Shown one piece after another: positions 1 through 64,000 of a DNA stretch of 64,000 bases (position 1 is the stretch's first letter; each line of letters starts with the position of its first letter). Source of the DNA: Methylophilus rhizosphaerae (lineage in GTDB: Bacteria; Pseudomonadota; Gammaproteobacteria; Burkholderiales; Methylophilaceae); NCBI RefSeq assembly GCF_900100975.1, contig NZ_FNFX01000003.1:434001-498000 (forward strand). Reading direction: 5' to 3'. The notes under the pieces were generated by a model. The model saw only the letters and a program-made list of their open reading frames with translations, had not been told where the DNA came from and ran no database searches. The position numbers and the translations under genes were made by a program.

Positions 1-690
1 ATTGCCGCGCTCAGCGGGGAGGGGCCGGGTGCTGGTGACAGTATTACGCGGCCAACCTTGCATTTATCTGCCACGATAGGCTTGCCGGACCACCTGTCTG
101 CCAACCTGCTTGGCCGCCGTCCGGATATTGTGGCCGCCAGGTGGCGGGTCGAGGCGACACAAAAGCATATTCAAAGTGCCAAGGCAGCGTTTTACCCGAA
201 TATTAACTTGTTGTCCTATGCCGGATTCCAGGCGCTAGCATTTTCTGGTCTGTTTTCCAGTGCCGGCCTGGTAGGCAGTATTGGTCCTGCGCTGTCACTG
301 CCTATTTTTGATGGCGGCAAGCGGCGTGCTAATTTGTCGGCTGAAACAGCCATGTATGACATGGCAGTAGAAGATTACAACGCGACTATCCTCAAGGCGC
401 TGGAAGGAATTGCTAACCAGTTGTCTGTCTGGAATGCCGTGAGAGTCGAAACGGAGAGCACGCAGCAGGCACTGGAAAAAACTGAGCAGGCGCATCGCCT
501 GGCCGTGAAAAATTACCAGGCTGGTTTGAGCAACCTGCTTGAGAGCTTGCAAACCAATACACTGGTCCTGCAACAGAAGGCTATCCTGGTCGGGCAGGAT
601 GCTAGCCGGCTGGAAACGTATGCAGCGCTGATGCTGGCACTGGGTGGAGGGGTGATTGATGCGGAACATGCAGCTCAGGCCATACATTAA
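1..690 (+). CDS. NodT-family outer membrane efflux protein (5' partial)
   Basis: C-terminal part of an outer-membrane channel of the TolC/NodT lipoprotein family, which gives tripartite pumps their exit duct. The reading frame is open from base 1, so the start lies outside the window. The visible 229 residues carry the family phrase GRRPDI followed by V-A-A-R-W (near residue 40) and the S-A-K-A-A-F-Y-P-N-I strand start, then long amphipathic helices typical of the periplasmic barrel. The next gene starts inside its 3' end, so the channel is translated with the FUSC/DUF1656/HlyD exporter genes and most likely serves that pump. Family assignment is firm; substrate is unknown. Confidence 0.9.
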   Translation: MAALSGEGPGAGDSITRPTLHLSATIGLPDHLSANLLGRRPDIVAARWRVEATQKHIQSAKAAFYPNINLLSYAGFQALAFSGLFSSAGLVGSIGPALSLPIFDGGKRRANLSAETAMYDMAVEDYNATILKALEGIANQLSVWNAVRVETESTQQALEKTEQAHRLAVKNYQAGLSNLLESLQTNTLVLQQKAILVGQDASRLETYAALMLALGGGVIDAEHAAQAIH

Positions 691-2875
691 GCGCGGCTTG
701 CACCACCTGGCCAGCGCCATGGCACTCCTCGGCCAGGGGGCACGGTTGGTAATCACCTGTCTACAGCAGGCTGGCGCGGAGTGGTACCGGCAGGATTTTC
801 CGTTGATCGGGTATTTGTTCAAATACCTGCTGGCCGCGTTGCTGGCGCTATGGGTAGCGCTGAAAATGGAAATGGACCAGCCGGCTACCGCTTTGTTGAC
901 GGTGATCATTGTCATGCACTTCCGTTCCGGCATGGTCATCACCAAAAGTTATTACCGCCTGCTGGGTACTGTGGTTGGCATCCTGTTTTCCATGCTGCTG
1001 GTGGCCTGGTTTTCCCAGGACCGCTTCCCGTTCTTTATCGCTGCCGCACTCTGGATTGGCTTATGTACAGCAGGCTCGCTGGCCTACCGCAATTTCCAGT
1101 CCTACGGTTTTGTGCTGGCCGGTTATACCTTATGCATTGTGGGCTTGCCGGCGACGCAGGCGCCCTGGCACACGTTCCAGATCGCCTCGACCCGCCTGTC
1201 AGAAATCGGTGTCGGCCTGCTCAGTGCGACTCTGGTCAGCGAACTGATCTTGCCACAGCGGTTGTGGGAAAACATCCTGGCAATGGTGCGTGGCAAGTTC
1301 CGCGATTTTTGCGAGTTACTCGGGTCCGGCGCGCCCACTGGCCTGAACCAGCCTTTTTTAACGGTGATGCAGGATTTCTACCAACTGGAGTCGTTCCGTT
1401 CGTCGGTACAATTTGAAACCGATGATGCGCGCTTGCATAGCACCACCATCAATCGGCTGAATGTGCAGTTCATGGCGGTTTCCACCGGCTATGTCATGTT
1501 CCAGCGCCTGGTACAGAGATTGCAGGCTGGTGGGCGAACAGCGGAAGCGACAGCGTTGCTGGCATTGATGCAACCGCTGGCTGCGGCCATCCTGATTGAT
1601 GGTCGCTGTGCCGGTAATGCACAGGAGCTGGTAACTGTGCAACAGGCGGTAAGCGCGTTCCAGCAGCACTTTGATACCGCTTTCCGCCAGCAACAGCAAG
1701 CGCTGGTAACGGCTCCTGACCTGGATTGGCTGGAAATGGAGGCTGGTGCCGAGCTGTTGCAAAGATTGGCCGCAGCGTTGTCCGGCTACCTGGATACTTA
1801 TGGCACGCTGCTTGCCCGTGCACGTCCGCAACAGGTCGAAACACGTGAATTCGCTGCGGAGCAGTTGTACCTGCATATCGACTGGTTGCCGGTTTCCATC
1901 GCTGCGCTACGGGGTGCACTGACCCTGTTAATCATTGCCGGGATGTGGATGGCGGTAGACTGGCCATCAGGTATCCTGGCCATGACAATGGGTGTAGTGA
2001 CCAATACCCTGTTTGCGGCCAGCCCGGCACCCGCTGCAACCATCCGCCAGTTCTCCTTCGGTGCCTTGCTGGGGATTGTGCTGATGTATGTGAGCAATGT
2101 GTTCTGGCTGACGGCCGCCCATGATTACGTGATGCTGTGCATTGTCATTAGTCCGGTGATCTTGCTGACGGCCTGGTTAAGCGCCAGGCCGTCCACTACG
2201 CTGGTGGGCGCAGGCCTGGGGATTGCCTACTTTTTAATGGCGGGTTTTAACCAATCGCTAGGGGATAATCCAGCCCAGTACTTCAATGATTCGATTGCGC
2301 TGGTGATTGCACTGGCAGTGTCCGGCATGATGTTCAGCCTGACAGATTATGCGGCCAGCCCTTGGGCGAAAAGACGCTTGTTTGTGCAGTTGCGACGCCT
2401 AGTGGGGGATGCCTGCCAGGGGCAAACCATGACTGCTGCCGAATTTGAAATGCGCGCCCGCGACCTGATCCAGCGTTCCGGTCATGCTCATCGGCCACAG
2501 GATGCAGATAGTGTACGTGTGGTCGAAGCCTTGTGTGCCACGCTTGAAATCGGCCAGGCAGTGATTGCATTGCGCGCAGCTGCCGGCGGATTGCCGGAGG
2601 GCCCGCAAAAATGGGTGCAGCACACGTTGGCGCTGGTGATGCATTACTACCGTCAGCCAGTACCCAAAAACCGGCAGCAAGTATTGCGCTGGCTGGATTA
2701 TTTCCTGACCTGGTTACAGGAAGGAGATGAAGCGCACGTCTTCCCCCATCCCTTACCTGCAGGGCAGGCCGGAAAATTAACGACCCAGTTACACTTTATC
2801 CGGCTGGTGATCCAGGCAGGGGCGCCGGTTAGCCAGCATCGACCAGTAGCGAAGGAGATTGTGCATGCCACATGA
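659..2875 (+). CDS. FUSC-family inner-membrane exporter (AaeB-like)
   Basis: 738-residue inner-membrane protein of the fusaric acid resistance (FUSC)/AaeB family, which exports aromatic carboxylic acids or similar toxic compounds with a HlyD-type adaptor. Two hydrophobic blocks (about residues 40-190 and 410-565) are separated by a long soluble segment, the usual FUSC layout. The start chosen is ATG 659, which follows GGAGG at 646-650 by 8 bases; a TTG at 656 is less likely. The first 32 bases overlap the end of the NodT gene in another frame, suggesting translational coupling. It is followed by an overlapping DUF1656 gene and a HlyD gene, the standard aaeXAB-like set. The substrate cannot be read from sequence. 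Confidence 0.9.
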   Translation: MRNMQLRPYIKRGLHHLASAMALLGQGARLVITCLQQAGAEWYRQDFPLIGYLFKYLLAALLALWVALKMEMDQPATALLTVIIVMHFRSGMVITKSYYRLLGTVVGILFSMLLVAWFSQDRFPFFIAAALWIGLCTAGSLAYRNFQSYGFVLAGYTLCIVGLPATQAPWHTFQIASTRLSEIGVGLLSATLVSELILPQRLWENILAMVRGKFRDFCELLGSGAPTGLNQPFLTVMQDFYQLESFRSSVQFETDDARLHSTTINRLNVQFMAVSTGYVMFQRLVQRLQAGGRTAEATALLALMQPLAAAILIDGRCAGNAQELVTVQQAVSAFQQHFDTAFRQQQQALVTAPDLDWLEMEAGAELLQRLAAALSGYLDTYGTLLARARPQQVETREFAAEQLYLHIDWLPVSIAALRGALTLLIIAGMWMAVDWPSGILAMTMGVVTNTLFAASPAPAATIRQFSFGALLGIVLMYVSNVFWLTAAHDYVMLCIVISPVILLTAWLSARPSTTLVGAGLGIAYFLMAGFNQSLGDNPAQYFNDSIALVIALAVSGMMFSLTDYAASPWAKRRLFVQLRRLVGDACQGQTMTAAEFEMRARDLIQRSGHAHRPQDADSVRVVEALCATLEIGQAVIALRAAAGGLPEGPQKWVQHTLALVMHYYRQPVPKNRQQVLRWLDYFLTWLQEGDEAHVFPHPLPAGQAGKLTTQLHFIRLVIQAGAPVSQHRPVAKEIVHAT

Positions 2876-3077
2876 GTGGATTTCCCGTGAAGTGACATTC
2901 CTGGATGCGCACGTGCCGACTTTATTCCTGGCGTTCCTGCTGGCCGCCGTGGTGATCTGGGGCGTCGATAAATGGCTGGCGGCCTGGGCGGTTTACGACC
3001 TGGTCTGGTATCCGGCCTTGTTCAGGGTAGCGCTGTTTTTTTGCTTGTTTTCCGTGTTTGGTTTAATGGTGTATTGA
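2865..3077 (+). CDS. DUF1656 small membrane protein (AaeX-like)
   Basis: 70-residue protein with two hydrophobic segments, matching the DUF1656/AaeX family that nearly always sits between FUSC and HlyD genes. Its exact role is not known; it is thought to be a small accessory subunit of the exporter. The start is ATG 2865, 7 bases after GAAGGAG (2851-2857), and lies inside the end of the FUSC gene (stop 2873-2875), so the two are probably translationally coupled. A TTG at 2859 is also in frame but overlaps the ribosome site spacing. Confidence 0.85.
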   Translation: MPHEWISREVTFLDAHVPTLFLAFLLAAVVIWGVDKWLAAWAVYDLVWYPALFRVALFFCLFSVFGLMVY

Positions 3078-3087
3078 GAGGTAGGTC

Positions 3088-3999
3088 ATGCAGACGCAAC
3101 GTATCTGGTTCAGGGTAACAAAAGGCATGCTGCGGGTAGGCATCACGCTGGCGATTGCCGTGGCTGCCGGCTTGTTGGCATACAAGCTGTGGATACGTTA
3201 TACCGATTATCCATGGACACGGGATGGGCGCGTGCGGGCCGATGTGGTGAATATCGCACCAGATGTGGCCGGGCTGGTGATCGCAGTGCCGGTGCGTGAC
3301 AACCAGTATGTGCATAGAGGCGAGGTACTGTTCCGCATAGACCCCATGCATTACCAGCATGCGCTGGCAGAGGCGACGGCCATTACTGCGCAGAAAAAAT
3401 CCATCTGGGAGATGAAGAAACAGCAATCCGTGCGCCGGGCGCACCTGGATGATGAAGTGATTTCGCGTGAAAACCGTGAAGATACCGACCTTTCCGCCCT
3501 GGCGGCCAAAGCCGAATATGAGGCTGCCGTGGCCCAGGTGGAAAAAATCAAACTCGATCTGGAACGTACCGTCGTCCGTTCGCCGGTTGATGGCTGGGTA
3601 TCCAACCTGCTGGTGCGTCCGGGTGATTTTGCCCAGGTGGGCACTGCCAAATTGGCGGTGATAGACCAGCATTCTTTTTGGGTATATGGCTATTTTGAAG
3701 AGCACAAGTTAAACATGATCCAGATTGGCGATGCGGCGGAAGTGCAGTTGCTGGGCAGCCATGCCAAGCTCAAGGGGCATGTGGAAAGCATTGCGCATGG
3801 CATTACCGACCGCGACAACCCGACCGATATCCGCCTGCTGGCCAACGTCAACCCGACCTTTAACTGGGTCAGGCTGGCACAGCGTATCCCGGTCAGGATA
3901 CATCTGGACCAGATACCGGCCAATATGCCGCTGGTGGCCGGGATGACCTGCTCGGTGGTGATCCGTCACCAGGAAACCGGCAAGGATAAGCGCACGTAG
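3088..3999 (+). CDS. HlyD-family membrane fusion protein
   Basis: 303-residue periplasmic adaptor. An N-terminal membrane anchor (about residues 10-35) is followed by a biotinyl-lipoyl half domain (V-A-G-L-V then the phrase R-I-D-P), a short coiled hairpin (about 90-150), the second lipoyl half (S-P-V-D-G-W-V) and a beta-barrel. This is the short AaeA/EmrA-like form. It would link the FUSC protein in the inner membrane to the NodT channel. It begins 10 bases after the DUF1656 stop, with a GAGAGGTAGG ribosome site. It is the last gene of the operon; a strong hairpin lies 140 bases downstream. Confidence 0.92.
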   Translation: MQTQRIWFRVTKGMLRVGITLAIAVAAGLLAYKLWIRYTDYPWTRDGRVRADVVNIAPDVAGLVIAVPVRDNQYVHRGEVLFRIDPMHYQHALAEATAITAQKKSIWEMKKQQSVRRAHLDDEVISRENREDTDLSALAAKAEYEAAVAQVEKIKLDLERTVVRSPVDGWVSNLLVRPGDFAQVGTAKLAVIDQHSFWVYGYFEEHKLNMIQIGDAAEVQLLGSHAKLKGHVESIAHGITDRDNPTDIRLLANVNPTFNWVRLAQRIPVRIHLDQIPANMPLVAGMTCSVVIRHQETGKDKRT

Positions 4000-4136
4000 G
4001 CGTGCTATGGCTGGCAAAGTCCTGTATATTGACCGGTCACCGAACGCCTGGTGAGTCAGGAACTACCCGCTGGTGGGGTGTCATTGACGTGATGATATTG
4101 TCATAATGTGGCGCCATACTGGTCAGATTTCGCTGG

Positions 4137-4182
4137 TCACGCCGGGGGTATTAGAACTCCCCCGGCGTGAGGTGTATTTTTA
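4137..4182 (+). terminator. Strong hairpin after the FUSC/HlyD operon
   Basis: Perfect 12-bp inverted repeat: arms at 4137-4148 and 4159-4170 (TCACGCCGGGGG and its complement) with a 10-base loop, followed a few bases later by a short T run (4176-4180). The distance to the T run makes it a less than ideal intrinsic terminator, but the stem is very stable. It separates the two efflux operons. The rest of 4000-4225 shows no gene. Confidence 0.65.
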
Positions 4183-4225
4183 AGCGCATGGCAATGCGTA
4201 CATGTTTTTTATATAGATGTGAGTA

Positions 4226-5170
4226 ATGAGTACCGTTCTGGCATTGATTGAACAATTTGGCCTGATTTTTGTGTTTGCCAATGTGCTTCTGGAGCAACTC
4301 GGCTTGCCTTTGCCAGCCTATCCCACATTGCTATTGGCTGGCGTACTGATTGGCAATGGCCAATACCCGTTTGGCCTGCTGCTGGCGGTTGCGGTATTTT
4401 CCGCCCTGCTGGCGGATACTGCCTGGTATCTGGCTGGCCGCAAGTACGGTAAAAAAGTATTGGGCAAGCTATGTAAAATCTCGCTTTCCCCGGATACCTG
4501 CGTCCGCCAGACTGAAGCGCTATACCTCAAGCTCGGCCCGCCGGCATTACTGGTTTGCAAGTTTATTCCCGGCTTCGCGTCCATTTCCAGTGCGTTAGCG
4601 GGTGCTGCCGGGACGCGTTACTGGGTATTCATGCTGATGGATGGTCTGGGTGCTGCATTATGGGCAGGATCTGCCCTGTGGCTGGGCTATTTATTCAGCT
4701 CCGCGATAGACCAGCTTATGCTGACACTGGTGGAAATGGGCAAATGGGGTACTTTGCTGGTACTGGCTTTGCTGGCAGTGTTTATTGCCTCTAGATGGTG
4801 GGACAGGCAGCGCTTTATCAAAAGCCTGCGCATGGCACGTATCAGTGTGGAGGAGTTGAACGACCTGATTAACCAGGGAAGGATGCCGGTCATCCTGGAT
4901 ACGCGTGCCACGCATCTGGTCGATGATGGCTGGATTCCAGGCGCACAGTTTATTACGCTGGAGGAGGTCGATAGCATGACGCTGGATATTGACCAGGATA
5001 CACCGGTGGTGCTGTATTGCGCTTGCCCCAATGAGGTCACTGCGGCCAGGGTCGCCAAACGGCTGATTAACCGGGGCTACCGCAATATCCGGCCCTTGAG
5101 TGGCGGGATTGATGCCTGGCGGGATGCCGGGTATGTGGTTGCCATGCCGGAAAAGGAAGAACATGTTTAA
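4226..5170 (+). CDS. DedA-family membrane protein fused to a rhodanese domain
   Basis: 314 residues. Residues about 1-190 are a DedA/SNARE-associated membrane domain (re-entrant E-Q-L-G-L-P-L-P near residue 20-30, and the conserved F-I-P-G-F-A stretch near 112). DedA proteins are implicated in lipid scrambling and envelope homeostasis. Residues about 205-305 form a rhodanese domain with an apparent active-site Cys in Y-C-A-C-P-N-E (near 264-266); rhodaneses transfer sulfane sulfur or act as sensors. Its stop overlaps the start of the RND pump gene by 8 bases, so the two are co-translated. What the fusion does for the pump is not known. Confidence 0.9.
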   Translation: MSTVLALIEQFGLIFVFANVLLEQLGLPLPAYPTLLLAGVLIGNGQYPFGLLLAVAVFSALLADTAWYLAGRKYGKKVLGKLCKISLSPDTCVRQTEALYLKLGPPALLVCKFIPGFASISSALAGAAGTRYWVFMLMDGLGAALWAGSALWLGYLFSSAIDQLMLTLVEMGKWGTLLVLALLAVFIASRWWDRQRFIKSLRMARISVEELNDLINQGRMPVILDTRATHLVDDGWIPGAQFITLEEVDSMTLDIDQDTPVVLYCACPNEVTAARVAKRLINRGYRNIRPLSGGIDAWRDAGYVVAMPEKEEHV

Positions 5171-8100
5171 TATTGTTGGCATTGCCCTGAAACGGCCGTA
5201 CACCTTTGTGGTGATGGCGCTGCTGATCCTGATTGTGGGCACATTATCGGCGCTGCGTAGCCCGGTCGATATCTTTCCTGAGATCCGCATCCCTATCGTG
5301 GCCGTGGCCTGGCAGTATACCGGGCTGCCACCGGATGATATGGCCGGCCGTATCACCACCTTGTATGAACGAAGTTTAACCACAACGGTGAACGATATCG
5401 AGCATATCGAAGCCAATACCTATGTCGGTTTTGCCATTGTCAAAATCTTTTTTCATCCTGGCGTAAGTATTGCGACTGCCAATGCGCAGGTATCGGCGAT
5501 CTCGCAGACCGCGACGCGGCAAATGCCACCGGGAACCACACCACCCCTGATCCTGAACTACACCGCCTCTACCGTGCCTATCCTGCAGGTGGCGCTTTCC
5601 GGCAAAGGCCTGACCGAGCAGAACCTGGCCGATCTGGGCCTGAACGCTGTGCGTATCCGGCTGGTGACAGTACCGGGTGCCGGCGTGCCTTATCCCTATG
5701 GCGGCAAAAGCCGGCAGATCCAGATTGACCTGAATCCGGCAGCCTTACAGGCGCGCGGGTTGTCGGCACAGGATATTTCCAATGCCCTGGCTGCCCATAA
5801 TATGATCGTGCCGGTGGGCACGCAGAAAATCGGCAGCATCGAATATACGCTGACCCTCAACAATGCCGCTGCGGATATTGAAGAGCTATCCAATATCCCG
5901 GTCAAGGTGGTCAATGGTGCCACTGTCTATATACGGGATGTGGCACAGGTGCGTGACGGTAATTCACCGCAAACCAATATTGTGCATGTGGATGGCAATC
6001 GCTCGGTCCTGATGACGATTTTAAAGAACGGTGCGATTTCCACACTGGCGATTGTCGAGGGGATCAAGGAAAAGCTGGAAGAAATCAAACCCAGCTTGCC
6101 GGACACGCTGGTGGCCACGCCAATCAATGACCAATCCCTGTTCGTGCGTGCCGCGATTCATGGCGTGGTGTTTGAAGGGGTACTGGCGGCGATCCTGACC
6201 AGCCTGATGATTCTGCTGTTTCTCGGCAGCTGGCGTTCTTCGCTGATTATTGCCACCTCCATCCCGCTGTCGGTGCTGGGGGCCATTATCGGTTTATCGG
6301 CCATTGGCGAAACGCTGAATATCATGACCCTGGGTGGCCTGGCGCTGGCCGTCGGGTTACTGGTGGATGAAGCCACAGTAACGATAGAAAACATCAACTG
6401 GCACTTGGAGCAGGGCAAACCGGTAGAACAGTCCATCCTGGATGGTGCCGCGCAAATCGTGACCCCGGCCTTCGTGTCGCTGTTATGTATCTGTATCGTG
6501 TTTATCCCGATGTTTTTCCTGGAAGGCGTCTCACGCTTCCTGTTCGTGCCGATGGCGGAAGCCGTGATGTTTGCCATGGCCAGCTCGTTTATCCTGTCGC
6601 GCTCGCTGGTGCCCACCATGGCCAATTACCTGCTTAAGCCGCATGTGGCGGGCGAGGCGCATGCCCCTGCCAGCCGCAATCCGCTGGTGCGCTTCCAGCA
6701 AAGGTTTGAAGCCGGCTTCGAGCGTGTACGCCAGGCCTATAAAGGTATCCTGGTCCTGGCGGTCAGCCATAGCCATGTGTTTATGAGCGGTTTCATGGCC
6801 ATTGTGTTGCTATCGTTTTTGCTGGTGCCTACCCTGGGAAGCAATTTCTTCCCGGCTGTGGATAGCGGCCAGATCCTTATGCACGCACGCGTGCCCGTAG
6901 GCACGCGCATTGAAGATACGGCCAGCCGCTTTGCCAGTATCCAGGCCGCGATCAAGAAAGTCATTCCGGCCCAGGAGATCCTGACCATTGTCGATAATAT
7001 CGGCATGCCTATCAGTAGCATCAATATGACGTATAACAATACCGGCATGACCGGCTCGCACGATGGCGATATCCAGATTGCGCTCAAGGAAGGGCACGCG
7101 CCGACCGCAGGCTATGTGCGCAGATTGCGTGAAGTGCTGCCAGGGCAGTTTCCGGATACCACGTTTTCGTTTCCGCCGGCAGACATTGTCAGTCAGATCT
7201 TGAATTTTGGTTCGCCGGCGCCGATAGACATCCAGATCCGTGGCGGTAAACTGGCAGAGAATTTCGCGTATGCCAATCAGCTACTGGCGAAAATCCGTAG
7301 TGTGCCCGGCGTGGTGGATGCGCGTATCCAGCAATCACTCAACCGGCCGGCGTTTGATATTACGCTGGATAAAACCCGCGCCCAGGAAATTGGCATCAGT
7401 ACGCGGGATGTCACCAACAGTATGGTAATCAATATGGCCGGCAGCTCACAGGTATCACCGACTTACTGGCTGAACCCGGCCAATGGCGTGACCTATCCCA
7501 TCGTATTGCAGACGCCGCAATATCAGGTAGATAGCCTGAACACACTGGCCAGTTTACCCATCAGCGGTAGTGACGGCCAGGTACAGACACTGGGTGGCCT
7601 GGCGACCTTCAAGCGCAATGTCGGCAATGCGGTGGTCAGCCAGTACGATATCCAGCCCATGGTACAGATTCATGCCAGTACCCAGGATAAAGACCTCGGT
7701 GCGGTGGCCAGGGATATCCGAAAAATCCTGGATGAAACCAGTAACCAGGTGCCCAAGGCCGCCAATGTGGTGATGCTGGGCCAGGCATATACCATGGACC
7801 GAGCCTTCACCGGCCTGTTCTTCGGCTTGTTGGGGGCTATTGTGCTGGTTTACCTGCTGATTGTGGTCAACCTGCAATCCTGGAGTGATCCGTTTGTCAT
7901 TATTACCGCCCTGCCTGCCGCCCTGGCGGGTATCGTCTGGATGCTGTTTGTCACCTATACGCCATTGTCCGTGCCGGCACTGACCGGCGCCATCATGTGC
8001 ATGGGCGTCGCTACTGCCAACAGTGTGCTGGTGATCAGTTTTGCACGCGAACGGCTGGCCGAACTGAAAGATGCCACGGCAGCGGCCATTGACGCCGGGT

Positions 8101-8339
8101 TTGTCCGTTTTCGCCCGGTATTGATGACGGCATTGGCCATGGTGATCGGTATGACTCCGATGGCCCTGGGCTTGGGCGAAGGCGGTGAACAAAATGCCCC
8201 GCTGGGCCGTGCCGTGATTGGCGGCCTGATCTTTGCCACGATTGCGACTTTACTGTTTGTGCCGGTCGTGTTCAGTGTTATCCACAAAAAATCCTACCCC
8301 CAGCCTGTCGGTACTTCTACAGGAGACATACATGACTAA
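5163..8339 (+). CDS. RND-family efflux transporter, inner-membrane pump
   Basis: 1058-residue proton-driven pump of the AcrB/MexF-like superfamily. The start is ATG 5163 (MFNIVGIALKRP), preceded by AAAGGAAG and lying inside the DedA gene; earlier in-frame starts would read deep into DedA. It shows the N-terminal membrane helix, the porter repeats and two sets of membrane segments (about 340-540 and 860-1045). The fourth helix carries G-L-L-V-D-E rather than the common D-D pair, so only the first acidic residue of the usual proton relay is present there. The partner adaptor gene follows and overlaps by 8 bases. No outer-membrane gene is in this operon, so it must borrow one. Confidence 0.93.
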   Translation: MFNIVGIALKRPYTFVVMALLILIVGTLSALRSPVDIFPEIRIPIVAVAWQYTGLPPDDMAGRITTLYERSLTTTVNDIEHIEANTYVGFAIVKIFFHPGVSIATANAQVSAISQTATRQMPPGTTPPLILNYTASTVPILQVALSGKGLTEQNLADLGLNAVRIRLVTVPGAGVPYPYGGKSRQIQIDLNPAALQARGLSAQDISNALAAHNMIVPVGTQKIGSIEYTLTLNNAAADIEELSNIPVKVVNGATVYIRDVAQVRDGNSPQTNIVHVDGNRSVLMTILKNGAISTLAIVEGIKEKLEEIKPSLPDTLVATPINDQSLFVRAAIHGVVFEGVLAAILTSLMILLFLGSWRSSLIIATSIPLSVLGAIIGLSAIGETLNIMTLGGLALAVGLLVDEATVTIENINWHLEQGKPVEQSILDGAAQIVTPAFVSLLCICIVFIPMFFLEGVSRFLFVPMAEAVMFAMASSFILSRSLVPTMANYLLKPHVAGEAHAPASRNPLVRFQQRFEAGFERVRQAYKGILVLAVSHSHVFMSGFMAIVLLSFLLVPTLGSNFFPAVDSGQILMHARVPVGTRIEDTASRFASIQAAIKKVIPAQEILTIVDNIGMPISSINMTYNNTGMTGSHDGDIQIALKEGHAPTAGYVRRLREVLPGQFPDTTFSFPPADIVSQILNFGSPAPIDIQIRGGKLAENFAYANQLLAKIRSVPGVVDARIQQSLNRPAFDITLDKTRAQEIGISTRDVTNSMVINMAGSSQVSPTYWLNPANGVTYPIVLQTPQYQVDSLNTLASLPISGSDGQVQTLGGLATFKRNVGNAVVSQYDIQPMVQIHASTQDKDLGAVARDIRKILDETSNQVPKAANVVMLGQAYTMDRAFTGLFFGLLGAIVLVYLLIVVNLQSWSDPFVIITALPAALAGIVWMLFVTYTPLSVPALTGAIMCMGVATANSVLVISFARERLAELKDATAAAIDAGFVRFRPVLMTALAMVIGMTPMALGLGEGGEQNAPLGRAVIGGLIFATIATLLFVPVVFSVIHKKSYPQPVGTSTGDIHD

Positions 8340-9492
8340 TCTTTCCCCCCGTCCTTCCCGTACATTAAAAGTGAGCGGAATCTGTGCCGCGCTGATGGCT
8401 GTGGTTATCGTGATTATTGGGATCAATACACGTGCCGGCCACGATGCCAGATTGAAAGACTGGACAGACCGGCAGGCCGTGCCAACCGTGAGTGTCAGCC
8501 AGCCTGGCGGCGCGATTGAAGGCAACCGGCTGATTTTGCCCGGACGTTTTGAAGCCTATGCCCGCGCCCCGATTTATGCCCGTGTGAGCGGTTACCTGAA
8601 AAACTGGAAAGTGGATATCGGTGGTGCGGTGAAAACCGGGCAATTGCTGGGCGAAGTGGAAACGCCGGACCTGGACCAGGAACTGTTGCAGGCCAAAGCC
8701 GACCTGGCCAGTGCCCAGGCTAATGTCAGCCTGGCAGAGACCACCGCCACCCGCTGGCAGAACATGCTGAAAACCCAGTCGATTGCCCGCCAGGAAGTGG
8801 ATGAGAAGGTCGGTGACTATCAAAGCAAACAGGCGATTGTAAAAGCGGCGGAAGCCAATGTGAACCGGTTGCAGGCCCTGAAAAGTTTTGCCCGTATCCT
8901 GGCCCCCTTTGATGGCTCGGTGACGGCGCGGAATACCGATACCGGTGCCCTGATTAATGCCGGTGGCAGCACGGCATTGCCGTTGTTTGAAGTCTCGGAT
9001 ACGCGCAAATTGCGCCTGTATATCAATGTGCCGCAAAACTATGTCAGCCATATCAAGCCGGGTGGCAAGGCGACCTTTGCCGTACCAGAATACCCGGATG
9101 GCAATTATGAGGCGACTATCCAGTCTACCTCAGGTGCCATCAATGCGTCGTCAGGCACGACCCTGGTACAATTGCTGGTAGATAATGCAACCGGCAAATT
9201 CCTGCCGGGCGGCTTTGTCAATGTCACCCTGCAGTTTAATGATAAAGCCGGTATTTTAAGTATTCCGGCCAGTGCGCTGATTTTTGACCAGCATGGGCTC
9301 AAGGTTGCTACCGTCACCGCCGACCATAAAGTGTCGCTGAAAACCGTGACCATTGCGCGTGATTTGGGTAAAACGCTGGAAATCCAGGCTGGCCTGTCCG
9401 CAACGGACAATGTGATTGAGAACCCGCCGGATGGGGTGGGCGAAGGTGACCTGGTTAAAGTCGCAGAGGCCCCGGCTAAAACCGCTAAATAA
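8332..9492 (+). CDS. RND efflux periplasmic adaptor subunit
   Basis: 386-residue membrane fusion protein partnering the RND pump. It has an N-terminal membrane segment (about 15-32), a lipoyl half (A-R-V-S-G-Y near 88), a helical hairpin (about 120-185), the second lipoyl half (A-P-F-D-G-S-V) and beta-barrel plus membrane-proximal domains. The start at ATG 8332 follows AGGAGA (8321-8326) and overlaps the pump stop (8337-8339); the longer in-frame extension upstream lies inside the pump gene and is not protein-like. The gene order pump-then-adaptor is reversed relative to acrAB. Confidence 0.92.
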   Translation: MTNLSPRPSRTLKVSGICAALMAVVIVIIGINTRAGHDARLKDWTDRQAVPTVSVSQPGGAIEGNRLILPGRFEAYARAPIYARVSGYLKNWKVDIGGAVKTGQLLGEVETPDLDQELLQAKADLASAQANVSLAETTATRWQNMLKTQSIARQEVDEKVGDYQSKQAIVKAAEANVNRLQALKSFARILAPFDGSVTARNTDTGALINAGGSTALPLFEVSDTRKLRLYINVPQNYVSHIKPGGKATFAVPEYPDGNYEATIQSTSGAINASSGTTLVQLLVDNATGKFLPGGFVNVTLQFNDKAGILSIPASALIFDQHGLKVATVTADHKVSLKTVTIARDLGKTLEIQAGLSATDNVIENPPDGVGEGDLVKVAEAPAKTAK

Positions 9493-9542
9493 ATCTTGCT
9501 ATTAAATCCTGGGTCGCCGGCTAGCTCTGCCCGGGTGAGTAT

Positions 9543-9914
9543 CTAGCGTGACAGGATCAGCCAGACACTTAAGGCGGTTGCCGAAAGGCTGACAAATACA
9601 TTAACTGCGGGCGGTAGCCAGAACAGGTAGCCGCGCGGTTTTTCCTGGTCGCTCAACGTTTTACAGAAAATAATGAACTGGATTGCAGCCAGCAGTGCCG
9701 TAACCGCACCGGTCAGGATAAAGCCGACACCGATAAACAGGGATAGGGTACTTTGCGCATCTGGCAACGTGCTGTCATGGGCCATCAGTTTAATAAATAA
9801 CCCGAAGCGCTCAATCACAAACCCGAACCCCATCAGCGCAATTGCCGTACGCTGCCAGGCTAATAGTGTGCGTTCTGCCGCGAAGTAGACACGCGGATCA
9901 TCAAGGTAAGACAT
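9543..9914 (-). CDS. DUF202 family inner-membrane protein (YidH-like)
   Basis: 123-residue protein with the DUF202 signature near its N-terminus (A-A-E-R-T-L-L-A-W-Q-R-T) followed by three hydrophobic helices. Function of the family is not established. The start chosen is ATG 9914 (MSYLDDPRVYF), directly before the conserved region; ATG 9944 would add ten residues and cannot be excluded since neither has a strong ribosome site. Converges with the RND operon. Confidence 0.8.
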   Translation of the reverse strand: MSYLDDPRVYFAAERTLLAWQRTAIALMGFGFVIERFGLFIKLMAHDSTLPDAQSTLSLFIGVGFILTGAVTALLAAIQFIIFCKTLSDQEKPRGYLFWLPPAVNVFVSLSATALSVWLILSR

Positions 9915-10012
9915 TGGAAACACCCCAGAAATCGAGGTGGCCATTTTACGACTTAGGCAGGCGTTTTGCCTAGCCAAGTCGCAAAATGGATTAGCCGCGG
10001 GTTGTGGGGCGG

Positions 10013-10186
10013 TTAAGCGAACAGGCTGATGCCAAGCACCGCCATAATTGCAACGCCTATGGCCAGGATCAGAAAGATAAAGAAAAAGACTTTGGAAATG
10101 GTGGCTGCGCCAGATTCAATATTACGAAAGCCAAGCAGACCTGCAACAATGGAAATCACAAGAAACAGCAAAGCGTAATACAGCAT
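10013..10186 (-). CDS. DUF1328 small membrane protein (YtjA-like)
   Basis: 57-residue protein reading [20 protein letters not shown]... with two hydrophobic helices and the family phrase G-L-L-G-F-R-N-I. It matches the DUF1328/YtjA family of small inner-membrane proteins, often stress-induced; function unknown. A perfect ribosome site (AGGAGAT, 10194-10200 on the complement) lies 7 bases before the ATG. It reads towards the DUF202 gene, 98 bases away. The 217 bases upstream (to 10403) hold no gene that I can see. Confidence 0.85.
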
Positions 10187-10403
10187 GGGACTTATCTCCT
10201 GATTTTATTCAACGTAGGGAGATCATAAAAGGCGATATGCCTATTGGATATAGGCTGTTTACCGGATGGGCGGTAAGAATTAGCCTACGTTCTGCTTTGA
10301 AGATGTGGACGGTTGCAGCACAGGCCTGCTGTATATGCCAGTAGAGGGCATGGGTGATTGTTCCTTCTGACCAGCACGCTGCTATTGGGATGCTGGCGTT
10401 ATT

Positions 10404-11183
10404 TTAGGGGTGATGGAGGTCCAGTGTACTCAGCCGTTCCAGCTCCGAGACGTTTTCTGAGGAGTGGCATTCCAGCGTTCTCAGGCTTTTTTCGTCAAAC
10501 GTCAGTTTCTCTACCGTGTTGATATTGCTGGCAAATTTATTATCAAGTTCGCCACACTTCTGCGTTCTTCGGTTAACAAAATCCAGGTAATCCTTTTTGA
10601 TGAGTTGCTGCTGTGAAGCTGTCATCGAACTATCGTTCATCACTTGTGTATAAGCACTTCTGAGTCTGAGTTCAGATACACTCCATATGCTGAACACAAT
10701 GGTATGCCTTGAGGTGTCTATTTGTACTGGCTCTTGTGTCGTATGCGTTTCGGTTACGACGCTTCTGTGGACTCGGGGGTTCTTGGCTGCAGGTGACAGC
10801 GGGCGGGTATGCGTTTCCGTCACCGGCGACGCGGGTTCATCGTTTTCCTGATGTTGCTGGCGGGACACGTTGGATTCTGCCGGTGCAGCGCTGGCCGGCG
10901 CTTCCTCCGGTGCCGTGGTTTCTTCAGCGGTGGTGGCCACTATCCCGGCTGCCGGCTGGGTCTGAATACGTAACGGAGGCTCTTCCTCTTCGATCCTGCT
11001 ATGGTCTTGCGACAAGAGGGTCAGTAATATCACCCCGATCAGCGCGATGAGGATAAGGTTTATTTTGCCGATTTCAATGACTCCGCGCTCATGATCCGAA
11101 GACTTGGGACAGCAGGACTGATCTTGAGTAGCCCCACTATTTCCGCATTGATTCCATACGCTCTTGGATAAAAACAATCTCAT
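10404..11183 (-). CDS. Unrecognised single-pass membrane protein with Pro/Ala/Glu-rich linker
   Basis: 259 residues, not recognised. Residues 1-34 are polar with two cysteine-rich spots; a hydrophobic helix (about 40-58) is followed by a 90-residue linker rich in Pro, Ala, Glu and Thr, in which the phrase V-T-E-T-H-T occurs twice. The C-terminal 100 residues look folded and helical, with two cysteines (in T-Q-K-C-G and L-E-C-H). The layout (N-in, C-out, with a periplasmic C-terminal domain) resembles LprI- or TonB-like periplasmic proteins, but no family call is justified. Only a weak ribosome site precedes ATG 11183, so the true start is uncertain. Confidence 0.6.
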   Translation of the reverse strand: MRLFLSKSVWNQCGNSGATQDQSCCPKSSDHERGVIEIGKINLILIALIGVILLTLLSQDHSRIEEEEPPLRIQTQPAAGIVATTAEETTAPEEAPASAAPAESNVSRQQHQENDEPASPVTETHTRPLSPAAKNPRVHRSVVTETHTTQEPVQIDTSRHTIVFSIWSVSELRLRSAYTQVMNDSSMTASQQQLIKKDYLDFVNRRTQKCGELDNKFASNINTVEKLTFDEKSLRTLECHSSENVSELERLSTLDLHHP

Positions 11184-11272
11184 CCATTCAGTCCAGTATT
11201 TTTATCACAACTAAATATCAATGTAGCACAATGCCCTAAAATCGGTCAGTTTTCAATCATTCATGCCATTTC

Positions 11273-11296
11273 ACCCCGTTTTTGTGCATACGGGGT
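11273..11296. other. Short hairpin in the 11.2-11.4 kb gap
   Basis: Arms ACCCCGT (11273-11279) and ACGGGGT (11290-11296) with a 10-base loop, between two leftward genes. Neither side has a convincing T run, so it is only a possible weak terminator. The rest of the gap (11184-11375) is AT-rich and empty. Confidence 0.3.
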
Positions 11297-11375
11297 TGAT
11301 TTTGTGGCAACGCTGAAAAAATAATGGCATCGTAAAATCAGGCCATCTGGGATTAAGGCAAGCATTTGGCGGAAG

Positions 11376-11786
11376 TCATTCATCCTCACTAAAGGCATCA
11401 TGAAATTCTTCCGGTGCGACCACTTCTTTCATGCGCATTTTCTGTATGAACAGTACCCCTTCTCTGGTAATCTGGCTCCCACTGGACCGCCTGCCCTCAC
11501 GCACATCGCCATTCGCGGTCAGCGGGCGCCTGAATATTTCCTGGTGATAGCGCAGTGAAGCTTCGCCTATGCCTTTCCGTTTGCACTTTTCCAGATCCAG
11601 CACCGTGAGCAGGTAATACTCGATGCCGCTGGGCATTCTCACGCGCTTCAGGTCAATCACGCCCATGGGTTCCGTGCCCTGGAAGACGGAAATTTCCTCG
11701 CCGCTGTCATTCAGGCGGATGGAGTATGTCTGACCGTCTTTGGCCACAAATTCTTTTTGATGCATATGCGGGGTTCCTTTGTTCAT
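11376..11786 (-). CDS. Unrecognised protein, GNAT-like middle segment
   Basis: 136 residues from ATG 11786, which has AAGGA 8 bases upstream; ATG 11765 (MHQKEF) is the alternative, also with AAAGGA. A longer frame runs back into the symporter gene and is unlikely. The centre contains L-T-V-L-D-L followed by K-R-K-G-I-G-E-A-S, which resembles the acetyl-CoA loop of GNAT acetyltransferases (R/Q-x-x-G-x-G/A), but the leading R/Q is a Lys and the fold cannot be confirmed by eye. It follows the SSS symporter gene on the same strand by 100 bases and may be the last gene of that operon. Confidence 0.55.
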   Translation of the reverse strand: MNKGTPHMHQKEFVAKDGQTYSIRLNDSGEEISVFQGTEPMGVIDLKRVRMPSGIEYYLLTVLDLEKCKRKGIGEASLRYHQEIFRRPLTANGDVREGRRSSGSQITREGVLFIQKMRMKEVVAPEEFHDAFSEDE

Positions 11787-11886
11787 GACGCAATCCTTTG
11801 CATGCTGGTGGGGCTTGCATGGAAAAGAATGGGAGTAAGTATAGCCGTTTTGCCTGCAGGTGATGCGATGTCGTGCTAAAAAGCAG

Positions 11887-13356
11887 TCATGCCTTGTCTG
11901 CATCGCTCAAATTGCGGAATATCTGGTTAACCCTGGCCAAGTCCGGTGGGGTTTGCTTGACCCAGAAACTCAGGGCCAGGTAGATGGCCAGGTTAAAGGG
12001 CAGGGCAACCACGCCTGAAGTTAATCCATAAGGCAATTTAGAGGCGTAATACACTTCTAGCAAGACCGCCATTAGAAACCCTGCGCTCATGCTGCAGATG
12101 GCGGCATGCTTGTTGCCGCGTTTCCAGAACATGCCCAGGAACTGGGGAACGGAGAGTTGAATGATGCCTTGGTATGACAACACTGCCAGGGAGAATAATG
12201 CGGGGAGTTGCAGGCACGCCAGCCATGAGCAAAGCAGTGTGATGGCTAGCATGCATATCTTGGAAACAATAATCAGCCTGTGTGAAGACCTGACGCCCAG
12301 GCCCCTGAAAATATCGTTTGCAATTTGGGCACCGGTTGCCTGGATGTGGCCATCGATATGCCCCATGGAAGCTGCCATGACAATCATGCCGGCAAGGCCA
12401 AGCAGGATATATCCTCCCGCTTGTTTGGATACCAGGAACCAGACACCCTCCGGATCTGCCGCGACTTCCGGTAAGGCCGAAGCGAGCATGCAAAAGATCA
12501 GGAGTGATGTACAGAACATGAATGAGATCGGGACGGTATGGGCTGCTGAGCGCTTGAGGGTATTTACATCTTTGGCAGTGAACAGCCGCACAAAAATATA
12601 TGGCCAGCACCAGCCTCCCAAGGTGCCTGTGACCACAATCGAGAACAAGTAAAGCGGTCCTTCATCATCCCCGAATCCGGATAAATGAAAACGGGATTCC
12701 GGCAGTGAATCGAACCCGATCCCCTGGGCAAAGACTAGCCACAGAATCAGTCCAATCAGCATCATCGTCCCGAATATATAGGAAACGATACCTTGGTAAT
12801 AATCCGAGATCACCACCCCGTTCATGCCGATTTTGATCGTCCAGATCTGCCGCAGGGCAATCACCATGACGCCCGTAAAAACGGATTGGGAGAATGAGAG
12901 CGATCCTAGGGAAAGAAATTTAAATATCTCCCCCAGGGCTTGCATGCTCAGGATAAGCATAGGGATGCCGGAAATGATGCCAATGGCCGCCGTGATGATG
13001 CGGATATTGTTTGAGTTATAGCGCAAGGCAAAGAAATCGGGCTGCGTTTTGAGGTCGTACTGCTTGCCCCATGCCCATACCGGCCTGGCCATGATGTACA
13101 TGAGTATCAGGGTGAGCAGGCTGTAATTCAGCACGTAAAAGCTCATGACACCATTCATGACTGCCATGCTGCCCCATGCGGTGAACATCGCACCTGGATA
13201 CCAGGTGTTCAGCAGGGACATTGTCTGGTATTTGGTACCAAACGATCGATTGCCAATGGCGTAGTTTGAGAAGTTAAAGGACTCAGCCCCAATGCGTTGC
13301 AGAATGCATACAAGTACGACTAATGAGATCGACAGGATGCCGAAGGTGACTATCAT
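11887..13356 (-). CDS. Sodium:solute symporter (SSS family)
   Basis: 489-residue membrane carrier with about 13 hydrophobic helices. The early Y-A-I-G-N-R-S-F stretch and W-Y-P-G-A-M-F-T-A-W-G are typical of SSS carriers (PutP/PanF/MctP group), which bring organic acids, amino acids or similar solutes in with sodium. It starts 6 bases after a small DUF3311-like gene, the usual companion in this group. A close paralogue of both genes lies at 22.7-23.4 kb, where the carrier is truncated. The substrate is not readable. It belongs to an operon headed by an XRE-PAS regulator, so the signal sensed and the solute carried may be related. Confidence 0.9.
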   Translation of the reverse strand: MIVTFGILSISLVVLVCILQRIGAESFNFSNYAIGNRSFGTKYQTMSLLNTWYPGAMFTAWGSMAVMNGVMSFYVLNYSLLTLILMYIMARPVWAWGKQYDLKTQPDFFALRYNSNNIRIITAAIGIISGIPMLILSMQALGEIFKFLSLGSLSFSQSVFTGVMVIALRQIWTIKIGMNGVVISDYYQGIVSYIFGTMMLIGLILWLVFAQGIGFDSLPESRFHLSGFGDDEGPLYLFSIVVTGTLGGWCWPYIFVRLFTAKDVNTLKRSAAHTVPISFMFCTSLLIFCMLASALPEVAADPEGVWFLVSKQAGGYILLGLAGMIVMAASMGHIDGHIQATGAQIANDIFRGLGVRSSHRLIIVSKICMLAITLLCSWLACLQLPALFSLAVLSYQGIIQLSVPQFLGMFWKRGNKHAAICSMSAGFLMAVLLEVYYASKLPYGLTSGVVALPFNLAIYLALSFWVKQTPPDLARVNQIFRNLSDADKA

Positions 13357-13362
13357 GGTTTA

Positions 13363-13557
13363 TCAGCCTTCGGCATGATTGGCGTAAATCACGCTTAAGC
13401 CACAGGAAGCGCTGACAAATAGAAAGTAAATCAGCGTGAGGGGCAAGCCTCCTATCCTGGTTCTTTCATCCAGAACCAGATAAAAGGGTGGGAATAAAGT
13501 AATTATCCCGTTGATGGAAAACCAAGCCTTGATTAAAAATTGATGATTAATGCCCAC
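13363..13557 (-). CDS. DUF3311-like small membrane protein
   Basis: 64 residues, two hydrophobic helices, with G-L-P-L-T-L-I-Y-F in the second. Such proteins sit directly before SSS carriers and are thought to be small accessory subunits. It is 26 bases after the XRE-PAS regulator stop and 6 bases before the symporter. It is paralogous to the 71-residue protein at 22709-22924 (shared I-T-L-x-P-P, G-L-P and I-Y-F positions). Confidence 0.75.
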   Translation of the reverse strand: MGINHQFLIKAWFSINGIITLFPPFYLVLDERTRIGGLPLTLIYFLFVSASCGLSVIYANHAEG

Positions 13558-13582
13558 TTTTCCATTCCATCCCAGTCAGCCT

Positions 13583-14953
13583 TTATGTAAATACCAGCAG
13601 CATAGAAACATCAATGTCGGAAGCGGTTGATCCAATCACCTGGATGTCCACTTTACGATGTTGTGTTTCATCGCTTCCGTTGATTAATAACCTGCCCTCT
13701 ATACGCCTGGCGTCCCCTAATTCGTTTATTTCCAGAATCTTGCTGGCAGTTTCATGATCGAAAATCGTAGTCAGCGGCAGGTCTTTTATCTGCGGATGCT
13801 TGATTCCCGATAATGAGGCAAACCTGTCATTGACGCGTTGGATACCTGCCTCGTTAAATGCAACCACCCCAAAAGAATTTTGCTGGTACAGGCGCTGGAG
13901 TTGCTCATGGCTTCTTCTCAGCCTTCTTTCGGTCTGTTTTAAATCTGTAATGTCCTGGTTGACTTCAATGGCACCAATAATCTTTCCCTCCGGATTGATG
14001 AGCGGTGTCGCATACATGATGATGCTACGTGGTACGCCATCAAATGCCTCAATGTTGACTACTTCAGCCTCGCTGATTTCACCGGTTTTTACCGCTCTTG
14101 CCAGGGTCCAGTCATCTTTTGTTAATGCTTGCCCGCTTTTTTCCCAGGTGCCTTTGTACAAGCCATAGTTTTCTAATCCTACATATTTGGCGCCTCCCCA
14201 GATCCTGATGACTTCCGGGTTGGCCAGGTTAATGACGCCGTTCTCGTCGGCCCCCCACAAGCCAACCGGGATGGTTTCTATAATTTTCCGCATCATGTAT
14301 TCACTGCGCTCCAACGCAAATTCGGCTTTTTTGCGTTCAGTGATGTCTGCGGTCACCCCAATGACCCGCAAAGGTATATTTTGCGGGTCAAGTACCAGCT
14401 TTGCCCGCGATGCAAACCATTGTTCGCCAGAGTCGGGGGCTTCTGTTTTGAAGTCCCATAAATAGCCATTCTGGCTGGTAAATAATTCAATCAACTCCTC
14501 CAGTGGCAAGGAAGCAAAGGGCGCAAACCTCTCCCGAATGGTGTCAGGCCGGCGACCAAATACAGACTCTGCATTGTCAGAGAAAGTGAAGGTGCCGGTA
14601 AGCGCATTCCACTCCCAGTTAATAATCTGGGCCATCTCAAGCGCGGTCTTCATCCTGGCCTCATTCAGCATGATCCTGTCCAGGTACTCCCGGCGTAAAT
14701 CTGACTCCGTTTCGCTTTCGGGTACTGCTGTACTCGCAGTGCGGATGGCCTCATCGCCATAACGCAACCAGATCCAGTTCACCTCCAGGAAAGTGGCTAA
14801 TGCCAGCAAGTTGTCATATTCAATCTCCCCCCCTTTGGTCCATCGGTGAACTGATGGTGGTGAAGTATTAATCGCCTGGGCAACTTGCGCCAATGTGAGT
14901 TTTTTTTGCTCCATGAGCGCCTTCAGGCGGTCCGGAAATCCATTCTTTTTCAT
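13583..14953 (-). CDS. XRE-type HTH regulator with three PAS domains
   Basis: 456 residues. Residues about 5-60 form a helix-turn-helix of the XRE/Cro type (L-T-L-A-Q-V-A-Q-A-I-N-T-S-P-P-S-V-H-R-W). Three PAS/PAC modules follow, each ending in the D-I-T-[ED] phrase typical of PAC motifs (about residues 200 and 325), the third running to the C-terminus. There is no kinase, GGDEF or sigma-54 domain, so it is a one-component sensor-regulator. ATG 14953 has TAGGG 6 bases upstream; ATG 14959 is the alternative. It is divergent from the cupin/520-residue/porin operon and leads the symporter operon, so it probably controls both. Confidence 0.82.
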   Translation of the reverse strand: MKKNGFPDRLKALMEQKKLTLAQVAQAINTSPPSVHRWTKGGEIEYDNLLALATFLEVNWIWLRYGDEAIRTASTAVPESETESDLRREYLDRIMLNEARMKTALEMAQIINWEWNALTGTFTFSDNAESVFGRRPDTIRERFAPFASLPLEELIELFTSQNGYLWDFKTEAPDSGEQWFASRAKLVLDPQNIPLRVIGVTADITERKKAEFALERSEYMMRKIIETIPVGLWGADENGVINLANPEVIRIWGGAKYVGLENYGLYKGTWEKSGQALTKDDWTLARAVKTGEISEAEVVNIEAFDGVPRSIIMYATPLINPEGKIIGAIEVNQDITDLKQTERRLRRSHEQLQRLYQQNSFGVVAFNEAGIQRVNDRFASLSGIKHPQIKDLPLTTIFDHETASKILEINELGDARRIEGRLLINGSDETQHRKVDIQVIGSTASDIDVSMLLVFT

Positions 14954-14968
14954 GTGCATCCCTAAGAT

Positions 14969-15003
14969 ACAGGTCGTTTTACAGGTACCCGAATGGATAC
15001 CTG
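14969..15003. promoter_or_regulatory. Candidate operator upstream of the XRE-PAS gene
   Basis: Inverted repeat with arms CAGGTA (14982-14987) and TACCTG (14998-15003), plus a further direct ACAGGT copy at 14969-14974, 12 bases before the one at 14981. It lies 15-50 bases upstream of the regulator's start and fits an autoregulatory site for the XRE domain. Inferred from symmetry and position only. Confidence 0.4.
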
Positions 15004-15070
15004 ATTCAATCAAAACCGATCTTAACATGCCTCTAAATTCTAAAAACGAATCTCATTTGTTACTTTACAC

Positions 15071-15111
15071 GTAATTTATAACTTGACAAGTAATTTATTT
15101 CAGCCTATAAA
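15071..15111 (+). promoter_or_regulatory. Sigma-70 promoter with flanking direct repeats for the cupin operon
   Basis: TTGACA at 15083-15088 and TATAAA at 15106-15111 with an ideal 17-base spacer. GTAATTTAT occurs twice (15071-15079 and 15090-15098), 19 bases apart, on either side of the -35 box, a good place for a regulator to bind. The start of transcription would be near 15118, leaving a leader of about 80 bases before the cupin gene. Confidence 0.7.
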
Positions 15112-15199
15112 TGCCACCGTCGAAGCAAACGCTGAAACAGAACGTAGTTTTTTCTTGGTGGTAACTACATTTTTTGACTCTTTTATAGACGGAGATATG

Positions 15200-15640
15200 A
15201 TGAAAAATACATTATTAATCAATGCATTAATCGTTGCATTCGGGATGGGTGGTGCAGTATCAGGCTATGCCCATGGCGGCGATGTTAAGCAAGAAGAGAA
15301 GCAACTGAAGTTCATTAAAAATGGCGGTAAGACGCCCGTTAAAACACAACTGGAACAAGGCATTAATGCTTATTTTGACGACGTAGTGGGTTCAGGCGAT
15401 GCGCAGGCGCCCATTTCATGCGGCCTGTTCCGTATCGAAAAAGGCAATCCGCTCGTGTACTTGTATGACTATGACGACATCAAGTATGTCATCAGCGGTT
15501 CAATCACTTTCTCGGATGGCCAGCAAACTGTTGAAGGTAAAAAGGGCGACGTACTGTTTTTCCCCAAAGGGGCAAAAATCACCTTTTCTACCAAATCTAG
15601 CGGCCTGGCCTGGGCATGTGGTCAAAGAAAACTGTTTTAA
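15200..15640 (+). CDS. Secreted cupin-domain protein (EutQ-like barrel)
   Basis: 146 residues. The start is ATG 15200, 5 bases after GGAGA (15191-15195); the upstream extension covers the promoter and is not coding. Residues 1-21 are a signal peptide (…SGYAHG). The rest is a single cupin barrel with Y-V-I-S-G-S-I-T-F, G-D-V-L-F-F-P-K-G and F-S-T-K-S-S-G-L-A-W, closest by eye to the EutQ/DUF861 cupins. Few His residues are present in the usual metal motif, so metal-dependent catalysis is doubtful; ligand binding is more likely. First gene of a three-gene operon with a secreted 520-residue protein and a porin. Confidence 0.8.
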   Translation: MKNTLLINALIVAFGMGGAVSGYAHGGDVKQEEKQLKFIKNGGKTPVKTQLEQGINAYFDDVVGSGDAQAPISCGLFRIEKGNPLVYLYDYDDIKYVISGSITFSDGQQTVEGKKGDVLFFPKGAKITFSTKSSGLAWACGQRKLF

Positions 15641-15685
15641 CTCTTAACTCATTTATCTAAAAAAAATCGATCAGGAGATGAAGAA

Positions 15686-17248
15686 ATGAGTAAGAGAAAG
15701 CAACAGTTAATGGCTGCCTTCTCCTTCTGCCTTGGCGTTAGCCAGACGCATGCAGGGGGGGCGGGTGTAAATCTGCAAGACTTAACCAACGGCGATCCAT
15801 TTTTCTATACGAGCGATATTAATATCGCGCCAGGTGACAAGATGGAGAAGGTTTTAGGTGCTGGACGGCCAAATAAAACGCACTCCGGCATCCCGCACTT
15901 GCCGGTGTATTTCGGCTACATGAATACGAACTCGACATACCGGTTTGTAAACGTGAACGAACAGGTATTCACCATGATTGGTGAAGGGAAGCATGGCCTT
16001 TGGCGAGCACAAGAATCTGGTTTTGTGCGGGAATACCTCAAAAAAGGCCAGAAAGGGCTACCTGTTGATAGCGACCTGATGGCTGCCCAAAACCAGAAAA
16101 TGATCAATGAACAATATGCAGCACGTTTACCTGATGAAAGCTGGGGAGGATACAAATACCCGGATCAGAAAATATCTGCTGATGGTACGTTGAATTTCAT
16201 TGATCTGCCCATTACCCACCCTAAATACCAGGGCAAGTACGATAGCCATACGCCTATCGACTTGCCCACATGGTATTGCACGATGTCGGAGAGTGACTAC
16301 CCCTATGCCCAGCAGGCGATGAACTTTGCTTTCGCCCAGGAGGTGGCTAACAAAATTGGCCCGCTGGGGAAACGTGCCGGCCTGGATGTGAAGGAAAACT
16401 ATACCAAGGTCATTAGGTTGAAACATTTTTCCGATGCAAGTGCATGGGTCAATATCGGCCAGGAAGGTAAAAATCAATTACATGCCAAGTGGACAGCAAT
16501 CAATGCTGATAAAACCAGGGCTGAGTTTTATGTGGTTGAGCGCAATTTCTTTAACCGCCCCTTCCTGTTTGTGATGGCTGTATTTGACAATGAGGATAAT
16601 CAGGACTTCCGGTACATCAGGCCAGATGGGGCCTATTACGAGGCTATCAAGACGCGCATTAATCCGGCTGAGGTGAAAACAGAGGTCACCTCGCAGCCAA
16701 GATTCTGGCTGAATGATGGCTCACTATCTAAAGCTGTCGGTTTACCGGTTTATGGCGTACACCATCCAGATCGTGCCGCTTACGATGCGGGTGGTGCTTG
16801 TCCGCTCAAAGGTGGCGACTGGGGCAGATATCCCAATGTCTCCGGCGGCTCCGGCTGGCCAACCCAGTATGAGGAAGTGACCCCGCTGTGTGATGCAGTA
16901 CTCGTGGATATTAAATTCACAACAAACCTGGATGGCCGCGATTGGCGTGATCCCAATAAATACCTGGCAAATGCGGGTAAGGGCACTCAAAGCATCGTCT
17001 ACAAGATGCAACCTGGCAAGTATGGTGAATTCACTGATCCATACAACAAAAAACGGGGCGCGATGAATGGCGAAAGTATGAATGTGCCAGACACGCTGAC
17101 GTTGACTTTTCCTGCCGTAAGTAAACCAGTCGATTATGTTCAGCCACCACAGTTGCTGGGACAAGCTGGGCCAGTACCCACTGAATTATCCACATGCCGT
17201 CCGGTGATTAACCAGGCATCTTTTGACAAGGGAGTGATAACAAAATGA
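15686..17248 (+). CDS. Unrecognised 520-residue secreted protein
   Basis: I do not recognise this family. Residues 1-23 are a signal peptide ending T-H-A/G-G. The mature part is rich in aromatic residues, Asn and Gly, with no membrane helices or repeats. Four cysteines (198 in W-Y-C-T-M, 372, 402 and 504) could form two disulfides, as expected in the periplasm. Other notable spots are H-H-P-D-R (near 356), G-G-D-W-G-R-Y-P (near 377) and T-N-L-D-G-R-D-W-R-D-P. It has a good ribosome site (AGGAG, 15673-15677) and its stop overlaps the porin start by 4 bases. Neighbours suggest a role in binding or processing a solute that enters through the porin. Confidence 0.85.
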   Translation: MSKRKQQLMAAFSFCLGVSQTHAGGAGVNLQDLTNGDPFFYTSDINIAPGDKMEKVLGAGRPNKTHSGIPHLPVYFGYMNTNSTYRFVNVNEQVFTMIGEGKHGLWRAQESGFVREYLKKGQKGLPVDSDLMAAQNQKMINEQYAARLPDESWGGYKYPDQKISADGTLNFIDLPITHPKYQGKYDSHTPIDLPTWYCTMSESDYPYAQQAMNFAFAQEVANKIGPLGKRAGLDVKENYTKVIRLKHFSDASAWVNIGQEGKNQLHAKWTAINADKTRAEFYVVERNFFNRPFLFVMAVFDNEDNQDFRYIRPDGAYYEAIKTRINPAEVKTEVTSQPRFWLNDGSLSKAVGLPVYGVHHPDRAAYDAGGACPLKGGDWGRYPNVSGGSGWPTQYEEVTPLCDAVLVDIKFTTNLDGRDWRDPNKYLANAGKGTQSIVYKMQPGKYGEFTDPYNKKRGAMNGESMNVPDTLTLTFPAVSKPVDYVQPPQLLGQAGPVPTELSTCRPVINQASFDKGVITK

Positions 17249-18144
17249 AAAGCAAATTAAGCTGTTTGTTGTATGTGGCGCTTTCTGCTTTTGCTGCAAC
17301 GAATGCCAATGCAGACCAGGCAGCAGAATATGGTGCCGCAGAAGGTATGGTTGAAACAGGGCCGGTAAAGGCTGCCAAACAATCAATGGATATCGCGCAA
17401 TACCTGGATGGGGATGAGTTCCTGGGAGGTAAATTCTCGACCTGGATTGAACTCGCTTCGGACTATGTTTATCGAGGTACTTCTGAAACCAGGGATGGTA
17501 AGGTTCCTTCAACTAAGGTTGCAATTACCTGGACCCATTCCAGTGGCGTATATCTTGGCTTGTATAGTGCCAATAACTTATTTCCTGGCAATGGGCCAAG
17601 AAATAATAACCCTGACATCAATGCGCTTTGGGGGCCATATATCGGATATAGCACCAAAGATATTGCTGGTACCGGCATTAACTATAACGGGATGATTTTC
17701 CAGTATATGTATCCTGGATCGAGCCCAAATAACTATGCAGAAATGTTTAACTACATAGACAAGCAATATGGAAAGTGGAATTTGAAGTTTGAATATACAC
17801 CGACTATTAGTGACTGGTTCGGTGTTAAGAGCCTCAGGTCACACAATGTAGCATTTCTGCCCAGTTATAGCCTGCCCTATGGCGTCACTTTGTCAGGGGG
17901 CGTAGGTTACCAATGGTTTAAAAATGACGGTCCAAAAATTGACTACAACGGCGATGGTCATCAAGACCTGAACTGGTGGCACTGGAACGTGGGTGTTAAC
18001 CGCAAGGTATTTGGCTATCTGGTAGATTTACGCTACCACGATACCAACATCAAAAAAGGTGAGCACGATCTATATGGTAATACTGACGCAAGCTGGCATA
18101 CCGTTAATCCACGTTTTGTGATTGCGGTATCCAAATCATTCTAG
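17245..18144 (+). CDS. TorF-family outer membrane porin (TIGR02001-like)
   Basis: 299 residues with signal peptide (cleavage near N-A-N-A/D-Q, residue 24) and a barrel domain beginning near residue 62. The phrase L-A-S-D-Y-V-Y-R-G-T-S is the hallmark of the TorF/gcw_chp family of putative porins; alternating hydrophobic strands continue to a C-terminal Phe (S-K-S-F), the outer-membrane insertion signal. It overlaps the 520-residue protein gene (ATGA), so the two are co-translated. A clear terminator follows. A specific substrate is unknown; the operon as a whole looks like an uptake or binding system. Confidence 0.88.
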   Translation: MKSKLSCLLYVALSAFAATNANADQAAEYGAAEGMVETGPVKAAKQSMDIAQYLDGDEFLGGKFSTWIELASDYVYRGTSETRDGKVPSTKVAITWTHSSGVYLGLYSANNLFPGNGPRNNNPDINALWGPYIGYSTKDIAGTGINYNGMIFQYMYPGSSPNNYAEMFNYIDKQYGKWNLKFEYTPTISDWFGVKSLRSHNVAFLPSYSLPYGVTLSGGVGYQWFKNDGPKIDYNGDGHQDLNWWHWNVGVNRKVFGYLVDLRYHDTNIKKGEHDLYGNTDASWHTVNPRFVIAVSKSF

Positions 18145-18191
18145 ATTTAATTTGTTGTAACTTGCATACCCTGGACATTCTCCTAGTCCTC

Positions 18192-18217
18192 ATCCCTCCT
18201 GATGGAGGGATTTTTTT
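18192..18217 (+). terminator. Intrinsic terminator of the cupin/porin operon
   Basis: Stem ATCCCTCC (18192-18199) with GGAGGGAT (18204-18211), loop TGAT, followed by seven T (18211-18217). A textbook rho-independent terminator 48 bases after the porin stop. The remaining gap to the copA promoter (18218-18450) holds no gene; a small palindrome GGTAT-CAA-TACC lies near 18380. Confidence 0.9.
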
Positions 18218-18450
18218 GTCTGATCATGGCGATAAACTTCATGAAAATTGACAGTTTCCGAGGGACACGGGCAATCAGGCTTTAAGGGTATTGATTCAGA
18301 TGCTTGTGCAGGCGCGCTCATGGCAAAGCCGGTGTGATTCCTCTGCTATGTTATTAACTTGTCGTACGAACGGGTATAAAGGGTATCAATACCGGTACTA
18401 GCGGGATTTCGGCTGTCGTTAAAGCGAACCTTATGCATCCCAATACCCCC

Positions 18451-18481
18451 TTGACCTTCCAATGATGATAATGTTTATAGT
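18451..18481 (+). promoter_or_regulatory. MerR/CueR-type promoter of copA
   Basis: TTGACC (18451-18456) and TATAGT (18476-18481) are separated by 19 bases, the over-long spacer that MerR-family activators such as CueR require. The half-site ACCTTCC (18454-18460) agrees with the CueR operator's left arm, but the matching right arm GGAAGGT is not well preserved. No cueR gene is in the window, so the regulator must be elsewhere. Confidence 0.55.
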
Positions 18482-18519
18482 GTCTGACTATCAAACATCA
18501 GCATGAAGGAAAGCATGTT

Positions 18520-21018
18520 ATGAATATGCACCCTGATAAGGGGATTCAGAATATTGACTCGATGATTAGCTTGCCCATTGAGGGTATGACCTGTGCAAGT
18601 TGCGTAGGCCGTGTAGAGGGTGCTTTGTCCAAGGTGCCTGGGGTCGGTAAAGTTTCAGTCAATCTCTCAACCGAGAAAGCCAGCATTCAAGCGGTAGGCA
18701 TGGTTGATCGTAATGCACTTATTCAAGCTGTTGAAAAAGCCGGGTACGATGTTCCTGCGATTACAATTGAACTCAGTGTTCAGGGTATGACTTGTGCCTC
18801 TTGTGTCGGGCGGGTGGAGAAAGCCCTAAAGGCACTCCCTGGTGTAGTTGATGCAACCGTCAATCTTGCTACAGAACGGGCAACTGTTCGTGGCACAGCT
18901 GATGTTAGTGCCTTGATATTTGCAGTTGAGAAAGCTGGCTATGATGCCAAGCCTATCAATGCTTCCAATCTGGACGAAGAGGAGGCCAGTCTCAAAAAAG
19001 AGACAGAGCGCGTACAACTTCAGAAAAATTTGTTACTAGCCACGGTGCTTGCACTACCTGTGTTCTTACTCGAAATGGGATCTCACATGATCCCAGCAGT
19101 ACACGAGTTAATCATGAACACCATAGGCATGCAGAACAGTTGGTATTTCCAGTTCGCACTGACCACATTGGCACTCGCAATTCCAGGGAGAGGGTTCTAT
19201 CTCAAGGGCTTTCCGGCACTATTTCGCCTAGCCCCGGATATGAACTCATTGGTTGCGGTGGGTACAGCAGCAGCCTTTGGTTACTCAGTGGTGGCTACTT
19301 TTGCTTCTGATCTATTACCTGAAGGGACTGTGAACGTTTATTACGAAGCGGCAGCGGTCATTGTCGTATTGATTCTGCTTGGTCGTTTCCTGGAGGCTAG
19401 TGCCAAAGGTAGGACATCTGAAGCTATCAAGCGCCTTGCCAAGATGCAGGTCAAAGTAGCGCATGTCATGCGTGATGGTGGCTTCCTGGATATTCCAATC
19501 AATGAAGTGCAGCTACATGACGCGCTGGAAGTTCGCCCGGGTGAGCGCGTACCTGCAGATGGGGAAATCACCAATGGTAAAAGCTTCGTGGATGAGTCCA
19601 TGATTACCGGTGAACCCATCCCGGTTGAGAAATCTGCGGGTAGTACTGTGGTGGGTGGCACAGTGAATCAAAAGGGTGCCTTCACTATGCGTGCAACAGC
19701 CGTAGGCGGGCAAACGATGCTAGCGCAAATCATCCGTATGGTTGAGCAAGCACAAGGCTCCAAACTGCCCATACAGGCAGTCGTTGATAAGGTGACCATG
19801 TGGTTTGTGCCTGCGGTAATGGTGGCTGCTTTGTTAGCGTTTGCTGCCTGGATGATTTACGGACCTTCTCCGGCGCTTACCTTTGCTCTGATCAATGCAG
19901 TTGCTGTATTAATCATTGCCTGCCCGTGTGCCATGGGGTTGGCCACGCCAACTTCCATTATGGTCGGCACAGGACGCGGTGCCGAGCTTGGGGTACTGTT
20001 CAGGAAAGGCGAAGCACTACAACTGCTAAAAGACGCCAAGGTGGTTGCAGTGGACAAGACCGGTACCTTAACTGAGGGTCGTCCAGTATTGACTGATTTT
20101 GAAGTTGCAGAAGGTTTTGATCGTAGCAACGTGCTGGCAAAGGTGGCCGCAGTGGAATCTAGATCAGAGCATCCGATCGCTAGGGCGATTGTGGCAGCTG
20201 CAACTGATGAAGGCTTATCCTTGTCGTCACTAATAGATTTCCAGTCTGTGACTGGCATGGGTGTACAAGCCACCGTTGAAGGTTCTATCGTCGAAATTGG
20301 TGCGGATCGCTTTATGCGTAAACTAGGCCTGGATGTCAGTACCTTTGCCGAAACTGCAGAGCGCCTGGGTAGGGAGGGCAAGTCTCCGTTATATGCCGCA
20401 GTAGATGGCAAATTGGCAGGCATTATTGCCGTGGCAGACCCTGTTAAAACGACTACACCGGTTGCCATCGCAGCACTTCATCAATTGGGCCTCAAAGTGG
20501 CCATGGTTACTGGAGATAACACCAGGACAGCGCAAGCGATTGCTCAACAGCTTGGTATTGATGAGGTGATTGCAGAAGTGATGCCTGAAGGCAAAGTCGA
20601 GGCAGTCCGCCAATTGAAAGCTACATATGGCCAGATTGCTTTTGTGGGCGATGGCATCAATGATGCACCAGCCCTGGCTGAAGCCGATGTCGGTATTGCG
20701 ATTGGTACTGGTACGGAGGTGGCCGTTGAGTCAGCAGATGTAGTGCTGGTGTCCGGTAACTTGCAGGGCGTACCTAATGCGATTGCACTATCCAAGGCAA
20801 CGATAGGAAACATTCACCAGAACCTGTTTTGGGCATTTGCGTATAACACGGCCTTAATACCAGTGGCTGCAGGCGCACTTTATCCAGTTTGGGGGATATT
20901 GCTCTCGCCAATCTTTGCGGCAGGTGCCATGGCCTTGTCTAGCGTGTTTGTATTGGGGAATGCATTGCGTTTACGTGGATTTCAGCCGCAATTTTCTGAA
21001 GTGCCGAGTGTTGGCTAG
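18520..21018 (+). CDS. copA: Copper-translocating P1B-type ATPase
   Basis: 832-residue ATPase exporting Cu(I) from the cytoplasm. Two N-terminal heavy-metal domains each carry G-M-T-C-A-S-C (near residues 25 and 90). The actuator loop has T-G-E-P (near 364), the ion channel C-P-C (about 468-470), the phosphorylation loop D-K-T-G-T-L-T (near 512) and the hinge G-D-G-I-N-D-A-P (near 709). All key residues are present and the length is usual for CopA. It is followed, convergently, by a CopZ-like chaperone gene. An AT-rich island starts just downstream, and copper genes are common cargo of such regions. Confidence 0.96.
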
Positions 21019-21044
21019 GGAGTTGAGGGAATTAATACAAGAAA

Positions 21045-21071
21045 GCCTGCTAGTGTTGCAACTCGGCAGGC
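21045..21071 (-). terminator. Possible terminator between copA and the copZ-like gene
   Basis: Arms GCCTGC (21045-21050) and GCAGGC (21066-21071) with a 15-base loop that itself contains GTTGCAAC. Read leftwards, the stem is followed by TTTCTT, which fits a weak terminator for the leftward chaperone gene. Confidence 0.4.
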
Positions 21072-21078
21072 GATAGGG

Positions 21079-21273
21079 TTACTGGGCAATAGGCGGAAAA
21101 CCTGCGCTGTTCAGGGCAGTAATGATTTCATCCTGCGATGCAATGGTTTCAACCTTTACATATCTGGTTGGTGGATCAGTGATGATGGTTGCGTCAGGGT
21201 CTACATCTTTGATTGCCCTGGTGACACCACGCGCACAACCACCACAGGTCATGTTTTCAATATGAAAGTTCAT
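21079..21273 (-). CDS. Heavy-metal-associated domain copper chaperone (CopZ-like)
   Basis: 64 residues, a single ferredoxin-like heavy-metal domain with the metal-binding M-T-C-G-G-C (residues 8-13) near the N-terminus. Such proteins carry Cu(I) to CopA. A good AAGGAG precedes the ATG by 7 bases. It points towards copA, with the stops 60 bases apart, so the pair is convergent rather than an operon. Three residues after the second Cys is a Gly rather than the common aromatic, a normal variation. Confidence 0.88.
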   Translation of the reverse strand: MNFHIENMTCGGCARGVTRAIKDVDPDATIITDPPTRYVKVETIASQDEIITALNSAGFPPIAQ

Positions 21274-21377
21274 GTTGAGCTCCTTGAGTTGAGTGGTAAT
21301 GGTGACAAGACGCCATTTATTTTTGAGGATAAATTTCTTATTCGATAGGAAGTATATCTTGGCCTCAAGGCGAATTC

Positions 21378-21488
21378 TTAAGCATAATCTGTTTTAAAGC
21401 TTTGTACGCGGTCTGCAATCTCTCTTTTACTTTTAGCTAATAGCTCAATCTCTTTCTCAGTAAAAGGCGCCTTGGATGTTGGACTTTT
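21378..21488 (-). pseudogene. Possible fragment: orphan 36-codon tail
   Basis: On the complement, a reading frame with no start codon reads ...P-F-T-E-K-E-I-E-L-L-A-K-S-K and on to a stop at 21378-21380. It overlaps the end of the LuxR-type gene in another frame. The charged helical sequence looks protein-like rather than random, so it may be the C-terminal remnant of a lost gene. I cannot name the parent family. Confidence 0.3.
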
Positions 21489-22503
21489 TTACATCTAAGG
21501 CTATTGGAGGTGAGCTTGAGGAGAAGTTAGGGTAATTGCTACTATCAAACATTCTAACAAGTTCTGCTTTATTGCCTATGCCAAGCTTCTCATATATTTT
21601 TTGTATATAGTTTCTTACTGTAGCTGGGGTTAGACTATAGTCTAATGCAATTTCTTTATAAGTTTTTGCTGAAGAATATGCATGTGCAATTTGGCGTTCA
21701 CGAGAGCTGAGTTTTTCAATTAATGATAAATTTTTTATGTCAATTTTGTATAAGCCACCAACTTCGCTTTTCTCCACAATTAACTTTTGCTGCTTCTCGG
21801 TAAGTAAATTTACGATTGGTTTGCTAGTAAATTGAACCGGCAATTTTTCACCAAAACTCCACCAAGGGTAAGCTTGTGATATTAAATCTTTAAAAGCATC
21901 GCTAGTGCACACGACAGAGCCTTCTCGGTCAACAAAAGCAACTGCACCCTGCCTATGGTTTTCCAGTTTTGATCTCTCGATTGCGGCCACAAGATTGGTC
22001 TTCCAGCAAGCATATAGATGAGGTGTTATTAGTTGCTTTAAATCAATATCTGCTTCTTTAAATGGTATTGGGCTGTCGCCCGAGCGAAAAAGTGAAATGA
22101 ATAAGAAAGATTGGTGATCAGGTAGAAAAATAGATGTGCAAAGTGCTTGATGCAGTTTGAAAGTATTATTCAGACTGGATAAACCAGATGTTGAGTAAAG
22201 GTCTCTTTTACAAAAGTGTATAGTGGTTTCAGGCTGTAAATGCACACTACTAGCTAAAGTATCATCGGCACAAACTGCCTTCCAATGTTCTTCAAATGCC
22301 GCAGGTAACTCATATCTTAATGAGCTTAACAGTTTAAAACCTTTTGAAGGAGCTTGGCTCATAATGCCCCACCAAGCATGATCAAAACCAATAACCTCAT
22401 TAAGTTTATCTAAGACATTCTTCTGAAATTCATTAGGGCTCTCTACGAGTGCGGTTTGGTAAATGTCTGCTAAAAATGTAGGGGAAATCGAAAGTTGATT
22501 CAT
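21457..22503 (-). CDS. LuxR-type HTH transcriptional regulator
   Basis: 348 residues. The C-terminal part (about 265-325) is a LuxR/GerE helix-turn-helix (L-S-S-R-E-R-Q-I-A, then T-Y-K-E-I-A and T-V-R-N-Y-I-Q-K-I-Y-E-K-L-G-I). The N-terminal 240 residues resemble a GAF/PAS-like sensor of no recognised type, with a short PAS-like patch (A-V-A-F-V-D-R-E-G-S-V-V) near 190-201. Base composition is much more AT-rich than the flanking core genes. It is divergent from the small-protein/SSS module at 22.7 kb and is the likely regulator of that module, whose symporter is now broken. Confidence 0.85.
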   Translation of the reverse strand: MNQLSISPTFLADIYQTALVESPNEFQKNVLDKLNEVIGFDHAWWGIMSQAPSKGFKLLSSLRYELPAAFEEHWKAVCADDTLASSVHLQPETTIHFCKRDLYSTSGLSSLNNTFKLHQALCTSIFLPDHQSFLFISLFRSGDSPIPFKEADIDLKQLITPHLYACWKTNLVAAIERSKLENHRQGAVAFVDREGSVVCTSDAFKDLISQAYPWWSFGEKLPVQFTSKPIVNLLTEKQQKLIVEKSEVGGLYKIDIKNLSLIEKLSSRERQIAHAYSSAKTYKEIALDYSLTPATVRNYIQKIYEKLGIGNKAELVRMFDSSNYPNFSSSSPPIALDVKKSNIQGAFY

Positions 22504-22580
22504 ATAGTCATTTCAATAAATAAATACTGACTTCATTGATGAATGTACAACGATCAAGAGCAGATAAATAATCTCAGTCC

Positions 22581-22607
22581 TACCTTGCATTTGCAAGGTA
22601 TTTTTTT
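22581..22607 (+). terminator. Perfect terminator-like hairpin in the leader of the second SSS module
   Basis: Stem TACCTTGC (22581-22588) with GCAAGGTA (22593-22600), loop ATTT, then seven T (22601-22607). It reads rightwards, yet no rightward gene lies upstream: the LuxR gene runs the other way. It would therefore end a short leader transcript (attenuator), a small RNA, or a lost gene. Confidence 0.75.
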
Positions 22608-22708
22608 AGACATGCGCCACGCATAATAGTCGCAAAAAATATTTCAAGAATTACTGAGTGGGATCCATGTATGTAGTTAAAAATATGAATAACTAAAGGG
22701 GCAGCCGC

Positions 22709-22924
22709 GTGAAAGAAAAACCATCTTTAATTGTTAAATTGTGGTTCTTATTAAATACCGTTATTACATTAGCACCTCCAATCTACTGGTATGCAAATAA
22801 ACTGCAGCATCCAATCTTTGGCCTTCCACCAACAATATTTTATTTCTTGATAGTTGGCCTATCTATCACTACCAGCATTGTGTACGCATATCTTGATGAA
22901 AAAGAGAATGGAAGGATTGAATAA
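22709..22924 (+). CDS. DUF3311-like small membrane protein, second copy
   Basis: 71 residues with a GTG start (22709) 7 bases after AAAGGGG. Two hydrophobic helices and the phrase F-G-L-P-P-T-I-F-Y-F match the 64-residue protein at 13363-13557. Its stop overlaps the start of the truncated symporter (ATAATG), showing the two were once translated together. The gene itself is intact. Confidence 0.7.
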   Translation: MKEKPSLIVKLWFLLNTVITLAPPIYWYANKLQHPIFGLPPTIFYFLIVGLSITTSIVYAYLDEKENGRIE

Positions 22925-23430
22925 TGTTTATTACCTTCGGGATGGTAGTTATATTTTTTCTCGCACTTGTCGTCTTGTTACAAAGAATTCAAATAGACGA
23001 CAGCACTTTTTCCACATACGCAGTTGGCAATCGCGCATTCGATGCCAAATTCCAAGCAATGTCTTTTCTAAATACTTGGTATCCAGGAGCAATGTTTACT
23101 GCTTTTGGAGGTATGGCTGCAGCAAGTGGAGCAATATCCTTTTATGTCCTCTCCTACAGTTTGCTGACAGTGATGCTTATGTATGTCATGGCCAAAACAG
23201 TTTGGACTTGGGGAAAAGCCTTTGATCTTAAAACACAGCCAGACCTTTTCGCTCTTAGATTTGACTCCAGGCATATTCGCACCATTGCTGCAATTATAGG
23301 CATTGTTTCGGGCATACCATGGTTGGTTTTAGGCATGCAAGCATTAGGTGAAATGTTTAAATATCTATCTTTAGGCGCATTGAGTTTTTCGCAATCAGTT
23401 AACTCATTAAAGGCTGTTATTTTTCACTGA
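22924..23430 (+). pseudogene. Truncated SSS sodium:solute symporter
   Basis: 168 residues that align without gaps to the first 160 of the full-length symporter at 11887-13356 (shared W-Y-P-G-A-M-F-T-A, L-K-T-Q-P-D, M-Q-A-L-G-E and L-S-F-S-Q-S-V). Identity stops abruptly after S-Q-S-V near 23402; nine unrelated residues and a stop follow. More than 300 residues (about two thirds of the carrier) are missing, so it cannot transport. The sharp break points to a deletion or insertion junction, not to gradual decay. Confidence 0.9.
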
Positions 23431-23493
23431 CTGGATACAAATTCATATAAATATTTAAAGCTACATACTGCACACCCTCTTTCATCAAGGAGA

Positions 23494-23610
23494 ATGAAGG
23501 TGATACTTGAGCGCTATGCAAAACTACTAACCACCAAGTCAGTGGGTGAATGGTTTCAGGAGTTAATTAAATTAGCAAATGCATATGGATTTAATCAAAG
23601 CCCTCCCTAG
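23494..23610 (+). pseudogene. Short ORF resembling the start of a LuxR autoinducer-binding domain
   Basis: 38 codons with a good AAGGAG site just before the ATG. It reads M-K-V-I-L-E-R-Y-A-K-L-L and later W-F-Q-E-L-I-K-L-A-N-A-Y-G-F, which resembles the first helix of LuxR-type autoinducer-binding domains (…L-x-x-L-A-x-x-x-G-F). If so it is the 5' scrap of a quorum-sensing-type regulator. It ends with a stop and nothing downstream continues it. Similarity judged by eye only. Confidence 0.4.
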
Positions 23611-23975
23611 AAGCATAGTCTGTCGGATAGACGAAGCCATAACGTGACTAAGGGACGGAAGCATAAAGTGGTAATTAACAATATGCATAGAAAACGTCTA
23701 CAAACTAAGCGCTATGGCTTATGGCGCTCAGTATTTGGGTGCATCAGATGCAGCCGATTACTGGCCAAAATCCCAGGGGTGTATCGATTTTTTTGCACCT
23801 CCCATAGCCAAGCAAAAAACGGCTGGCTGATGATGGTAAATCCCTGTGGCAATCGTTGGCCGTTATGTCGGCTTGGCGTGGAAATTGATGTTTTTTTTGG
23901 GGGGGGGGGGCTTGTCCTTGAAACTAAATGATCCAACACACAAGCTCCTGACACCCCCTTTGCAATAAATGGTTG
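23611..23975 (+). other. Degenerate stretch with a G12 tract
   Basis: No intact gene. A frame around 23700-23830 reads protein-like text (A-M-A-Y-G-A-Q-Y-L-G-A-S-D-A-A-D-Y-W-P) before a stop, then G-K-S-L-W-Q-S-L-A-V-M-S-A-W-R-G-N and another stop; the parent gene is not recognised. Eight T and twelve G lie at 23891-23910, a hypermutable homopolymer junction. Together with the truncated symporter this marks a breakpoint region. Confidence 0.5.
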
Positions 23976-24470
23976 CTACTTGTTTGTTGTTGCTTTTTTT
24001 CTCGGGTCATCACTTGGATTTGTGTAATGGATATCCCAGGGGCCGGTAGCGATTAATTCAACAATAGTTTCTTTATCTGTCGTCCAGACATAATGTGTAT
24101 GGCCAGTTGGAAGCACGAAGCTAGAGCCGGCATTTAACAGTTCGCCTTTGGATTTGTCGAGCTTGGTTCCCATGCCATTACCTAACTGGCCGCTGAGTAC
24201 GGTCACCACTTCGGCAAATGGATGGGTATGTGGGGGAATTGGATAGTTGGCCGGAAATTTTAACCATGCGATAAATACTCCCTTTTTTGTCGGATCTCCT
24301 ACCACGATTGCACTCTGAGCGCCTTTGGGTAATATGGGCTCATCTTTCCATTCAATATTTTCGGGCGTGAATGAGCGCATGGAACTGGCGCTCATCCTTT
24401 CAATTTTGTCTGCGTACGCGATGTTACTAAAACATGAAACTGCGGCGGCTAGTATTAATATGTTTTTCAT
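23976..24470 (-). CDS. Secreted cupin-domain protein
   Basis: 164 residues from ATG 24470 (MKNILILAAAVS), which follows AGAGGATC; an upstream in-frame ATG at 24485 is unlikely. Residues 1-20 are a signal peptide ending I-A-Y-A. The cupin motif is classical: P-P-H-T-H-P-F-A-E-V-V-T-V-L-S-G gives two His and one Glu for a metal, and G-H-T-H in the second motif gives further His. It therefore could bind a metal and be catalytic, unlike the cupin at 15.2 kb. It is preceded by a perfect palindrome and stands alone in the degraded region. Confidence 0.87.
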   Translation of the reverse strand: MKNILILAAAVSCFSNIAYADKIERMSASSMRSFTPENIEWKDEPILPKGAQSAIVVGDPTKKGVFIAWLKFPANYPIPPHTHPFAEVVTVLSGQLGNGMGTKLDKSKGELLNAGSSFVLPTGHTHYVWTTDKETIVELIATGPWDIHYTNPSDDPRKKATTNK

Positions 24471-24507
24471 ATGATCCTCTGGCATAAATAAGATTGATTT
24501 AAATTTA

Positions 24508-24529
24508 ATGTATACAGATCCGTATACAT
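24508..24529. promoter_or_regulatory. Perfect palindromic operator upstream of the secreted cupin gene
   Basis: Arms ATGTATAC (24508-24515) and GTATACAT (24522-24529) around AGATCC. The form (GTATAC arms, short spacer) is typical of TetR-family operators and lies 38 bases upstream of the cupin start, where it could overlap the promoter. No regulator gene is adjacent; the nearest TetR gene is at 29.9 kb. Confidence 0.55.
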
Positions 24530-24669
24530 TTCAATTCTACTCAGACAGATTTCAAATGAACTGAAAGAACTCATTGATAATAGCTAATGAATTTTCTTAG
24601 TAGCATGACTATGAGTCATAGGCGAGCAATCAGGGGCTGGCTGATTGATTGTGATGGAAAGACTGGCCT

Positions 24670-24853
24670 TTAGGCTTGGCCTAAGAAGTCGGATTTAATC
24701 AAGGAAAAAGCCATACTCTTATATTGGAAGGCCAAGATTTTGTTCCAATTCTCAAGCCATATCAAAGTATCCGCTTCGTTCATTGGTTTTGCAAAGTAGT
24801 ATCCTTGACCGAGTTGGCAGCCTAACTCCCGCAAACCGATGACCGGAAGTATA
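24670..24853 (-). pseudogene. C-terminal fragment of an EAL-domain protein
   Basis: On the complement a frame of about 58 codons reads L-R-E-L-G-C-Q-L-G-Q-G-Y-Y-F-A-K-P-M then a helix and a stop at 24670-24672. G-C-x-x-x-Q-G-Y-x-F-x-K-P is the diagnostic last motif of EAL (cyclic-di-GMP phosphodiesterase) domains. The rest of the domain is missing and no start is present, so this is a pseudogene remnant. It lies 85 bases from the tRNA-Arg gene. The rest of 24530-24938 shows no gene. Confidence 0.8.
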
Positions 24854-24938
24854 AAATGGCGGCCTCTAAATTGAAGAATAATGTGGCCAGTTCGGCCAAG
24901 ATATCAGTCTAGTGACAAGTATTTTGATTATAAATAAA

Positions 24939-25015
24939 TGGTGCGCCCGGCGGGAGTCGAACCCACGACCCTTGGCTTCGGAAACCAATACTCTATCCAG
25001 CTGAGCTACGGGCGC
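24939..25015 (-). tRNA. tRNA-Arg (anticodon CCG)
   Basis: 77 bases forming a complete cloverleaf on the complement. Acceptor stem GCGCCCG/CGGGCGC, D arm GCTC/GAGT, anticodon stem TTGGT/GCCAA around TTCCGAA (anticodon CCG, reading CGG), T arm GTGGG/CCCGC with loop TTCGACT, then discriminator A and an encoded CCA (24939-24941). Its 3' end faces the degraded region on the left, the usual orientation for an island integrated at a tRNA. Confidence 0.97.
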
Positions 25016-25165
25016 AATCCTGCCATTATAGCAAATAAGTCGCGCTGCCTTGGCAGTCAGGAGGCAAATTTGAAAGGTCATTCTTTAATTTGTGCTTGTG
25101 TTGCCCGATATGGATGCTTATCGGGTAGCAAGCTTTACGTGTTTTCTGCGGGAGGCGTTCTGCGC

Positions 25166-25171
25166 TATAAT
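25166..25171 (+). promoter_or_regulatory. -10 box of the cytochrome c gene
   Basis: TATAAT at 25166-25171, a perfect -10 hexamer 37-42 bases before the start of the cytochrome gene. No good -35 hexamer is found 16-18 bases upstream. Confidence 0.5.
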
Positions 25172-25207
25172 CGCGCAGGTATTTCATACTCAATGGGGCA
25201 AAAAAAC

Positions 25208-25711
25208 ATGTCGGGAAATAAACAGTATTCAAGCATAAAGGAATTAATTATTGCGATACCAGGCGTAATTATCGGGTTCAGTGTGCTGGTGGCAGTGCTG
25301 GCTTACCTGTTCGGGGTATTCGGTAGCGAGAAACCTGCACCGAGCAAAGAGGTCACAGACGCCGCTGAACAGAAAGTGGTTGCCAATATCCAGCCGGTTG
25401 CGACTGTGGAAGTGGCGGAAGCTGCGGGTGAACACGTTGAGAAAAGTGGTGAGGAAATTGTGAAGGCTACTTGTGCTGCCTGTCACGGCATAGGTGCATT
25501 GGGCGCACCAAAAATTGGTAACGCCGGTGATTGGGGTCCACGCATTTCCCAGGGCTATGAGACCTTGGTGAAACATGCGACTGAAGGTATCCGCAGTATG
25601 CCGCCTCGCGGGGGTAATGCGGATCTGACTGATCACGAAGTGGCCGACGCGGTAGCTTATATGGCCAACCAGGCCGGTGCCAAGTTTGATGCAGCCAGTT
25701 TGAAGAAGTAA
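25208..25711 (+). CDS. Membrane-anchored c-type cytochrome (cytochrome c5-like)
   Basis: 167 residues. A membrane helix (about 18-40) anchors a periplasmic linker rich in Ala/Val/Glu and a single-heme domain. The heme site is C-A-A-C-H (near residue 92-96) and the axial Met lies in R-S-M-P-P-R-G-G-N-A-D-L, both typical of the cytochrome c5 group. It would pass electrons in the periplasm, to a terminal oxidase or from a dehydrogenase. ATG 25208 follows GGGG by 9 bases; ATG 25193 is an alternative. The frame can be extended into the tRNA but this is not coding. A terminator follows. Confidence 0.88.
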   Translation: MSGNKQYSSIKELIIAIPGVIIGFSVLVAVLAYLFGVFGSEKPAPSKEVTDAAEQKVVANIQPVATVEVAEAAGEHVEKSGEEIVKATCAACHGIGALGAPKIGNAGDWGPRISQGYETLVKHATEGIRSMPPRGGNADLTDHEVADAVAYMANQAGAKFDAASLKK

Positions 25712-25725
25712 ACGATACGATGTAT

Positions 25726-25755
25726 AAAAGCCGCTGTGACAAGCGGCTTTTTTAT
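25726..25755 (+). terminator. Intrinsic terminator after the cytochrome gene
   Basis: Stem AAAAGCCGCT (25726-25735) with AGCGGCTTTT (25742-25751), six-base loop, T run to 25754. A clear rho-independent terminator 15 bases after the stop. Confidence 0.9.
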
Positions 25756-25787
25756 TGATAGTGCGGAAGCATACAGAAGGCTGAACC

Positions 25788-26627
25788 ATGGCGAGATACG
25801 CAATAGGGGATATTCAAGGCTGTTACCATTCGCTGATGCAGTTACTGGGCGGGATTGATTTCCAGGCCGGGCGAGACCAGTTGTGGCTGGTCGGCGATAT
25901 TATCAATCGCGGCAATGGTTCGCTGGAGGTATTGCGCTGGGTATATGCACACCGTGACAACATCAAGCTGGTGCTGGGGAACCATGAGCTGCATGCGATT
26001 GCCGTGGCGCATGGCGTGCGTCCACCACACCGTTTTGATACTTTGTCTGCCATTTTTTCAGCAGCGGATGGTGGCGAATTATTGCACTGGCTACGCCAGC
26101 AACCTTTGATGGTGCTGGAGGATGACTATGCCATGATACATGCCGGTTTGTATCCGCAATGGACCTTGGTGAAAGCCAGGCGCCTGGCCGAGGAAGTCGA
26201 GGCGGTGTTGCGTGATGAAACGGCGTATGCGGATTTCCTGTTTGCGATGTATGGCAATATGCCGACCCAATGGAATGATGCGCTGGTAGGGACGGATAGA
26301 TTGCGCGCCATCGTGAATGCATTTACCCGCATGCGCTTGTGCGATGCGCAAGGGGGAATGGAGTTTACCTTTAAAGGGGAAGTCCCCGATATGCCTGCCG
26401 GGTACTTTCCATGGTTTCAATTGCCTGCCCGGCGATTTGCCGGGGCTCAGCCTGTATTGTTTGGTCACTGGTCGGCGCTGGGATTACACCTTGATGATGG
26501 AGTGATTGGCCTGGATACCGGCTGTTTATGGGGACGGCAACTCACGGCGTATAACCTGGATGACGGGCGTATCATGCAGGTTGGGCTGGATGCGCGTGAC
26601 CGTCCGGCAAACAGCGGTGGTGACTAG
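25788..26627 (+). CDS. apaH: Symmetrical bis(5'-nucleosyl)-tetraphosphatase
   Basis: 279 residues. Hydrolyses Ap4A to two ADP, limiting the level of this alarmone. The metallophosphatase motifs are intact: G-D-I-Q-G-C near residue 7, G-D-I-I-N-R-G near 38, and G-N-H-E-L-H near 65, with the later His sites of the family. Length equals E. coli ApaH. The start at ATG 25788 is the first in frame; the ribosome site is weak. It stands alone, convergent with the acyltransferase pair. Confidence 0.95.
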   Translation: MARYAIGDIQGCYHSLMQLLGGIDFQAGRDQLWLVGDIINRGNGSLEVLRWVYAHRDNIKLVLGNHELHAIAVAHGVRPPHRFDTLSAIFSAADGGELLHWLRQQPLMVLEDDYAMIHAGLYPQWTLVKARRLAEEVEAVLRDETAYADFLFAMYGNMPTQWNDALVGTDRLRAIVNAFTRMRLCDAQGGMEFTFKGEVPDMPAGYFPWFQLPARRFAGAQPVLFGHWSALGLHLDDGVIGLDTGCLWGRQLTAYNLDDGRIMQVGLDARDRPANSGGD

Positions 26628-26659
26628 CTTCTTCCTGCGCTACAGATTGTTGATGTGTT

Positions 26660-27427
26660 TTAGCCGTGTGGACGTGGTGGCATTGCCAGGAGGCTGGCGA
26701 TTTCAGCCTGCGCCTGTTCTGCCAGGGACTGGCGCGTCATGTTGCTGGCGGATATTGGCTGGCAGAAATGCAAATGCACGGTGGGCTTGCGCATGTTGAG
26801 AAACGCCTGCATGGATTCTGCCATGGTGGTGTCGCCGGCGTAGGCAGCTGCCAGGTTGGGACTGCCATCCGGCAGCGGGTAGCGGATAGCAACAGGAATC
26901 ACCGTGGCATGGGTATCAATGGCTGCCTGTATCAGGCTGCTTTTGAACGGTAGCACGCCAAGGCCTTCTGTCGTGGTGCCTTCCGGGAAGACGCATAAAT
27001 TATCCCCCTGTGTTAAGGCGTCACTCGCGACCTGTATTACGCGAGCTGCATCACGCTGACGGCCGCGGTTAATAAAAATCGTGCCGGATTTTCTTACCAA
27101 GTAGCCAAACACCGGCCAGTCTTTTACTTCCATTTTGGCGACAAAGCGTACCGGCAGGACGCTGTTGATGGCGTGAATATCCACCCACGAAATATGGTTG
27201 CCTACAAATAACGCCCTGTGGGTATTTTTATCTGGCAATGCGCCGCTGGTGGTGAGTGTAATATTGAAACAGTGCAGCAAGCGCCGGCACCACCATTGCA
27301 TCAACACCCGGCGTATGCGGCGACCGCATACCGGCAACGCGAGCGCCGCCAATGTGATGCCGATCAGAATATGGATGACAGTGCGGGTGATGCGCCACCC
27401 GCGGATAAGAAGAGAGGTCGTGGGCAA
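26660..27427 (-). CDS. 1-acyl-glycerol-3-phosphate / lyso-ornithine lipid acyltransferase
   Basis: 255-residue membrane-bound PlsC/OlsA-type acyltransferase. It has the catalytic N-H-I-S-W-V-D (HX4D) near residue 77 and the F-P-E-G-T-T acceptor motif near 147. It starts right after the OlsB-like gene (stop 27429-27431), with a TTG start at 27427 and no spacer, so it is translationally coupled. Beside an OlsB-like gene the likely product is lyso-ornithine lipid O-acyltransferase (OlsA), but a general PlsC role is possible. The TTG start has a poor ribosome site of its own. Confidence 0.88.
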   Translation of the reverse strand: MPTTSLLIRGWRITRTVIHILIGITLAALALPVCGRRIRRVLMQWWCRRLLHCFNITLTTSGALPDKNTHRALFVGNHISWVDIHAINSVLPVRFVAKMEVKDWPVFGYLVRKSGTIFINRGRQRDAARVIQVASDALTQGDNLCVFPEGTTTEGLGVLPFKSSLIQAAIDTHATVIPVAIRYPLPDGSPNLAAAYAGDTTMAESMQAFLNMRKPTVHLHFCQPISASNMTRQSLAEQAQAEIASLLAMPPRPHG

Positions 27428-27428
27428 G

Positions 27429-28217
27429 TTATTTCAGGAAATGCGCAGCATATCGGGGATTGATACGGGAAAGTGGTAACAATACCAGCATATCTGCCGT
27501 ATTAAAAGCCGGATCCCAGGCCGGTTCACCGCAGATATAAGCCCCCAGGCGCAGATAGCCTTTAATCAGTGGCGGGCAGGTGACAGAGAGTGATTGGTCC
27601 AGGGCATCAATCGGCAACGGGTTGTGCGGGAATACGCGGTATTCCGCCGGGGAAAGATGTTCTTCACGCAGCTGGTTAAACAATGAGGCGGCGGCATGGC
27701 CACCATCATGCATGGAAATACTTGCGCAGCCGATCATGTATTCATATTGACGTGCCATCATGTACTTAGCCAGGCCTGCCCACAGCATGGTAATGGTGCC
27801 ACCAGTCCGGTAATCCGCATGTACGCAGGCACGGCCCACTTCTACGGTACGGTCAGTCAGCGGTGACAGGCGGCTTAGGTCAAATTCACCTGCCGAATAA
27901 TAACCGCCAGCCAGCATGGCTTGCAGCGGGTTCAGGATACGGTAAGTGCCCACGACTTGCTGTGTCGCGTCATCGCGCACCAGCAAGTGGTCACAAAAAG
28001 CATCAAAGCCATCAATATCCAGGCCATTCTGGCTTTTGATGTGCGCGCCCATTTCTTTGGCAAACACCTGGTAGCGAAGCCGTTGTGCTTCGGCAATTTC
28101 TTCTGCGCAGGTGGCCAGTGCAACACTGAGGGTGGAACTTTGTTTGCGAGGGGGATGAATACTGGTTTGAATATCAGGTGAGTGAAGGTCGGTTTGCTGC
28201 AGGTTGCGTTCAAACAT
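27429..28217 (-). CDS. OlsB-like N-acyltransferase (GNAT fold, COG3176)
   Basis: 262 residues from ATG 28217, which follows AAGGAGAC by 6 bases; the longer in-frame extension is unlikely. The GNAT core shows R-Y-Q-V-F near residue 55, D-H-L-L-V-R-D, and V-E-V-G-R-A-C-V-H. This is the pattern of OlsB, which attaches a 3-hydroxyacyl chain to ornithine (or a related amino acid) as the first step of ornithine lipid synthesis. The downstream gene is the matching second acyltransferase. Ornithine lipids often replace phospholipids when phosphate is low; the window also holds PhoR. Confidence 0.85.
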   Translation of the reverse strand: MFERNLQQTDLHSPDIQTSIHPPRKQSSTLSVALATCAEEIAEAQRLRYQVFAKEMGAHIKSQNGLDIDGFDAFCDHLLVRDDATQQVVGTYRILNPLQAMLAGGYYSAGEFDLSRLSPLTDRTVEVGRACVHADYRTGGTITMLWAGLAKYMMARQYEYMIGCASISMHDGGHAAASLFNQLREEHLSPAEYRVFPHNPLPIDALDQSLSVTCPPLIKGYLRLGAYICGEPAWDPAFNTADMLVLLPLSRINPRYAAHFLK

Positions 28218-28323
28218 CACGCGTCTCCTTATGTGATTTAGCGAGATGATAGGAGGGGGATGTGAACGATTGGTGACGCTGATGTGACAGTTATATGACG
28301 ACATCAACGAACCACGGGCAATA

Positions 28324-28350
28324 AAAAAGAGCGACCAGGCCGCTCTTTTT
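28324..28350. terminator. Bidirectional intrinsic terminator
   Basis: Stem AAAAAGAGCG (28324-28333) with CGCTCTTTTT (28341-28350), 7-base loop, with T runs on both strands. It ends the leftward glycine-zipper lipoprotein gene, 15 bases downstream of its stop, and separates it from the acyltransferase pair. Confidence 0.85.
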
Positions 28351-28364
28351 TTAAGGGGGATGAC

Positions 28365-28823
28365 TTAGTGGGTCACGCGTGAGGTGCCGCTATTTTCAAC
28401 AATCCGCACACGATCACCGGCTGCGAACGGTTCATCCGCTTCCTGCACGATGGACACCAGGCCACCGCCATCCAGTTTGACGGTGATTTCGAAAGCATCT
28501 TTACGGGTGACGGCTTCTTCTGCCGCTGAACCTGCCAGGCCACCAGCTACCGCACCAATTACTGCTGCAATGGTGCTGCCAGCACCATGACCCACTGTAC
28601 TGCCGGCAATGCCGCCAATTGCACCACCAGCAACAGTGCCAACCGGAGATTTGGTGCCTTCCAATTTAACGCTGCGTACGCTTTCAACGACACCGGTTTT
28701 CACCGTTTGGGTTTTGCGCGCTTCATCCCGTGAGTAAACACTACCGGAATTAGAGCTGGCGCAAGCGCCCAAAAAACCAATGACTGCTATGATTGTAATC
28801 CACTGCAATGTGCGTATTTTCAT
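28365..28823 (-). CDS. Glycine-zipper outer membrane lipoprotein (SlyB-like)
   Basis: 152 residues. A lipoprotein signal ends in L-G-A-C (Cys 21). The centre (about 62-100) is a glycine-zipper two-transmembrane segment (G-G-A-I-G-G-I-A-G and a second G-x-x-x-G run) and the C-terminal 40 residues form a small beta domain, as in SlyB/Pal-like envelope proteins. Good ribosome site (AAGGAGAAT). Thought to support outer-membrane integrity. A bidirectional terminator follows. Confidence 0.88.
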   Translation of the reverse strand: MKIRTLQWITIIAVIGFLGACASSNSGSVYSRDEARKTQTVKTGVVESVRSVKLEGTKSPVGTVAGGAIGGIAGSTVGHGAGSTIAAVIGAVAGGLAGSAAEEAVTRKDAFEITVKLDGGGLVSIVQEADEPFAAGDRVRIVENSGTSRVTH

Positions 28824-28838
28824 TGATATTCTCCTTAT

Positions 28839-29810
28839 TTAACTGGATGCAGGTTGACCCAATGACGGATCTTCCTTAATCGCATCTTGTACCAGCGCAT
28901 GGCTGTATATATGTTCGATCTCTTCCCTGCCGGGTTTGTGGTTCTGCCCCCCGCGGTGGGCGATCTTGATGGCGCCCATCGTAGCGGCCAGCCGGCCACA
29001 GGTTTTCCAGTCCCAGCCTCGCGCGATGCCATACAGTAAACCGGCGCGATAGGCATCACCACAGCCGGTCGGGTCTACCACGGCATCTGCCTTAACGCAT
29101 GGAATTTCATGGCGTTGACCATCGGCATAGATGTGAGAACCTTCGCTACCCAGCGTCACGATCAGTGCTTTGACTTTGCCAGCCAGTTGTTCCAGTGTCA
29201 AGCCTGTTTTATCTTGGATGACCTGGGATTCGTAATCGTTCACAGCCAGATAGTCGGCCATATTGATAAAGTGCATCAATTCTTCCCCATTGAACATGGG
29301 CAGGCCCTGACCTGGGTCAAACATGAATGGAATACCGGCGTCATGGCACTCTTTTGCGTGCTGGAACATGGCATCACGCCCGTCCGGGGCAATAATGGCA
29401 AGTACGGCCTCTTTTGTATCCTTCACGCTATTGGCATGTGCGTGCTGCATGGCACCCGGGTGGAAGGCGGTAATCTGGTTATCATCCATATCCGTGGTAA
29501 TAAAGGCCTGGGCGGTATAGGTACCTTCGATGGCCTTGATATATTGCTGGTCAATCTTGTTTTGCGCCAGCCAGGCCTGGTAAGGCGCAAAATCATCGCC
29601 GACGGTTGCCATGATTTGTGGCTGGCCATCCAGCAGTTGCAGGTTATAGCCGATATTGCCAGCAGTGCCGCCGAATTCACGACGCATTTCCGGGACCAGG
29701 AAAGCCACGCTTAGCTTATGGATTTTATCGGCCAAAATATGATTTTTAAACTGGTCGGGGAACACCATGATGGTGTCATAGGCTAGGGAGCCGCAAATTA
29801 AAATCTTCAT
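28839..29810 (-). CDS. PfkB-family carbohydrate/nucleoside kinase
   Basis: 323 residues. Signatures are R-R-E-F-G-G-T-A-G-N near residue 40 (first PfkB motif), and D-P-T-G-C-G-D-A-Y-R-A-G near 255 (second motif, with the catalytic Asp). The pattern is closest to adenosine kinase-like members. The start ATG 29810 (MKILICGSLAY) is protein-consistent; the upstream frame is not. The ribosome site is poor. It ends 16 bases from the lipoprotein gene start, so the two may be cotranscribed. Substrate cannot be fixed from sequence. Confidence 0.85.
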   Translation of the reverse strand: MKILICGSLAYDTIMVFPDQFKNHILADKIHKLSVAFLVPEMRREFGGTAGNIGYNLQLLDGQPQIMATVGDDFAPYQAWLAQNKIDQQYIKAIEGTYTAQAFITTDMDDNQITAFHPGAMQHAHANSVKDTKEAVLAIIAPDGRDAMFQHAKECHDAGIPFMFDPGQGLPMFNGEELMHFINMADYLAVNDYESQVIQDKTGLTLEQLAGKVKALIVTLGSEGSHIYADGQRHEIPCVKADAVVDPTGCGDAYRAGLLYGIARGWDWKTCGRLAATMGAIKIAHRGGQNHKPGREEIEHIYSHALVQDAIKEDPSLGQPASS

Positions 29811-29904
29811 GGATATGTACGTTGTGGTGAAAGTTGATATAGAAACAGCGAGTATTATTGCTGCCAGCGGTATGGCTGGCAAGTGCAAAGAGATATAACG
29901 CCGT

Positions 29905-30471
29905 TCAGGATTGCTTGATGGCGAGATCGATCAGGGATTTGGCCGCTTTTTTGGCAGACTTGATAGCACCGGAGCCGCGTTTGATCTGTTCTGCCTGAAC
30001 TGCACCTTCAAACAAAATAGAAAGTTGCATGGCTAAACCATCAGCATCTTTAATTTGTGCTTCTTGCGCCAGCTTACTGATAAATTGGCGGAATTCGCGA
30101 GATTGTTGCGAAGAAAGCTGGTGAATACGGTTTTCTTCGTTCGGGAATTCAGCCGAGGCTTTAATAAATGCCACGCCGACAAATGAAGGGGATGTCACCC
30201 ATTCTTCAATAAAATCAAATAACTTCTGGATTTTTTCGTCAGGCTTATCGTTAAATACGCCCAGTTTGTCATTCATCCAGGTTTGGAAATCCTGATGACT
30301 TTGCTGCAATACCGCCAGAATAAGCTCTTCCTTGGTCTCGAAGTATTTATACAGTGTCATTTTTGTGGTGCCGGCGACCGCCACAATAGTATCCACGCCG
30401 GTAGAGTTGATTCCCCGGGTCTGGAACAGATCTGTCGATACTTGCAGAATTTTCTGCTTGAGCGTAGTCAT
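29905..30471 (-). CDS. TetR/AcrR-family transcriptional regulator
   Basis: 188 residues. The N-terminal helix-turn-helix is clear (residues about 10-55: F-Q-T-R-G-I-N-S-T-G-V-D-T-I and M-T-L-Y-K-Y-F-E-T-K-E-E-L). The C-terminal ligand-binding part is of no recognised subfamily. It is divergent from a secreted SRPBCC-domain gene, with palindromes in the shared region, so it probably represses that gene and itself. Its stop is 95 bases from the PfkB kinase start on the same strand, so read-through is possible. Confidence 0.9.
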   Translation of the reverse strand: MTTLKQKILQVSTDLFQTRGINSTGVDTIVAVAGTTKMTLYKYFETKEELILAVLQQSHQDFQTWMNDKLGVFNDKPDEKIQKLFDFIEEWVTSPSFVGVAFIKASAEFPNEENRIHQLSSQQSREFRQFISKLAQEAQIKDADGLAMQLSILFEGAVQAEQIKRGSGAIKSAKKAAKSLIDLAIKQS

Positions 30472-30486
30472 GAAAATAATTATAGC

Positions 30487-30582
30487 ACTGTATACCTGTT
30501 TGTATAGTTTTTAGAGAAGTCGTGAATATTTCCTATTGAATACTTGCTTGTTATTTTGTATATACTATACTGTATAGTATAT
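30487..30582. promoter_or_regulatory. Two palindromic operators in the TetR / SRPBCC intergenic region
   Basis: A perfect palindrome with 11-base arms (ATATACTATAC at 30560-30570, GTATAGTATAT at 30572-30582) around one T lies 34 bases before the SRPBCC start. A weaker copy at 30487-30508 (ACTGTATAC ... TGTATAGT) lies 16 bases before the TetR gene. They are the expected binding sites of the TetR protein and control both divergent genes. Confidence 0.75.
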
Positions 30583-30615
30583 TTTAAGATGGTTAGTTAA
30601 TCAAAGGAGAAAAGT

Positions 30616-31116
30616 ATGGCTAAAATAAAATCAATATTGTTGGCAATTGCTTTAGGCTGCAGTGCGTCGGTGGTGTTGGCGGCAGAGCCCTTATATGTGG
30701 TGAAGTCGGTGGAGTTGAACCAGTCGGCTGAAGTGGTATGGAACAAAGTTGCCGATTTTGGTGATTTGGGCGCATGGCATCCGGCAGTGGCTAAAACGGA
30801 GATTTTGTCTGGCAAGCGTAACCATGTCGGTGCCACGCGCGAATTGACGCTTCAAGATGGTGGCAAAGTGCATGAAGCTTTGACCGCCTACAATGTTAAA
30901 GCGAAAACATATTCATACAAAATTATCGATGGTGTATTGCCGGTGAATGAATATGCATCGACAGTTTCAGTGCATACAAATGGCGCAGGTAAATCAGTGG
31001 TTGTGTGGGAAAGCCACTTCTTGCCTAAGGCACCTGCTGATGAAAAAGCCGCTTCAGATACGATTAAAGGCGTTTATGATGGTGGTTTGAATCAGCTGAA
31101 AACGCTGTTTCAATAA
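30616..31116 (+). CDS. Secreted SRPBCC (START/polyketide cyclase-like) protein
   Basis: 166 residues. Signal peptide 1-24 (…V-V-L-A-A), then a SRPBCC helix-grip fold: an initial strand V-V-K-S-V-E-L, helix A-E-V-V-W-N-K-V-A-D-F with the typical D-L-G-A-W-H-P, and a long C-terminal helix. Such domains bind hydrophobic ligands. The export to the periplasm is unusual for the fold. An ideal AAAGGAG site lies 7 bases before the ATG. It is controlled by the divergent TetR gene and followed by a terminator-like hairpin. Confidence 0.85.
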   Translation: MAKIKSILLAIALGCSASVVLAAEPLYVVKSVELNQSAEVVWNKVADFGDLGAWHPAVAKTEILSGKRNHVGATRELTLQDGGKVHEALTAYNVKAKTYSYKIIDGVLPVNEYASTVSVHTNGAGKSVVVWESHFLPKAPADEKAASDTIKGVYDGGLNQLKTLFQ

Positions 31117-31149
31117 AAACAAACCACACTGGGTTAAAAAGGTGAAAGG

Positions 31150-31180
31150 GCCATCGTGGTGTAACTACGGTGGCTTTTTA
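31150..31180 (+). terminator. Intrinsic terminator after the SRPBCC gene
   Basis: Arms GCCATCGT (31150-31157) and ACGGTGGC (31167-31174, one G-T pair) with a 9-base loop and a T run at 31175-31179, 33 bases after the stop. The convergent gene's stop lies at 31178, inside the T run. Confidence 0.75.
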
Positions 31181-31918
31181 TTTGGAATTTGCCATCAGTT
31201 TGGGAGTGTAATTGCATTGCACCTGATCCAGCAGTTGGTTAACCAGCACCTGTTCGTCCCGGTTGCTGGTAACATGACCGTGAACCACATTTTCGATATA
31301 AACGCTTTTGAGCCTTTCCGGTAATTGAAGGGCTTCAAGCAAGCGGCAATCCCCATGTTTCATCGTTTCCAAACGGCCATAAATGGCCGCTGTTTCAGCG
31401 GGGCTGGCTTCCAGCGACAACGGGTTCGGCGCCGATTCAGGAGCTGCCACTTTTGCGGGAGCCGTTTCGACTGCCTGCGGGCCAGGCCAGTAATGGCCTG
31501 CCAGAATACCGCTCATTAATGCGACAGCCACAATGCTGTAATTGCGTACTGCCAGCCAGTTAATGTCACGTGTGGTCTGTTCTGCGATCAGGGCCTTTGC
31601 GGCAAGTTGTGCATGTTGCAATGCGGTGGAATGCGGGTGGGCCAGCTTCTCCTGGCAGGCACTGACCGCCATGAAATATAACTGGTTCGCCAGCATTTCC
31701 GGCAGGCGCACTCCTGCTTTTTCAGCTTGAATTGTCAGGTAGCCCTGCAGGCGATCATGCGTTATTGCGCTTTGTGGAAATGCATATTGACTGGCCAGAG
31801 GGCTGGAAAGCAAGTCATCCAGGATGGAAAACAATCCCAGCAGTTTTTGCGCCGGTTGCTTGCCGGCTTTATCCAGCATGCGTACCAGCCATTCGGATTG
31901 CAACAATGCTTCCAGCAT
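31178..31918 (-). CDS. Unrecognised protein with one central membrane helix
   Basis: 246 residues, not recognised. The N-terminal 120 residues are helical and probably cytoplasmic; one hydrophobic helix (about 127-144, N-Y-S-I-V-A-V-A-L-M-S-G) is followed by a Pro/Ala linker and a 70-residue C-terminal part with two Cys (G-D-C-R and Q-C-N-Y). The N-terminal layout is loosely reminiscent of DotU/TssL but no type VI genes are nearby. It lies 3 bases after the HemJ gene, so it is in the same operon as TlpA-like and HemJ-like proteins; it may be an accessory of heme or redox maturation. Speculative. Confidence 0.6.
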   Translation of the reverse strand: MLEALLQSEWLVRMLDKAGKQPAQKLLGLFSILDDLLSSPLASQYAFPQSAITHDRLQGYLTIQAEKAGVRLPEMLANQLYFMAVSACQEKLAHPHSTALQHAQLAAKALIAEQTTRDINWLAVRNYSIVAVALMSGILAGHYWPGPQAVETAPAKVAAPESAPNPLSLEASPAETAAIYGRLETMKHGDCRLLEALQLPERLKSVYIENVVHGHVTSNRDEQVLVNQLLDQVQCNYTPKLMANSK

Positions 31919-31921
31919 GTT

Positions 31922-32332
31922 TTAGAAGGGCTTGGTGACGACCAGAATCACAATGGCAAACAATAGTAGTACCGGAATCTCGTTAAACCAGCGGTACCAG
32001 CGGTGCGAGTGGCGATTTTGCCTGGCAGCAAACTGCTTGAGTAATTTGCCGCAGTAATGATGGTATCCAAGCAACAAGGCAACCAGTGTCAGTTTGGCAT
32101 GTAGCCAGCCACCATGAAAGCCGAATCCCAGCCATAGCCATAGCCCGAAGGCGAGTGCCAGGATGGAGAGCGGTTGCATGAAGCGATACAGTTTCTGTGC
32201 CATTAGCAGCAAGCGGGCGTACGCTTGTGGCTGCGGCTCCATTGCCAGATTCACGTAAATGCGCGGCAGGTAAAACAGCCCGGCGAACCAGCTGACCACA
32301 AATACGAGATGTAGTGCTTTCACCCACAACAT
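31922..32332 (-). CDS. hemJ: HemJ-type protoporphyrinogen IX oxidase
   Basis: 136-residue membrane protein with four helices, the usual HemJ length (about 140). The signature W-V-K-A-L-H-L-V-F-V-V-S-W-F-A-G-L-F-Y-L-P-R is at the N-terminus, and a later Lys in H-A-K-L-T-L is conserved. HemJ oxidises protoporphyrinogen IX in the last but one step of heme synthesis. Starts two bases after the TlpA-like stop and runs into the unrecognised gene. Confidence 0.88.
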   Translation of the reverse strand: MLWVKALHLVFVVSWFAGLFYLPRIYVNLAMEPQPQAYARLLLMAQKLYRFMQPLSILALAFGLWLWLGFGFHGGWLHAKLTLVALLLGYHHYCGKLLKQFAARQNRHSHRWYRWFNEIPVLLLFAIVILVVTKPF

Positions 32333-32334
32333 GC

Positions 32335-32841
32335 CTATTTGCCTTGCTGTTCTATCAGTTTCTGCAACTGGTTGAAATCCAGTTCACCTATCACTTTTTG
32401 CAGGCGGCGGCCGTGCGGGTCAAACACAAAGGCCGTGGGTGTCAGGTTGACATTGCCGAACGCCTGCACCATTTCACCCAGGCCATCATGCATCACGGAA
32501 AATGGCAGTGCCTTCTCTTTCGTGTAATTCAGCACTTGTGCGGGTGGGTCATAGGGCATGGCCACCGCAATCACTTCAAAATTTTTGTCCTTGTACCGCT
32601 TGTAAGTATCAATCAGTGTCGGCATCTCCTTGATACAGCCGGGACAATCTGTTGCCCAGAAGTTCACCAGTACCGTTTTACCGCGCAATGACTGCATGCT
32701 GATTTTTTTGCCATCCAGTGTGGTGAAGGTGACATCCGGTGCCTGGGGTCTTTGCATGACAACCACAGCCAGGCTGGCAAATAAAACGAGCCCAACCAAA
32801 GGCAGCAACCATTTTTTTAATGAGAAAGTAGAGTTCGACAT
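32335..32841 (-). CDS. TlpA/ResA-like membrane-anchored thioredoxin
   Basis: 168 residues: a membrane anchor (about 12-29) and a periplasmic thioredoxin fold with C-P-G-C (in T-D-C-P-G-C-I-K) near residue 70. This AhpC-TSA/redoxin branch reduces apocytochrome cysteines or protects periplasmic thiols. A proline (T-P-T-A-F) provides the cis-Pro loop. It is the first gene of the operon with HemJ, which would fit heme and cytochrome maturation. Confidence 0.88.
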   Translation of the reverse strand: MSNSTFSLKKWLLPLVGLVLFASLAVVVMQRPQAPDVTFTTLDGKKISMQSLRGKTVLVNFWATDCPGCIKEMPTLIDTYKRYKDKNFEVIAVAMPYDPPAQVLNYTKEKALPFSVMHDGLGEMVQAFGNVNLTPTAFVFDPHGRRLQKVIGELDFNQLQKLIEQQGK

Positions 32842-32901
32842 GATGTTCGTGAGATTAAAGACCCCAGCGTGGGTAACGTGTTTGTGCTGACTTCAGCATG
32901 A

Positions 32902-32907
32902 TATAAT
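32902..32907 (+). promoter_or_regulatory. -10 box of the DUF3683 oxidoreductase gene
   Basis: TATAAT at 32902-32907 lies 27 bases before the ATG at 32935. No convincing -35 hexamer at the right spacing. Confidence 0.4.
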
Positions 32908-32934
32908 TGACTTTTGCTTTTGATAAACCTATCA

Positions 32935-35900
32935 ATGAACGCACCTGTGCCTGCAGAATTGCTCAAATCAGATTCTACTCCTCTTACGCGTTTGCGCGAA
33001 ATTCCGTACAACTATACTTCCTTCTCGGACCGTGAAATCGTGATTCGGTTTCTGGGCGAGGAAATCTGGGAAATCCTGAATACCTTGCGTGCCGAGCGCA
33101 AAACAGGGCGTAGTGCACGCATGCTGTTTGAGGTGCTGGGCGATTTGTGGGTGGTTTCCCGTAATCCTTACCTACAGGATGACCTGCTGGAAAACCCAAA
33201 GCGCCGCAAAGCCCTGATTGATGCGCTGTATCACCGGATTGCTGCGATTAACGAGCGCAGTGGTGGTAACGATAAAGTGCTCAAACTGGTGGCTGCTGCG
33301 ACCAAGGCAGTTGAGAAGTTTGCGGATGATTTCAAGCAGACTGCCGAACTGCGTAAAAAAGCGTTGGCCAAACTGACCAAATTTACGCGTAAAGATAATG
33401 TCCAGTTCGATGGCCTGGCGCGCGTTTCACACGTGACTGATGCGACTGACTGGCGTGTCGAGTATCCGTTTGTGGTAATCAACCCGGATACTGAAGCTGA
33501 AATTTCCTACCTGGTGCGCGCTTGTATCGAGCTTGGCCTGACCATTATCCCGCGTGGCGGTGGTACAGGTTATACCGGTGGTGCAGTGCCGCTGACGCCC
33601 TTGTCAGCCGTAATCAATACCGAAAAACTGGATAAACATACCGGCGTACAAATGCGTACTTTGCCTGGTGTGGCACGCCAGGTCGCTACCATTGAATGTG
33701 GTGCCGGTGTGGTGACCCGCCGTGCCATGGAAGCGGCGACTGATGCTGGGCTGGAGTTCGCGTGTGACCCGACTTCTGCCGATGCATGTTGTATTGGTGG
33801 TAACGTCGCCATGAACGCCGGCGGCAAGAAAGCCGTATTGTGGGGCACTGCGCTGGATAACCTGGCCTCATGGCGCATGGTCACGCCAGATGCCACCTGG
33901 CTGGAAGTGGAGCGGCTGGACCACAACCTCGGCAAGATTCACGATATCGACGTGGCACGCTTTAAAGTCAGCCGTTATGACATTGACCACAAGAACCTGC
34001 TGGCGGAGCCGGAAATCCTGGAAATTCCGGGCCCTAGCTTCCGTAAGGTGGGGTTGGGTAAAGACGTGACTGACAAGTTCCTGTCTGGCCTGCCTGGCGT
34101 ACAAAAAGAAGGTTGCGATGGCCTGATTACCTCGGCGACGTTTATCCTGCACCGCATGCCCAAGCATGTGCGCACGATTGCGCTGGAATTTTTCGGCAAC
34201 GTATCGCACGCCGTGCCTGCCATTGTTGAAATCAAGGATTACCTTGATTCAACTGCCAAACAGGACCCTGCCGTGATCATGGCAGGCCTGGAACACATGG
34301 ACGAGCGCTATGTGAAAGCAGTCGGCTATGCAACCAAGGCTGCGCGCCAGCAGCGCCCGAAAATGGTGTTGTTATGCGACATTGCCTCTGACGATGAAAA
34401 TGCCGTCGGCGAAGTTGCGTCTGCCGTCGTGCGCATGTGTAATGCCCGCAACGGTGAAGGGTTTATTGCGGTCTCGGCCGAGGCACGCAAGAAGTTCTGG
34501 CTGGACCGTTCACGTACTGCCGCGATTGCACGCCATACCAACGCCTTCAAGATTAACGAAGACGTGGTGATTCCATTGCCACGCCTGGGCGAATACTCTG
34601 ACGGTATCGAGCGCATCAATATCGAGCTGTCTATCCAGAACAAACTGCGCCTGGTGGATGAACTGGAAACCTTTGTGCAGGGTGATCTGCCGCTGCAACC
34701 GGATGAAGACGGCAATGCTGATCCTGAAAGTGCGAAATCCAAGCGTAATATTGCCTTGCAGTTGCTGCATGATGTGCGGGCAAGATGGCGTTTGCTTTTG
34801 AATACGCTGGATGAGCCAGTCGCTGTGCTCGGCGAAATGGGCAAGCCATTTGCGCAATATGAAAATGTGTTCCGTGCCGTGCAATCGTATGATCTGCGGG
34901 TATCCTGGAAGCGTGAGCTCAAGCGCCCGATGGCGGATATTTTTGCCGGCCGAGAATACCAGAAAATCCTGGAAAAGCTGGACGAGATCCAGAAGACCGT
35001 GTTGAAGAGCCGCGTGTTTATCGCGCTGCATATGCACGCCGGTGACGGTAACGTGCATACGAATATCCCGGTCAACTCCGATGACTACGGCATGATGCAG
35101 GATGCGCATGCTGCCGTGGCGCGCGTGATGGATCTGGCACGTGGCCTGGATGGTGTGATCTCTGGCGAGCACGGGATCGGCATCACCAAGATGGAGTTTC
35201 TCGACCAAGCCACCATTGATACATTTACCCGCTACAAAAACAAGGTAGACCCCGAAGGCCGCTTCAATAAAGGCAAGCTGCTGATGGGTTCCGGGCTGGA
35301 AAACGCCTACACGCCTAGCTTTGGTTTGCTGGAGCAAGAATCCATCATTATGGAGCAATCTGCCATTGGCGAGATTGCCGATGATATTTCTGACTGCCTG
35401 CGCTGCGGTAAGTGTAAGCCGGTGTGTTCTACGCATGTGCCACGCGCCAACTTGCTGTACTCGCCACGTAACAAGATTCTGGGCACTTCGCTGCTGATTG
35501 AAGCCTTCTTGTACGAAGAGCAAACGCGCCGCGGTATTTCACTCAAGCATTTTGACGAGTTCAACGATGTGGCTGACCATTGTACGATCTGCCACCGTTG
35601 CGAAAAGCCATGCCCGGTCAATATCGACTTTGGCGACGTGTCGGTCAAGATGCGTAATTTCCTGCGTGAACAGGGTAAAAAGAAATTCAATCCTGGCACC
35701 GCGGCAGGCATGTTGTACCTGAACGCCAAGGACCCGGCGACAATTAAATTGTTGCGCGGCACCATGATAGGCATGGGTTACAAGGCGATTAACGTGGCCA
35801 ACAGCCTGGCCAAGAAGTTCGGTCTGCTCAAGGATAAAAAAGCACCGCCAGCCACCGTTGGCAAGGCAGAAATCAAGGCGCAGGTGATTCATTTCATCAA

Positions 35901-36804
35901 TCGCCCGATGCCGAAGAAAATGCAGTCCAAGACTTCACGCGCCATGCTGGGTGTGGAAGACGACACCATGATCCCGGTCATTCGTAATCCGCAAAAAGTG
36001 ACCGAAGATTCCGAAGCCGTGTTCTACTTCCCGGGCTGTGGCTCCGAGCGCTTGTTCTCCAACGTCGGCCTGGCGACACAAGCCATGCTGTACGAAGTGG
36101 GCGCGATCACCGTATTGCCACCAGGCTACCTGTGCTGCGGTTACCCGCAAACGGCCTCTGGCAATCACGACAAAGGCCAGGAAATCACCGCCGATAACCG
36201 CGTACTGTTCCACCGCGTGGCCAATACGCTGAATTACCTGGATATCAAGACGGTGATCGTCTCTTGCGGTACGTGTATGGATCAGTTGCAGAAATACGAG
36301 TTCGAGAAAATTTTCCCGGGCTGCCGCCTGCTCGATATCCATGAATACCTGATGGAAAAAGACATGCGCCTGCAAGGCGTGACTGGTACGCGCTATATGT
36401 ACCATGACCCATGCCATACGCCGATGAAGACCTACAAGCCACTGGAAGTCACCAATAAACTGATGGGTACCGAGGTGGCGTTGAATGACCGTTGCTGCGG
36501 TGAGTCTGGTACCTTCGCGGCGGCACGTCCTGACATTGCCACCCAGGTGAAATTCCGCAAGCAGGAAGAGCTGGAAAAAGGCATGGCCAAGATGGGCCTG
36601 ACTGTGGGTGCGCCCGAGCAGCCAGTCAAGATCTTGACTTCTTGCCCAAGCTGCTTGCAAGGCCTGTCACGTTACGGTGATGATACGGGTATTGAAGCCG
36701 ACTACATTGTGGTGGAAATGGCCAAGCATGTGCTGGGCGAAAACTGGATGGAAAACTATATCCAGAAAGCCAATAATGGCGGCATTGAAAAAGTGCTGCT
36801 GTAA
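32935..36804 (+). CDS. DUF3683 FAD-linked oxidase with Fe-S and cysteine-rich domains (GlcD-GlcF type fusion)
   Basis: 1289 residues, one polypeptide combining what glycolate or lactate oxidases split over several subunits. In order: DUF3683 domain (1-160), PCMH/FAD-binding domain (about 170-370; [12 protein letters not shown] near 205), FAD-oxidase C-terminal domain (to about 790), two 4Fe-4S sets ([11 protein letters not shown] near 821; [12 protein letters not shown] near 883), and two CCG domains (F-P-G-C-G near 1032, C-C-G-Y-P near 1067, H-D-P-C-H near 1160, R-C-C-G-E near 1185). It oxidises a 2-hydroxyacid such as D-lactate or glycolate and feeds electrons to quinone. The substrate is not fixed. 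ATG 32935 is preferred to TTG 32914. Confidence 0.9.
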
Positions 36805-36808
36805 AAGA

Positions 36809-36833
36809 AAACCCCGCGCAAGCGGGGTTTATG
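36809..36833 (+). terminator. Intrinsic terminator of the oxidoreductase gene
   Basis: Stem AAACCCCGC (36809-36817) with GCGGGGTTT (36822-36830), loop GCAA. Only three T follow the stem arm itself, but stem and position (5 bases after the stop) are typical. Confidence 0.75.
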
Positions 36834-36851
36834 CTAAATGGCCTGGTGTGA

Positions 36852-36977
36852 TTATTGCTGCCGCGCCTTGATGTAGACGTAAATACCGGCCCAGGTCATG
36901 ACCACAAAGATAATGGCAATCACGATAAAACTCATCAAACCATAGTCAGTCGATAATAAATCAATCAAAATTTTCAT
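36852..36977 (-). CDS. DUF3149-like 41-residue membrane protein
   Basis: Small protein M-K-I-L-I-D-L-L with one hydrophobic helix (about 13-36) and a basic tail (K-A-R-Q-Q). It resembles the DUF3149 family of short single-helix proteins of unknown function. GGGAG ribosome site 6-10 bases before the ATG at 36977. It is convergent with the oxidoreductase and divergent from pyrD. Confidence 0.7.
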   Translation of the reverse strand: MKILIDLLSTDYGLMSFIVIAIIFVVMTWAGIYVYIKARQQ

Positions 36978-37142
36978 AACGTCTCCCTGTAAGCAAATGA
37001 TGTGGCAAGCACTGATCCTGGAGATGATTTTGAGCCCTATTCAAAACAGGGTTTTTGATGTAACGCAAAAGTGGTGCAGGCAATTAACGGTGAAATGCGT
37101 TTTGTTGCCGTGTCACATACAAGATTTTCAGGAAAATAAGCA

Positions 37143-38159
37143 ATGAATGTATACCCGCTACTCAAGCCACTGCTGTTCCAACTGGATGCCGAGCAGGCAC
37201 ATGACCTGACTTTGCAGTCGCTCAAACGCACGGAAAAATTGGGCCTGCTGAAACTGGCTGGCACGCGGTTGCCCGATCAACCAAGGCAAGTGATGGGATT
37301 AACTTTTCCTAACCCGGTCGGCCTGGCTGCAGGGTTAGATAAGAATGCGGCTGTGATTGATGGCATGGCTGCATTGGGATTCGGCTTCATTGAAGTCGGC
37401 ACGGTCACGCCGCGCGCGCAACCTGGAAACCCCAGGCCACGCTTGTTCCGTTTGCCAGCTGCCCAAGCCATTATCAACCGCTTTGGTTTTAACAACTTGG
37501 GTGTGGATCAACTGATCCAGAACGTCAAATCAGCAAAGTTTAAAGGTGTCCTGGGTATCAATATTGGTAAAAATTTTGATACCCCTAACGAAAGGGCTGC
37601 AGAAGATTACCTGATTTGCATGCGCAAGGTATATAGCCATGCCAGTTATATCACAGTGAATATCTCTTCGCCCAACACCAAGAACCTGCGTGCCTTGCAG
37701 GAAAAAGATGCGCTGGGGCAATTGCTGGCGACGCTCAAATCCGAGCAGAAAATCCTGTCACAAGTACATGGCAAATATGTGCCCGTGGTACTGAAAATTG
37801 CCCCTGACCTGACCGCTGACCAAGTTGGGGCAATTGCCGGCCTGCTTATGCAGCACCGCATGGATGGTGTCATTGCGACCAATACCACCCTGGCACGTGA
37901 TGCTGTGGCTGGCTTGCAATATGCAGAAGAAGCTGGCGGCCTGTCAGGTGCACCGGTCAAAGCCGGTTCCACACGCGTGATTCGAGCCCTGGCCGCGTCA
38001 CTGCAAGGCAGTTTGCCCATCATCGGCGTGGGCGGCATTTTGTCTGGCGATGATGCCAGGGAGAAAATAGCTGCGGGCGCCAGCTTGGTGCAGTTATATA
38101 GTGGCCTGATTTATAAGGGCCCGCAACTCATTAAAGACTGCCGCAAAGCCTTGCTGTAA
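37143..38159 (+). CDS. pyrD: Dihydroorotate dehydrogenase (quinone)
   Basis: 338 residues, class 2 membrane-associated enzyme of pyrimidine synthesis that passes electrons to quinone. Hallmarks: [13 protein letters not shown] near residue 55-67, [28 protein letters not shown] with the catalytic Ser near 177, and G-V-G-G-I-L-S-G. Length agrees with E. coli PyrD (336). Its stop overlaps the start of the GST gene (TAATG), so the two are translated together. Confidence 0.96.
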
Positions 38160-38773
38160 TGGCTGCTTTGCCTATCCTTTACTCCTATCGCCGTTGCCCG
38201 TACGCCATACGTGCACGGATGGCGTTATGGGCAGCTAATATCCAGCCTGAAGTGCGCGAAGTTTCTTTGCGCGACAAGCCTGCGCATTTGTTGCAGCTAT
38301 CACCTAAAGGAACCGTGCCAGTATTGCAGTTGCCGGATGGTACTGTGCTTGAGCAAAGTCTGGATATTATATGGTGGGCGTTGGCGCAGCGTGATCCGCA
38401 GGGTTGGTTAAATAAAGACCATGATGCGGTGAATTGCTTGATTGCGATCAATGACGGCGATTTCAAAAAAGCGCTCGATCGTTACAAATATCCCGAGCGT
38501 TACCCTGAACAATTGCAGGTATTTTACAGGCAGCAAGGTGAGCAGTTTTTGCGGATATTAGAGGCTGCATTGGAGCAACAGCGCTTTTTGTTAGGGGACT
38601 CTGCCAGTGTGGCAGATGTAGCAATTTTTCCATTTATCCGCCAGTTTGCGGCGGTGGATGCTGAGTGGTTTGCTTTAAGTCCATATCCGAAACTGCGGGC
38701 CTGGTTAGAAGTATGGTTGGAAAGCCCATTGTTTGGGGAGATTATGCAGAAATTTCCTACTTATATTGAGTAG
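38159..38773 (+). CDS. Glutathione S-transferase family protein
   Basis: 204 residues: thioredoxin-like N-terminal domain with Y-R-R-C-P-Y-A-I-R-A-R-M-A (a Cys at the catalytic position, near residue 13) and E-Q-S for glutathione binding near 64-66, then an all-helical C-terminal domain. The Cys-type active site points to glutathione reductase-like or thiol transfer chemistry rather than classic conjugation. It starts within the pyrD stop. Confidence 0.87.
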   Translation: MAALPILYSYRRCPYAIRARMALWAANIQPEVREVSLRDKPAHLLQLSPKGTVPVLQLPDGTVLEQSLDIIWWALAQRDPQGWLNKDHDAVNCLIAINDGDFKKALDRYKYPERYPEQLQVFYRQQGEQFLRILEAALEQQRFLLGDSASVADVAIFPFIRQFAAVDAEWFALSPYPKLRAWLEVWLESPLFGEIMQKFPTYIE

Positions 38774-39187
38774 GGCGAGCTGCATTAACTGACGTCATTC
38801 TGGCGCGGGCCAGAAAACGAAGCGTAGCGTCGTTTCGAGGGGTAGCCATCCAGGCAGGGTGCAATTTGCACAACTGATTGCAATGAAATACCAGGTTTCT
38901 TTTTAATCCGTTTATCGGTGTGTATGGTGTGTATCTGTGTTCATCGGTGGTCAATTGCATTTGTTTTTGAGTTTGATAGGTTTCATTTCACCTGTAGGCG
39001 AGTTACTTTTCAAACTTTTACGCTGGTAGTTTGGCGAGATAAATCCCATTCCATCATGTTGAGCAACGCAAGGGAGCCGAAGGCCGTGATGGCTGGGTGT
39101 CGTCCTCTTTGGTTACTTTCTGGGGGACAAGCACCAGAAAGTGCCTCGCCGAGAGGCGAAAAGGGTGAGTTTCTGTTTTAGCGTTTG
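38774..39187. repeat. Gene-free 414-base stretch with repeat-like hairpins
   Basis: No convincing gene. It contains inverted repeat ACTTTCTGG (39115-39123) with CCAGAAAGT (39134-39142) and GCCTC (39143-39147) with GAGGC (39153-39157). The text (TTGGTTACTTTCTGGGGGAC... then GAGAGGCGAAAAGGG) resembles the short interspersed elements common in betaproteobacteria. Near 38913-38951 is the phrase GGTGTGTATCTGTG, another frequent intergenic motif. Confidence 0.45.
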
Positions 39188-40141
39188 CTAGTCACTTTTC
39201 TGTGCAGACTGCTCAAACTTCTCATAAGCATTAATAATCTTCTGCACCAACGGATGCCGCACCACGTCTTGCGACATAAACTGGGTAAAGGCAATCCCTT
39301 TCACTTCCTTAAGAATTTTCTGTGCTTCTACCAAGCCGCTCTTCTGGTGACGCTGCAAGTCAATCTGCGTCACGTCACCCGTAATCACCGCTTTAGTGCC
39401 AAAACCGATGCGGGTTAAAAACATCTTCATCTGCTCTGGCGTGGTGTTCTGTGCTTCATCCAGAATAATAAAACTCTGGTTCAAGGTACGGCCACGCATA
39501 TAGGCGAGCGGGGCGACTTCAATCGCGCCGCGTTCAAACATTTTGTTGACGGTGTCATAACCCGCCAGGTCGTACAGTGCGTCATACAGCGGGCGTAAGT
39601 AGGGGTCGACTTTCTGGTTCAAGTCACCAGGCAGAAAGCCTAATCTTTCACCAGCTTCGACAGCCGGGCGTACTAACACGATTCTTTTAACACGATCGCG
39701 TGTCATGGCATCGACGGCGCTGGCGACAGCCAGGTAAGTTTTACCGGTACCGGCCGGGCCGATGCCAAAGGTGATGTCATGGTCCTGGATTTGTTGCAGA
39801 TAACTGACCTGGCGTGGTGTGCGGCCATGCAGGTCGCCACGGCGGGTCATGAGTACCGGCATGGCACTACTGGCGACTTCTTCCGGTTTGAGTTTATCGA
39901 TCTCCACCAGGCCTAGTTGTATGTCTTCCAGCTCAATCGGCTTTTTAGATCGTGCATAAAAATTTTCCAGCATTTGCGCGCCCAGCCGCATATTGGTTTG
40001 GCTGCCGCTCAGGTAGAACGTACTACCGCGGCGGTTGATATCGATGTCCAGGCCGTTAGCTAGTTGGCGGATATTTTCATCTAGCGGGCCACACAAGTTG
40101 GCCAGCATCAGGTTGTCTTCGGGGCTGAGGGTAATTTCCAT
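39188..40141 (-). CDS. ybeZ: PhoH-family ATPase (YbeZ)
   Basis: 317 residues with a Walker A motif G-P-A-G-T-G-K-T near residue 120, and the PhoH domain phrase D-E-A-Q-N-T-T-P-E-Q-M-K (Walker B plus). YbeZ is a cytoplasmic ATPase linked to RNA metabolism and works with the YbeY nuclease. It follows miaB by 2 bases, the classical miaB-ybeZ order, but here ybeY is 12 kb away. Confidence 0.94.
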   Translation of the reverse strand: MEITLSPEDNLMLANLCGPLDENIRQLANGLDIDINRRGSTFYLSGSQTNMRLGAQMLENFYARSKKPIELEDIQLGLVEIDKLKPEEVASSAMPVLMTRRGDLHGRTPRQVSYLQQIQDHDITFGIGPAGTGKTYLAVASAVDAMTRDRVKRIVLVRPAVEAGERLGFLPGDLNQKVDPYLRPLYDALYDLAGYDTVNKMFERGAIEVAPLAYMRGRTLNQSFIILDEAQNTTPEQMKMFLTRIGFGTKAVITGDVTQIDLQRHQKSGLVEAQKILKEVKGIAFTQFMSQDVVRHPLVQKIINAYEKFEQSAQKSD

Positions 40142-40143
40142 GC

Positions 40144-41481
40144 TTAATTCACTATTTCGCCAATCAGGCGTTTCGGATTATAGACGTCGGTGATTCTGAC
40201 TTGGACCATTTGGTGGATAAAGCGTGCATCGGCAGCGATATCCACTACGCGGCCATTGTCGGTTTTGCCTGCCAGCAAATTAGGGTCTTTCCAGGACGGG
40301 CCATCAATCAATACGCGTTGTACCGACCCCAACATGGCGCGGCTGATGGCATCGCCGTTGGCTTCGTTTTCTGTTTGCAACTGCTTGAGCCATCCGGCTT
40401 TATCGGTTTGAGACGTTTCGTCCGGTAAATAACTGGCAGGCGTACCCGGGCGCGGGCTGTATAAAAAGCTGAAACTGTAATCAAAGCCGACATCGCGCAT
40501 GAGTTTTAGTGTCGCCTGGAAGTCTTTTTCGGTTTCGCCGGGGAAGCCGACGATAATGTCGCTGGTAATGGTCAGCTGCGGGTTGGCGGCTTTGAGTTTG
40601 CGGATCAGGCCTTTGTATTGCAGCGCCGTGTAGTTGCGTTTCATCGCCATCAAAATGCGGTCACTGCCCGCTTGCACGGGCAGGTGCAATTGATTCGCCA
40701 GTTTGGGCACATTGGCGTGGCAGGCAATCAGGCGTTCATTCATTTCGTTGGGATGGCTGGTGGTGTAGCGGATGCGCTCGATTTGCGGAATCTCGGCCAC
40801 GGTTTCAATCAGCAGGGCCAGGTCGGCTTCAATGCCTTCATATTGCACACGATAGGCATTGACGTTCTGTCCCAGCAGCGTGATTTCCTTCACGCCTTGC
40901 TCTGCCAGTTGAATGGCTTCGGTCAAGATATCTTCAAACGGGCGCGAAAACTCTTCGCCGCGTGTGTAAGGCACCACGCAGAAGCTGCAATATTTGCTGC
41001 AGCCTTCCATAATGCTTAAGAAGGCAGTCGCCCCTTCAATGCGCGGAGGTGGCAAATGATCAAACTTTTCAATCTCGGGGAAGGTGATATCGACCTGTGG
41101 TTTGTTTTCGGCCTGCTTGGCTTTGATCAGGTCTGGCAGGCGGTGCAAAGTTTGCGGGCCGAATACCACGTCCACATAAGGTGCCCGTTTGATAATGGCG
41201 TCGCCTTCCTGGCTGGCGACACAACCGCCTACGCCAATCACCAGGTTGGGATTTTTTTCCTTGAGCGGGATCATGCGGCCCAGGTGGCTGAATACTTTTT
41301 CTTCGGCTTTTTCGCGTACGGAGCAAGTGTTGAGCAGGATGACATCAGCCTCTTCCATATTATCGGTCTGGGTCATGCCATCGTGTTCGCGCATCAAATC
41401 GACCATGCGTGAAGCATCGTATTCGTTCATCTGGCAACCAAACGACTTGATGAATATTTTTTTACCGCTGTCCTGCTTCAT
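40144..41481 (-). CDS. miaB: tRNA-2-methylthio-N6-dimethylallyladenosine synthase
   Basis: 445 residues. Radical SAM methylthiotransferase that adds the methylthio group at tRNA position 37. N-terminal domain with three Cys for the auxiliary cluster (S-F-G-C-Q-M-N near residue 14), radical SAM triad C-S-K-Y-C-S-F-C near 160, and C-terminal TRAM domain. Length and motifs are standard. First gene of the miaB-ybeZ pair. Confidence 0.96.
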
Positions 41482-41591
41482 GAAACGCTAATTTTCTTAC
41501 AAAAACAGTATTTTAGCGTATTTGCAGGTTAACACCCAGCGCATACGGGGACTGCGGTAAAATAGCATTCTTTGAACTGAACACCGACTGC

Positions 41592-42980
41592 ATGCAAGCC
41601 TTACCGATTTTTTTCAATATTGCGCAACGCCCGTGTATCGTGATTGGCGGTGGGGATGTTGCTACGCGCAAAGTGGGGATGTTGCGTAAAGCGCAAGGGG
41701 AGGTGACAGTGATTTCACCCGCGTTAGGTGGTGAGTTACAAACCATGCTGGCCGCTGGTGAGATTCAATATTTGGCAGCCAGTTTTTCTCCCGAGCAACT
41801 GACGGGGGCTTGCCTGGTGATTGCCGCGACTGATGACACAGCGGTGAATGAAGCAGTATCTGTTGCTGCCAGGCGCTTGAATATCCCGGTGAATGTAGTG
41901 GATGCACCTGCTTTGTGTACATTTACCATGGGCTCGATTATTGACCGTAGCCCGGTGGTGATTGCGGTATCCAGCGAAGGTAACGCACCAGTGCTGGCGC
42001 GGCATATCCGCAGCAAAATTGAAACCATGCTGCCTGCCGCGTATGGCCGGATCGCGGCGATTGCCGGTGAGTTCCGTGACCAGGTAAAAACCAGGTTCTC
42101 TACCACCCAGTTACGCCGCCGCTTCTGGGAAGAGGTATTAAATGGCCCCTTGGTCGAGCGCGTATTGTCTGGCCAGGAACAGGCGGCGCGGGATTTGCTG
42201 GATGAGTTGCTGGCAAAAAGCGAGGATGCACCCTCACGGGGTGAGGTGTATCTGGTGGGCGGCGGTCCGGGCGATCCTGATTTGCTGACATTCCGCGCGT
42301 TACGCCTGATGCAGCAATGCGATGTGTGCGTGTATGACAAATTGGTCAGCAAAGAGGTGATGGAACTGGTGCGTCGTGATGCCGAACTGATCTATGTCGG
42401 AAAATCACGCGACCAGCATACGTTGCCGCAAGAGGAAATCAACGCTTTGCTGGCACGGCTGGCGCTTGAGGGAAAACGTGTGTTGCGGCTGAAAGGTGGT
42501 GATCCCTTTATTTTTGGCCGCGGTGGCGAGGAAATTGAAACGCTGATGCAGCATGGCGTTCCGTTCCAGGTGGTGCCTGGCATTACCGCTGCCAACGGTG
42601 TGTCCAGTTACGCCGGGATTCCACTGACGCACCGGGATTATGCGCAGGCCTGCCTGTTTATTACCGGCCACTTGAAAGATGGCACCATAGACCTGGATTG
42701 GCAGGCCATGGCGCGCCCCAGGCAAACGGTGGTGATTTATATGGGGCTGGTCGGGCTGGCGCAGATTTGTGCACAACTGGTTGCGCATGGCGTATCGCCA
42801 GATATGCCTGCGGCTGTGATTCAGCAAGGCACGACGCACAAGCAGCGTGTGGTTGAATCTACGCTGGAAAATCTGGCGAGGGATGTTGCGGCCGCAGGAT
42901 TAAAACCGCCCAGCCTGACGATTGTTGGTGAAGTGGTGAAACTGCGCCCCCGCCTGCACTGGTTTACGCCAGGCGCATAA
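41592..42980 (+). CDS. cysG: Siroheme synthase (multifunctional)
   Basis: 462 residues. N-terminal half: NAD-binding G-G-G-D-V-A-T-R-K (precorrin-2 dehydrogenase / ferrochelatase, residues 1-210). C-terminal half: SAM uroporphyrinogen III methyltransferase, starting at V-Y-L-V-G-G-G-P-G-D-P-D near 219. The two domains together make siroheme from uroporphyrinogen III for sulfite and nitrite reductases. Stands as a single gene convergent with the EnvZ-type kinase, 5 bases between the stops. Confidence 0.95.
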   Translation: MQALPIFFNIAQRPCIVIGGGDVATRKVGMLRKAQGEVTVISPALGGELQTMLAAGEIQYLAASFSPEQLTGACLVIAATDDTAVNEAVSVAARRLNIPVNVVDAPALCTFTMGSIIDRSPVVIAVSSEGNAPVLARHIRSKIETMLPAAYGRIAAIAGEFRDQVKTRFSTTQLRRRFWEEVLNGPLVERVLSGQEQAARDLLDELLAKSEDAPSRGEVYLVGGGPGDPDLLTFRALRLMQQCDVCVYDKLVSKEVMELVRRDAELIYVGKSRDQHTLPQEEINALLARLALEGKRVLRLKGGDPFIFGRGGEEIETLMQHGVPFQVVPGITAANGVSSYAGIPLTHRDYAQACLFITGHLKDGTIDLDWQAMARPRQTVVIYMGLVGLAQICAQLVAHGVSPDMPAAVIQQGTTHKQRVVESTLENLARDVAAAGLKPPSLTIVGEVVKLRPRLHWFTPGA

Positions 42981-42985
42981 AAGTA

Positions 42986-44299
42986 TCAGGTGTTCGGCAG
43001 GATAGGCAGTGACAGCCTGGCTTCCAGGCCGCCTTCGGGGCGGTTCAACAGCGAAAGTTCACCGCCGTGCAGTTTGGCGATGCGGTTGCAAATCGCCAGT
43101 CCCAGGCCGCTACCGCCTTCATATTTATTGCGGGCACTGTCCATGCGTTCAAACGGACGCAACAGTCGTTCGGCATGCTCTGCCGGGATGCCTGAACCAT
43201 TATCCAGTACACTGACCACAATTTTGTCCGCCATCACCTGGCTACGTACCTCTACTTTGCCTTTGCCATAGCTGTAGGCATTGCCGACCAGGTTATCCAG
43301 CAAGCGCTGCATGGCCAGCGGGCGAATAGGAATAAAGTATTTGGGACCCAGCGAGATTTTCAGTTCGCGACCTGCCCGCAGTTGGCGCTCAGCCAGCGCA
43401 CGTAACAAGTCGTTGATGTCCATCATGCGCGTAGGTTCCCCTTCTACCCCGCGCACAAAATCCAGGAACTGGTGAATGATATTGTCCATGTCGGAAATAT
43501 CTTCAATCATGCCGTGCTTCATGTAATCGGCGTCCGGCGGCAGCATTTCCACCGCCAGGCGTAACCTGGCCAGTGGCGTGCGGATATCATGCGAGACGCC
43601 GGCCAGCAGCAAGGTGCGCTCGGCATCCAGCCGCGCCAGGGATTCCGCCATTTCGTTAAAAGTATGTGTCACTTCGCGCAGCTCTTCCACGCTGTCTTCC
43701 GGTAATTTGGGGGCGGGTTCGCCATTGCGCAGACGCTGTGCCGCATGCACCAGCATGGTCAGCGGCCGGTTGATGCGGGCCGTCAGCAGGTAGGCCCCGA
43801 CCAGTGACAACAGGCCCACCACTGCCGCCCAGCCCAGCCAGTGCCAGGGGAAAGGGCGGTCAACCTGGATTTTGGGGATGACCACCCAGAAATCATCCTG
43901 GCCGACGTTGAAACTGATCCATAAGCCGGGAATGTCATAATGGTTGACGGTGATAATGGTTTCCTCACCCAGTTTCTCGCGAATTTTTTGCGCCATCAGG
44001 TTGATAAACGGATCGGCGGGCAGGGGTTCGATATCTTCCAGGAAATCTGCCGCATAAACGCGCACGCCTTCACGTCCTGAGAGTTCAGAAAGCAAGGCTA
44101 GGCGGCGATTCTCATGTGATGCAATCAGGGAGGCGCGTGTGTAATTCACAATCGTCACCGCTTGCAGGGCGGCAGCGGTCGCGCGTGGTTCACGATCAAA
44201 ATAATCGAAAATCTTGAGTGAAGCATAGATACTGACTGCCAAGAGGATGGCAATCAATAGCATGATACGGGACAGTAGTCTGCGGGGCAGTATGCGCAC
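42986..44299 (-). CDS. envZ: EnvZ-like sensor histidine kinase
   Basis: 437 residues: two membrane helices (about 12-32 and 158-178) around a periplasmic loop, HAMP, then the H-box (L-A-G-V-S-H-D-I-R-T-P-L near 236-246) and ATP-binding lobes (V-L-D-N-G-S-G-I-P; G-G-S-G-L-G-L-A). The H-box and overall layout are of the EnvZ type, an osmosensor-like kinase. It lies 28 bases after the OmpR gene stop on the same strand. The signal is not known to be osmolarity in this organism. Confidence 0.92.
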   Translation of the reverse strand: MRILPRRLLSRIMLLIAILLAVSIYASLKIFDYFDREPRATAAALQAVTIVNYTRASLIASHENRRLALLSELSGREGVRVYAADFLEDIEPLPADPFINLMAQKIREKLGEETIITVNHYDIPGLWISFNVGQDDFWVVIPKIQVDRPFPWHWLGWAAVVGLLSLVGAYLLTARINRPLTMLVHAAQRLRNGEPAPKLPEDSVEELREVTHTFNEMAESLARLDAERTLLLAGVSHDIRTPLARLRLAVEMLPPDADYMKHGMIEDISDMDNIIHQFLDFVRGVEGEPTRMMDINDLLRALAERQLRAGRELKISLGPKYFIPIRPLAMQRLLDNLVGNAYSYGKGKVEVRSQVMADKIVVSVLDNGSGIPAEHAERLLRPFERMDSARNKYEGGSGLGLAICNRIAKLHGGELSLLNRPEGGLEARLSLPILPNT

Positions 44300-44327
44300 G
44301 AAAGGTTAAGGCAGTCACCGCCGCAGT

Positions 44328-45053
44328 TTATTGCGGAGACTCGCCATCGGGAATAAACACATACCCAAAGCCCCACATGGTTTGCAGGTAGCGTGGGTGA
44401 GCCGGGTCCGGTTCAATAATCCGGCGCAGACGGGAGACCTGTACATCAATACTGCGATCAAATACGTCCAGTTCGCGTCCTCGCGCCAGTTGCATCAGCC
44501 GGTCACGTGACAGGGGCTGGCGCGGATGCTCGGTAAATACTTTCAGCAAGGTGAATTCGCCGCTGGTGATGGTGATTGGCGTGCCGTTTCTGGTCAGGCT
44601 ACGGGTATTGATATCAAACACAAATTCGCCAAACTGGAACGCCGGGTTTTTTTCCTCCACGATATGCTTGGGCGTGATTTCATGGCGGCGCAATACGGCG
44701 TTGATCCTGGCCAGCAGTTCGCGTGGGTTGAATGGTTTTGGCAGATAATCATCCGCTCCCATTTCCAGGCCGACGATACGGTCCACTTCATCACCACGCG
44801 CCGTCAGCATGATGATGGGCGTCATATGGTTGGCGCCACGCAAGCGGCGGCAAATCGCGAGGCCGTCTTCGCCGGGCAGCATCAGGTCGAGAATCAGCAA
44901 ATCAAATTCTTCGCTGGCCATGGCCTTGTCCATTTCCTTGCCGCCAGACACTGACTGGATATTGAATCCCTGTTCTGTCAGGTAGCGCTGTAAAAGCTCG
45001 CGCATACGCAAGTCGTCATCGACCATCAATATTTTTTTTAGTTGCTCTGCCAT
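44328..45053 (-). CDS. ompR: OmpR-family response regulator
   Basis: 241 residues, the exact OmpR length. Receiver domain with the phosphoacceptor Asp in L-L-I-L-D-L-M-L-P-G-E-D-G (residue 56) and K in P-K-P-F (106); C-terminal winged helix with R-L-R-R-I-I-E and W-G-F-G-Y-V-F near the end. Transcribed with the EnvZ-type kinase. A cluster of GTTACA sites lies in its upstream region. Confidence 0.95.
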   Translation of the reverse strand: MAEQLKKILMVDDDLRMRELLQRYLTEQGFNIQSVSGGKEMDKAMASEEFDLLILDLMLPGEDGLAICRRLRGANHMTPIIMLTARGDEVDRIVGLEMGADDYLPKPFNPRELLARINAVLRRHEITPKHIVEEKNPAFQFGEFVFDINTRSLTRNGTPITITSGEFTLLKVFTEHPRQPLSRDRLMQLARGRELDVFDRSIDVQVSRLRRIIEPDPAHPRYLQTMWGFGYVFIPDGESPQ

Positions 45054-45109
45054 TAAGAACCTTTACACACAGACACTGGCGTCCTTGTTACCCGTTAAGC
45101 CGAATAACG

Positions 45110-45249
45110 GTTACATGAGACTGGATGATAAAACGGCTGAAATGATTCATCGTGAGGCGAGATATTATACTCCAAGCCTTCCCTGGCATGAAGTGGGGCA
45201 GTTACAACTTGGTTACAAATAGCGGAAGCAGTGAAATATTGCAGTTACA
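45110..45249. promoter_or_regulatory. GTTACA repeat cluster upstream of ompR
   Basis: GTTACA at 45110, 45201, 45212 and 45244 (start positions). The middle two are 11 bases apart, one helical turn, the spacing of direct half-sites used by OmpR/PhoB-type regulators; the fourth is 32 bases further. Probable binding sites for OmpR itself or another winged-helix regulator. The remaining stretch 45054-45456 has no gene; CCAAG/CTTGG is a small palindrome near 45421. Confidence 0.5.
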
Positions 45250-45471
45250 ATCGTGAGGCATGATGTGTCACGTTCCGCAAACAGAATGGGCTGAAATACG
45301 CTATTTTGTGTTAAATCGGTTGATGGGGTGACCGCAGTTGCGTTATGTTATGCAGCTTGACCTTGCGGTCTGATGGCGTTGGTTAAATTAACGTGGTGTT
45401 GGTGATATTGGGCAATCTGTCCAAGTATGCTTGGCAATATAAAAACAAAGTAATCTGTGGGTTTTAGAGCG

Positions 45472-46089
45472 ATGGGTTTTAGAACGATCAAACATTTGAA
45501 CGGGTTTTTTTTGCTGACAACAACCATGTTGTTGACTATGCCTGTGTCTGCTGATCTCAAGTTACCGCTGCAACTCACTGATAACCAGTCAGTGGATAAC
45601 GACGATGCCGGCCTCAACAAGACACTCGAGTATAACTTCAGCCCTGACGACCGTGCCCGTTTGCGCAAGGCATTGAAAGAATATGCGCGCAATACTGATC
45701 CCGATCACCAGTTGATGGTGCAGAAGCGCAAAGCCATGCATGACAGTATTTCACAGAGATTCAATGAGTGTAACCGTGATACTGATGACTCCCTGGATCG
45801 TGAAGAAGCTACATTGTGCCTGCCGCAGGTGGCACGGCATTTCTCCTATGTAGATCTGGATGGGGATGGAGTGATTACACTGGAAGAGCTTGAAAGTGCT
45901 TATACCAAGATGGTTGAACGTCAGCGTGAAGCAGAAGCAAGGACAGAAGCGCAGCAAGCCGCTGCAGCAGAGGCTGAGGCCGAAGCCAAAAAAGCCAAAT
46001 TAAAACCCCTCTCCCCGGTCATTCCTACCAGCAGTTCGGCAAACTCCTCCGGCAAGGACATGTCGGCACTTCGCAAGCGCCCTAGCTAA
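45472..46089 (+). CDS. Secreted EF-hand calcium-binding protein
   Basis: 205 residues from ATG 45472; a GTG at 45457 adds five residues that repeat the next five (a 15-base tandem duplication at the start). Signal peptide to about residue 27 (…M-P-V-S-A-D). Two EF-hands: D-T-D-D-S-L-D (degenerate, near 105) and a canonical D-L-D-G-D-G-V-I-T-L-E-E-L near 127. The C-terminal 70 residues are a charged helix (R-Q-R-E-A-E-A-R-T...) then a Ser/Pro tail. Calcium binding is likely; role unknown. Confidence 0.82.
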   Translation: MGFRTIKHLNGFFLLTTTMLLTMPVSADLKLPLQLTDNQSVDNDDAGLNKTLEYNFSPDDRARLRKALKEYARNTDPDHQLMVQKRKAMHDSISQRFNECNRDTDDSLDREEATLCLPQVARHFSYVDLDGDGVITLEELESAYTKMVERQREAEARTEAQQAAAAEAEAEAKKAKLKPLSPVIPTSSSANSSGKDMSALRKRPS

Positions 46090-46162
46090 TCCTGTTTTTC
46101 ATGCAATTTGCATGCAAGTCCCAAATGATACAGTCAGGCCGATAGCTTGATTTAACCAGCGC

Positions 46163-47326
46163 ATGGACCTCAGTCACCTCTCTTTTACCTGGCATCGGGG
46201 ACTGCATGAAATTTCCCCAGTTGCCTGGCAGGCACTGGCAGGTTCCCATCCCTTGTTGGATTATGCATTTCTGCATGCATTTGAAACGGCTGCTGCGGTT
46301 GACCGGCAGACGGGCTGGATCCCCTACCATTTGACCGTATTTGATGGTGAGCAACTGGTTGCGGCAGCGCCGTGTTACCTTAAAACACATTCTTATGGCG
46401 AATACGTCTTTGACTGGTCGTGGGCAGACGCTTACGAGCAGGCAGGGGGTGACTATTATCCCAAATTGGTGGTTGCTATTCCGTTTTCACCCGTCCCCGG
46501 GGCGCGGTTACTGGTACACCCCGAATTTCCTGAGCCTGCACCATTAGCGAGTGCCATGTTGTTGCAGATGCAGGCACTTTGCCAGCAGCATGGCTTGTCA
46601 GGAACGCATATCTTATTTCCGGATACCTCATCAGCCGGGTTCTGCGCAGCGCAGAACTGGTTGCGGCGTGATGGCGTCCAGTTTCGCTGGGAAAACCAGC
46701 GTTATGCCGACTGGGAGGATTTTATGTCCATGCTCAGTCGCGACAAGCGCAAGAAAATCCGCCAGGAACGTAACAAAGTCAGCCAGCAAGGAGTAACCTG
46801 CCGCGTGGTGGACGGGCAGCAAATAACGGCGGCAGAGCTTGCCTTGTTTTATCAATGTTATTGCGACACTTATCACCGGCATGGTAGCCAGCCTTATTTG
46901 CCACAGGCATTTTTTGAACAGGTTGTCCAACAAATGCCGGCGCATATCCAATTATTTATTGCATCACAGCACGGCGAAGATGTGGCGGCAAGCCTGTGCA
47001 TTTCAGGGCAGGATACATTATATGGGCGCTACTGGGGCAGCCTGCGGGATATTTCCTGCCTGCATTTTGAATTGTGCTATTACCAGCCGCAAGCATTTTG
47101 CATCGCTCGCGGCATTCGCTATTTTGAAGGTGGTGCACAAGGCGTGCATAAACTGGCACGTGGATTTGTGCCTTATGCAACGTGTTCTTACCACTGGATG
47201 ACGGATGAAAATTTTCACCAGAGTGTGGCGCGCTTTTTATCCAGGGAGGAAGGCGTGATGCAGGATTATGTCAATGAGCTGGAGGAGCGTAGTCCCTATA
47301 AACATCCGGCAGGGACTACGGAGTAA
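46163..47326 (+). CDS. DUF482-family predicted N-acyltransferase (FemAB-like)
   Basis: 387 residues of the COG3146/DUF482 group, a GNAT-type fold. Typical spots: W-S-W-A-D-A-Y near 91, F-R-W-E-N-Q-R-Y near 173, K-K-I-R-Q-E-R and G-A-Q-G-V-H-K-L-A-R-G-F near 330. The family is called peptidoglycan or lipid-related but the substrate is not established. ATG 46163 is the first in frame, 73 bases after the EF-hand stop. Ends 19 bases from the convergent SDR gene. Confidence 0.85.
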   Translation: MDLSHLSFTWHRGLHEISPVAWQALAGSHPLLDYAFLHAFETAAAVDRQTGWIPYHLTVFDGEQLVAAAPCYLKTHSYGEYVFDWSWADAYEQAGGDYYPKLVVAIPFSPVPGARLLVHPEFPEPAPLASAMLLQMQALCQQHGLSGTHILFPDTSSAGFCAAQNWLRRDGVQFRWENQRYADWEDFMSMLSRDKRKKIRQERNKVSQQGVTCRVVDGQQITAAELALFYQCYCDTYHRHGSQPYLPQAFFEQVVQQMPAHIQLFIASQHGEDVAASLCISGQDTLYGRYWGSLRDISCLHFELCYYQPQAFCIARGIRYFEGGAQGVHKLARGFVPYATCSYHWMTDENFHQSVARFLSREEGVMQDYVNELEERSPYKHPAGTTE

Positions 47327-47345
47327 AGCATCTGCTGGTGATCCG

Positions 47346-48038
47346 TTACCAGGGCACCCTTTTCCCATCGTAAGCAATAAACTCGCCGGATTGCGCTATC
47401 GTTAGCGTATCAATCACTTTACGTAAGCCGGCCACGCTGGTTTCGGTGTCGATTAAACCATTCGGCCCGCCCATATCGGTACGTACCCAGCCTGGATGTA
47501 GCATGGCGACCGCAATGTCGAATTTGCGCAAGTCTAAGGCCAGGCTTTTAACCACCATATTGAGTGCCGTTTTGCTGCTACGGTAAATATATTCACCGCC
47601 ACTACCGTTGTCGGTAATGCTGCCCATTTTACTGGTCATGGCAATCAGCCTGGCTTGTTTTGCGCGTTGCATATGCGGCAAAAAGGCTTCCGCCAGATAG
47701 TAAGTGCTTAATGTATTGACCTGAAACGCATGCAGCCAGGCCTGCGCATCAGTGTCCCCAAAGTGGCTAGGTGGATAAACACCGGCATTACTGATCAGGA
47801 TATCAATCGTGAGCGTGGAAAATTGATCTGCAAGCGCGTGGATGGCGGAAACATCGGCCACGTCCAGCTGCAGAAGATGCACATGCGGGTGTTGCCTGGC
47901 GAGGGCCTGTAATGCCTCCGCTTTTTGCAAGTCGCGCACCGTGGCATACACCGTGTGGCCCTGTTCAGCATACTGCTTGACATACTCCAGGCCAATGCCA
48001 CGGTTTGCGCCGGTAATCAAAATGGTTTGAGAGCTCAT
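47346..48038 (-). CDS. SDR-family oxidoreductase
   Basis: 230 residues, short-chain dehydrogenase. G-A-N-R-G-I-G-L-E near residue 12 binds the dinucleotide, N-A-G-V near 85, and Y-R-S-S-K at 152-156 is the catalytic Y-x-x-x-K pair. R in T-V-R-D (35-38) suggests NADPH preference. Substrate unknown. Good ribosome site (AAGGAGAT). It converges with the DUF482 gene and is divergent from phoR. Confidence 0.9.
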   Translation of the reverse strand: MSSQTILITGANRGIGLEYVKQYAEQGHTVYATVRDLQKAEALQALARQHPHVHLLQLDVADVSAIHALADQFSTLTIDILISNAGVYPPSHFGDTDAQAWLHAFQVNTLSTYYLAEAFLPHMQRAKQARLIAMTSKMGSITDNGSGGEYIYRSSKTALNMVVKSLALDLRKFDIAVAMLHPGWVRTDMGGPNGLIDTETSVAGLRKVIDTLTIAQSGEFIAYDGKRVPW

Positions 48039-48290
48039 CTGTACATCTCCTTGGATATTGCGGTCTTGGATATTGAGGAATTCTACGCGGTTTCTTTTGC
48101 CTGTTATATATGTAAACCACTCATCTCATGGGCATCATTACCTGTCTGGAGGATGGTAAAACACGGAGAAGTGCTGGTGATGTTTGGTCATGTCCGTGGC
48201 TGGCATACTTAATAGTTTGTAAGGGGGAGGCACGGATGCAGGAGTGCGCGATTCCGCAGCAGGATCAATCGTGAGAGTCGCTTCATCGCC

Positions 48291-48324
48291 CTGTCATGGA
48301 CAGGTTACGGATGTGTCGTATAAT
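48291..48324 (+). promoter_or_regulatory. Pho-box-like promoter of phoR
   Basis: CTGTCAT (48291-48297), the conserved first half of a Pho box, is followed 11 bases on by AGGTTAC (a degenerate second half). TATAAT at 48319-48324 lies 10 bases after it, the usual geometry of PhoB-activated promoters in which the Pho box replaces the -35. The rest of 48039-48290 holds no gene. Confidence 0.5.
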
Positions 48325-48353
48325 CCCAGCAACTTGGTTTTTGAGTATTGCCT

Positions 48354-49652
48354 GTGCAAGATATTCGTTGGAAGGCGTTCTGGTTACTGGTTTCGTGGTC
48401 TTTTTGCTGCCTGATCGTCGGTTGGGTGACCAATGCCGAGATTGCCGGGCTGGTTTATTTTGGTGGATTGCTGGCTTATCTGGCAGGCCATATTTACTGG
48501 ATTCACCGGTTATATCAGTGGGCTTCAAAGCCCGGCCTCAACTTTATTCCTAACGGTAAGGGTGTCTGGGAAGATATCTTTGCCAATCTGTACCATGAAA
48601 TGCGTCGTCATTCGCGCAGTCAGAGCCAGTTAAGCAGTACACTGGAGCGTTTGCGTCATGCGACCAGTGCCCTGCCTGATTGCGTGGTGGTCCTTAATCA
48701 CAGGAACGAGATTGAGTGGTTTAATGAGCCTGCCGTGCAACGATTGGGATTGAAGCGTCACCATGACGAAAACCAGCCTATTTATTATTTATTGCGCCAG
48801 GCCGAATTTGTCGATTATCTGCACAGTGAAAATTATAGCGAGCCGCTCAAGCTCAAGTCCCCGCGCAATCCGGAGATGACACTGGAGTTGCAGATTATCC
48901 CGTTTGCCAGCAAGCAGAGATTGCTGATTTGCCGCGATATTTCAGCCATTGAGAAAACAGACATCATGCGTCGTGATTTTATTGCCAATGTGTCGCATGA
49001 GCTGCGTACACCATTGACGGTGATTGGGGGGTTCCTGGAAACCATCAGCGATATGCAGGGCGAAATTTCCGAAGATATCCAGCCCTATTTTGACATGATG
49101 CAGGCACAAACCACACGGATGCGGCGCATTATTGAGGATTTGCTGACCTTGTCCCGGCTGGAGAGCAATGCCACGCTGAAAGACGAAATGGATATCACCA
49201 TGCAGCCCTTGCTGCACCAGTTGCTGAAGGATGCCAATGCCTTAAGCCAGGGGCAGCACACGATTGCATTGCATGTGGATACCGAGACCAACCTGCGCGG
49301 TAGCTATAATGAACTATTCAGTGCCATGAGTAATTTGACCAGCAATGCGGTGCGCTATACGCCGCCACAGGGGAAGATTGATATCTTCTGGCAGAGGCAG
49401 GGAGATGAGGTGGTTTTCAGCGTGCAGGATACCGGTATCGGCATTGAGGCACAGCACTTGCCCAGGCTGACGGAGCGGTTCTACCGTGTGGATAGCGGCC
49501 GTAGTCGCGATACCGGTGGAACGGGGCTGGGCTTGTCTATCGTCAAGCATATCCTGCATCATCATCAGGCCGGTTTGCAGGTGGAAAGCGAATCAGGGAA
49601 GGGTAGCCGGTTCAGCATTGTATTCCCGGCCTCGCGGGTGCTTGCTGCATGA
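48354..49652 (+). CDS. phoR: Phosphate regulon sensor histidine kinase
   Basis: 432 residues. Two N-terminal membrane helices (about 8-45) with no periplasmic loop, a linker, one PAS domain (about 96-200), H-box N-V-S-H-E-L-R-T-P near 213-221, and ATP-binding lobes (D-T-G-I-G-I near 362; G-G-T-G-L-G-L-S near 388). This arrangement is PhoR. Start choice: GTG 48354 or TTG 48348; both weak. No phoB gene lies in the window, an unusual separation. It overlaps the next gene by 4 bases. Confidence 0.93.
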   Translation: MQDIRWKAFWLLVSWSFCCLIVGWVTNAEIAGLVYFGGLLAYLAGHIYWIHRLYQWASKPGLNFIPNGKGVWEDIFANLYHEMRRHSRSQSQLSSTLERLRHATSALPDCVVVLNHRNEIEWFNEPAVQRLGLKRHHDENQPIYYLLRQAEFVDYLHSENYSEPLKLKSPRNPEMTLELQIIPFASKQRLLICRDISAIEKTDIMRRDFIANVSHELRTPLTVIGGFLETISDMQGEISEDIQPYFDMMQAQTTRMRRIIEDLLTLSRLESNATLKDEMDITMQPLLHQLLKDANALSQGQHTIALHVDTETNLRGSYNELFSAMSNLTSNAVRYTPPQGKIDIFWQRQGDEVVFSVQDTGIGIEAQHLPRLTERFYRVDSGRSRDTGGTGLGLSIVKHILHHHQAGLQVESESGKGSRFSIVFPASRVLAA

Positions 49653-50389
49653 AAGGGATAGGCTGCAGTATCGTTAGCATGATATTGCTCGCCGCTTGCA
49701 GTACGACGCCGGAGGGCGGCTATATTGATTCACCCAATGGCCGGCCGTTACCGATGCGGCAGGACCGCAATGCCTTGCATCAATTGGTCAAGACAGATTT
49801 GGACCGGCTGACCGATATTGAATATATTGAAAATGCCGCCAGTTTGCGTTTGCTCATGCTGAAACTCTACAAGCGAAACCCGATCGAGGCACATAAATCA
49901 GGGCTGGGCACGCCGGACCAGATTGCCACCTATGTGTTTGAGCAGGCCGATACGCACCAGTGGCATTTCGATGCGCTGGGAGGCGCGCAAGATACTGCTG
50001 CCATCAAGCTGGCGCTGAATGCACAATTCAGCGGCGACCGTGTACTGGCGCTGATTGTCGGTATGCAGTCCATGCTGTACCGTGCACATGGGAACAAATC
50101 CGCTTTTTTCCTGACCGATAGCATAGAACCGCAAAATTTGTATAATGCGGCCCGTAATATTGAAATTGCCGTCTGGAAACTCAGTACTGCCAAAAGTACG
50201 CATGGCGGGCCGTTATTATTGACCAACAGCATGCAGGCCGATGGCCAGAACCTGAGTTTTGAACGTGAATTCAGCAAAATCATTGGCCGTATGGATTTAC
50301 TGGCGCTGGCGCTGGCCGAAAAATCACAGCGTTTTATTTCCCGCTTAACACAAAGCATTACCGCAGCGCCTTTCCTTCCATTCAGATAA
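49649..50389 (+). CDS. Unrecognised lipoprotein
   Basis: 246 residues. Lipobox L-L-A-A-C (Cys 17) follows a short signal. The rest has no family I recognise; it is mostly helical and may form a bundle. It overlaps the phoR stop (ATGA), so it is translated with the kinase and may belong to the same phosphate-related operon. The L16 hydroxylase gene follows 16 bases later. Confidence 0.7.
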   Translation: MKGIGCSIVSMILLAACSTTPEGGYIDSPNGRPLPMRQDRNALHQLVKTDLDRLTDIEYIENAASLRLLMLKLYKRNPIEAHKSGLGTPDQIATYVFEQADTHQWHFDALGGAQDTAAIKLALNAQFSGDRVLALIVGMQSMLYRAHGNKSAFFLTDSIEPQNLYNAARNIEIAVWKLSTAKSTHGGPLLLTNSMQADGQNLSFEREFSKIIGRMDLLALALAEKSQRFISRLTQSITAAPFLPFR

Positions 50390-50405
50390 CTTTTATATTC
50401 CTGCC

Positions 50406-51569
50406 ATGCAAGATGCCTTACCCTTACTGAACGGTTTGACGCCACAACAATTCATGGCGGAATACTGGCAAAAAAAACCATTACTGATTCGTGGTGCCAT
50501 GCCCGGATTTACTGGCTTGCTCGACCCTGACGAGCTGGCCGGGCTGGCCTGCGAAACAGAGGTACCTGCGCGGCTGATCCAGTTTGATCCTGGGCGTGCG
50601 CAGCAAGGTGCGGGCTGGCAAGTGAGCCAGGGTCCGTTTGATGAAGAAGATTTTGCTGTGTTGCCAGCACGGCATTGGACGTTGCTGGTGCAGGGAGTTA
50701 ATCATATCCTGCCGGAAGCACAGGCATTGCTGGCCCAGTTTAATTTTATTCCCAATGCCAGGCTGGATGATGTGATGGTCAGCTATGCGCCGGCCGGTGG
50801 TGGTGTCGGTCCGCATGTAGACAGTTATGATGTTTTTCTGTTGCAGGGGGCTGGCAAACGGCGCTGGCGTATCAGCCAGCAAGCTGATTTACGCCTGATC
50901 CCAGATGCACCTCTGCGCATACTTTCGCATTTTGCCAGTGAGCAGGAATGGGTACTGGAGCCTGGCGATATGCTGTATCTGCCGCCTCAGGTCGCGCATT
51001 GGGGAATTGCCGAAGATGACGACTGCATGACGTATTCGATAGGCTTTCGTGCACCAGCAGCGAGGGAGCTGGCGATAGAGTTCCTGGAAACCTGCCGTCA
51101 GGATGGCATGCCTGACGAACTGTATCAGGATCCTGACTTACATCCGGTGACGGATGCGGCGGCGATTGATGGAGGGATGGTCAGCCGGGTCAGTGACATG
51201 TTGCAACGCTTGTCGTGGCAGCCGGCAGAGCTTGGGCCGTTCCTGGCACGTTATTTCACTGAACCCAAGCCCTACGTGGTATTCACCCCTAACCGGAAAC
51301 TGGCAGAGGGGAAGTTTACACAACAGGTGATGCAGCATGGCGTGGCACTTGATTTGCAGACGCAAATACTGCATTGGCAAGGACAGTATTTTATCAATGG
51401 TGAGCAGGTCAGCGTTCCTGTGGCAGGAGAGTGCCTGCTGAACGTGCTGGCGAACAGTCGGGAATTGAGTGCGCAACTATGCCGAACCGACAGTGCCCAG
51501 AGTTTGCTGCCCTGGTTACGCGAGATGTACCTGTTAGGCTACTTACACTTCCCTGAAAACAAGGCCTGA
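50406..51569 (+). CDS. 50S ribosomal protein L16 arginine hydroxylase (RoxA/YcfD-like)
   Basis: 387-residue JmjC-type 2-oxoglutarate oxygenase. The iron triad is visible: H-V-D in G-P-H-V-D-S-Y-D near residue 137-139 and the distal H in Q-V-A-H-W-G-I near 197. Full C-terminal dimer and winged-helix domains are present, as in YcfD, which hydroxylates an Arg of ribosomal protein L16. Follows the lipoprotein gene closely; whether it shares its promoter is not clear. Confidence 0.92.
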   Translation: MQDALPLLNGLTPQQFMAEYWQKKPLLIRGAMPGFTGLLDPDELAGLACETEVPARLIQFDPGRAQQGAGWQVSQGPFDEEDFAVLPARHWTLLVQGVNHILPEAQALLAQFNFIPNARLDDVMVSYAPAGGGVGPHVDSYDVFLLQGAGKRRWRISQQADLRLIPDAPLRILSHFASEQEWVLEPGDMLYLPPQVAHWGIAEDDDCMTYSIGFRAPAARELAIEFLETCRQDGMPDELYQDPDLHPVTDAAAIDGGMVSRVSDMLQRLSWQPAELGPFLARYFTEPKPYVVFTPNRKLAEGKFTQQVMQHGVALDLQTQILHWQGQYFINGEQVSVPVAGECLLNVLANSRELSAQLCRTDSAQSLLPWLREMYLLGYLHFPENKA

Positions 51570-51685
51570 CCGGCGTGAGCGAACCATTTTCGGCCTGTTT
51601 TTGTCAAAAAAGGCAAGACTTGTTGTTCTGACGCAAAAAATCCTCTGTTTTTGATTGTGTGTACATTCTTTTTTTAATCAATTAC

Positions 51686-51694
51686 TGATACAAT
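51686..51694 (+). promoter_or_regulatory. Extended -10 promoter for the Ala/Pro/Glu lipoprotein
   Basis: TG-A-TACAAT at 51686-51694 is an extended -10 element, 79 bases before the ATG. The -35 region is a T-rich run without a clear TTGACA. This gap is otherwise AT-rich and empty. Confidence 0.4.
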
Positions 51695-51772
51695 TTTTGC
51701 AACGGTGGGTTCTCGTACATACAGAATTATGCCGTCCCCAAATTTTTGCTCATACATACTAAGGAAATAAAG

Positions 51773-51994
51773 ATGACACGTTCTGCATTGTTGGCTGCAT
51801 TGTTGGCTTTGGCTTTGACTGCTTGTGGTGAAAAACCAGCTGAAGAAGCTCCTGCTGCTGAGGCTCCTGCTGCTGAAGCGCCAGCTGCCGAGGCTCCTGC
51901 TGCTGAAGCTGCTCCTGCTGAAGAAGCACCTGCTGCTGAAGCTGCACCTGCTGAAGCTGCTCCAGAAGCTGCACCTGCTGAAGAAGCTAAATAA
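51773..51994 (+). CDS. Low-complexity Ala/Pro/Glu-repeat lipoprotein
   Basis: 73 residues from ATG 51773 after AAGGAA (51761-51766). Lipobox L-T-A-C (Cys 18). Residues 20-70 are almost pure repeats of A-P-A-A-E (E-A-P-A-A), with no hydrophobic core. At DNA level, the unit GCTCCTGCTGCTGA recurs with small changes, so the number of repeats can vary by slippage. Small acidic Ala/Pro lipoproteins of this kind occur widely in proteobacteria; function not known. Terminator follows. Confidence 0.8.
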   Translation: MTRSALLAALLALALTACGEKPAEEAPAAEAPAAEAPAAEAPAAEAAPAEEAPAAEAAPAEAAPEAAPAEEAK

Positions 51995-52025
51995 TCAGGC
52001 AGAGGTAATCTTTACCTGGTTGTAG

Positions 52026-52053
52026 AAAAGCCGGCAGCAGTCGGCTTTTTTAT
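52026..52053. terminator. Bidirectional intrinsic terminator
   Basis: Arms AAAAGCCG (52026-52033) and CGGCTTTT (52042-52049), 8-base loop, T run to 52051. It ends the lipoprotein gene and, read leftwards, also serves the leftward tpiA gene, whose stop is at 52072. Confidence 0.85.
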
Positions 52054-52071
52054 TGTCGGACGCTTTTACAG

Positions 52072-52854
52072 TCAGGCTGCGGTTTTAAGTTCAGTTAAGG
52101 CATTGGCAATCTGGCAGATACGAATAAAGTCTTCGGTGACGAGCGATGCGCCGCCAATCAGGCCCCCATCGACGTCCGGCATGCCTAAGAGCTGTGCGGC
52201 GTTGCCGGGGTTAACGCTACCGCCATAGAGCAAGCCAATCTTTTCTGATACCTGCTCATTCAGCAACCCGATATGCCCACGGATAAATGACAGGATGGCC
52301 TGTGCATGTTGCGGTGTTGCCGCTTTACCCGTGCCTATGGCCCAGACTGGTTCATAGGCAATGACGCCCTGGGATAATGCTTGGATACCTACGTGTGCAA
52401 TCACCGGATTTAACTGGCGTACCACCACCAGGTCAGTTTCTCCACGCTCATATTCCTCCAGTGTTTCACCGATACACAGAATAGGTGTTAACCCGGCTTT
52501 TAACGCGGCCTCAAAGCGTTCACCGCAGGTTTCATCATTTTCATGACCACGCTGCCTGCGTTCCGAGTGGCCGATAATCACATAGGTACAGCCAAATTCT
52601 TTCAGCATCAGCGGTGAGACTGAACCGGTATATGCACCGTGTTCAAAGCGGCTCATGTTCTGGCCGCCCCAGGCAATGTGGCTGTTTTGCAGAAGCTGCT
52701 GTGCCTGATAGAGATAGGGATGTGGTGGGCAAATCGCATAGCGGGCACTATGCTGCTGCGTTTGCTGCAACAAGCTTTGCATGAATTGACGGTTATCCGG
52801 CAGGTTGCCGTGCATTTTGCGGTTGGCCACCACCAGTTTCGGGCGATCTAACAT
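52072..52854 (-). CDS. tpiA: Triosephosphate isomerase
   Basis: 260 residues. Interconverts DHAP and glyceraldehyde 3-phosphate. Catalytic Lys near residue 13 (N-R-K-M-H), His in I-I-G-H-S-E-R-R near 98, and Glu in A-Y-E-P-V-W-A-I-G-T-G near 171; the phosphate-gripping G-S-V-N near 216. Length is standard. It is divergent from ybeY and stands alone, not with secG as in many bacteria. Confidence 0.97.
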   Translation of the reverse strand: MLDRPKLVVANRKMHGNLPDNRQFMQSLLQQTQQHSARYAICPPHPYLYQAQQLLQNSHIAWGGQNMSRFEHGAYTGSVSPLMLKEFGCTYVIIGHSERRQRGHENDETCGERFEAALKAGLTPILCIGETLEEYERGETDLVVVRQLNPVIAHVGIQALSQGVIAYEPVWAIGTGKAATPQHAQAILSFIRGHIGLLNEQVSEKIGLLYGGSVNPGNAAQLLGMPDVDGGLIGGASLVTEDFIRICQIANALTELKTAA

Positions 52855-52918
52855 CCCACGGTTTCCTTAACAGGTTTTATTCTTATAATGACGGATATTT
52901 TTCGGAAAACTTGACCAC

Positions 52919-53353
52919 ATGCCGCAACTTGATTTTTCCCTGCAACTGGTTTCACAGGTAACGGATGTTCCCGCTGCGGCTACCTTCAGGCGCTGGGTGC
53001 GTGCCGCGCTACGGGTGGATACCAGCCTGACCATCCGCATTGTCGATGCGGAAGAGGGGCGGGCATTGAATGGGGCGTATCGCGGCAGGGATTATGCGAC
53101 CAATGTGCTGACTTTCCCGCTCACTGAAGAGCCGTATCTGATGGGCGATATCGTAATTTGCGCACCGGTGGTGGCCCGGGAGGCCATTGAGCAAGGCAAG
53201 CCATTGCTGGCACATTACGCACATATGACCGTGCATGGCGTACTGCATTTGCACGGCTACGATCATGAAGTGGAGGCACAGGCCGAATTGATGGAGGCCA
53301 TGGAAATTGCAGTCATGCAGAAACTGGGTTTTGCCAACCCTTATGCCGGATAA
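52919..53353 (+). CDS. ybeY: rRNA maturation endoribonuclease YbeY
   Basis: 144-residue metal-dependent endoribonuclease for 16S rRNA maturation and ribosome quality control. The metal motif [15 protein letters not shown] (residues about 102-116) is complete (H-x3-H-x5-H). ATG 52919. It is separated by 12 kb from its usual partners miaB and ybeZ and instead precedes scpA-scpB. A hairpin covers its stop. Confidence 0.93.
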
Positions 53354-53367
53354 GCTTTAATCCGGCA
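53344..53367 (+). other. Inter-gene hairpin between ybeY and scpA
   Basis: Perfect 8-bp arms TGCCGGAT (53344-53351) and ATCCGGCA (53360-53367) with an 8-base loop that holds the ybeY stop. There is no T run after it, so it is not a clear terminator. It may slow ribosomes or protect the transcript between the two genes. Confidence 0.5.
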
Positions 53368-53390
53368 GCGCAACCCGCTACAATCCTCCC

Positions 53391-54176
53391 ATGGACATCT
53401 TGGCAAACAGTCAGGTCAAAATCAAAGGTGAGCCGCTCTCCGAGCTGCCGCAGGATTTGTATATTCCACCAGATGCATTGGAAGTGTACCTGGAAACGTT
53501 CGAGGGCCCGCTGGATTTATTGCTGTATCTGATACGCAAACATAACCTGGATATCCTGGATATTCCCATGGCGCAACTGACCCTGCAGTACATGGCCTAT
53601 GTAGAAAAAATGAAAGCCATCAAACTGGAGCTGGCAGCGGAATATTTATTGATGTCAGCCATGCTGATAGAAATCAAATCGCGCATGCTGCTGCCCAAGC
53701 CGGTCGAAGTGGAGGAAGAGGAAGACCCGCGCGCCGAGCTGGTGAGGCGCCTGATGGAATATGAAGCGATCAAGCTGGCGGCGCAACGGCTGGATGCCAT
53801 GCCTAAAGTGGGTGACGAGATTGATGTGGCTGCCGCGTATTACCAGCATATCAGCCAGGTCAAGCCGCCCGAGGTCAGCCTGGATGACCTGGTGGATGCC
53901 TGGCGCAATGTCCTCAAGCGCGCCAAACTCAACCAGCACCATAAGCTTGGCCGGGCAGAGTTGTCGGTACGTGAACATATGAGCCTGTTATTGCGGCGGC
54001 TAAGTACCACGCCGGTGCTACGCTTTGACGAGTTATTTGATGTTGCAATGGAAAGCATTCCCAAGCTGGTGGTGAACTTCCTGGCGATACTGGAACTGGC
54101 AAAAGAAGGCTTGATCCGTATTACCCAGCAGGAAGCCTTTGGCGTCATTTATGTGCAAGCGAACTCCAGTCATTAA
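53391..54176 (+). CDS. scpA: Segregation and condensation protein A
   Basis: 261 residues. ScpA is the kleisin subunit that bridges SMC arms in condensin. The typical Y-L-E-T-F-E-G-P-L-D-L-L-L-Y-L-I-R stretch is near residue 31, a charged middle helix follows (around 100-120), and the C-terminal winged helix closes the protein. No good ribosome site precedes ATG 53391; translation may be coupled to ybeY. Followed by scpB 11 bases on. Confidence 0.93.
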   Translation: MDILANSQVKIKGEPLSELPQDLYIPPDALEVYLETFEGPLDLLLYLIRKHNLDILDIPMAQLTLQYMAYVEKMKAIKLELAAEYLLMSAMLIEIKSRMLLPKPVEVEEEEDPRAELVRRLMEYEAIKLAAQRLDAMPKVGDEIDVAAAYYQHISQVKPPEVSLDDLVDAWRNVLKRAKLNQHHKLGRAELSVREHMSLLLRRLSTTPVLRFDELFDVAMESIPKLVVNFLAILELAKEGLIRITQQEAFGVIYVQANSSH

Positions 54177-54187
54177 GGCAAAGCGGT

Positions 54188-54736
54188 ATGCATGAACCGG
54201 ACAATATCCAGGAAATGAAGCGCATTCTGGAAGCGGCATTGCTGACCACGCCGCAACCATTGTCACTGGATGACTTGCTCAAACTGTTTGCCGGACGCAT
54301 GGAACGTGCGACCTTACGCATGTTGCTGGATGAACTGAAAGCGGATTGGCTGGATAAAACACTGGACCTGGTACAGGTGGCGAGCGGCTATCGCTTCCAG
54401 GCCAAGCCGGAATACAGTGGATATATTTCCCGCCTGAATCCGGAACGCCAGCCGAAATATTCACGGGCAGTGATGGAAACGCTGGCGATTATTGCCTACC
54501 GCCAGCCGGTGACGCGTGGCGATATTGAGCAGATTCGCGGCGTGGCCGTCAATCCTAACGTGATCCGTCAATTACAGGAGCGTGACTGGATTGACGTGGT
54601 CGGGCAACGTGAAGTGCCGGGACGGCCTTCCTTATATGCCACGACCAAACATTTCCTGGATGATTTGAATCTGCGCTCACTGGCGGAGTTGCCGCCGTTT
54701 GAAGCATTTGCCCAGAGTGAGATCCCGCTTGAGTAA
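54188..54736 (+). CDS. scpB: Segregation and condensation protein B
   Basis: 182 residues, a two-winged-helix protein that pairs with ScpA. The motif L-E-A-A-L-L-T near residue 13, Y-R-F-Q-A-K-P-E near 73, and L-A-I-I-A-Y-R-Q-P-V-T-R-G-D-I-E-Q-I-R-G-V near 99-119 are conserved ScpB features. The C-terminal P-L-E is short. The next gene starts right after it (ModE-like). Confidence 0.93.
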   Translation: MHEPDNIQEMKRILEAALLTTPQPLSLDDLLKLFAGRMERATLRMLLDELKADWLDKTLDLVQVASGYRFQAKPEYSGYISRLNPERQPKYSRAVMETLAIIAYRQPVTRGDIEQIRGVAVNPNVIRQLQERDWIDVVGQREVPGRPSLYATTKHFLDDLNLRSLAELPPFEAFAQSEIPLE

Positions 54737-54743
54737 AACCGCC

Positions 54744-55091
54744 ATGCCTCCCTCCTTGCTGAGAATCAGGATTAATCATGCGGGCGATACTGCATTGGGA
54801 CCCGGAAAAATCGAGCTATTGCAGATGATTGCGCGGCATGGCTCCATCTCGGCAGCAGCCAAGCAAATGAAAATGTCCTACCGCCGCGCCTGGGAGCTGG
54901 TCGATGTCATGAATCGCTGTTTTGACCAGGCGGTGGTGGTCAGTACCGCTGGCGGGACGCATGGCGGTGGCGCCCAAGTGACCGAGTTTGGGCAGGCATT
55001 GATCGCCGCCTACCAGCAGATTCTGGAGAAGTCGGCGCAGGCAGCGGCTAATGAGTTACACCTGATTACACGGCATTTGAAAAAAAACTGA
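54744..55091 (+). CDS. ModE-like winged-helix regulator lacking the Mop domain
   Basis: 115 residues from ATG 54744 (a TTG at 54729 would add five). It is a single LysR/ModE-type winged helix: H-G-S-I-S-A-A-A-K-Q-M-K-M-S-Y-R-R-A-W near residues 30-48 and G-G-x-x-G-G-G-A near 73-80. The usual C-terminal Mop/TOBE molybdate-binding domain of ModE is absent. Directly before the molybdate transport genes and near a ModE-like dyad, so it likely controls them. Confidence 0.82.
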   Translation: MPPSLLRIRINHAGDTALGPGKIELLQMIARHGSISAAAKQMKMSYRRAWELVDVMNRCFDQAVVVSTAGGTHGGGAQVTEFGQALIAAYQQILEKSAQAAANELHLITRHLKKN

Positions 55092-55099
55092 TTTTTTTA

Positions 55100-55131
55100 G
55101 CCATCGTCATGCGTGAATGGGTATAACGATG
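55100..55131. promoter_or_regulatory. ModE-like operator before modA
   Basis: Dyad with arms CCATCGTCAT (55100-55109) and ATAACGATGG (55122-55131); nine of ten bases are complementary. ModE operators have the form ATCG-N-TAT ... ATA-N-CGAT, which these arms fit. It lies 79 bases upstream of modA. Confidence 0.6.
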
Positions 55132-55209
55132 GTAGCATGACCGAAATTGCTGCATGTGTAATGCAGCGCGCCAGTGGTTGGCAAATAAACAATATCAGGG
55201 ATCGAAATC

Positions 55210-55959
55210 ATGAAGAAATGGGCTTTGCTTTGCTTGTGTTTGGTCAGCGTATGGGCGCAGGCAGAAGAAGGGAAAGTCAAAGTGTTTGCCGCAGCCAGCC
55301 TGACCGATGTCATGAATATACTGGCCAGGCAATACAGCCAGCAGGCGGGCGTGCAGGTGGTGCCTGTTTACGGTGGTTCCGGCACCCTGGCGAAACAACT
55401 GGAGCAAGGCGCACCGGGAGACCTCTTCATTTCTGCCGATGAAAAATGGATGCAGTATCTGAAAGACAAGCACCTGGTGCAAAACGCCACCGTCAAATCC
55501 TGGCTGGGTAACCGCCTGGTCATGATCACGCCACCAGCCAAGCCATTGACGATCAAGGCTGAAGCATCTACCGATGTGAACCAGCAAGTACCTGGCTACT
55601 GGTGCACAGGCGATACTTTGTCTGTGCCCGTGGGTATTTATGCCAAACAATCGCTGACCAGTTTAGGCTGGTGGGATAAGCTCAAGAACCGGCTGGTCAG
55701 TACGCAGGACGTACGCGCTGCCCTTAATCTGGTGGAGCGGGATGAGTGTGACGTGGGGATTGTGTACGCCAGTGATGCGCAAGCTTCCGGTAAAGTAAAT
55801 GTGGCTGGCGAGTTCCCGGAAAACAGCCATGTGCCGATTGTGTATCCCATGGCCTTGCTACCTAATGCATCTTCTGCCACGATGGCTTTTTACCACTACC
55901 TGCAATCGCCAGAGGCTAAAAAAGCACTGATTTCCTACGGGTTCAAACCGCTGGAATAA
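55210..55959 (+). CDS. modA: Molybdate ABC transporter substrate-binding protein
   Basis: 249 residues with signal peptide (…W-A-Q-A/E-E, residue 18). The molybdate-binding A-A-A-S-L-T-D near 27 and G-G-S-G-T-L-A near 58 sites and the D-x-F-I-S-A-D segment are as in ModA. Periplasmic binding of molybdate (or tungstate). Followed by modB and modC. The start ATG 55210 has only a weak GGGATC site. Confidence 0.93.
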   Translation: MKKWALLCLCLVSVWAQAEEGKVKVFAAASLTDVMNILARQYSQQAGVQVVPVYGGSGTLAKQLEQGAPGDLFISADEKWMQYLKDKHLVQNATVKSWLGNRLVMITPPAKPLTIKAEASTDVNQQVPGYWCTGDTLSVPVGIYAKQSLTSLGWWDKLKNRLVSTQDVRAALNLVERDECDVGIVYASDAQASGKVNVAGEFPENSHVPIVYPMALLPNASSATMAFYHYLQSPEAKKALISYGFKPLE

Positions 55960-55990
55960 TCCACTGCCGATTACTGCTGTCACCGCAACT

Positions 55991-56680
55991 ATGTGGACCT
56001 TGTCGCCTGCCGAGTGGACGATTGTGCTACTTTCGCTGAAAGTGGCTATATGTTGCGTCATCGTACTATTATTGCCGGCCATGATGGTTGCCTGGATCCT
56101 GGCCAGGCAACGATTCTGGGGCCAGGCATTGCTGGATGCGCTCGTGCATTTGCCCATGGTCCTGCCGCCTGTGGTTTTAGGCTATATGTTGTTGGTGCTG
56201 CTGGGGCGTAAGGGCTGGATAGGGCGCTGGTTGTATGAGCAGTTTCATATTCAACTGACATTCCATTGGTGGGGCGCAGTGATTGCGTCGGCAGTGATGG
56301 CGTTTCCGCTGATGGTACGTGCAATCCGGCAAGCGTTGTATCAAGTCGACCCTTTACTTGAGCAAGCGGCGCAGACATTAGGCGCTTCCCCGGTAAGAGT
56401 ATTTTTTACGATTACCCTGCCTTTGTCTTATCACGGACTGCTGACGGGCGCTATTCTGGCGTTCAGCCGCAGTCTGGGCGAGTTTGGTGCGACCATTACG
56501 TTTGCGGGTAATCTGGAAGGGGAAACCCGGACCTTGCCGCTGGCGATCTATAGTCTGACACAAACACCCGAAGGAGATGCCGCAGCCCTCAGGCTGGTGG
56601 TTCTCAGTGTGCTGGTGTCTGTATTGGCATTGTTAGGCAGCCAATGGCTGGAGCGGCGACTGATCAGGAGTCAACGCTAA
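55991..56680 (+). CDS. modB: Molybdate ABC transporter permease
   Basis: 229-residue inner-membrane permease with about five helices and the ABC permease EAA loop (E-Q-A-A-Q-T-L-G-A near residue 125). R-S-L-G-E-F-G-A-T near 160 is the conserved ModB phrase. Its stop overlaps the modC start (TAATG). Confidence 0.92.
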   Translation: MWTLSPAEWTIVLLSLKVAICCVIVLLLPAMMVAWILARQRFWGQALLDALVHLPMVLPPVVLGYMLLVLLGRKGWIGRWLYEQFHIQLTFHWWGAVIASAVMAFPLMVRAIRQALYQVDPLLEQAAQTLGASPVRVFFTITLPLSYHGLLTGAILAFSRSLGEFGATITFAGNLEGETRTLPLAIYSLTQTPEGDAAALRLVVLSVLVSVLALLGSQWLERRLIRSQR

Positions 56681-57333
56681 TGTTGCAGGTTGATATCCAG
56701 ATACGCCAACCGTATGCGGCCAATGCAGAGGCATTCGCATTACAGGCCAGGTTTGAGTTAAGGCCAGGGCATTGCCTTGGCATCATGGGTGCTTCCGGTT
56801 CCGGCAAAACAACCTTGCTGCATACTATCAGCGGATTGTTAATGCCAGCCTCGGGAACTATCCACAGTGGCCATCAATGCTGGTTCGACGCCGAACGGGG
56901 CATACAGTGGCCGCCCTGGCAACGCCATGTAGGCATGGTGTTCCAGGACGGGCGCTTGTTTCCACATTTGAGTGTCCTGCAAAATCTGGCTTATGGTATG
57001 CCGTCAGGTGGCCGCATCTCACTGGAAGAGGTGATTGCTGTATTGGAAATCGGCCATTTAGCCAGGCGTAGGCCCGGCCAGTTGTCCGGCGGTGAAAAAC
57101 AGCGCGTTGCCATTGGGCGTGCATTGCTAAGCCAGCCCGTCGTGTTGCTGATGGATGAGCCATTAAGTGGCCTTGATGAGGCATTGAAACAGCAGGTATT
57201 GCCTTACATCAAAAAAGTGATGACTACGTTTGGCTTGCCGACCCTGTATGTCAGCCATGTGCGGGAAGAGGTGGCTGAAATTGCCGATGAGATGTTGATA
57301 CTGGCGCAAGGTCAGTTGCGCCAGCCAATTTGA
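56680..57333 (+). CDS. modC: Molybdate ABC transporter ATPase, short form
   Basis: 217 residues from ATG 56680, after GGAG at 56667-56670. Walker A G-A-S-G-S-G-K-T near 37, signature L-S-G-G-E-K-Q-R near 129 and Walker B V-L-L-M-D-E-P near 150 are intact. ModC is usually about 350 residues; the C-terminal TOBE/Mop domain that binds oxyanion is missing and the gene ends cleanly. The same domain is missing in the adjacent ModE-like protein. Confidence 0.9.
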   Translation: MLQVDIQIRQPYAANAEAFALQARFELRPGHCLGIMGASGSGKTTLLHTISGLLMPASGTIHSGHQCWFDAERGIQWPPWQRHVGMVFQDGRLFPHLSVLQNLAYGMPSGGRISLEEVIAVLEIGHLARRRPGQLSGGEKQRVAIGRALLSQPVVLLMDEPLSGLDEALKQQVLPYIKKVMTTFGLPTLYVSHVREEVAEIADEMLILAQGQLRQPI

Positions 57334-57335
57334 AT

Positions 57336-57815
57336 TTAGTGGTGATGGCCGCCGGCACCGTGTACATGCTGGTGCTCGATTTCTTCCTTGTTGGCAGAAC
57401 GTACATCTTTAATGGTGGCGGTAAACAGCAGGCGTTGACCGGCCCATGGGTGATTGCCATCGACCACGACTTTGCCATCGGCAATATCCGTGATGCTGTA
57501 TAGGATGACGTCACCCGTTTCGTCTTCACCTTCAAACTGCATGCCAACTTTCAGATCTTTGGTTGGGAAAGCGCTTGCCGGTTCAATCTGTACCAGCGCG
57601 TCATCATACTCGCCAAAGGCATCTTCCGGATCCAGGCTGACTTCTACCAGGTCGCCAACATTCTTGCCATGCATGGCCTCTTCCACTTTGGGGAAAATAT
57701 TGTCGTAACCGCCATGCAGATAAGCAACAGGCTGCTGGCTTTCTTCCAGAATGTCGCCATCGCTGTTTTGCAGTTTATAGGTCATGCTGACCACGGTATT
57801 CATTGCTACTTGCAT
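57336..57815 (-). CDS. slyD: FKBP-type peptidyl-prolyl isomerase (SlyD)
   Basis: 159 residues. FKBP domain with L-H-G-G-Y near residue 33 and an inserted-in-flap (IF) domain (E-D-A-F-G-E-Y near 63), and a short His-rich C-terminal tail (H-Q-H-V-H-G-A-G-G-H-H-H) for nickel binding, much shorter than in E. coli SlyD. Cytoplasmic folding helper and metallochaperone. Converges with modC. Confidence 0.92.
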   Translation of the reverse strand: MQVAMNTVVSMTYKLQNSDGDILEESQQPVAYLHGGYDNIFPKVEEAMHGKNVGDLVEVSLDPEDAFGEYDDALVQIEPASAFPTKDLKVGMQFEGEDETGDVILYSITDIADGKVVVDGNHPWAGQRLLFTATIKDVRSANKEEIEHQHVHGAGGHHH

Positions 57816-57877
57816 GTGAAATGTCCTAAATTATTCGGTGATAAATCGTTATTCTAAAGGATATTGACAGGATGGTG

Positions 57878-58360
57878 TCATTCTCGCTGTTGATAATGTT
57901 GGCCATAGCGCTTGCGCCAAACCCAGGGTGGTAGCGGGTTGGCCTGCTGCCACAGTCCCCGTCCTTGTTGCTGGGCCTGTTGTTGCAGGGACGCTAATTC
58001 CGCACGTGTTGAGTAGCGGCTGCTGAACCAGGCCATACCTTGTGCAATTTGGTACTGGCTGGCATCCGTATTGTTGCAGAACAGATGACCGAGGGTACGT
58101 CCGTAAAGATCTTTGCCGCTTGGCTGCACTGTCACCGGGCCGTTGCAAAGCGCGGCCAGGCTGCGCTTTGCCTGTTTGCCATAGGCCTGCTGCAATTCCG
58201 GCGCATCAATATCCAGGAGCCGTAAGCGATATGTTTGCGCCTGGTCGCGGATGATTACGGTATCCCCATCCAGGACTGCCTGCAACATCGGCTCACCATG
58301 CACCCGTAGACTGGTGATGCCCAGTAGCAATACCAGCCACCCTTTGAACATGGGGTGCAT
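57878..58360 (-). CDS. Secreted thermonuclease-family nuclease (SNase-like)
   Basis: 160 residues with signal peptide (to about residue 22). OB-fold SNase domain: D-G-D-T near 32, R-L-L-D-I-D-A-P-E near 47-55 (catalytic Arg and Asp/Glu), and Y-G-R-T-L-G near 87. All three catalytic positions (Arg, Glu, Arg) are present, so an active calcium-dependent nuclease is likely. Its start overlaps the nadB stop by one base. Confidence 0.87.
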   Translation of the reverse strand: MHPMFKGWLVLLLGITSLRVHGEPMLQAVLDGDTVIIRDQAQTYRLRLLDIDAPELQQAYGKQAKRSLAALCNGPVTVQPSGKDLYGRTLGHLFCNNTDASQYQIAQGMAWFSSRYSTRAELASLQQQAQQQGRGLWQQANPLPPWVWRKRYGQHYQQRE

Positions 58361-59970
58361 TAATCCAGCAGGCTGGTGTAGTTTTCCGGTGTCAGTACCG
58401 TGGGGATGGCTTCTGCAAGCAAATCAGGATAATCCTTGCTGAAATGCAGGCCGCGGCTTTCGTGGCGCTCAATGGCCGAGCGCACAATCAGTTCGGCCAC
58501 CTGCAATAAATTACGCAGTTCAATCAGGTCGTGACTGACTTTGAAGTTGCTGTAAAACTCATGTACTTCGTCGCGCAGCATATGGATGCGGTGCAGGGCG
58601 CGGCTTAACCGCTTGGTCGTGCGTACGATGCCGACATAGTTCCACATGAAGCGGCGCAACTCGTCCCAGGTGTGGGTAATCAGCACTTCTTCATCGGCGT
58701 CGGTGACGCGGCTTTCATCCCAGTTTGGCAAGGTAATCGTCGGTTGCTGGCCCGAGGCCCGGATATTTTCTGCGCAGCTTTTGCTGAACGCCAGGCATTC
58801 GAGCAGGGAGTTGCTGGCCAGCCGGTTGGCACCGTGCAGGCCGGTGCAAGCCGTTTCGCCAATAGCATACAGGCGGTCAATATCTGTGCGTGCCTGCATA
58901 TCCGTCATCACGCCGCCACAGGTGTAGTGTGCAGCGGGAACAACCGGAATAGGCTGTTTGCTGATGTCTATGCCCAGTTGCAGGCAGCGCTGGTAAATGT
59001 TGGGGAAGTGTGACTGGATAAATGCAAGCGGTTTGTGGCTGATGTCCAGGTAGACGCAATCCAGGCCGCGTTTTTTCATTTCAAAGTCAATCGCGCGGGC
59101 CACCACATCGCGCGGGGCCAACTCAGCCCTTTCATCATGCCATGGCATGAAACGGGTGCCGTCCGGCAGTTTTAGTAATCCGCCTTCGCCGCGCAATACT
59201 TCCGAGATCAGGAAGGATTTGGCATGTGGGTGGTATAAACAGGTCGGGTGGAATTGCACAAATTCCAGGTTGGCTACCCGGCAACCTGCCCGCCAGGCCA
59301 TGGCAATGCCATCGCCAGTGCTGATGTCCGGATTGGTGGTATACAGGTAGACTTTACCCGAGCCACCCGTCGCCATTACGGTGTATTGCGATGAGAGCGT
59401 GATCACTTTGCCTGTCTGGTTGTTGAGTACATATGCACCCAGGCAACGATTCGGGCCATCACTCATGGTTTGCTTGAATAATTTATGCGTAGTGATCAGG
59501 TCTACCGCAATATGGTGTTCAAGAATCGTAATGTTGGGGTGTTCACGCACGCGTTCAGTCAGCGTGGTCTGTACTGCCTGGCCGGTGGCGTCCGCTACGT
59601 GAACCACGCGCCGGTGGCTATGGCCACCTTCGCGTGTCAGATGCAAACGGTCGTCTTCGGCTTCGCGGGTAAAGTTGACGCCCTGCTGTAATAACCACTC
59701 GATACTCGCACGGCCATTGGTGACGACCATGCGGGTGACTTCACTGTCGCAGAGGCCTGCGCCCGCGACCAGGGTATCCTGGATATGGGCTTCCAGCGAG
59801 TCTTCGCTATTGACGACGGCAGCAATGCCGCCTTGCGCCCAGTTGCTGGCACTCATGGACAGTTCGCGTTTGCTGAGAATACATACCCGGTAATCGTCAG
59901 CCAGTCGCAGTGCCAGTGATTGGCCGGCCAGGCCGCTGCCTATGATCAATACATCAAAGACTTTGTTCAT
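58360..59970 (-). CDS. nadB: L-aspartate oxidase
   Basis: 536 residues. First enzyme of NAD synthesis: oxidises L-aspartate to iminoaspartate with [11 protein letters not shown] near residue 11 (FAD), N-W-A-Q-G-G-I-A near 44, F-V-Q-F-H-P-T near 241, R-G-E-G near 266 and the C-terminal helical domain are standard. The divergent partner is rpoE, the conserved arrangement. Confidence 0.96.
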
Positions 59971-59989
59971 ATGGATTTGTGAAATGAAT

Positions 59990-60017
59990 GGAACTTTACA
60001 GAAAAGACCAGGTCAGA
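59990..60017 (+). promoter_or_regulatory. Sigma-E promoter of rpoE
   Basis: GGAACTT (59990-59996), spacer of 16 bases, TCAGA (60013-60017). This is the RpoE consensus (GAACTT, 16-17, TCTGA) with one change in the -10. It would make rpoE autoregulated. It lies about 165 bases before the start of rpoE. Confidence 0.65.
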
Positions 60018-60180
60018 CACTTGTCTGCATTGCGTGTTGCAAGCGCAGGCAAAAATAAGGGATGAGACGATGTTACACACAGCAAATATAGAAGCGTTAA
60101 CACGCACCGGGTTCGTCGAAAACAACACAAAAGCGTATACTACTCCCAATCAAAGAATTACCCAAGGGAGTCATCGCGAT

Positions 60181-60810
60181 ATGACTGTTCAGGCGCCCAA
60201 CGCCAAACAGCAAGAGAATAAAGAGTTCGATCAAATGCTGGTTGAACGTGCCCAACAGGGCGATAAACGGGCCTTCGGATTACTCGTTGAAAAGTATCAT
60301 CGCAAGCTTGGGCGGTTGCTGTCACGCATGATCCGCGACCAGGCGGAAGTGGAAGATGTGGTACAGGAGTCCTTTATCAAGGCTTACCGGGCTTTGCACA
60401 GTTTCCGTGGTGACAGTGCCTTTTATACTTGGCTGTACCGGATTGGCATCAACACAGCCAAAAACTACCTGGTGTCCATGGGCCGCAAGCCACAGGTAAT
60501 GCAGGACGTCGAAATTGAAGACGTGGAAAATTTTGATGAGGGTGAGGATATGCGTACACTGGAGACGCCGGAAACCTCCCTCATGACCAAGGAAATTGCC
60601 CAAACGGTAAATGATGCCATTGCCGCCTTGCCAGAGGAGCTGCGTACAGCAATTACTCTGCGTGAGCTGGAAGGACTGAGCTACGAAGATATTGCGACGG
60701 TCATGCAATGTCCGATTGGAACCGTACGTTCACGTATTTTCCGGGCACGTGAAACCATTGCAGCCAAGTTGAGGCCGTTACTGGACACGCCACAACATAA
60801 GCGGTGGTAA
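60181..60810 (+). CDS. rpoE: RNA polymerase sigma factor RpoE (sigma-E)
   Basis: 209 residues from ATG 60181 after AAGGGAG; the frame runs further upstream but that part covers the promoter. ECF sigma factor: region 2 (about 24-95; D-V-V-Q-E-S-F-I-K-A-Y-R near 63) and region 4 (about 130-195; L-R-E-L-E-G-L-S-Y-E-D-I-A near 160, R-S-R-I-F-R-A-R). It controls envelope stress genes. Anti-sigma RseA is next. Confidence 0.96.
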   Translation: MTVQAPNAKQQENKEFDQMLVERAQQGDKRAFGLLVEKYHRKLGRLLSRMIRDQAEVEDVVQESFIKAYRALHSFRGDSAFYTWLYRIGINTAKNYLVSMGRKPQVMQDVEIEDVENFDEGEDMRTLETPETSLMTKEIAQTVNDAIAALPEELRTAITLRELEGLSYEDIATVMQCPIGTVRSRIFRARETIAAKLRPLLDTPQHKRW

Positions 60811-60904
60811 ACGTGGGTGTCATGCAGTTTGGGTATGTTCAGGTGTTTATGACAATTGATTTGTTAGATGCTAACATAAAAACATTAGTGAATTTGGGGT
60901 TATT

Positions 60905-61378
60905 ATGAAGCAGCAATTATCCGCTTTAATCGACGGAGAGGCCGATGTCGAACGCTGTGAACATGTGTTTCTGGCGGCCAAGTCTACCGGAGAGGTCGCA
61001 CAGGCGTGGCGCGACTATCATGTCATTCGCGATGTTATGCGGGATGAGTGCTGGACGCAGTCCGATTTTACCCGCCGTGTCATGGCCCGGCTTGAAGATG
61101 AGCCTGTCATTTTTGCCCCATCCGTAGCAAGTTTCCCACAGAAGGTTGTTTCTTCCTCCCCGCGATTCAGTAAATATACCTGGTCCATTGCTGCTTCCAT
61201 TGCGGCAGCATTCTTTGTCGGCATGTTTGTATTACACCAGCCGGTTGCTGTCGATACGGCTGCGCAGATCGCAGATAATGATAGCGAGACCGACCAGTAT
61301 GTAGTCGCGCATCATAACTATGCGCCGAATAGTGCGACTTACTATATCCAGGACGTAGCTTTTAACGCTGGCGAATAA
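60905..61378 (+). CDS. rseA: Anti-sigma-E factor RseA
   Basis: 157 residues. N-terminal anti-sigma domain (1-75: M-K-Q-Q-L-S-A-L-I-D-G-E and W-R-D-Y-H-V-I-R-D near 37) binds RpoE, one membrane helix (about 97-116: S-I-A-A-S-I-A-A-A-F-F) and a short periplasmic tail for RseB and protease control. Cut by regulated proteolysis. 94 bases after rpoE. Confidence 0.9.
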   Translation: MKQQLSALIDGEADVERCEHVFLAAKSTGEVAQAWRDYHVIRDVMRDECWTQSDFTRRVMARLEDEPVIFAPSVASFPQKVVSSSPRFSKYTWSIAASIAAAFFVGMFVLHQPVAVDTAAQIADNDSETDQYVVAHHNYAPNSATYYIQDVAFNAGE

Positions 61379-61397
61379 GCGCACCCTGTTGTCCGGT

Positions 61398-62351
61398 ATG
61401 TCATTGCGGTTTGTTATTGGTACCTTAGTTGCGCTCGCGGCCAGCCAGCAGGTCATGGCTGACGAGAGTTTATGGGACACCATGCAGAAAACGGCCGCCG
61501 CCGCCAGGGAGCTCAATTACCAGGGTCTGTTCGTTTACCATAACGGTGCGATTATTCGTTCAGTACAAATTACGCATATCTATGAAAACGGTCGCGAATT
61601 TACGCGCAATGTTGTCCTTGATGGCCGTCCGCGTGAAGTCTTCAGCGAAGGCGACGATATTGTTATTTTTAATGCAAAAAATGACAAGATTGTGATTGAA
61701 AAGCGCCGTGGCCAGAATCTGTTCCCGGCCATGCTGCCTACCCAGTTATCCTCCCTTAAACAAAATTACACATTAAAATTTGTCGGTCAGGCGCGTATTG
61801 CTGGTCGCCCAGCCCAGGTGATCGATATGATTCCAAACGATAACCTTCGTTACCAGTACCGCGTCTGGTCTGATAGCGAATATGGGTTACTGCTGAAAAT
61901 GAGCATGATGGATATGCAGGGCCATACGCTGGAGCAAATCGGCTTTAATCAGGTATCCCTGCTGCAAACCAGGAATCTGGACTGGTTCCAGCCCAAAATT
62001 GACGCCAGTAAACCGTATGTCATGGACGATACCACTGACCTGACCCATGTGGATGATAATTTGATCGTACCAAATTTGCCTGCCGGGTATAAAAAAATAG
62101 ACCAGATCCGGTTGCGTGTGCCAGGCAGGACAGCACCCGTGGAACAGGTGATTTTCTCGGACGGCCTGGCATCTGTTTCACTGTTTGTGGAGCCGGTAAT
62201 CAAAGGCATGCAACCGCGTGTAGGGAAAAAGACCATGGGATCAACCAACGTTTATGCCAATGTACTAAACGGCTATCAACTGGTGGTGGTCGGTGAAGTG
62301 CCTGCGCAAACCGTGGAGCAGATTGCACAACAGGTCAGTTTTAAAAAATAA
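61398..62351 (+). CDS. rseB: Sigma-E regulatory protein RseB/MucB
   Basis: 317 residues from ATG 61398 (a TTG at 61389 gives three more). Signal peptide to about residue 21. The N-terminal domain (LolA-like fold) and smaller C-terminal domain follow the RseB layout (Y-Q-G-L-F-V-Y-H-N-G near 44, the pattern R-E-V-F-S-E-G-D near 79). It binds RseA in the periplasm, protecting it until misfolded OMPs or lipids displace it. Confidence 0.92.
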   Translation: MSLRFVIGTLVALAASQQVMADESLWDTMQKTAAAARELNYQGLFVYHNGAIIRSVQITHIYENGREFTRNVVLDGRPREVFSEGDDIVIFNAKNDKIVIEKRRGQNLFPAMLPTQLSSLKQNYTLKFVGQARIAGRPAQVIDMIPNDNLRYQYRVWSDSEYGLLLKMSMMDMQGHTLEQIGFNQVSLLQTRNLDWFQPKIDASKPYVMDDTTDLTHVDDNLIVPNLPAGYKKIDQIRLRVPGRTAPVEQVIFSDGLASVSLFVEPVIKGMQPRVGKKTMGSTNVYANVLNGYQLVVVGEVPAQTVEQIAQQVSFKK

Positions 62352-62549
62352 TCCGTCATTGCAACGGCGCTTTCACGCATTTTTATCTGATGTATCATCC
62401 AATTTCCTCCGGCAGACGGCTTCGGTGATCTCACTAGCCCCTTGTTTTTCAGGCACGCGTCACCATGTGCAAGGAGTGTGTGGAACATGCATCAGCGAAA
62501 GAGTTAGGTAGTTATTTAACAGTGGTTAATTGAAATAATAGGAATAATT

Positions 62550-63980
62550 ATGATGAAACAGTGGATTTCTGGTGTATTGCTGGCATGCGCAGTGACGTTC
62601 ATGCCGGCCACAATGATACAGGCCAAGGATTTGCCGGACTTTACCGAACTGGCGGAAAAACAGGGGCCGGCAGTGGTGAATATCAGCATCACTTCGGTTG
62701 TGCATGGCGGTAGCGTAGGGTTCCCCGGAATGCCGAATGACGAAAACCTGCAAGAATTCCTGCGCCGCTTCGGTATTCCTGGCATGCCGGGAATGCCAGG
62801 ACAGGAAGGTGGCCAGGATGGCGGGCAGGATTACAAAAGCCAGTCACTGGGCTCCGGCTTTATCATCAGCAGTGATGGCTATATTCTGACCAATGCACAC
62901 GTGGTCAATGAAGCGGATGAAGTGCTGGTCAAACTGTATGACAAGCGCGAATTCAAGGCGAAAATCATTGGTGTCGACAAACGTACCGATGTGGCCTTGA
63001 TCAAAATTGAAGCCACTGGCTTGCCCAAAGTGGTAGTGGGCGATCCGAATACGCTGAAAGTCGGGGAGTGGGTGGCTGCGATTGGTTCACCTTTCGGCCT
63101 GGAAAACACCATGACCGCCGGGATTGTGAGTGCCAAGGGCCGCGCGCTGCCGCAGGAAAATTATGTGCCGTTTATCCAGACCGATGTGGCGATTAACCCG
63201 GGTAACTCAGGTGGCCCATTGTTTAACCTGCGCGGTGAAGTGGTTGGTATCAACTCGCAGATTTACAGCAAGAGTGGCGGTTCCATGGGCTTGTCATTCA
63301 GCATCCCGATTGATGTCGCCATTGATATTTCCAACCAGCTGAAAGCCACCGGGCGTATCTCCCGCGGCTGGCTGGGTATCGGTATCCAGGAAGTGACCAA
63401 AGACCTGGCAGACTCCTTCGGCCTGAAGCAAACCAGCGGTGCCCTGATTGCGGGCGTCGAAAAAAACAGCCCGGCGGATAAAGGCGGTCTGGAAGCGGGC
63501 GATATTATTCTGAAATTCGATGGCAAGGCAATTAACACTTCCAGCGATTTGCCACGAGTCGTCGCCGCTACCAAGCCAGGCAAGACCGTACCGGTCGAGA
63601 TTATCCGTAAAGGAAACGGCAAAACCTTGCAGTTGACCATCGGCGAGATGCCGACAGAGCAGGCTGAAGCGCAAACAGGCAGCAAAGAATCTGCCAAGCC
63701 TGAAGCCAATAAAATTGGCTTGCTCCTGCGTGAACTGACCCCACAGCAGAAGAAAAAGCTGAATGGCAAGAACGGTTTGCTGGTGGTTGAAAGCAGCGGC
63801 GCAGCCGCACAGGCTGGTATTCGTCGTGGTGACGTGATCCTGGGCTTGAATAACAGCGAAAGCCAAAGTGTTGACCTGTTCAACAAACAGATCAATGCGG
63901 TGCCTGCAGGCAAAACGGTCGCGGTACTGGTACAGCGCGGCGAAAATACCTTGTATGTCCCCATCAAGGTGGCCAAGTAA
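62550..63980 (+). CDS. mucD: Do-family serine endoprotease (DegP/MucD)
   Basis: 476 residues with signal peptide (…M-I-Q-A, near residue 26). Trypsin-like triad: His in T-N-A-H-V-V (near 116), Asp in R-T-D-V-A-L-I (near 146), Ser in G-N-S-G-G-P (near 219). Two PDZ domains follow (about 265-355 and 385-470). A Gly-Met-Pro-rich loop lies at 72-90. It degrades misfolded periplasmic proteins and is placed where mucD is in pseudomonads, as last gene of the sigma-E operon. The stop is inside the window. Confidence 0.93.
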   Translation: MMKQWISGVLLACAVTFMPATMIQAKDLPDFTELAEKQGPAVVNISITSVVHGGSVGFPGMPNDENLQEFLRRFGIPGMPGMPGQEGGQDGGQDYKSQSLGSGFIISSDGYILTNAHVVNEADEVLVKLYDKREFKAKIIGVDKRTDVALIKIEATGLPKVVVGDPNTLKVGEWVAAIGSPFGLENTMTAGIVSAKGRALPQENYVPFIQTDVAINPGNSGGPLFNLRGEVVGINSQIYSKSGGSMGLSFSIPIDVAIDISNQLKATGRISRGWLGIGIQEVTKDLADSFGLKQTSGALIAGVEKNSPADKGGLEAGDIILKFDGKAINTSSDLPRVVAATKPGKTVPVEIIRKGNGKTLQLTIGEMPTEQAEAQTGSKESAKPEANKIGLLLRELTPQQKKKLNGKNGLLVVESSGAAAQAGIRRGDVILGLNNSESQSVDLFNKQINAVPAGKTVAVLVQRGENTLYVPIKVAK

Positions 63981-64000
63981 CCAGGCGCTTTCTTATGCCG

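Follow-up and report, generated by a model that had tools for sequence, protein, structure and literature searches.

A recurring cupin–P520–porin cassette with an adjoining sensor gene and a putative double operator in Methylophilus rhizosphaerae and other Proteobacteria

The locus lies within a 64,000-nucleotide stretch of the Methylophilus rhizosphaerae genome (contig NZ_FNFX01000003.1, positions 434,001 to 498,000), hereafter the window. A secreted cupin, a secreted protein of 520 residues (P520) and a TorF-family porin are encoded in that order, divergently from a regulator gene, with the following features:

13583-14953, minus strand: XRE-HTH and PAS-domain regulator, 456 aa, divergent from the trio
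15060-15074, no strand assigned: candidate operator palindrome 1 (TTACTTTACACGTAA), half of a conserved double site
15079-15093, no strand assigned: candidate operator palindrome 2 (TAACTTGACAAGTAA), which includes the -35 hexamer
15083-15111, plus strand: sigma-70 type promoter, with -35 TTGACA (15083-15088), 17 bp and -10 TATAAA (15106-15111)
15200-15640, plus strand: secreted single-domain EutQ-like cupin without conserved His, 146 aa
15686-17248, plus strand: P520, 520 aa, secreted
17245-18144, plus strand: TorF-family putative outer-membrane porin, 299 aa
18192-18211, plus strand: intrinsic terminator, an 8-bp stem followed by six T

A first-pass annotation of this DNA had described the three genes in the order cupin, P520 and porin, lying before a terminator; we confirmed this arrangement and the gene coordinates. 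As it had also proposed, the stop codon of P520 and the start codon of TorF lie in a common ATGA. Signal peptides of the secreted proteins were assigned by eye. A terminator scan of the whole window returned 7 candidates, compared with 8.4 in shuffled sequence, and thus no excess. The GC content of the cassette (44-49%) is lower than that of eight reference genes (52-56%); non-trio neighbour genes are also GC-poor (37.6-51%). A heavy-metal P-type ATPase gene is located close to the unit in the window (identified by eye) and in locus L020.

The cassette is a real, recurring unit. Cupin and P520 occur together in 18 of 18 neighbourhoods, and a regulator gene adjoins the unit in every one, of the XRE-PAS type in 11 and of the GAF-LuxR type in 7; L005 is represented in this count by 10 of its 33 annotated genes, and L006 duplicates L001. 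TorF is found in 15 of the 17 neighbourhoods that could be tested and is missing from both alphaproteobacterial loci. The same gene order is present in several families, and the trio recurs across genera together with its adjoining sensor gene. The first-pass annotation had reasoned that a recurring trio without an annotated fold would support a new system; by that reasoning, recurrence and the lack of a curated family for P520 favour an undescribed system. No description of the cassette appeared among the matches listed in a literature search (titles and abstract starts, open-licence PMC text).

The distribution is patchy. P520 was detected in 7 of 187 genomes of the window's own family, Methylophilaceae, and in 9 of 57 genomes of the Methylophaga family, with no hit in the 20 further congeners that were listed. 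Of the 23 genomes or records found to carry P520, 16 belong to these two families, both of methylotrophs, at which the sampling was aimed. Among 72,556 plasmid records a single one carries P520 (Paracoccus sp. TOH), and no relative was found in phage records or among the 55 viral-contig stretches that matched a search pattern. The formamidase and AmiS genes near the Paracoccus copy were discarded as a functional clue, as they are not conserved in other loci; the title of a reference listed in PMC5172442 describes this strain as degrading piperazine.

The first-pass annotation had further read the locus as a complete uptake route that included an inner-membrane carrier, and this part was not supported. 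The symporter gene at 11887-13356 gives sub-threshold matches to NCBIfam sodium/solute symporters (E 3e-9) and no Pfam match at E<=1. A search of 9 P520-bearing genomes, its own included, found it in 3 and not in the remaining 6. It adjoins the cassette in the window only; in the other two genomes it lies on another contig, with no cassette within the surrounding 19-20 kb. The window symporter has no operator half-site upstream, and the double operator was found once in the genome, at the trio. The symporter was therefore rejected as part of the cassette. In L039, a distant symporter (28% identity) lies about 2 kb from TorF.

Of the regulator proposed earlier, XRE followed by three PAS domains, the XRE-PAS architecture is real; its first PAS domain matches weakly in the window (E 0.042) and more clearly in L001 (E 7e-4). 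Alignment with relatives places the regulator's start near 14953 rather than 15028. In L036, also of XRE type, the regulator reads as two pieces. The proposed sigma-70 promoter upstream of the cupin stood up well, its layout recurring in 11 of 11 XRE-type loci with a spacing of 17 in nine and 18 in two. It is absent from the output of a generic promoter scan because the scan requires T at the sixth -10 position; since that scan performed no better than shuffles (10 found in the window, 12.9 in shuffles), it is conservation that supports the promoter.

A double palindrome spans the -35 box in all 11 XRE-type loci. It scores 21-25 of 26 consensus matches there, compared with a maximum of 18 when each XRE-type sequence was mononucleotide-shuffled 200 times and with 13-15 in the six LuxR-type loci scored out of seven; L005 was left out of this scoring. 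The majority fraction is 0.86 within the operator and 0.48 in its flanks. Searched genome-wide with a pattern derived from the same 11 sites, each of the 11 XRE genomes contains one site, at the cassette, and five congeners without the trio contain none; the reversed pattern, used as a control, gave one match each in 2 of 16 genomes. Single half-sites, allowing 3 mismatches, are no commoner in the window than expected by chance (6 versus 3.4), and only their paired, conserved arrangement stands out. From the position of this operator alone, we infer that the XRE-PAS regulator may act as a repressor. The LuxR-type loci carry a different, putative box, TAGGGGTTTTTTGTCA, which is exact in four of seven, has 1-2 mismatches in two and is doubtful in one (5 mismatches).

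The first-pass annotation had recognized no family for P520, and P520 indeed fits none of the curated families tested. On its own it has no Pfam or NCBIfam match at E<=1, and together with its 20 relatives it gives matches to Pfam, NCBIfam and PDB at chance level only. Across the 21-row alignment A3, from which signal peptides were removed, matches at E<=10 were scattered for Pfam (best single E 0.043) and NCBIfam (best E 0.07), and the P520 profile, compared by sequence only, found no PDB chain at E<=10. A single PHROGs match (E 0.23) and a 23-residue match in genome G235 (E 0.008) were judged to be chance. SBP56 is a Pfam family, and because P520 has no Pfam match it lacks the SBP56 domain, which excludes it as an SBP56 methanethiol oxidase. 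Two AlphaFold runs gave low-confidence models (pLDDT 33 and 48).

The protein is nonetheless strongly constrained. Across 21 full-length members, 156 positions are invariant, including seven His and three Cys, and several Trp are invariant as well; the fragments L022 and L056 were excluded from this count and from the tree, and an over-long N-terminal call in L055 was trimmed for the tree and for the neighbourhood relative search. The four cysteines noted earlier hold for the mature chain, while full-length P520 has five, including C15 in the signal peptide. Relatives are 56-98% identical, with about 60% identity between Alpha- and Gammaproteobacteria, and P520 reaches 89% across two genera, yet 71% within one genus; like the patchy distribution and the low GC of the cassette, this fits horizontal spread. 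At such identities many residues are kept by descent, and His conservation is by itself no proof of a metal centre. P520 is most likely periplasmic, with a probable metal or redox centre. The window copy may have drifted, because it has Trp at position 341, where the other 20 members have His, and forms the longest branch of the tree (0.5, compared with a median of 0.11).

The cupin domain is EutQ-like (Pfam E 4e-10; PDB E 1e-6) and exceeds the cut-offs of PF06249 (40 versus 21 bits) and PF05899 (30 versus 23.5 bits). While it shares this domain with EutQ-like cupins (PDB 4axo, 2pyt), the cassette protein differs in being secreted, stand-alone and 146 residues long, with no ethanolamine genes seen adjoining. 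HxH is the cupin metal-ligand motif; its expected site, placed by eye, holds Tyr/Asp in the 22 members, and no His column is conserved among them, with isolated His elsewhere in single members. A metal-dependent enzyme such as a dioxygenase or DMSP lyase would carry His/Glu ligands, and the DMSP-lyase-like reading was rejected because no His is conserved.

The porin encoded by the third gene clearly belongs to the TorF family (TIGR02001, E 2e-32, 113 bits versus a cut-off of 47; Gcw_chp Pfam, 61.8 versus 24 bits), and is set apart by its tie to a cupin, P520 and a dedicated switch. A pore, a periplasmic enzyme, a binding cupin and a dedicated sensor could together serve as a catabolic entry route for a single compound, either methylated or nitrogenous, a reading that we consider doubtful. 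It would need no dedicated carrier, because housekeeping C1 metabolism would use the product, and it gains from the prevalence of methylotroph families among the P520-bearing genomes, under sampling aimed at those families, from a double operator found at the cassette only, and from the name of Shewanella TorF, TMAO reductase system outer-membrane porin, in PMC5955497. However, the TMAO link is one of name, with no link to TMAO respiration seen for the cassette porin; no conserved catabolic gene adjoins the cassette, and the unit is patchy even within the window's family.

A natural variant is found in the gammaproteobacterial family f241. In all four of its loci with P520, TorF is absent from the stretch, a di-haem gene directly follows P520 and an SCO1 gene lies upstream; the di-haem gene is thus present in 4 of 22 neighbourhoods overall. 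The di-haem protein is weakly MauG/MbnH-like, with matches well short of both curated cut-offs (42 bits, against a MauG cut-off of 444), and has no Pfam or PDB match. No relative of its gene was found in the other 18 stretches, window included, and none of the SCO1 gene in the other stretches fetched. Such a replacement of the pore by a di-haem protein may point to protein-cofactor chemistry of the MauG/MbnH type.

In f241 only, a secreted protein rich in invariant His and Trp is thus encoded beside a weakly MauG-like di-haem protein, which resembles the pairs MopE-SACCP and CorA-CorB of methanotrophs and MbnP-MbnH; according to PMC3912023, the genes for MopE and CorA each share a transcript with one for a di-haem peroxidase-like protein. 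P520 could likewise be a secreted binder of copper or another metal, helped by TorF or the di-haem protein, although we regard this as unlikely. The seven invariant His and several Trp, the di-haem and SCO1 genes of f241 and the nearby ATPase in the window and L020 are consistent with metal scavenging. Nevertheless, the MopE/CorA (MbnP) family has solved structures (PMC3912023), and at the level of sequence no similarity of P520 to these proteins and no PDB chain at E<=10 was found. No copper gene is common to the 18 loci, the SCO1 block of f241 can stand 1.5-2.4 kb away from the cupin (L058, L059), and the regulators appear to resemble small-molecule rather than metal sensors. Furthermore, the cassette always has an added cupin, and no relative of the f241 di-haem protein was found in the window and 17 other loci, TorF following P520 in 15. 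A second resemblance is to the MtoX (SBP56) methanethiol oxidase clusters of Methylophaga, which carry SCO1 and MauG genes according to PMC6548844. Methylophaga relatives carry the trio, and f241 alone combines a periplasmic protein with nearby SCO1 and MauG-like genes; in contrast to MtoX clusters, the stretches fetched outside f241 yielded no relative of its SCO1 or di-haem gene.

In its patchy occurrence, horizontal spread and control of a single locus by a ligand sensor, the cassette would also resemble many detoxification genes; P520 and the cupin would then neutralize a toxic molecule or the product of a competitor in an envelope protection or stress response. We consider this very unlikely, as an extra pore would admit more toxin, and none of the three genes has a PADLOC match at E<=0.1.

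We favor, with a probability of roughly 0.4, a self-contained, horizontally spread, ligand-switched envelope unit in which P520 is periplasmic and centred on a metal or redox site. In this unit, the XRE-PAS regulator would most likely occupy both palindromes, one of them over the -35 box, and repress the operon until its PAS domains sense an intracellular inducer. The operon would then deliver, in fixed order, the secreted cupin, P520 and the TorF pore, the last two probably coupled in translation through their overlap. A P520 centre most likely built from invariant His and aromatic residues would act on or capture a small compound entering via TorF, while the cupin may be a small accessory or ligand-binding protein rather than a classical metal cupin. 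In f241, the di-haem protein in place of TorF may mature or re-oxidize P520.

Constraint this strong on a protein whose operon is rare, mobile and separately switched suggests that P520 has a single, specific function in the periplasm, and the dedicated operator makes the cassette directly testable: once the inducer is found, the substrate should follow. A bolder proposal, which we judge quite unlikely, is that P520 founds a class of periplasmic enzymes not described before, in which the metal centre is either protein-derived (MauG-type) or multi-His, and that it travels in a mobile module, gated by a sensor, that can exchange its third gene between a pore and a di-haem maturase. If true, this would be an unfamiliar way for methylotrophs to acquire a periplasmic reaction.

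In the window, the genes for a cupin, P520 (the 520-residue secreted protein) and TorF lie on one strand, with an XRE-PAS regulator gene divergent from them:

~14953 to 13583, divergent from the trio: XRE-PAS regulator gene (start placed by alignment)
15083–15111, upstream of cupin, P520 and TorF: promoter TTGACA-N17-TATAAA
15200–15640, same strand as P520 and TorF: cupin, signal peptide by eye
15686–17248, same strand as cupin and TorF: P520, signal peptide by eye
17245–18144, same strand as cupin and P520: TorF, signal peptide by eye
18192–18211, downstream of cupin, P520 and TorF: terminator

The end of P520 and the start of TorF share ATGA, and the set proposed in the first-pass annotation, with this overlap, promoter and terminator, was confirmed. 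All three proteins are predicted to be exported. Past the terminator (18520–21018) lies a P-type ATPase gene with two GMTCASC metal-binding motifs, recognised by eye; one other locus, L020, likewise has a heavy-metal P-type ATPase close to the cassette, and no such gene is common to the loci.

Window P520 has no match in Pfam or NCBIfam at E ≤ 1, only a chance match in PHROG (E 0.23), and none among PDB sequences at E ≤ 10, whether searched as a single sequence or as profiles of 9 and 21 rows. All 21 full-length members of our alignment gave nothing beyond scattered chance-level matches to Pfam and NCBIfam, and two AlphaFold predictions yielded no confident model. By sequence, P520 lies outside every family tested, which does not imply a novel fold. 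Across the 21 proteins 156 positions are invariant, counting the start methionine, among them H66, H71, H103, H178, H188, H359, H360, C198, C372 and C402. C504 is kept in 17 of 21 and absent from f241, a gammaproteobacterial family with small genomes. Position 341 is Trp in the window and His in the other 20, and window P520 forms the longest single-row branch of the tree (0.5 vs a median of 0.11). The cupin relatives keep two cysteines and no conserved histidine.

The distribution of P520 is rare and patchy. Relatives occur on genome contigs of Methylobacillus sp. MM3, a Methylophaga MAG and Microvirga massiliensis, and on a plasmid of Paracoccus sp. TOH. Whole-genome searches found P520 in 7 of 187 genomes of the window's family, taken as Methylophilaceae, and in 9 of 57 of the Methylophaga family. 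It is present in 4/6 genomes of f241, 1/3 of a further family (f167) and 3/369 of a class sample, window counted. Microvirga itself is the only carrier in its order (1/297) and class (1/385), the phylum sample gave two matches in 398 (the window and a 23-residue match taken as chance), and none of the 20 other congeners of the window among those listed has the gene.

We compared 18 neighbourhoods (the window, L001, L002, L003, L005, L018–L022 and L035–L042). The cupin adjoins P520 in all 18, and TorF follows P520 in 15 of 17 testable cases, being missing from two alphaproteobacteria; L022, whose stretch stops at a contig end, is outside this count. The trio suggested from the window alone is a recurring one. 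A regulator adjoins the cassette in 18/18, XRE-PAS in 11 and GAF-LuxR in seven, with domains checked for the window regulator and five others. The next commonest neighbours, dehydrogenase-like (six loci) and kinase-like (four), both named by eye, vary in position, and every remaining group occurs in at most three loci. Beside the Methylobacillus MM3 trio, L001 11007–14990 holds alkane-monooxygenase-like and globin-like proteins (both by eye), a BenC/MmoC-like reductase and a MetX-like hydrolase.

All 11 XRE genes are divergent. Of the LuxR genes, five lie upstream and are divergent, and those of the two alphaproteobacteria lie downstream and are convergent. By gene coordinates, P520 and TorF overlap by 4 bases in nine of the ten XRE-type loci where both genes are complete, and in none of five LuxR-type loci with TorF. 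XRE-type intergenic regions carry a candidate operator, TTACTTNNNNAGTAA-N4-TTACTTGACANGTAA, scoring 21–25 of 26 in 11/11 regions. The score is 13–15 in the six LuxR-type regions covered (all of the seven but L005), and 200 mononucleotide shuffles per XRE-type region never exceeded 18. Column conservation is 0.86 within it vs 0.48 in the flanks, and both halves are palindromic, with on average 5.45 and 5.36 pairs out of 7 vs 2.0 elsewhere. The second palindrome contains the -35 element, with TATAA following after 17 bp (nine loci) or 18 bp (two), and XRE-PAS would repress the operon. Allowing two mismatches, a relaxed pattern gave a single site per genome in all 11 XRE-type genomes, the informative part being the absence of further sites, since the pattern derives from these same 11. 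It found none in five congeners lacking the trio; a reversed control matched once each in 2 of 16 genomes, and the window holds no other half-site at ≤2 mismatches. LuxR-type loci carry a different candidate box, TAGGGGTTTTTTGTCA, exact in L019, L021, L041 and L042, with one mismatch in L020, two in L005 and doubtful in L003. One cassette has thus come under two different regulators. Both types are present in each of the two methylotroph families, and the P520 tree gives four regulator-label changes vs a minimum possible of two, a count that could be lower as the backbone is not firm. In L036 (9008–10410; Methylophaga family) the XRE-PAS regulator reads as two open frames, and the operator is retained. 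In L056 (1–4443), a P520 relative at a contig end, readable only from about residue 160, lies next to a large divergent regulator, MalT/SARP-like by eye, which may represent a third type of sensor.

The third gene is also exchanged. In f241 (L055, L057–L059), the gene after cupin and P520 encodes a 560-residue protein with two CxxCH motifs:

L055, 5168–6850, directly after P520: di-haem gene

The resemblance of this protein to MauG (E 6e-11) and to MbnH (E 3e-10) is weak, far under both cut-offs, and it has no match in Pfam or PDB. These four stretches contain no TorF relative, and the other stretches fetched contain no relative of the di-haem gene. Upstream of the cupin, after a gap of up to 2.4 kb, all four carry SCO1 and phosphatidylserine decarboxylase genes (named by eye); L055 also has a TonB-receptor-like gene there (by eye). 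In methanotrophs, the genes for MopE and for CorA are each transcribed together with one for a di-haem protein of this kind, suggested to form kynurenine for copper binding (PMC3912023). The f241 neighbour of P520 parallels that partner, a parallel and not membership.

The first-pass annotation joined pore, periplasmic protein, SSS symporter and sensor into a complete route, for which the analysis gave no support. Homologues of the symporter (11887–13356) occur in three of nine P520 genomes, window counted, and in the other two lie on a different contig from the cassette, which is absent from the 19–20 kb fetched around them in L023 and L024. L039, whose genome is outside the nine, has a distant symporter, 28% identical, some 2 kb away from TorF. 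The window symporter and a downstream 175-residue gene, which matches nothing in Pfam or NCBIfam at E ≤ 1, span 11376–13356; G050 and G547 have another small gene beside theirs, and carrier and small partner may form a separate module. A second, truncated SSS symporter gene (22924–23430) is 65% identical to the first over its first 159 residues, past which the likeness ends. Grouped with a LuxR-type regulator and a second secreted cupin (23976–24485), it seems to belong to a further cluster, acquired or in decay (21457–24485).

P520 identities point to horizontal spread: the G040 protein shares 89% with its counterpart in G050, from another genus (g22), and 71% with the one in G006, from its own (g7). 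The window trio has 44–49% GC vs 52–56% in eight reference genes; its neighbours are also GC-poor (XRE-PAS 48.7%, CopA 50.6%, SSS 51.3%, LuxR 37.6%), which makes this stretch as a whole unusual, not the trio alone.

What the sequences show directly is the gene order, the conserved promoter and operator, the recurrence of the cassette and the exchanges of regulator and third gene. An inducible operon of secreted protein and porin is of a familiar kind; in open-licence text we found no description of the P520 family, its two-regulator history or the pore/di-haem exchange. TorF may act as a porin, the di-haem protein may mature or re-oxidise P520, and P520 may carry a metal or redox centre. Rival readings of the cassette, as metal-scavenging or as directed at a C1 substrate, both overlap with this one. 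We tentatively favour, at a probability of about 0.4, P520 as a protein of the periplasm that has a metal or redox centre and is served by a pore or a maturase.
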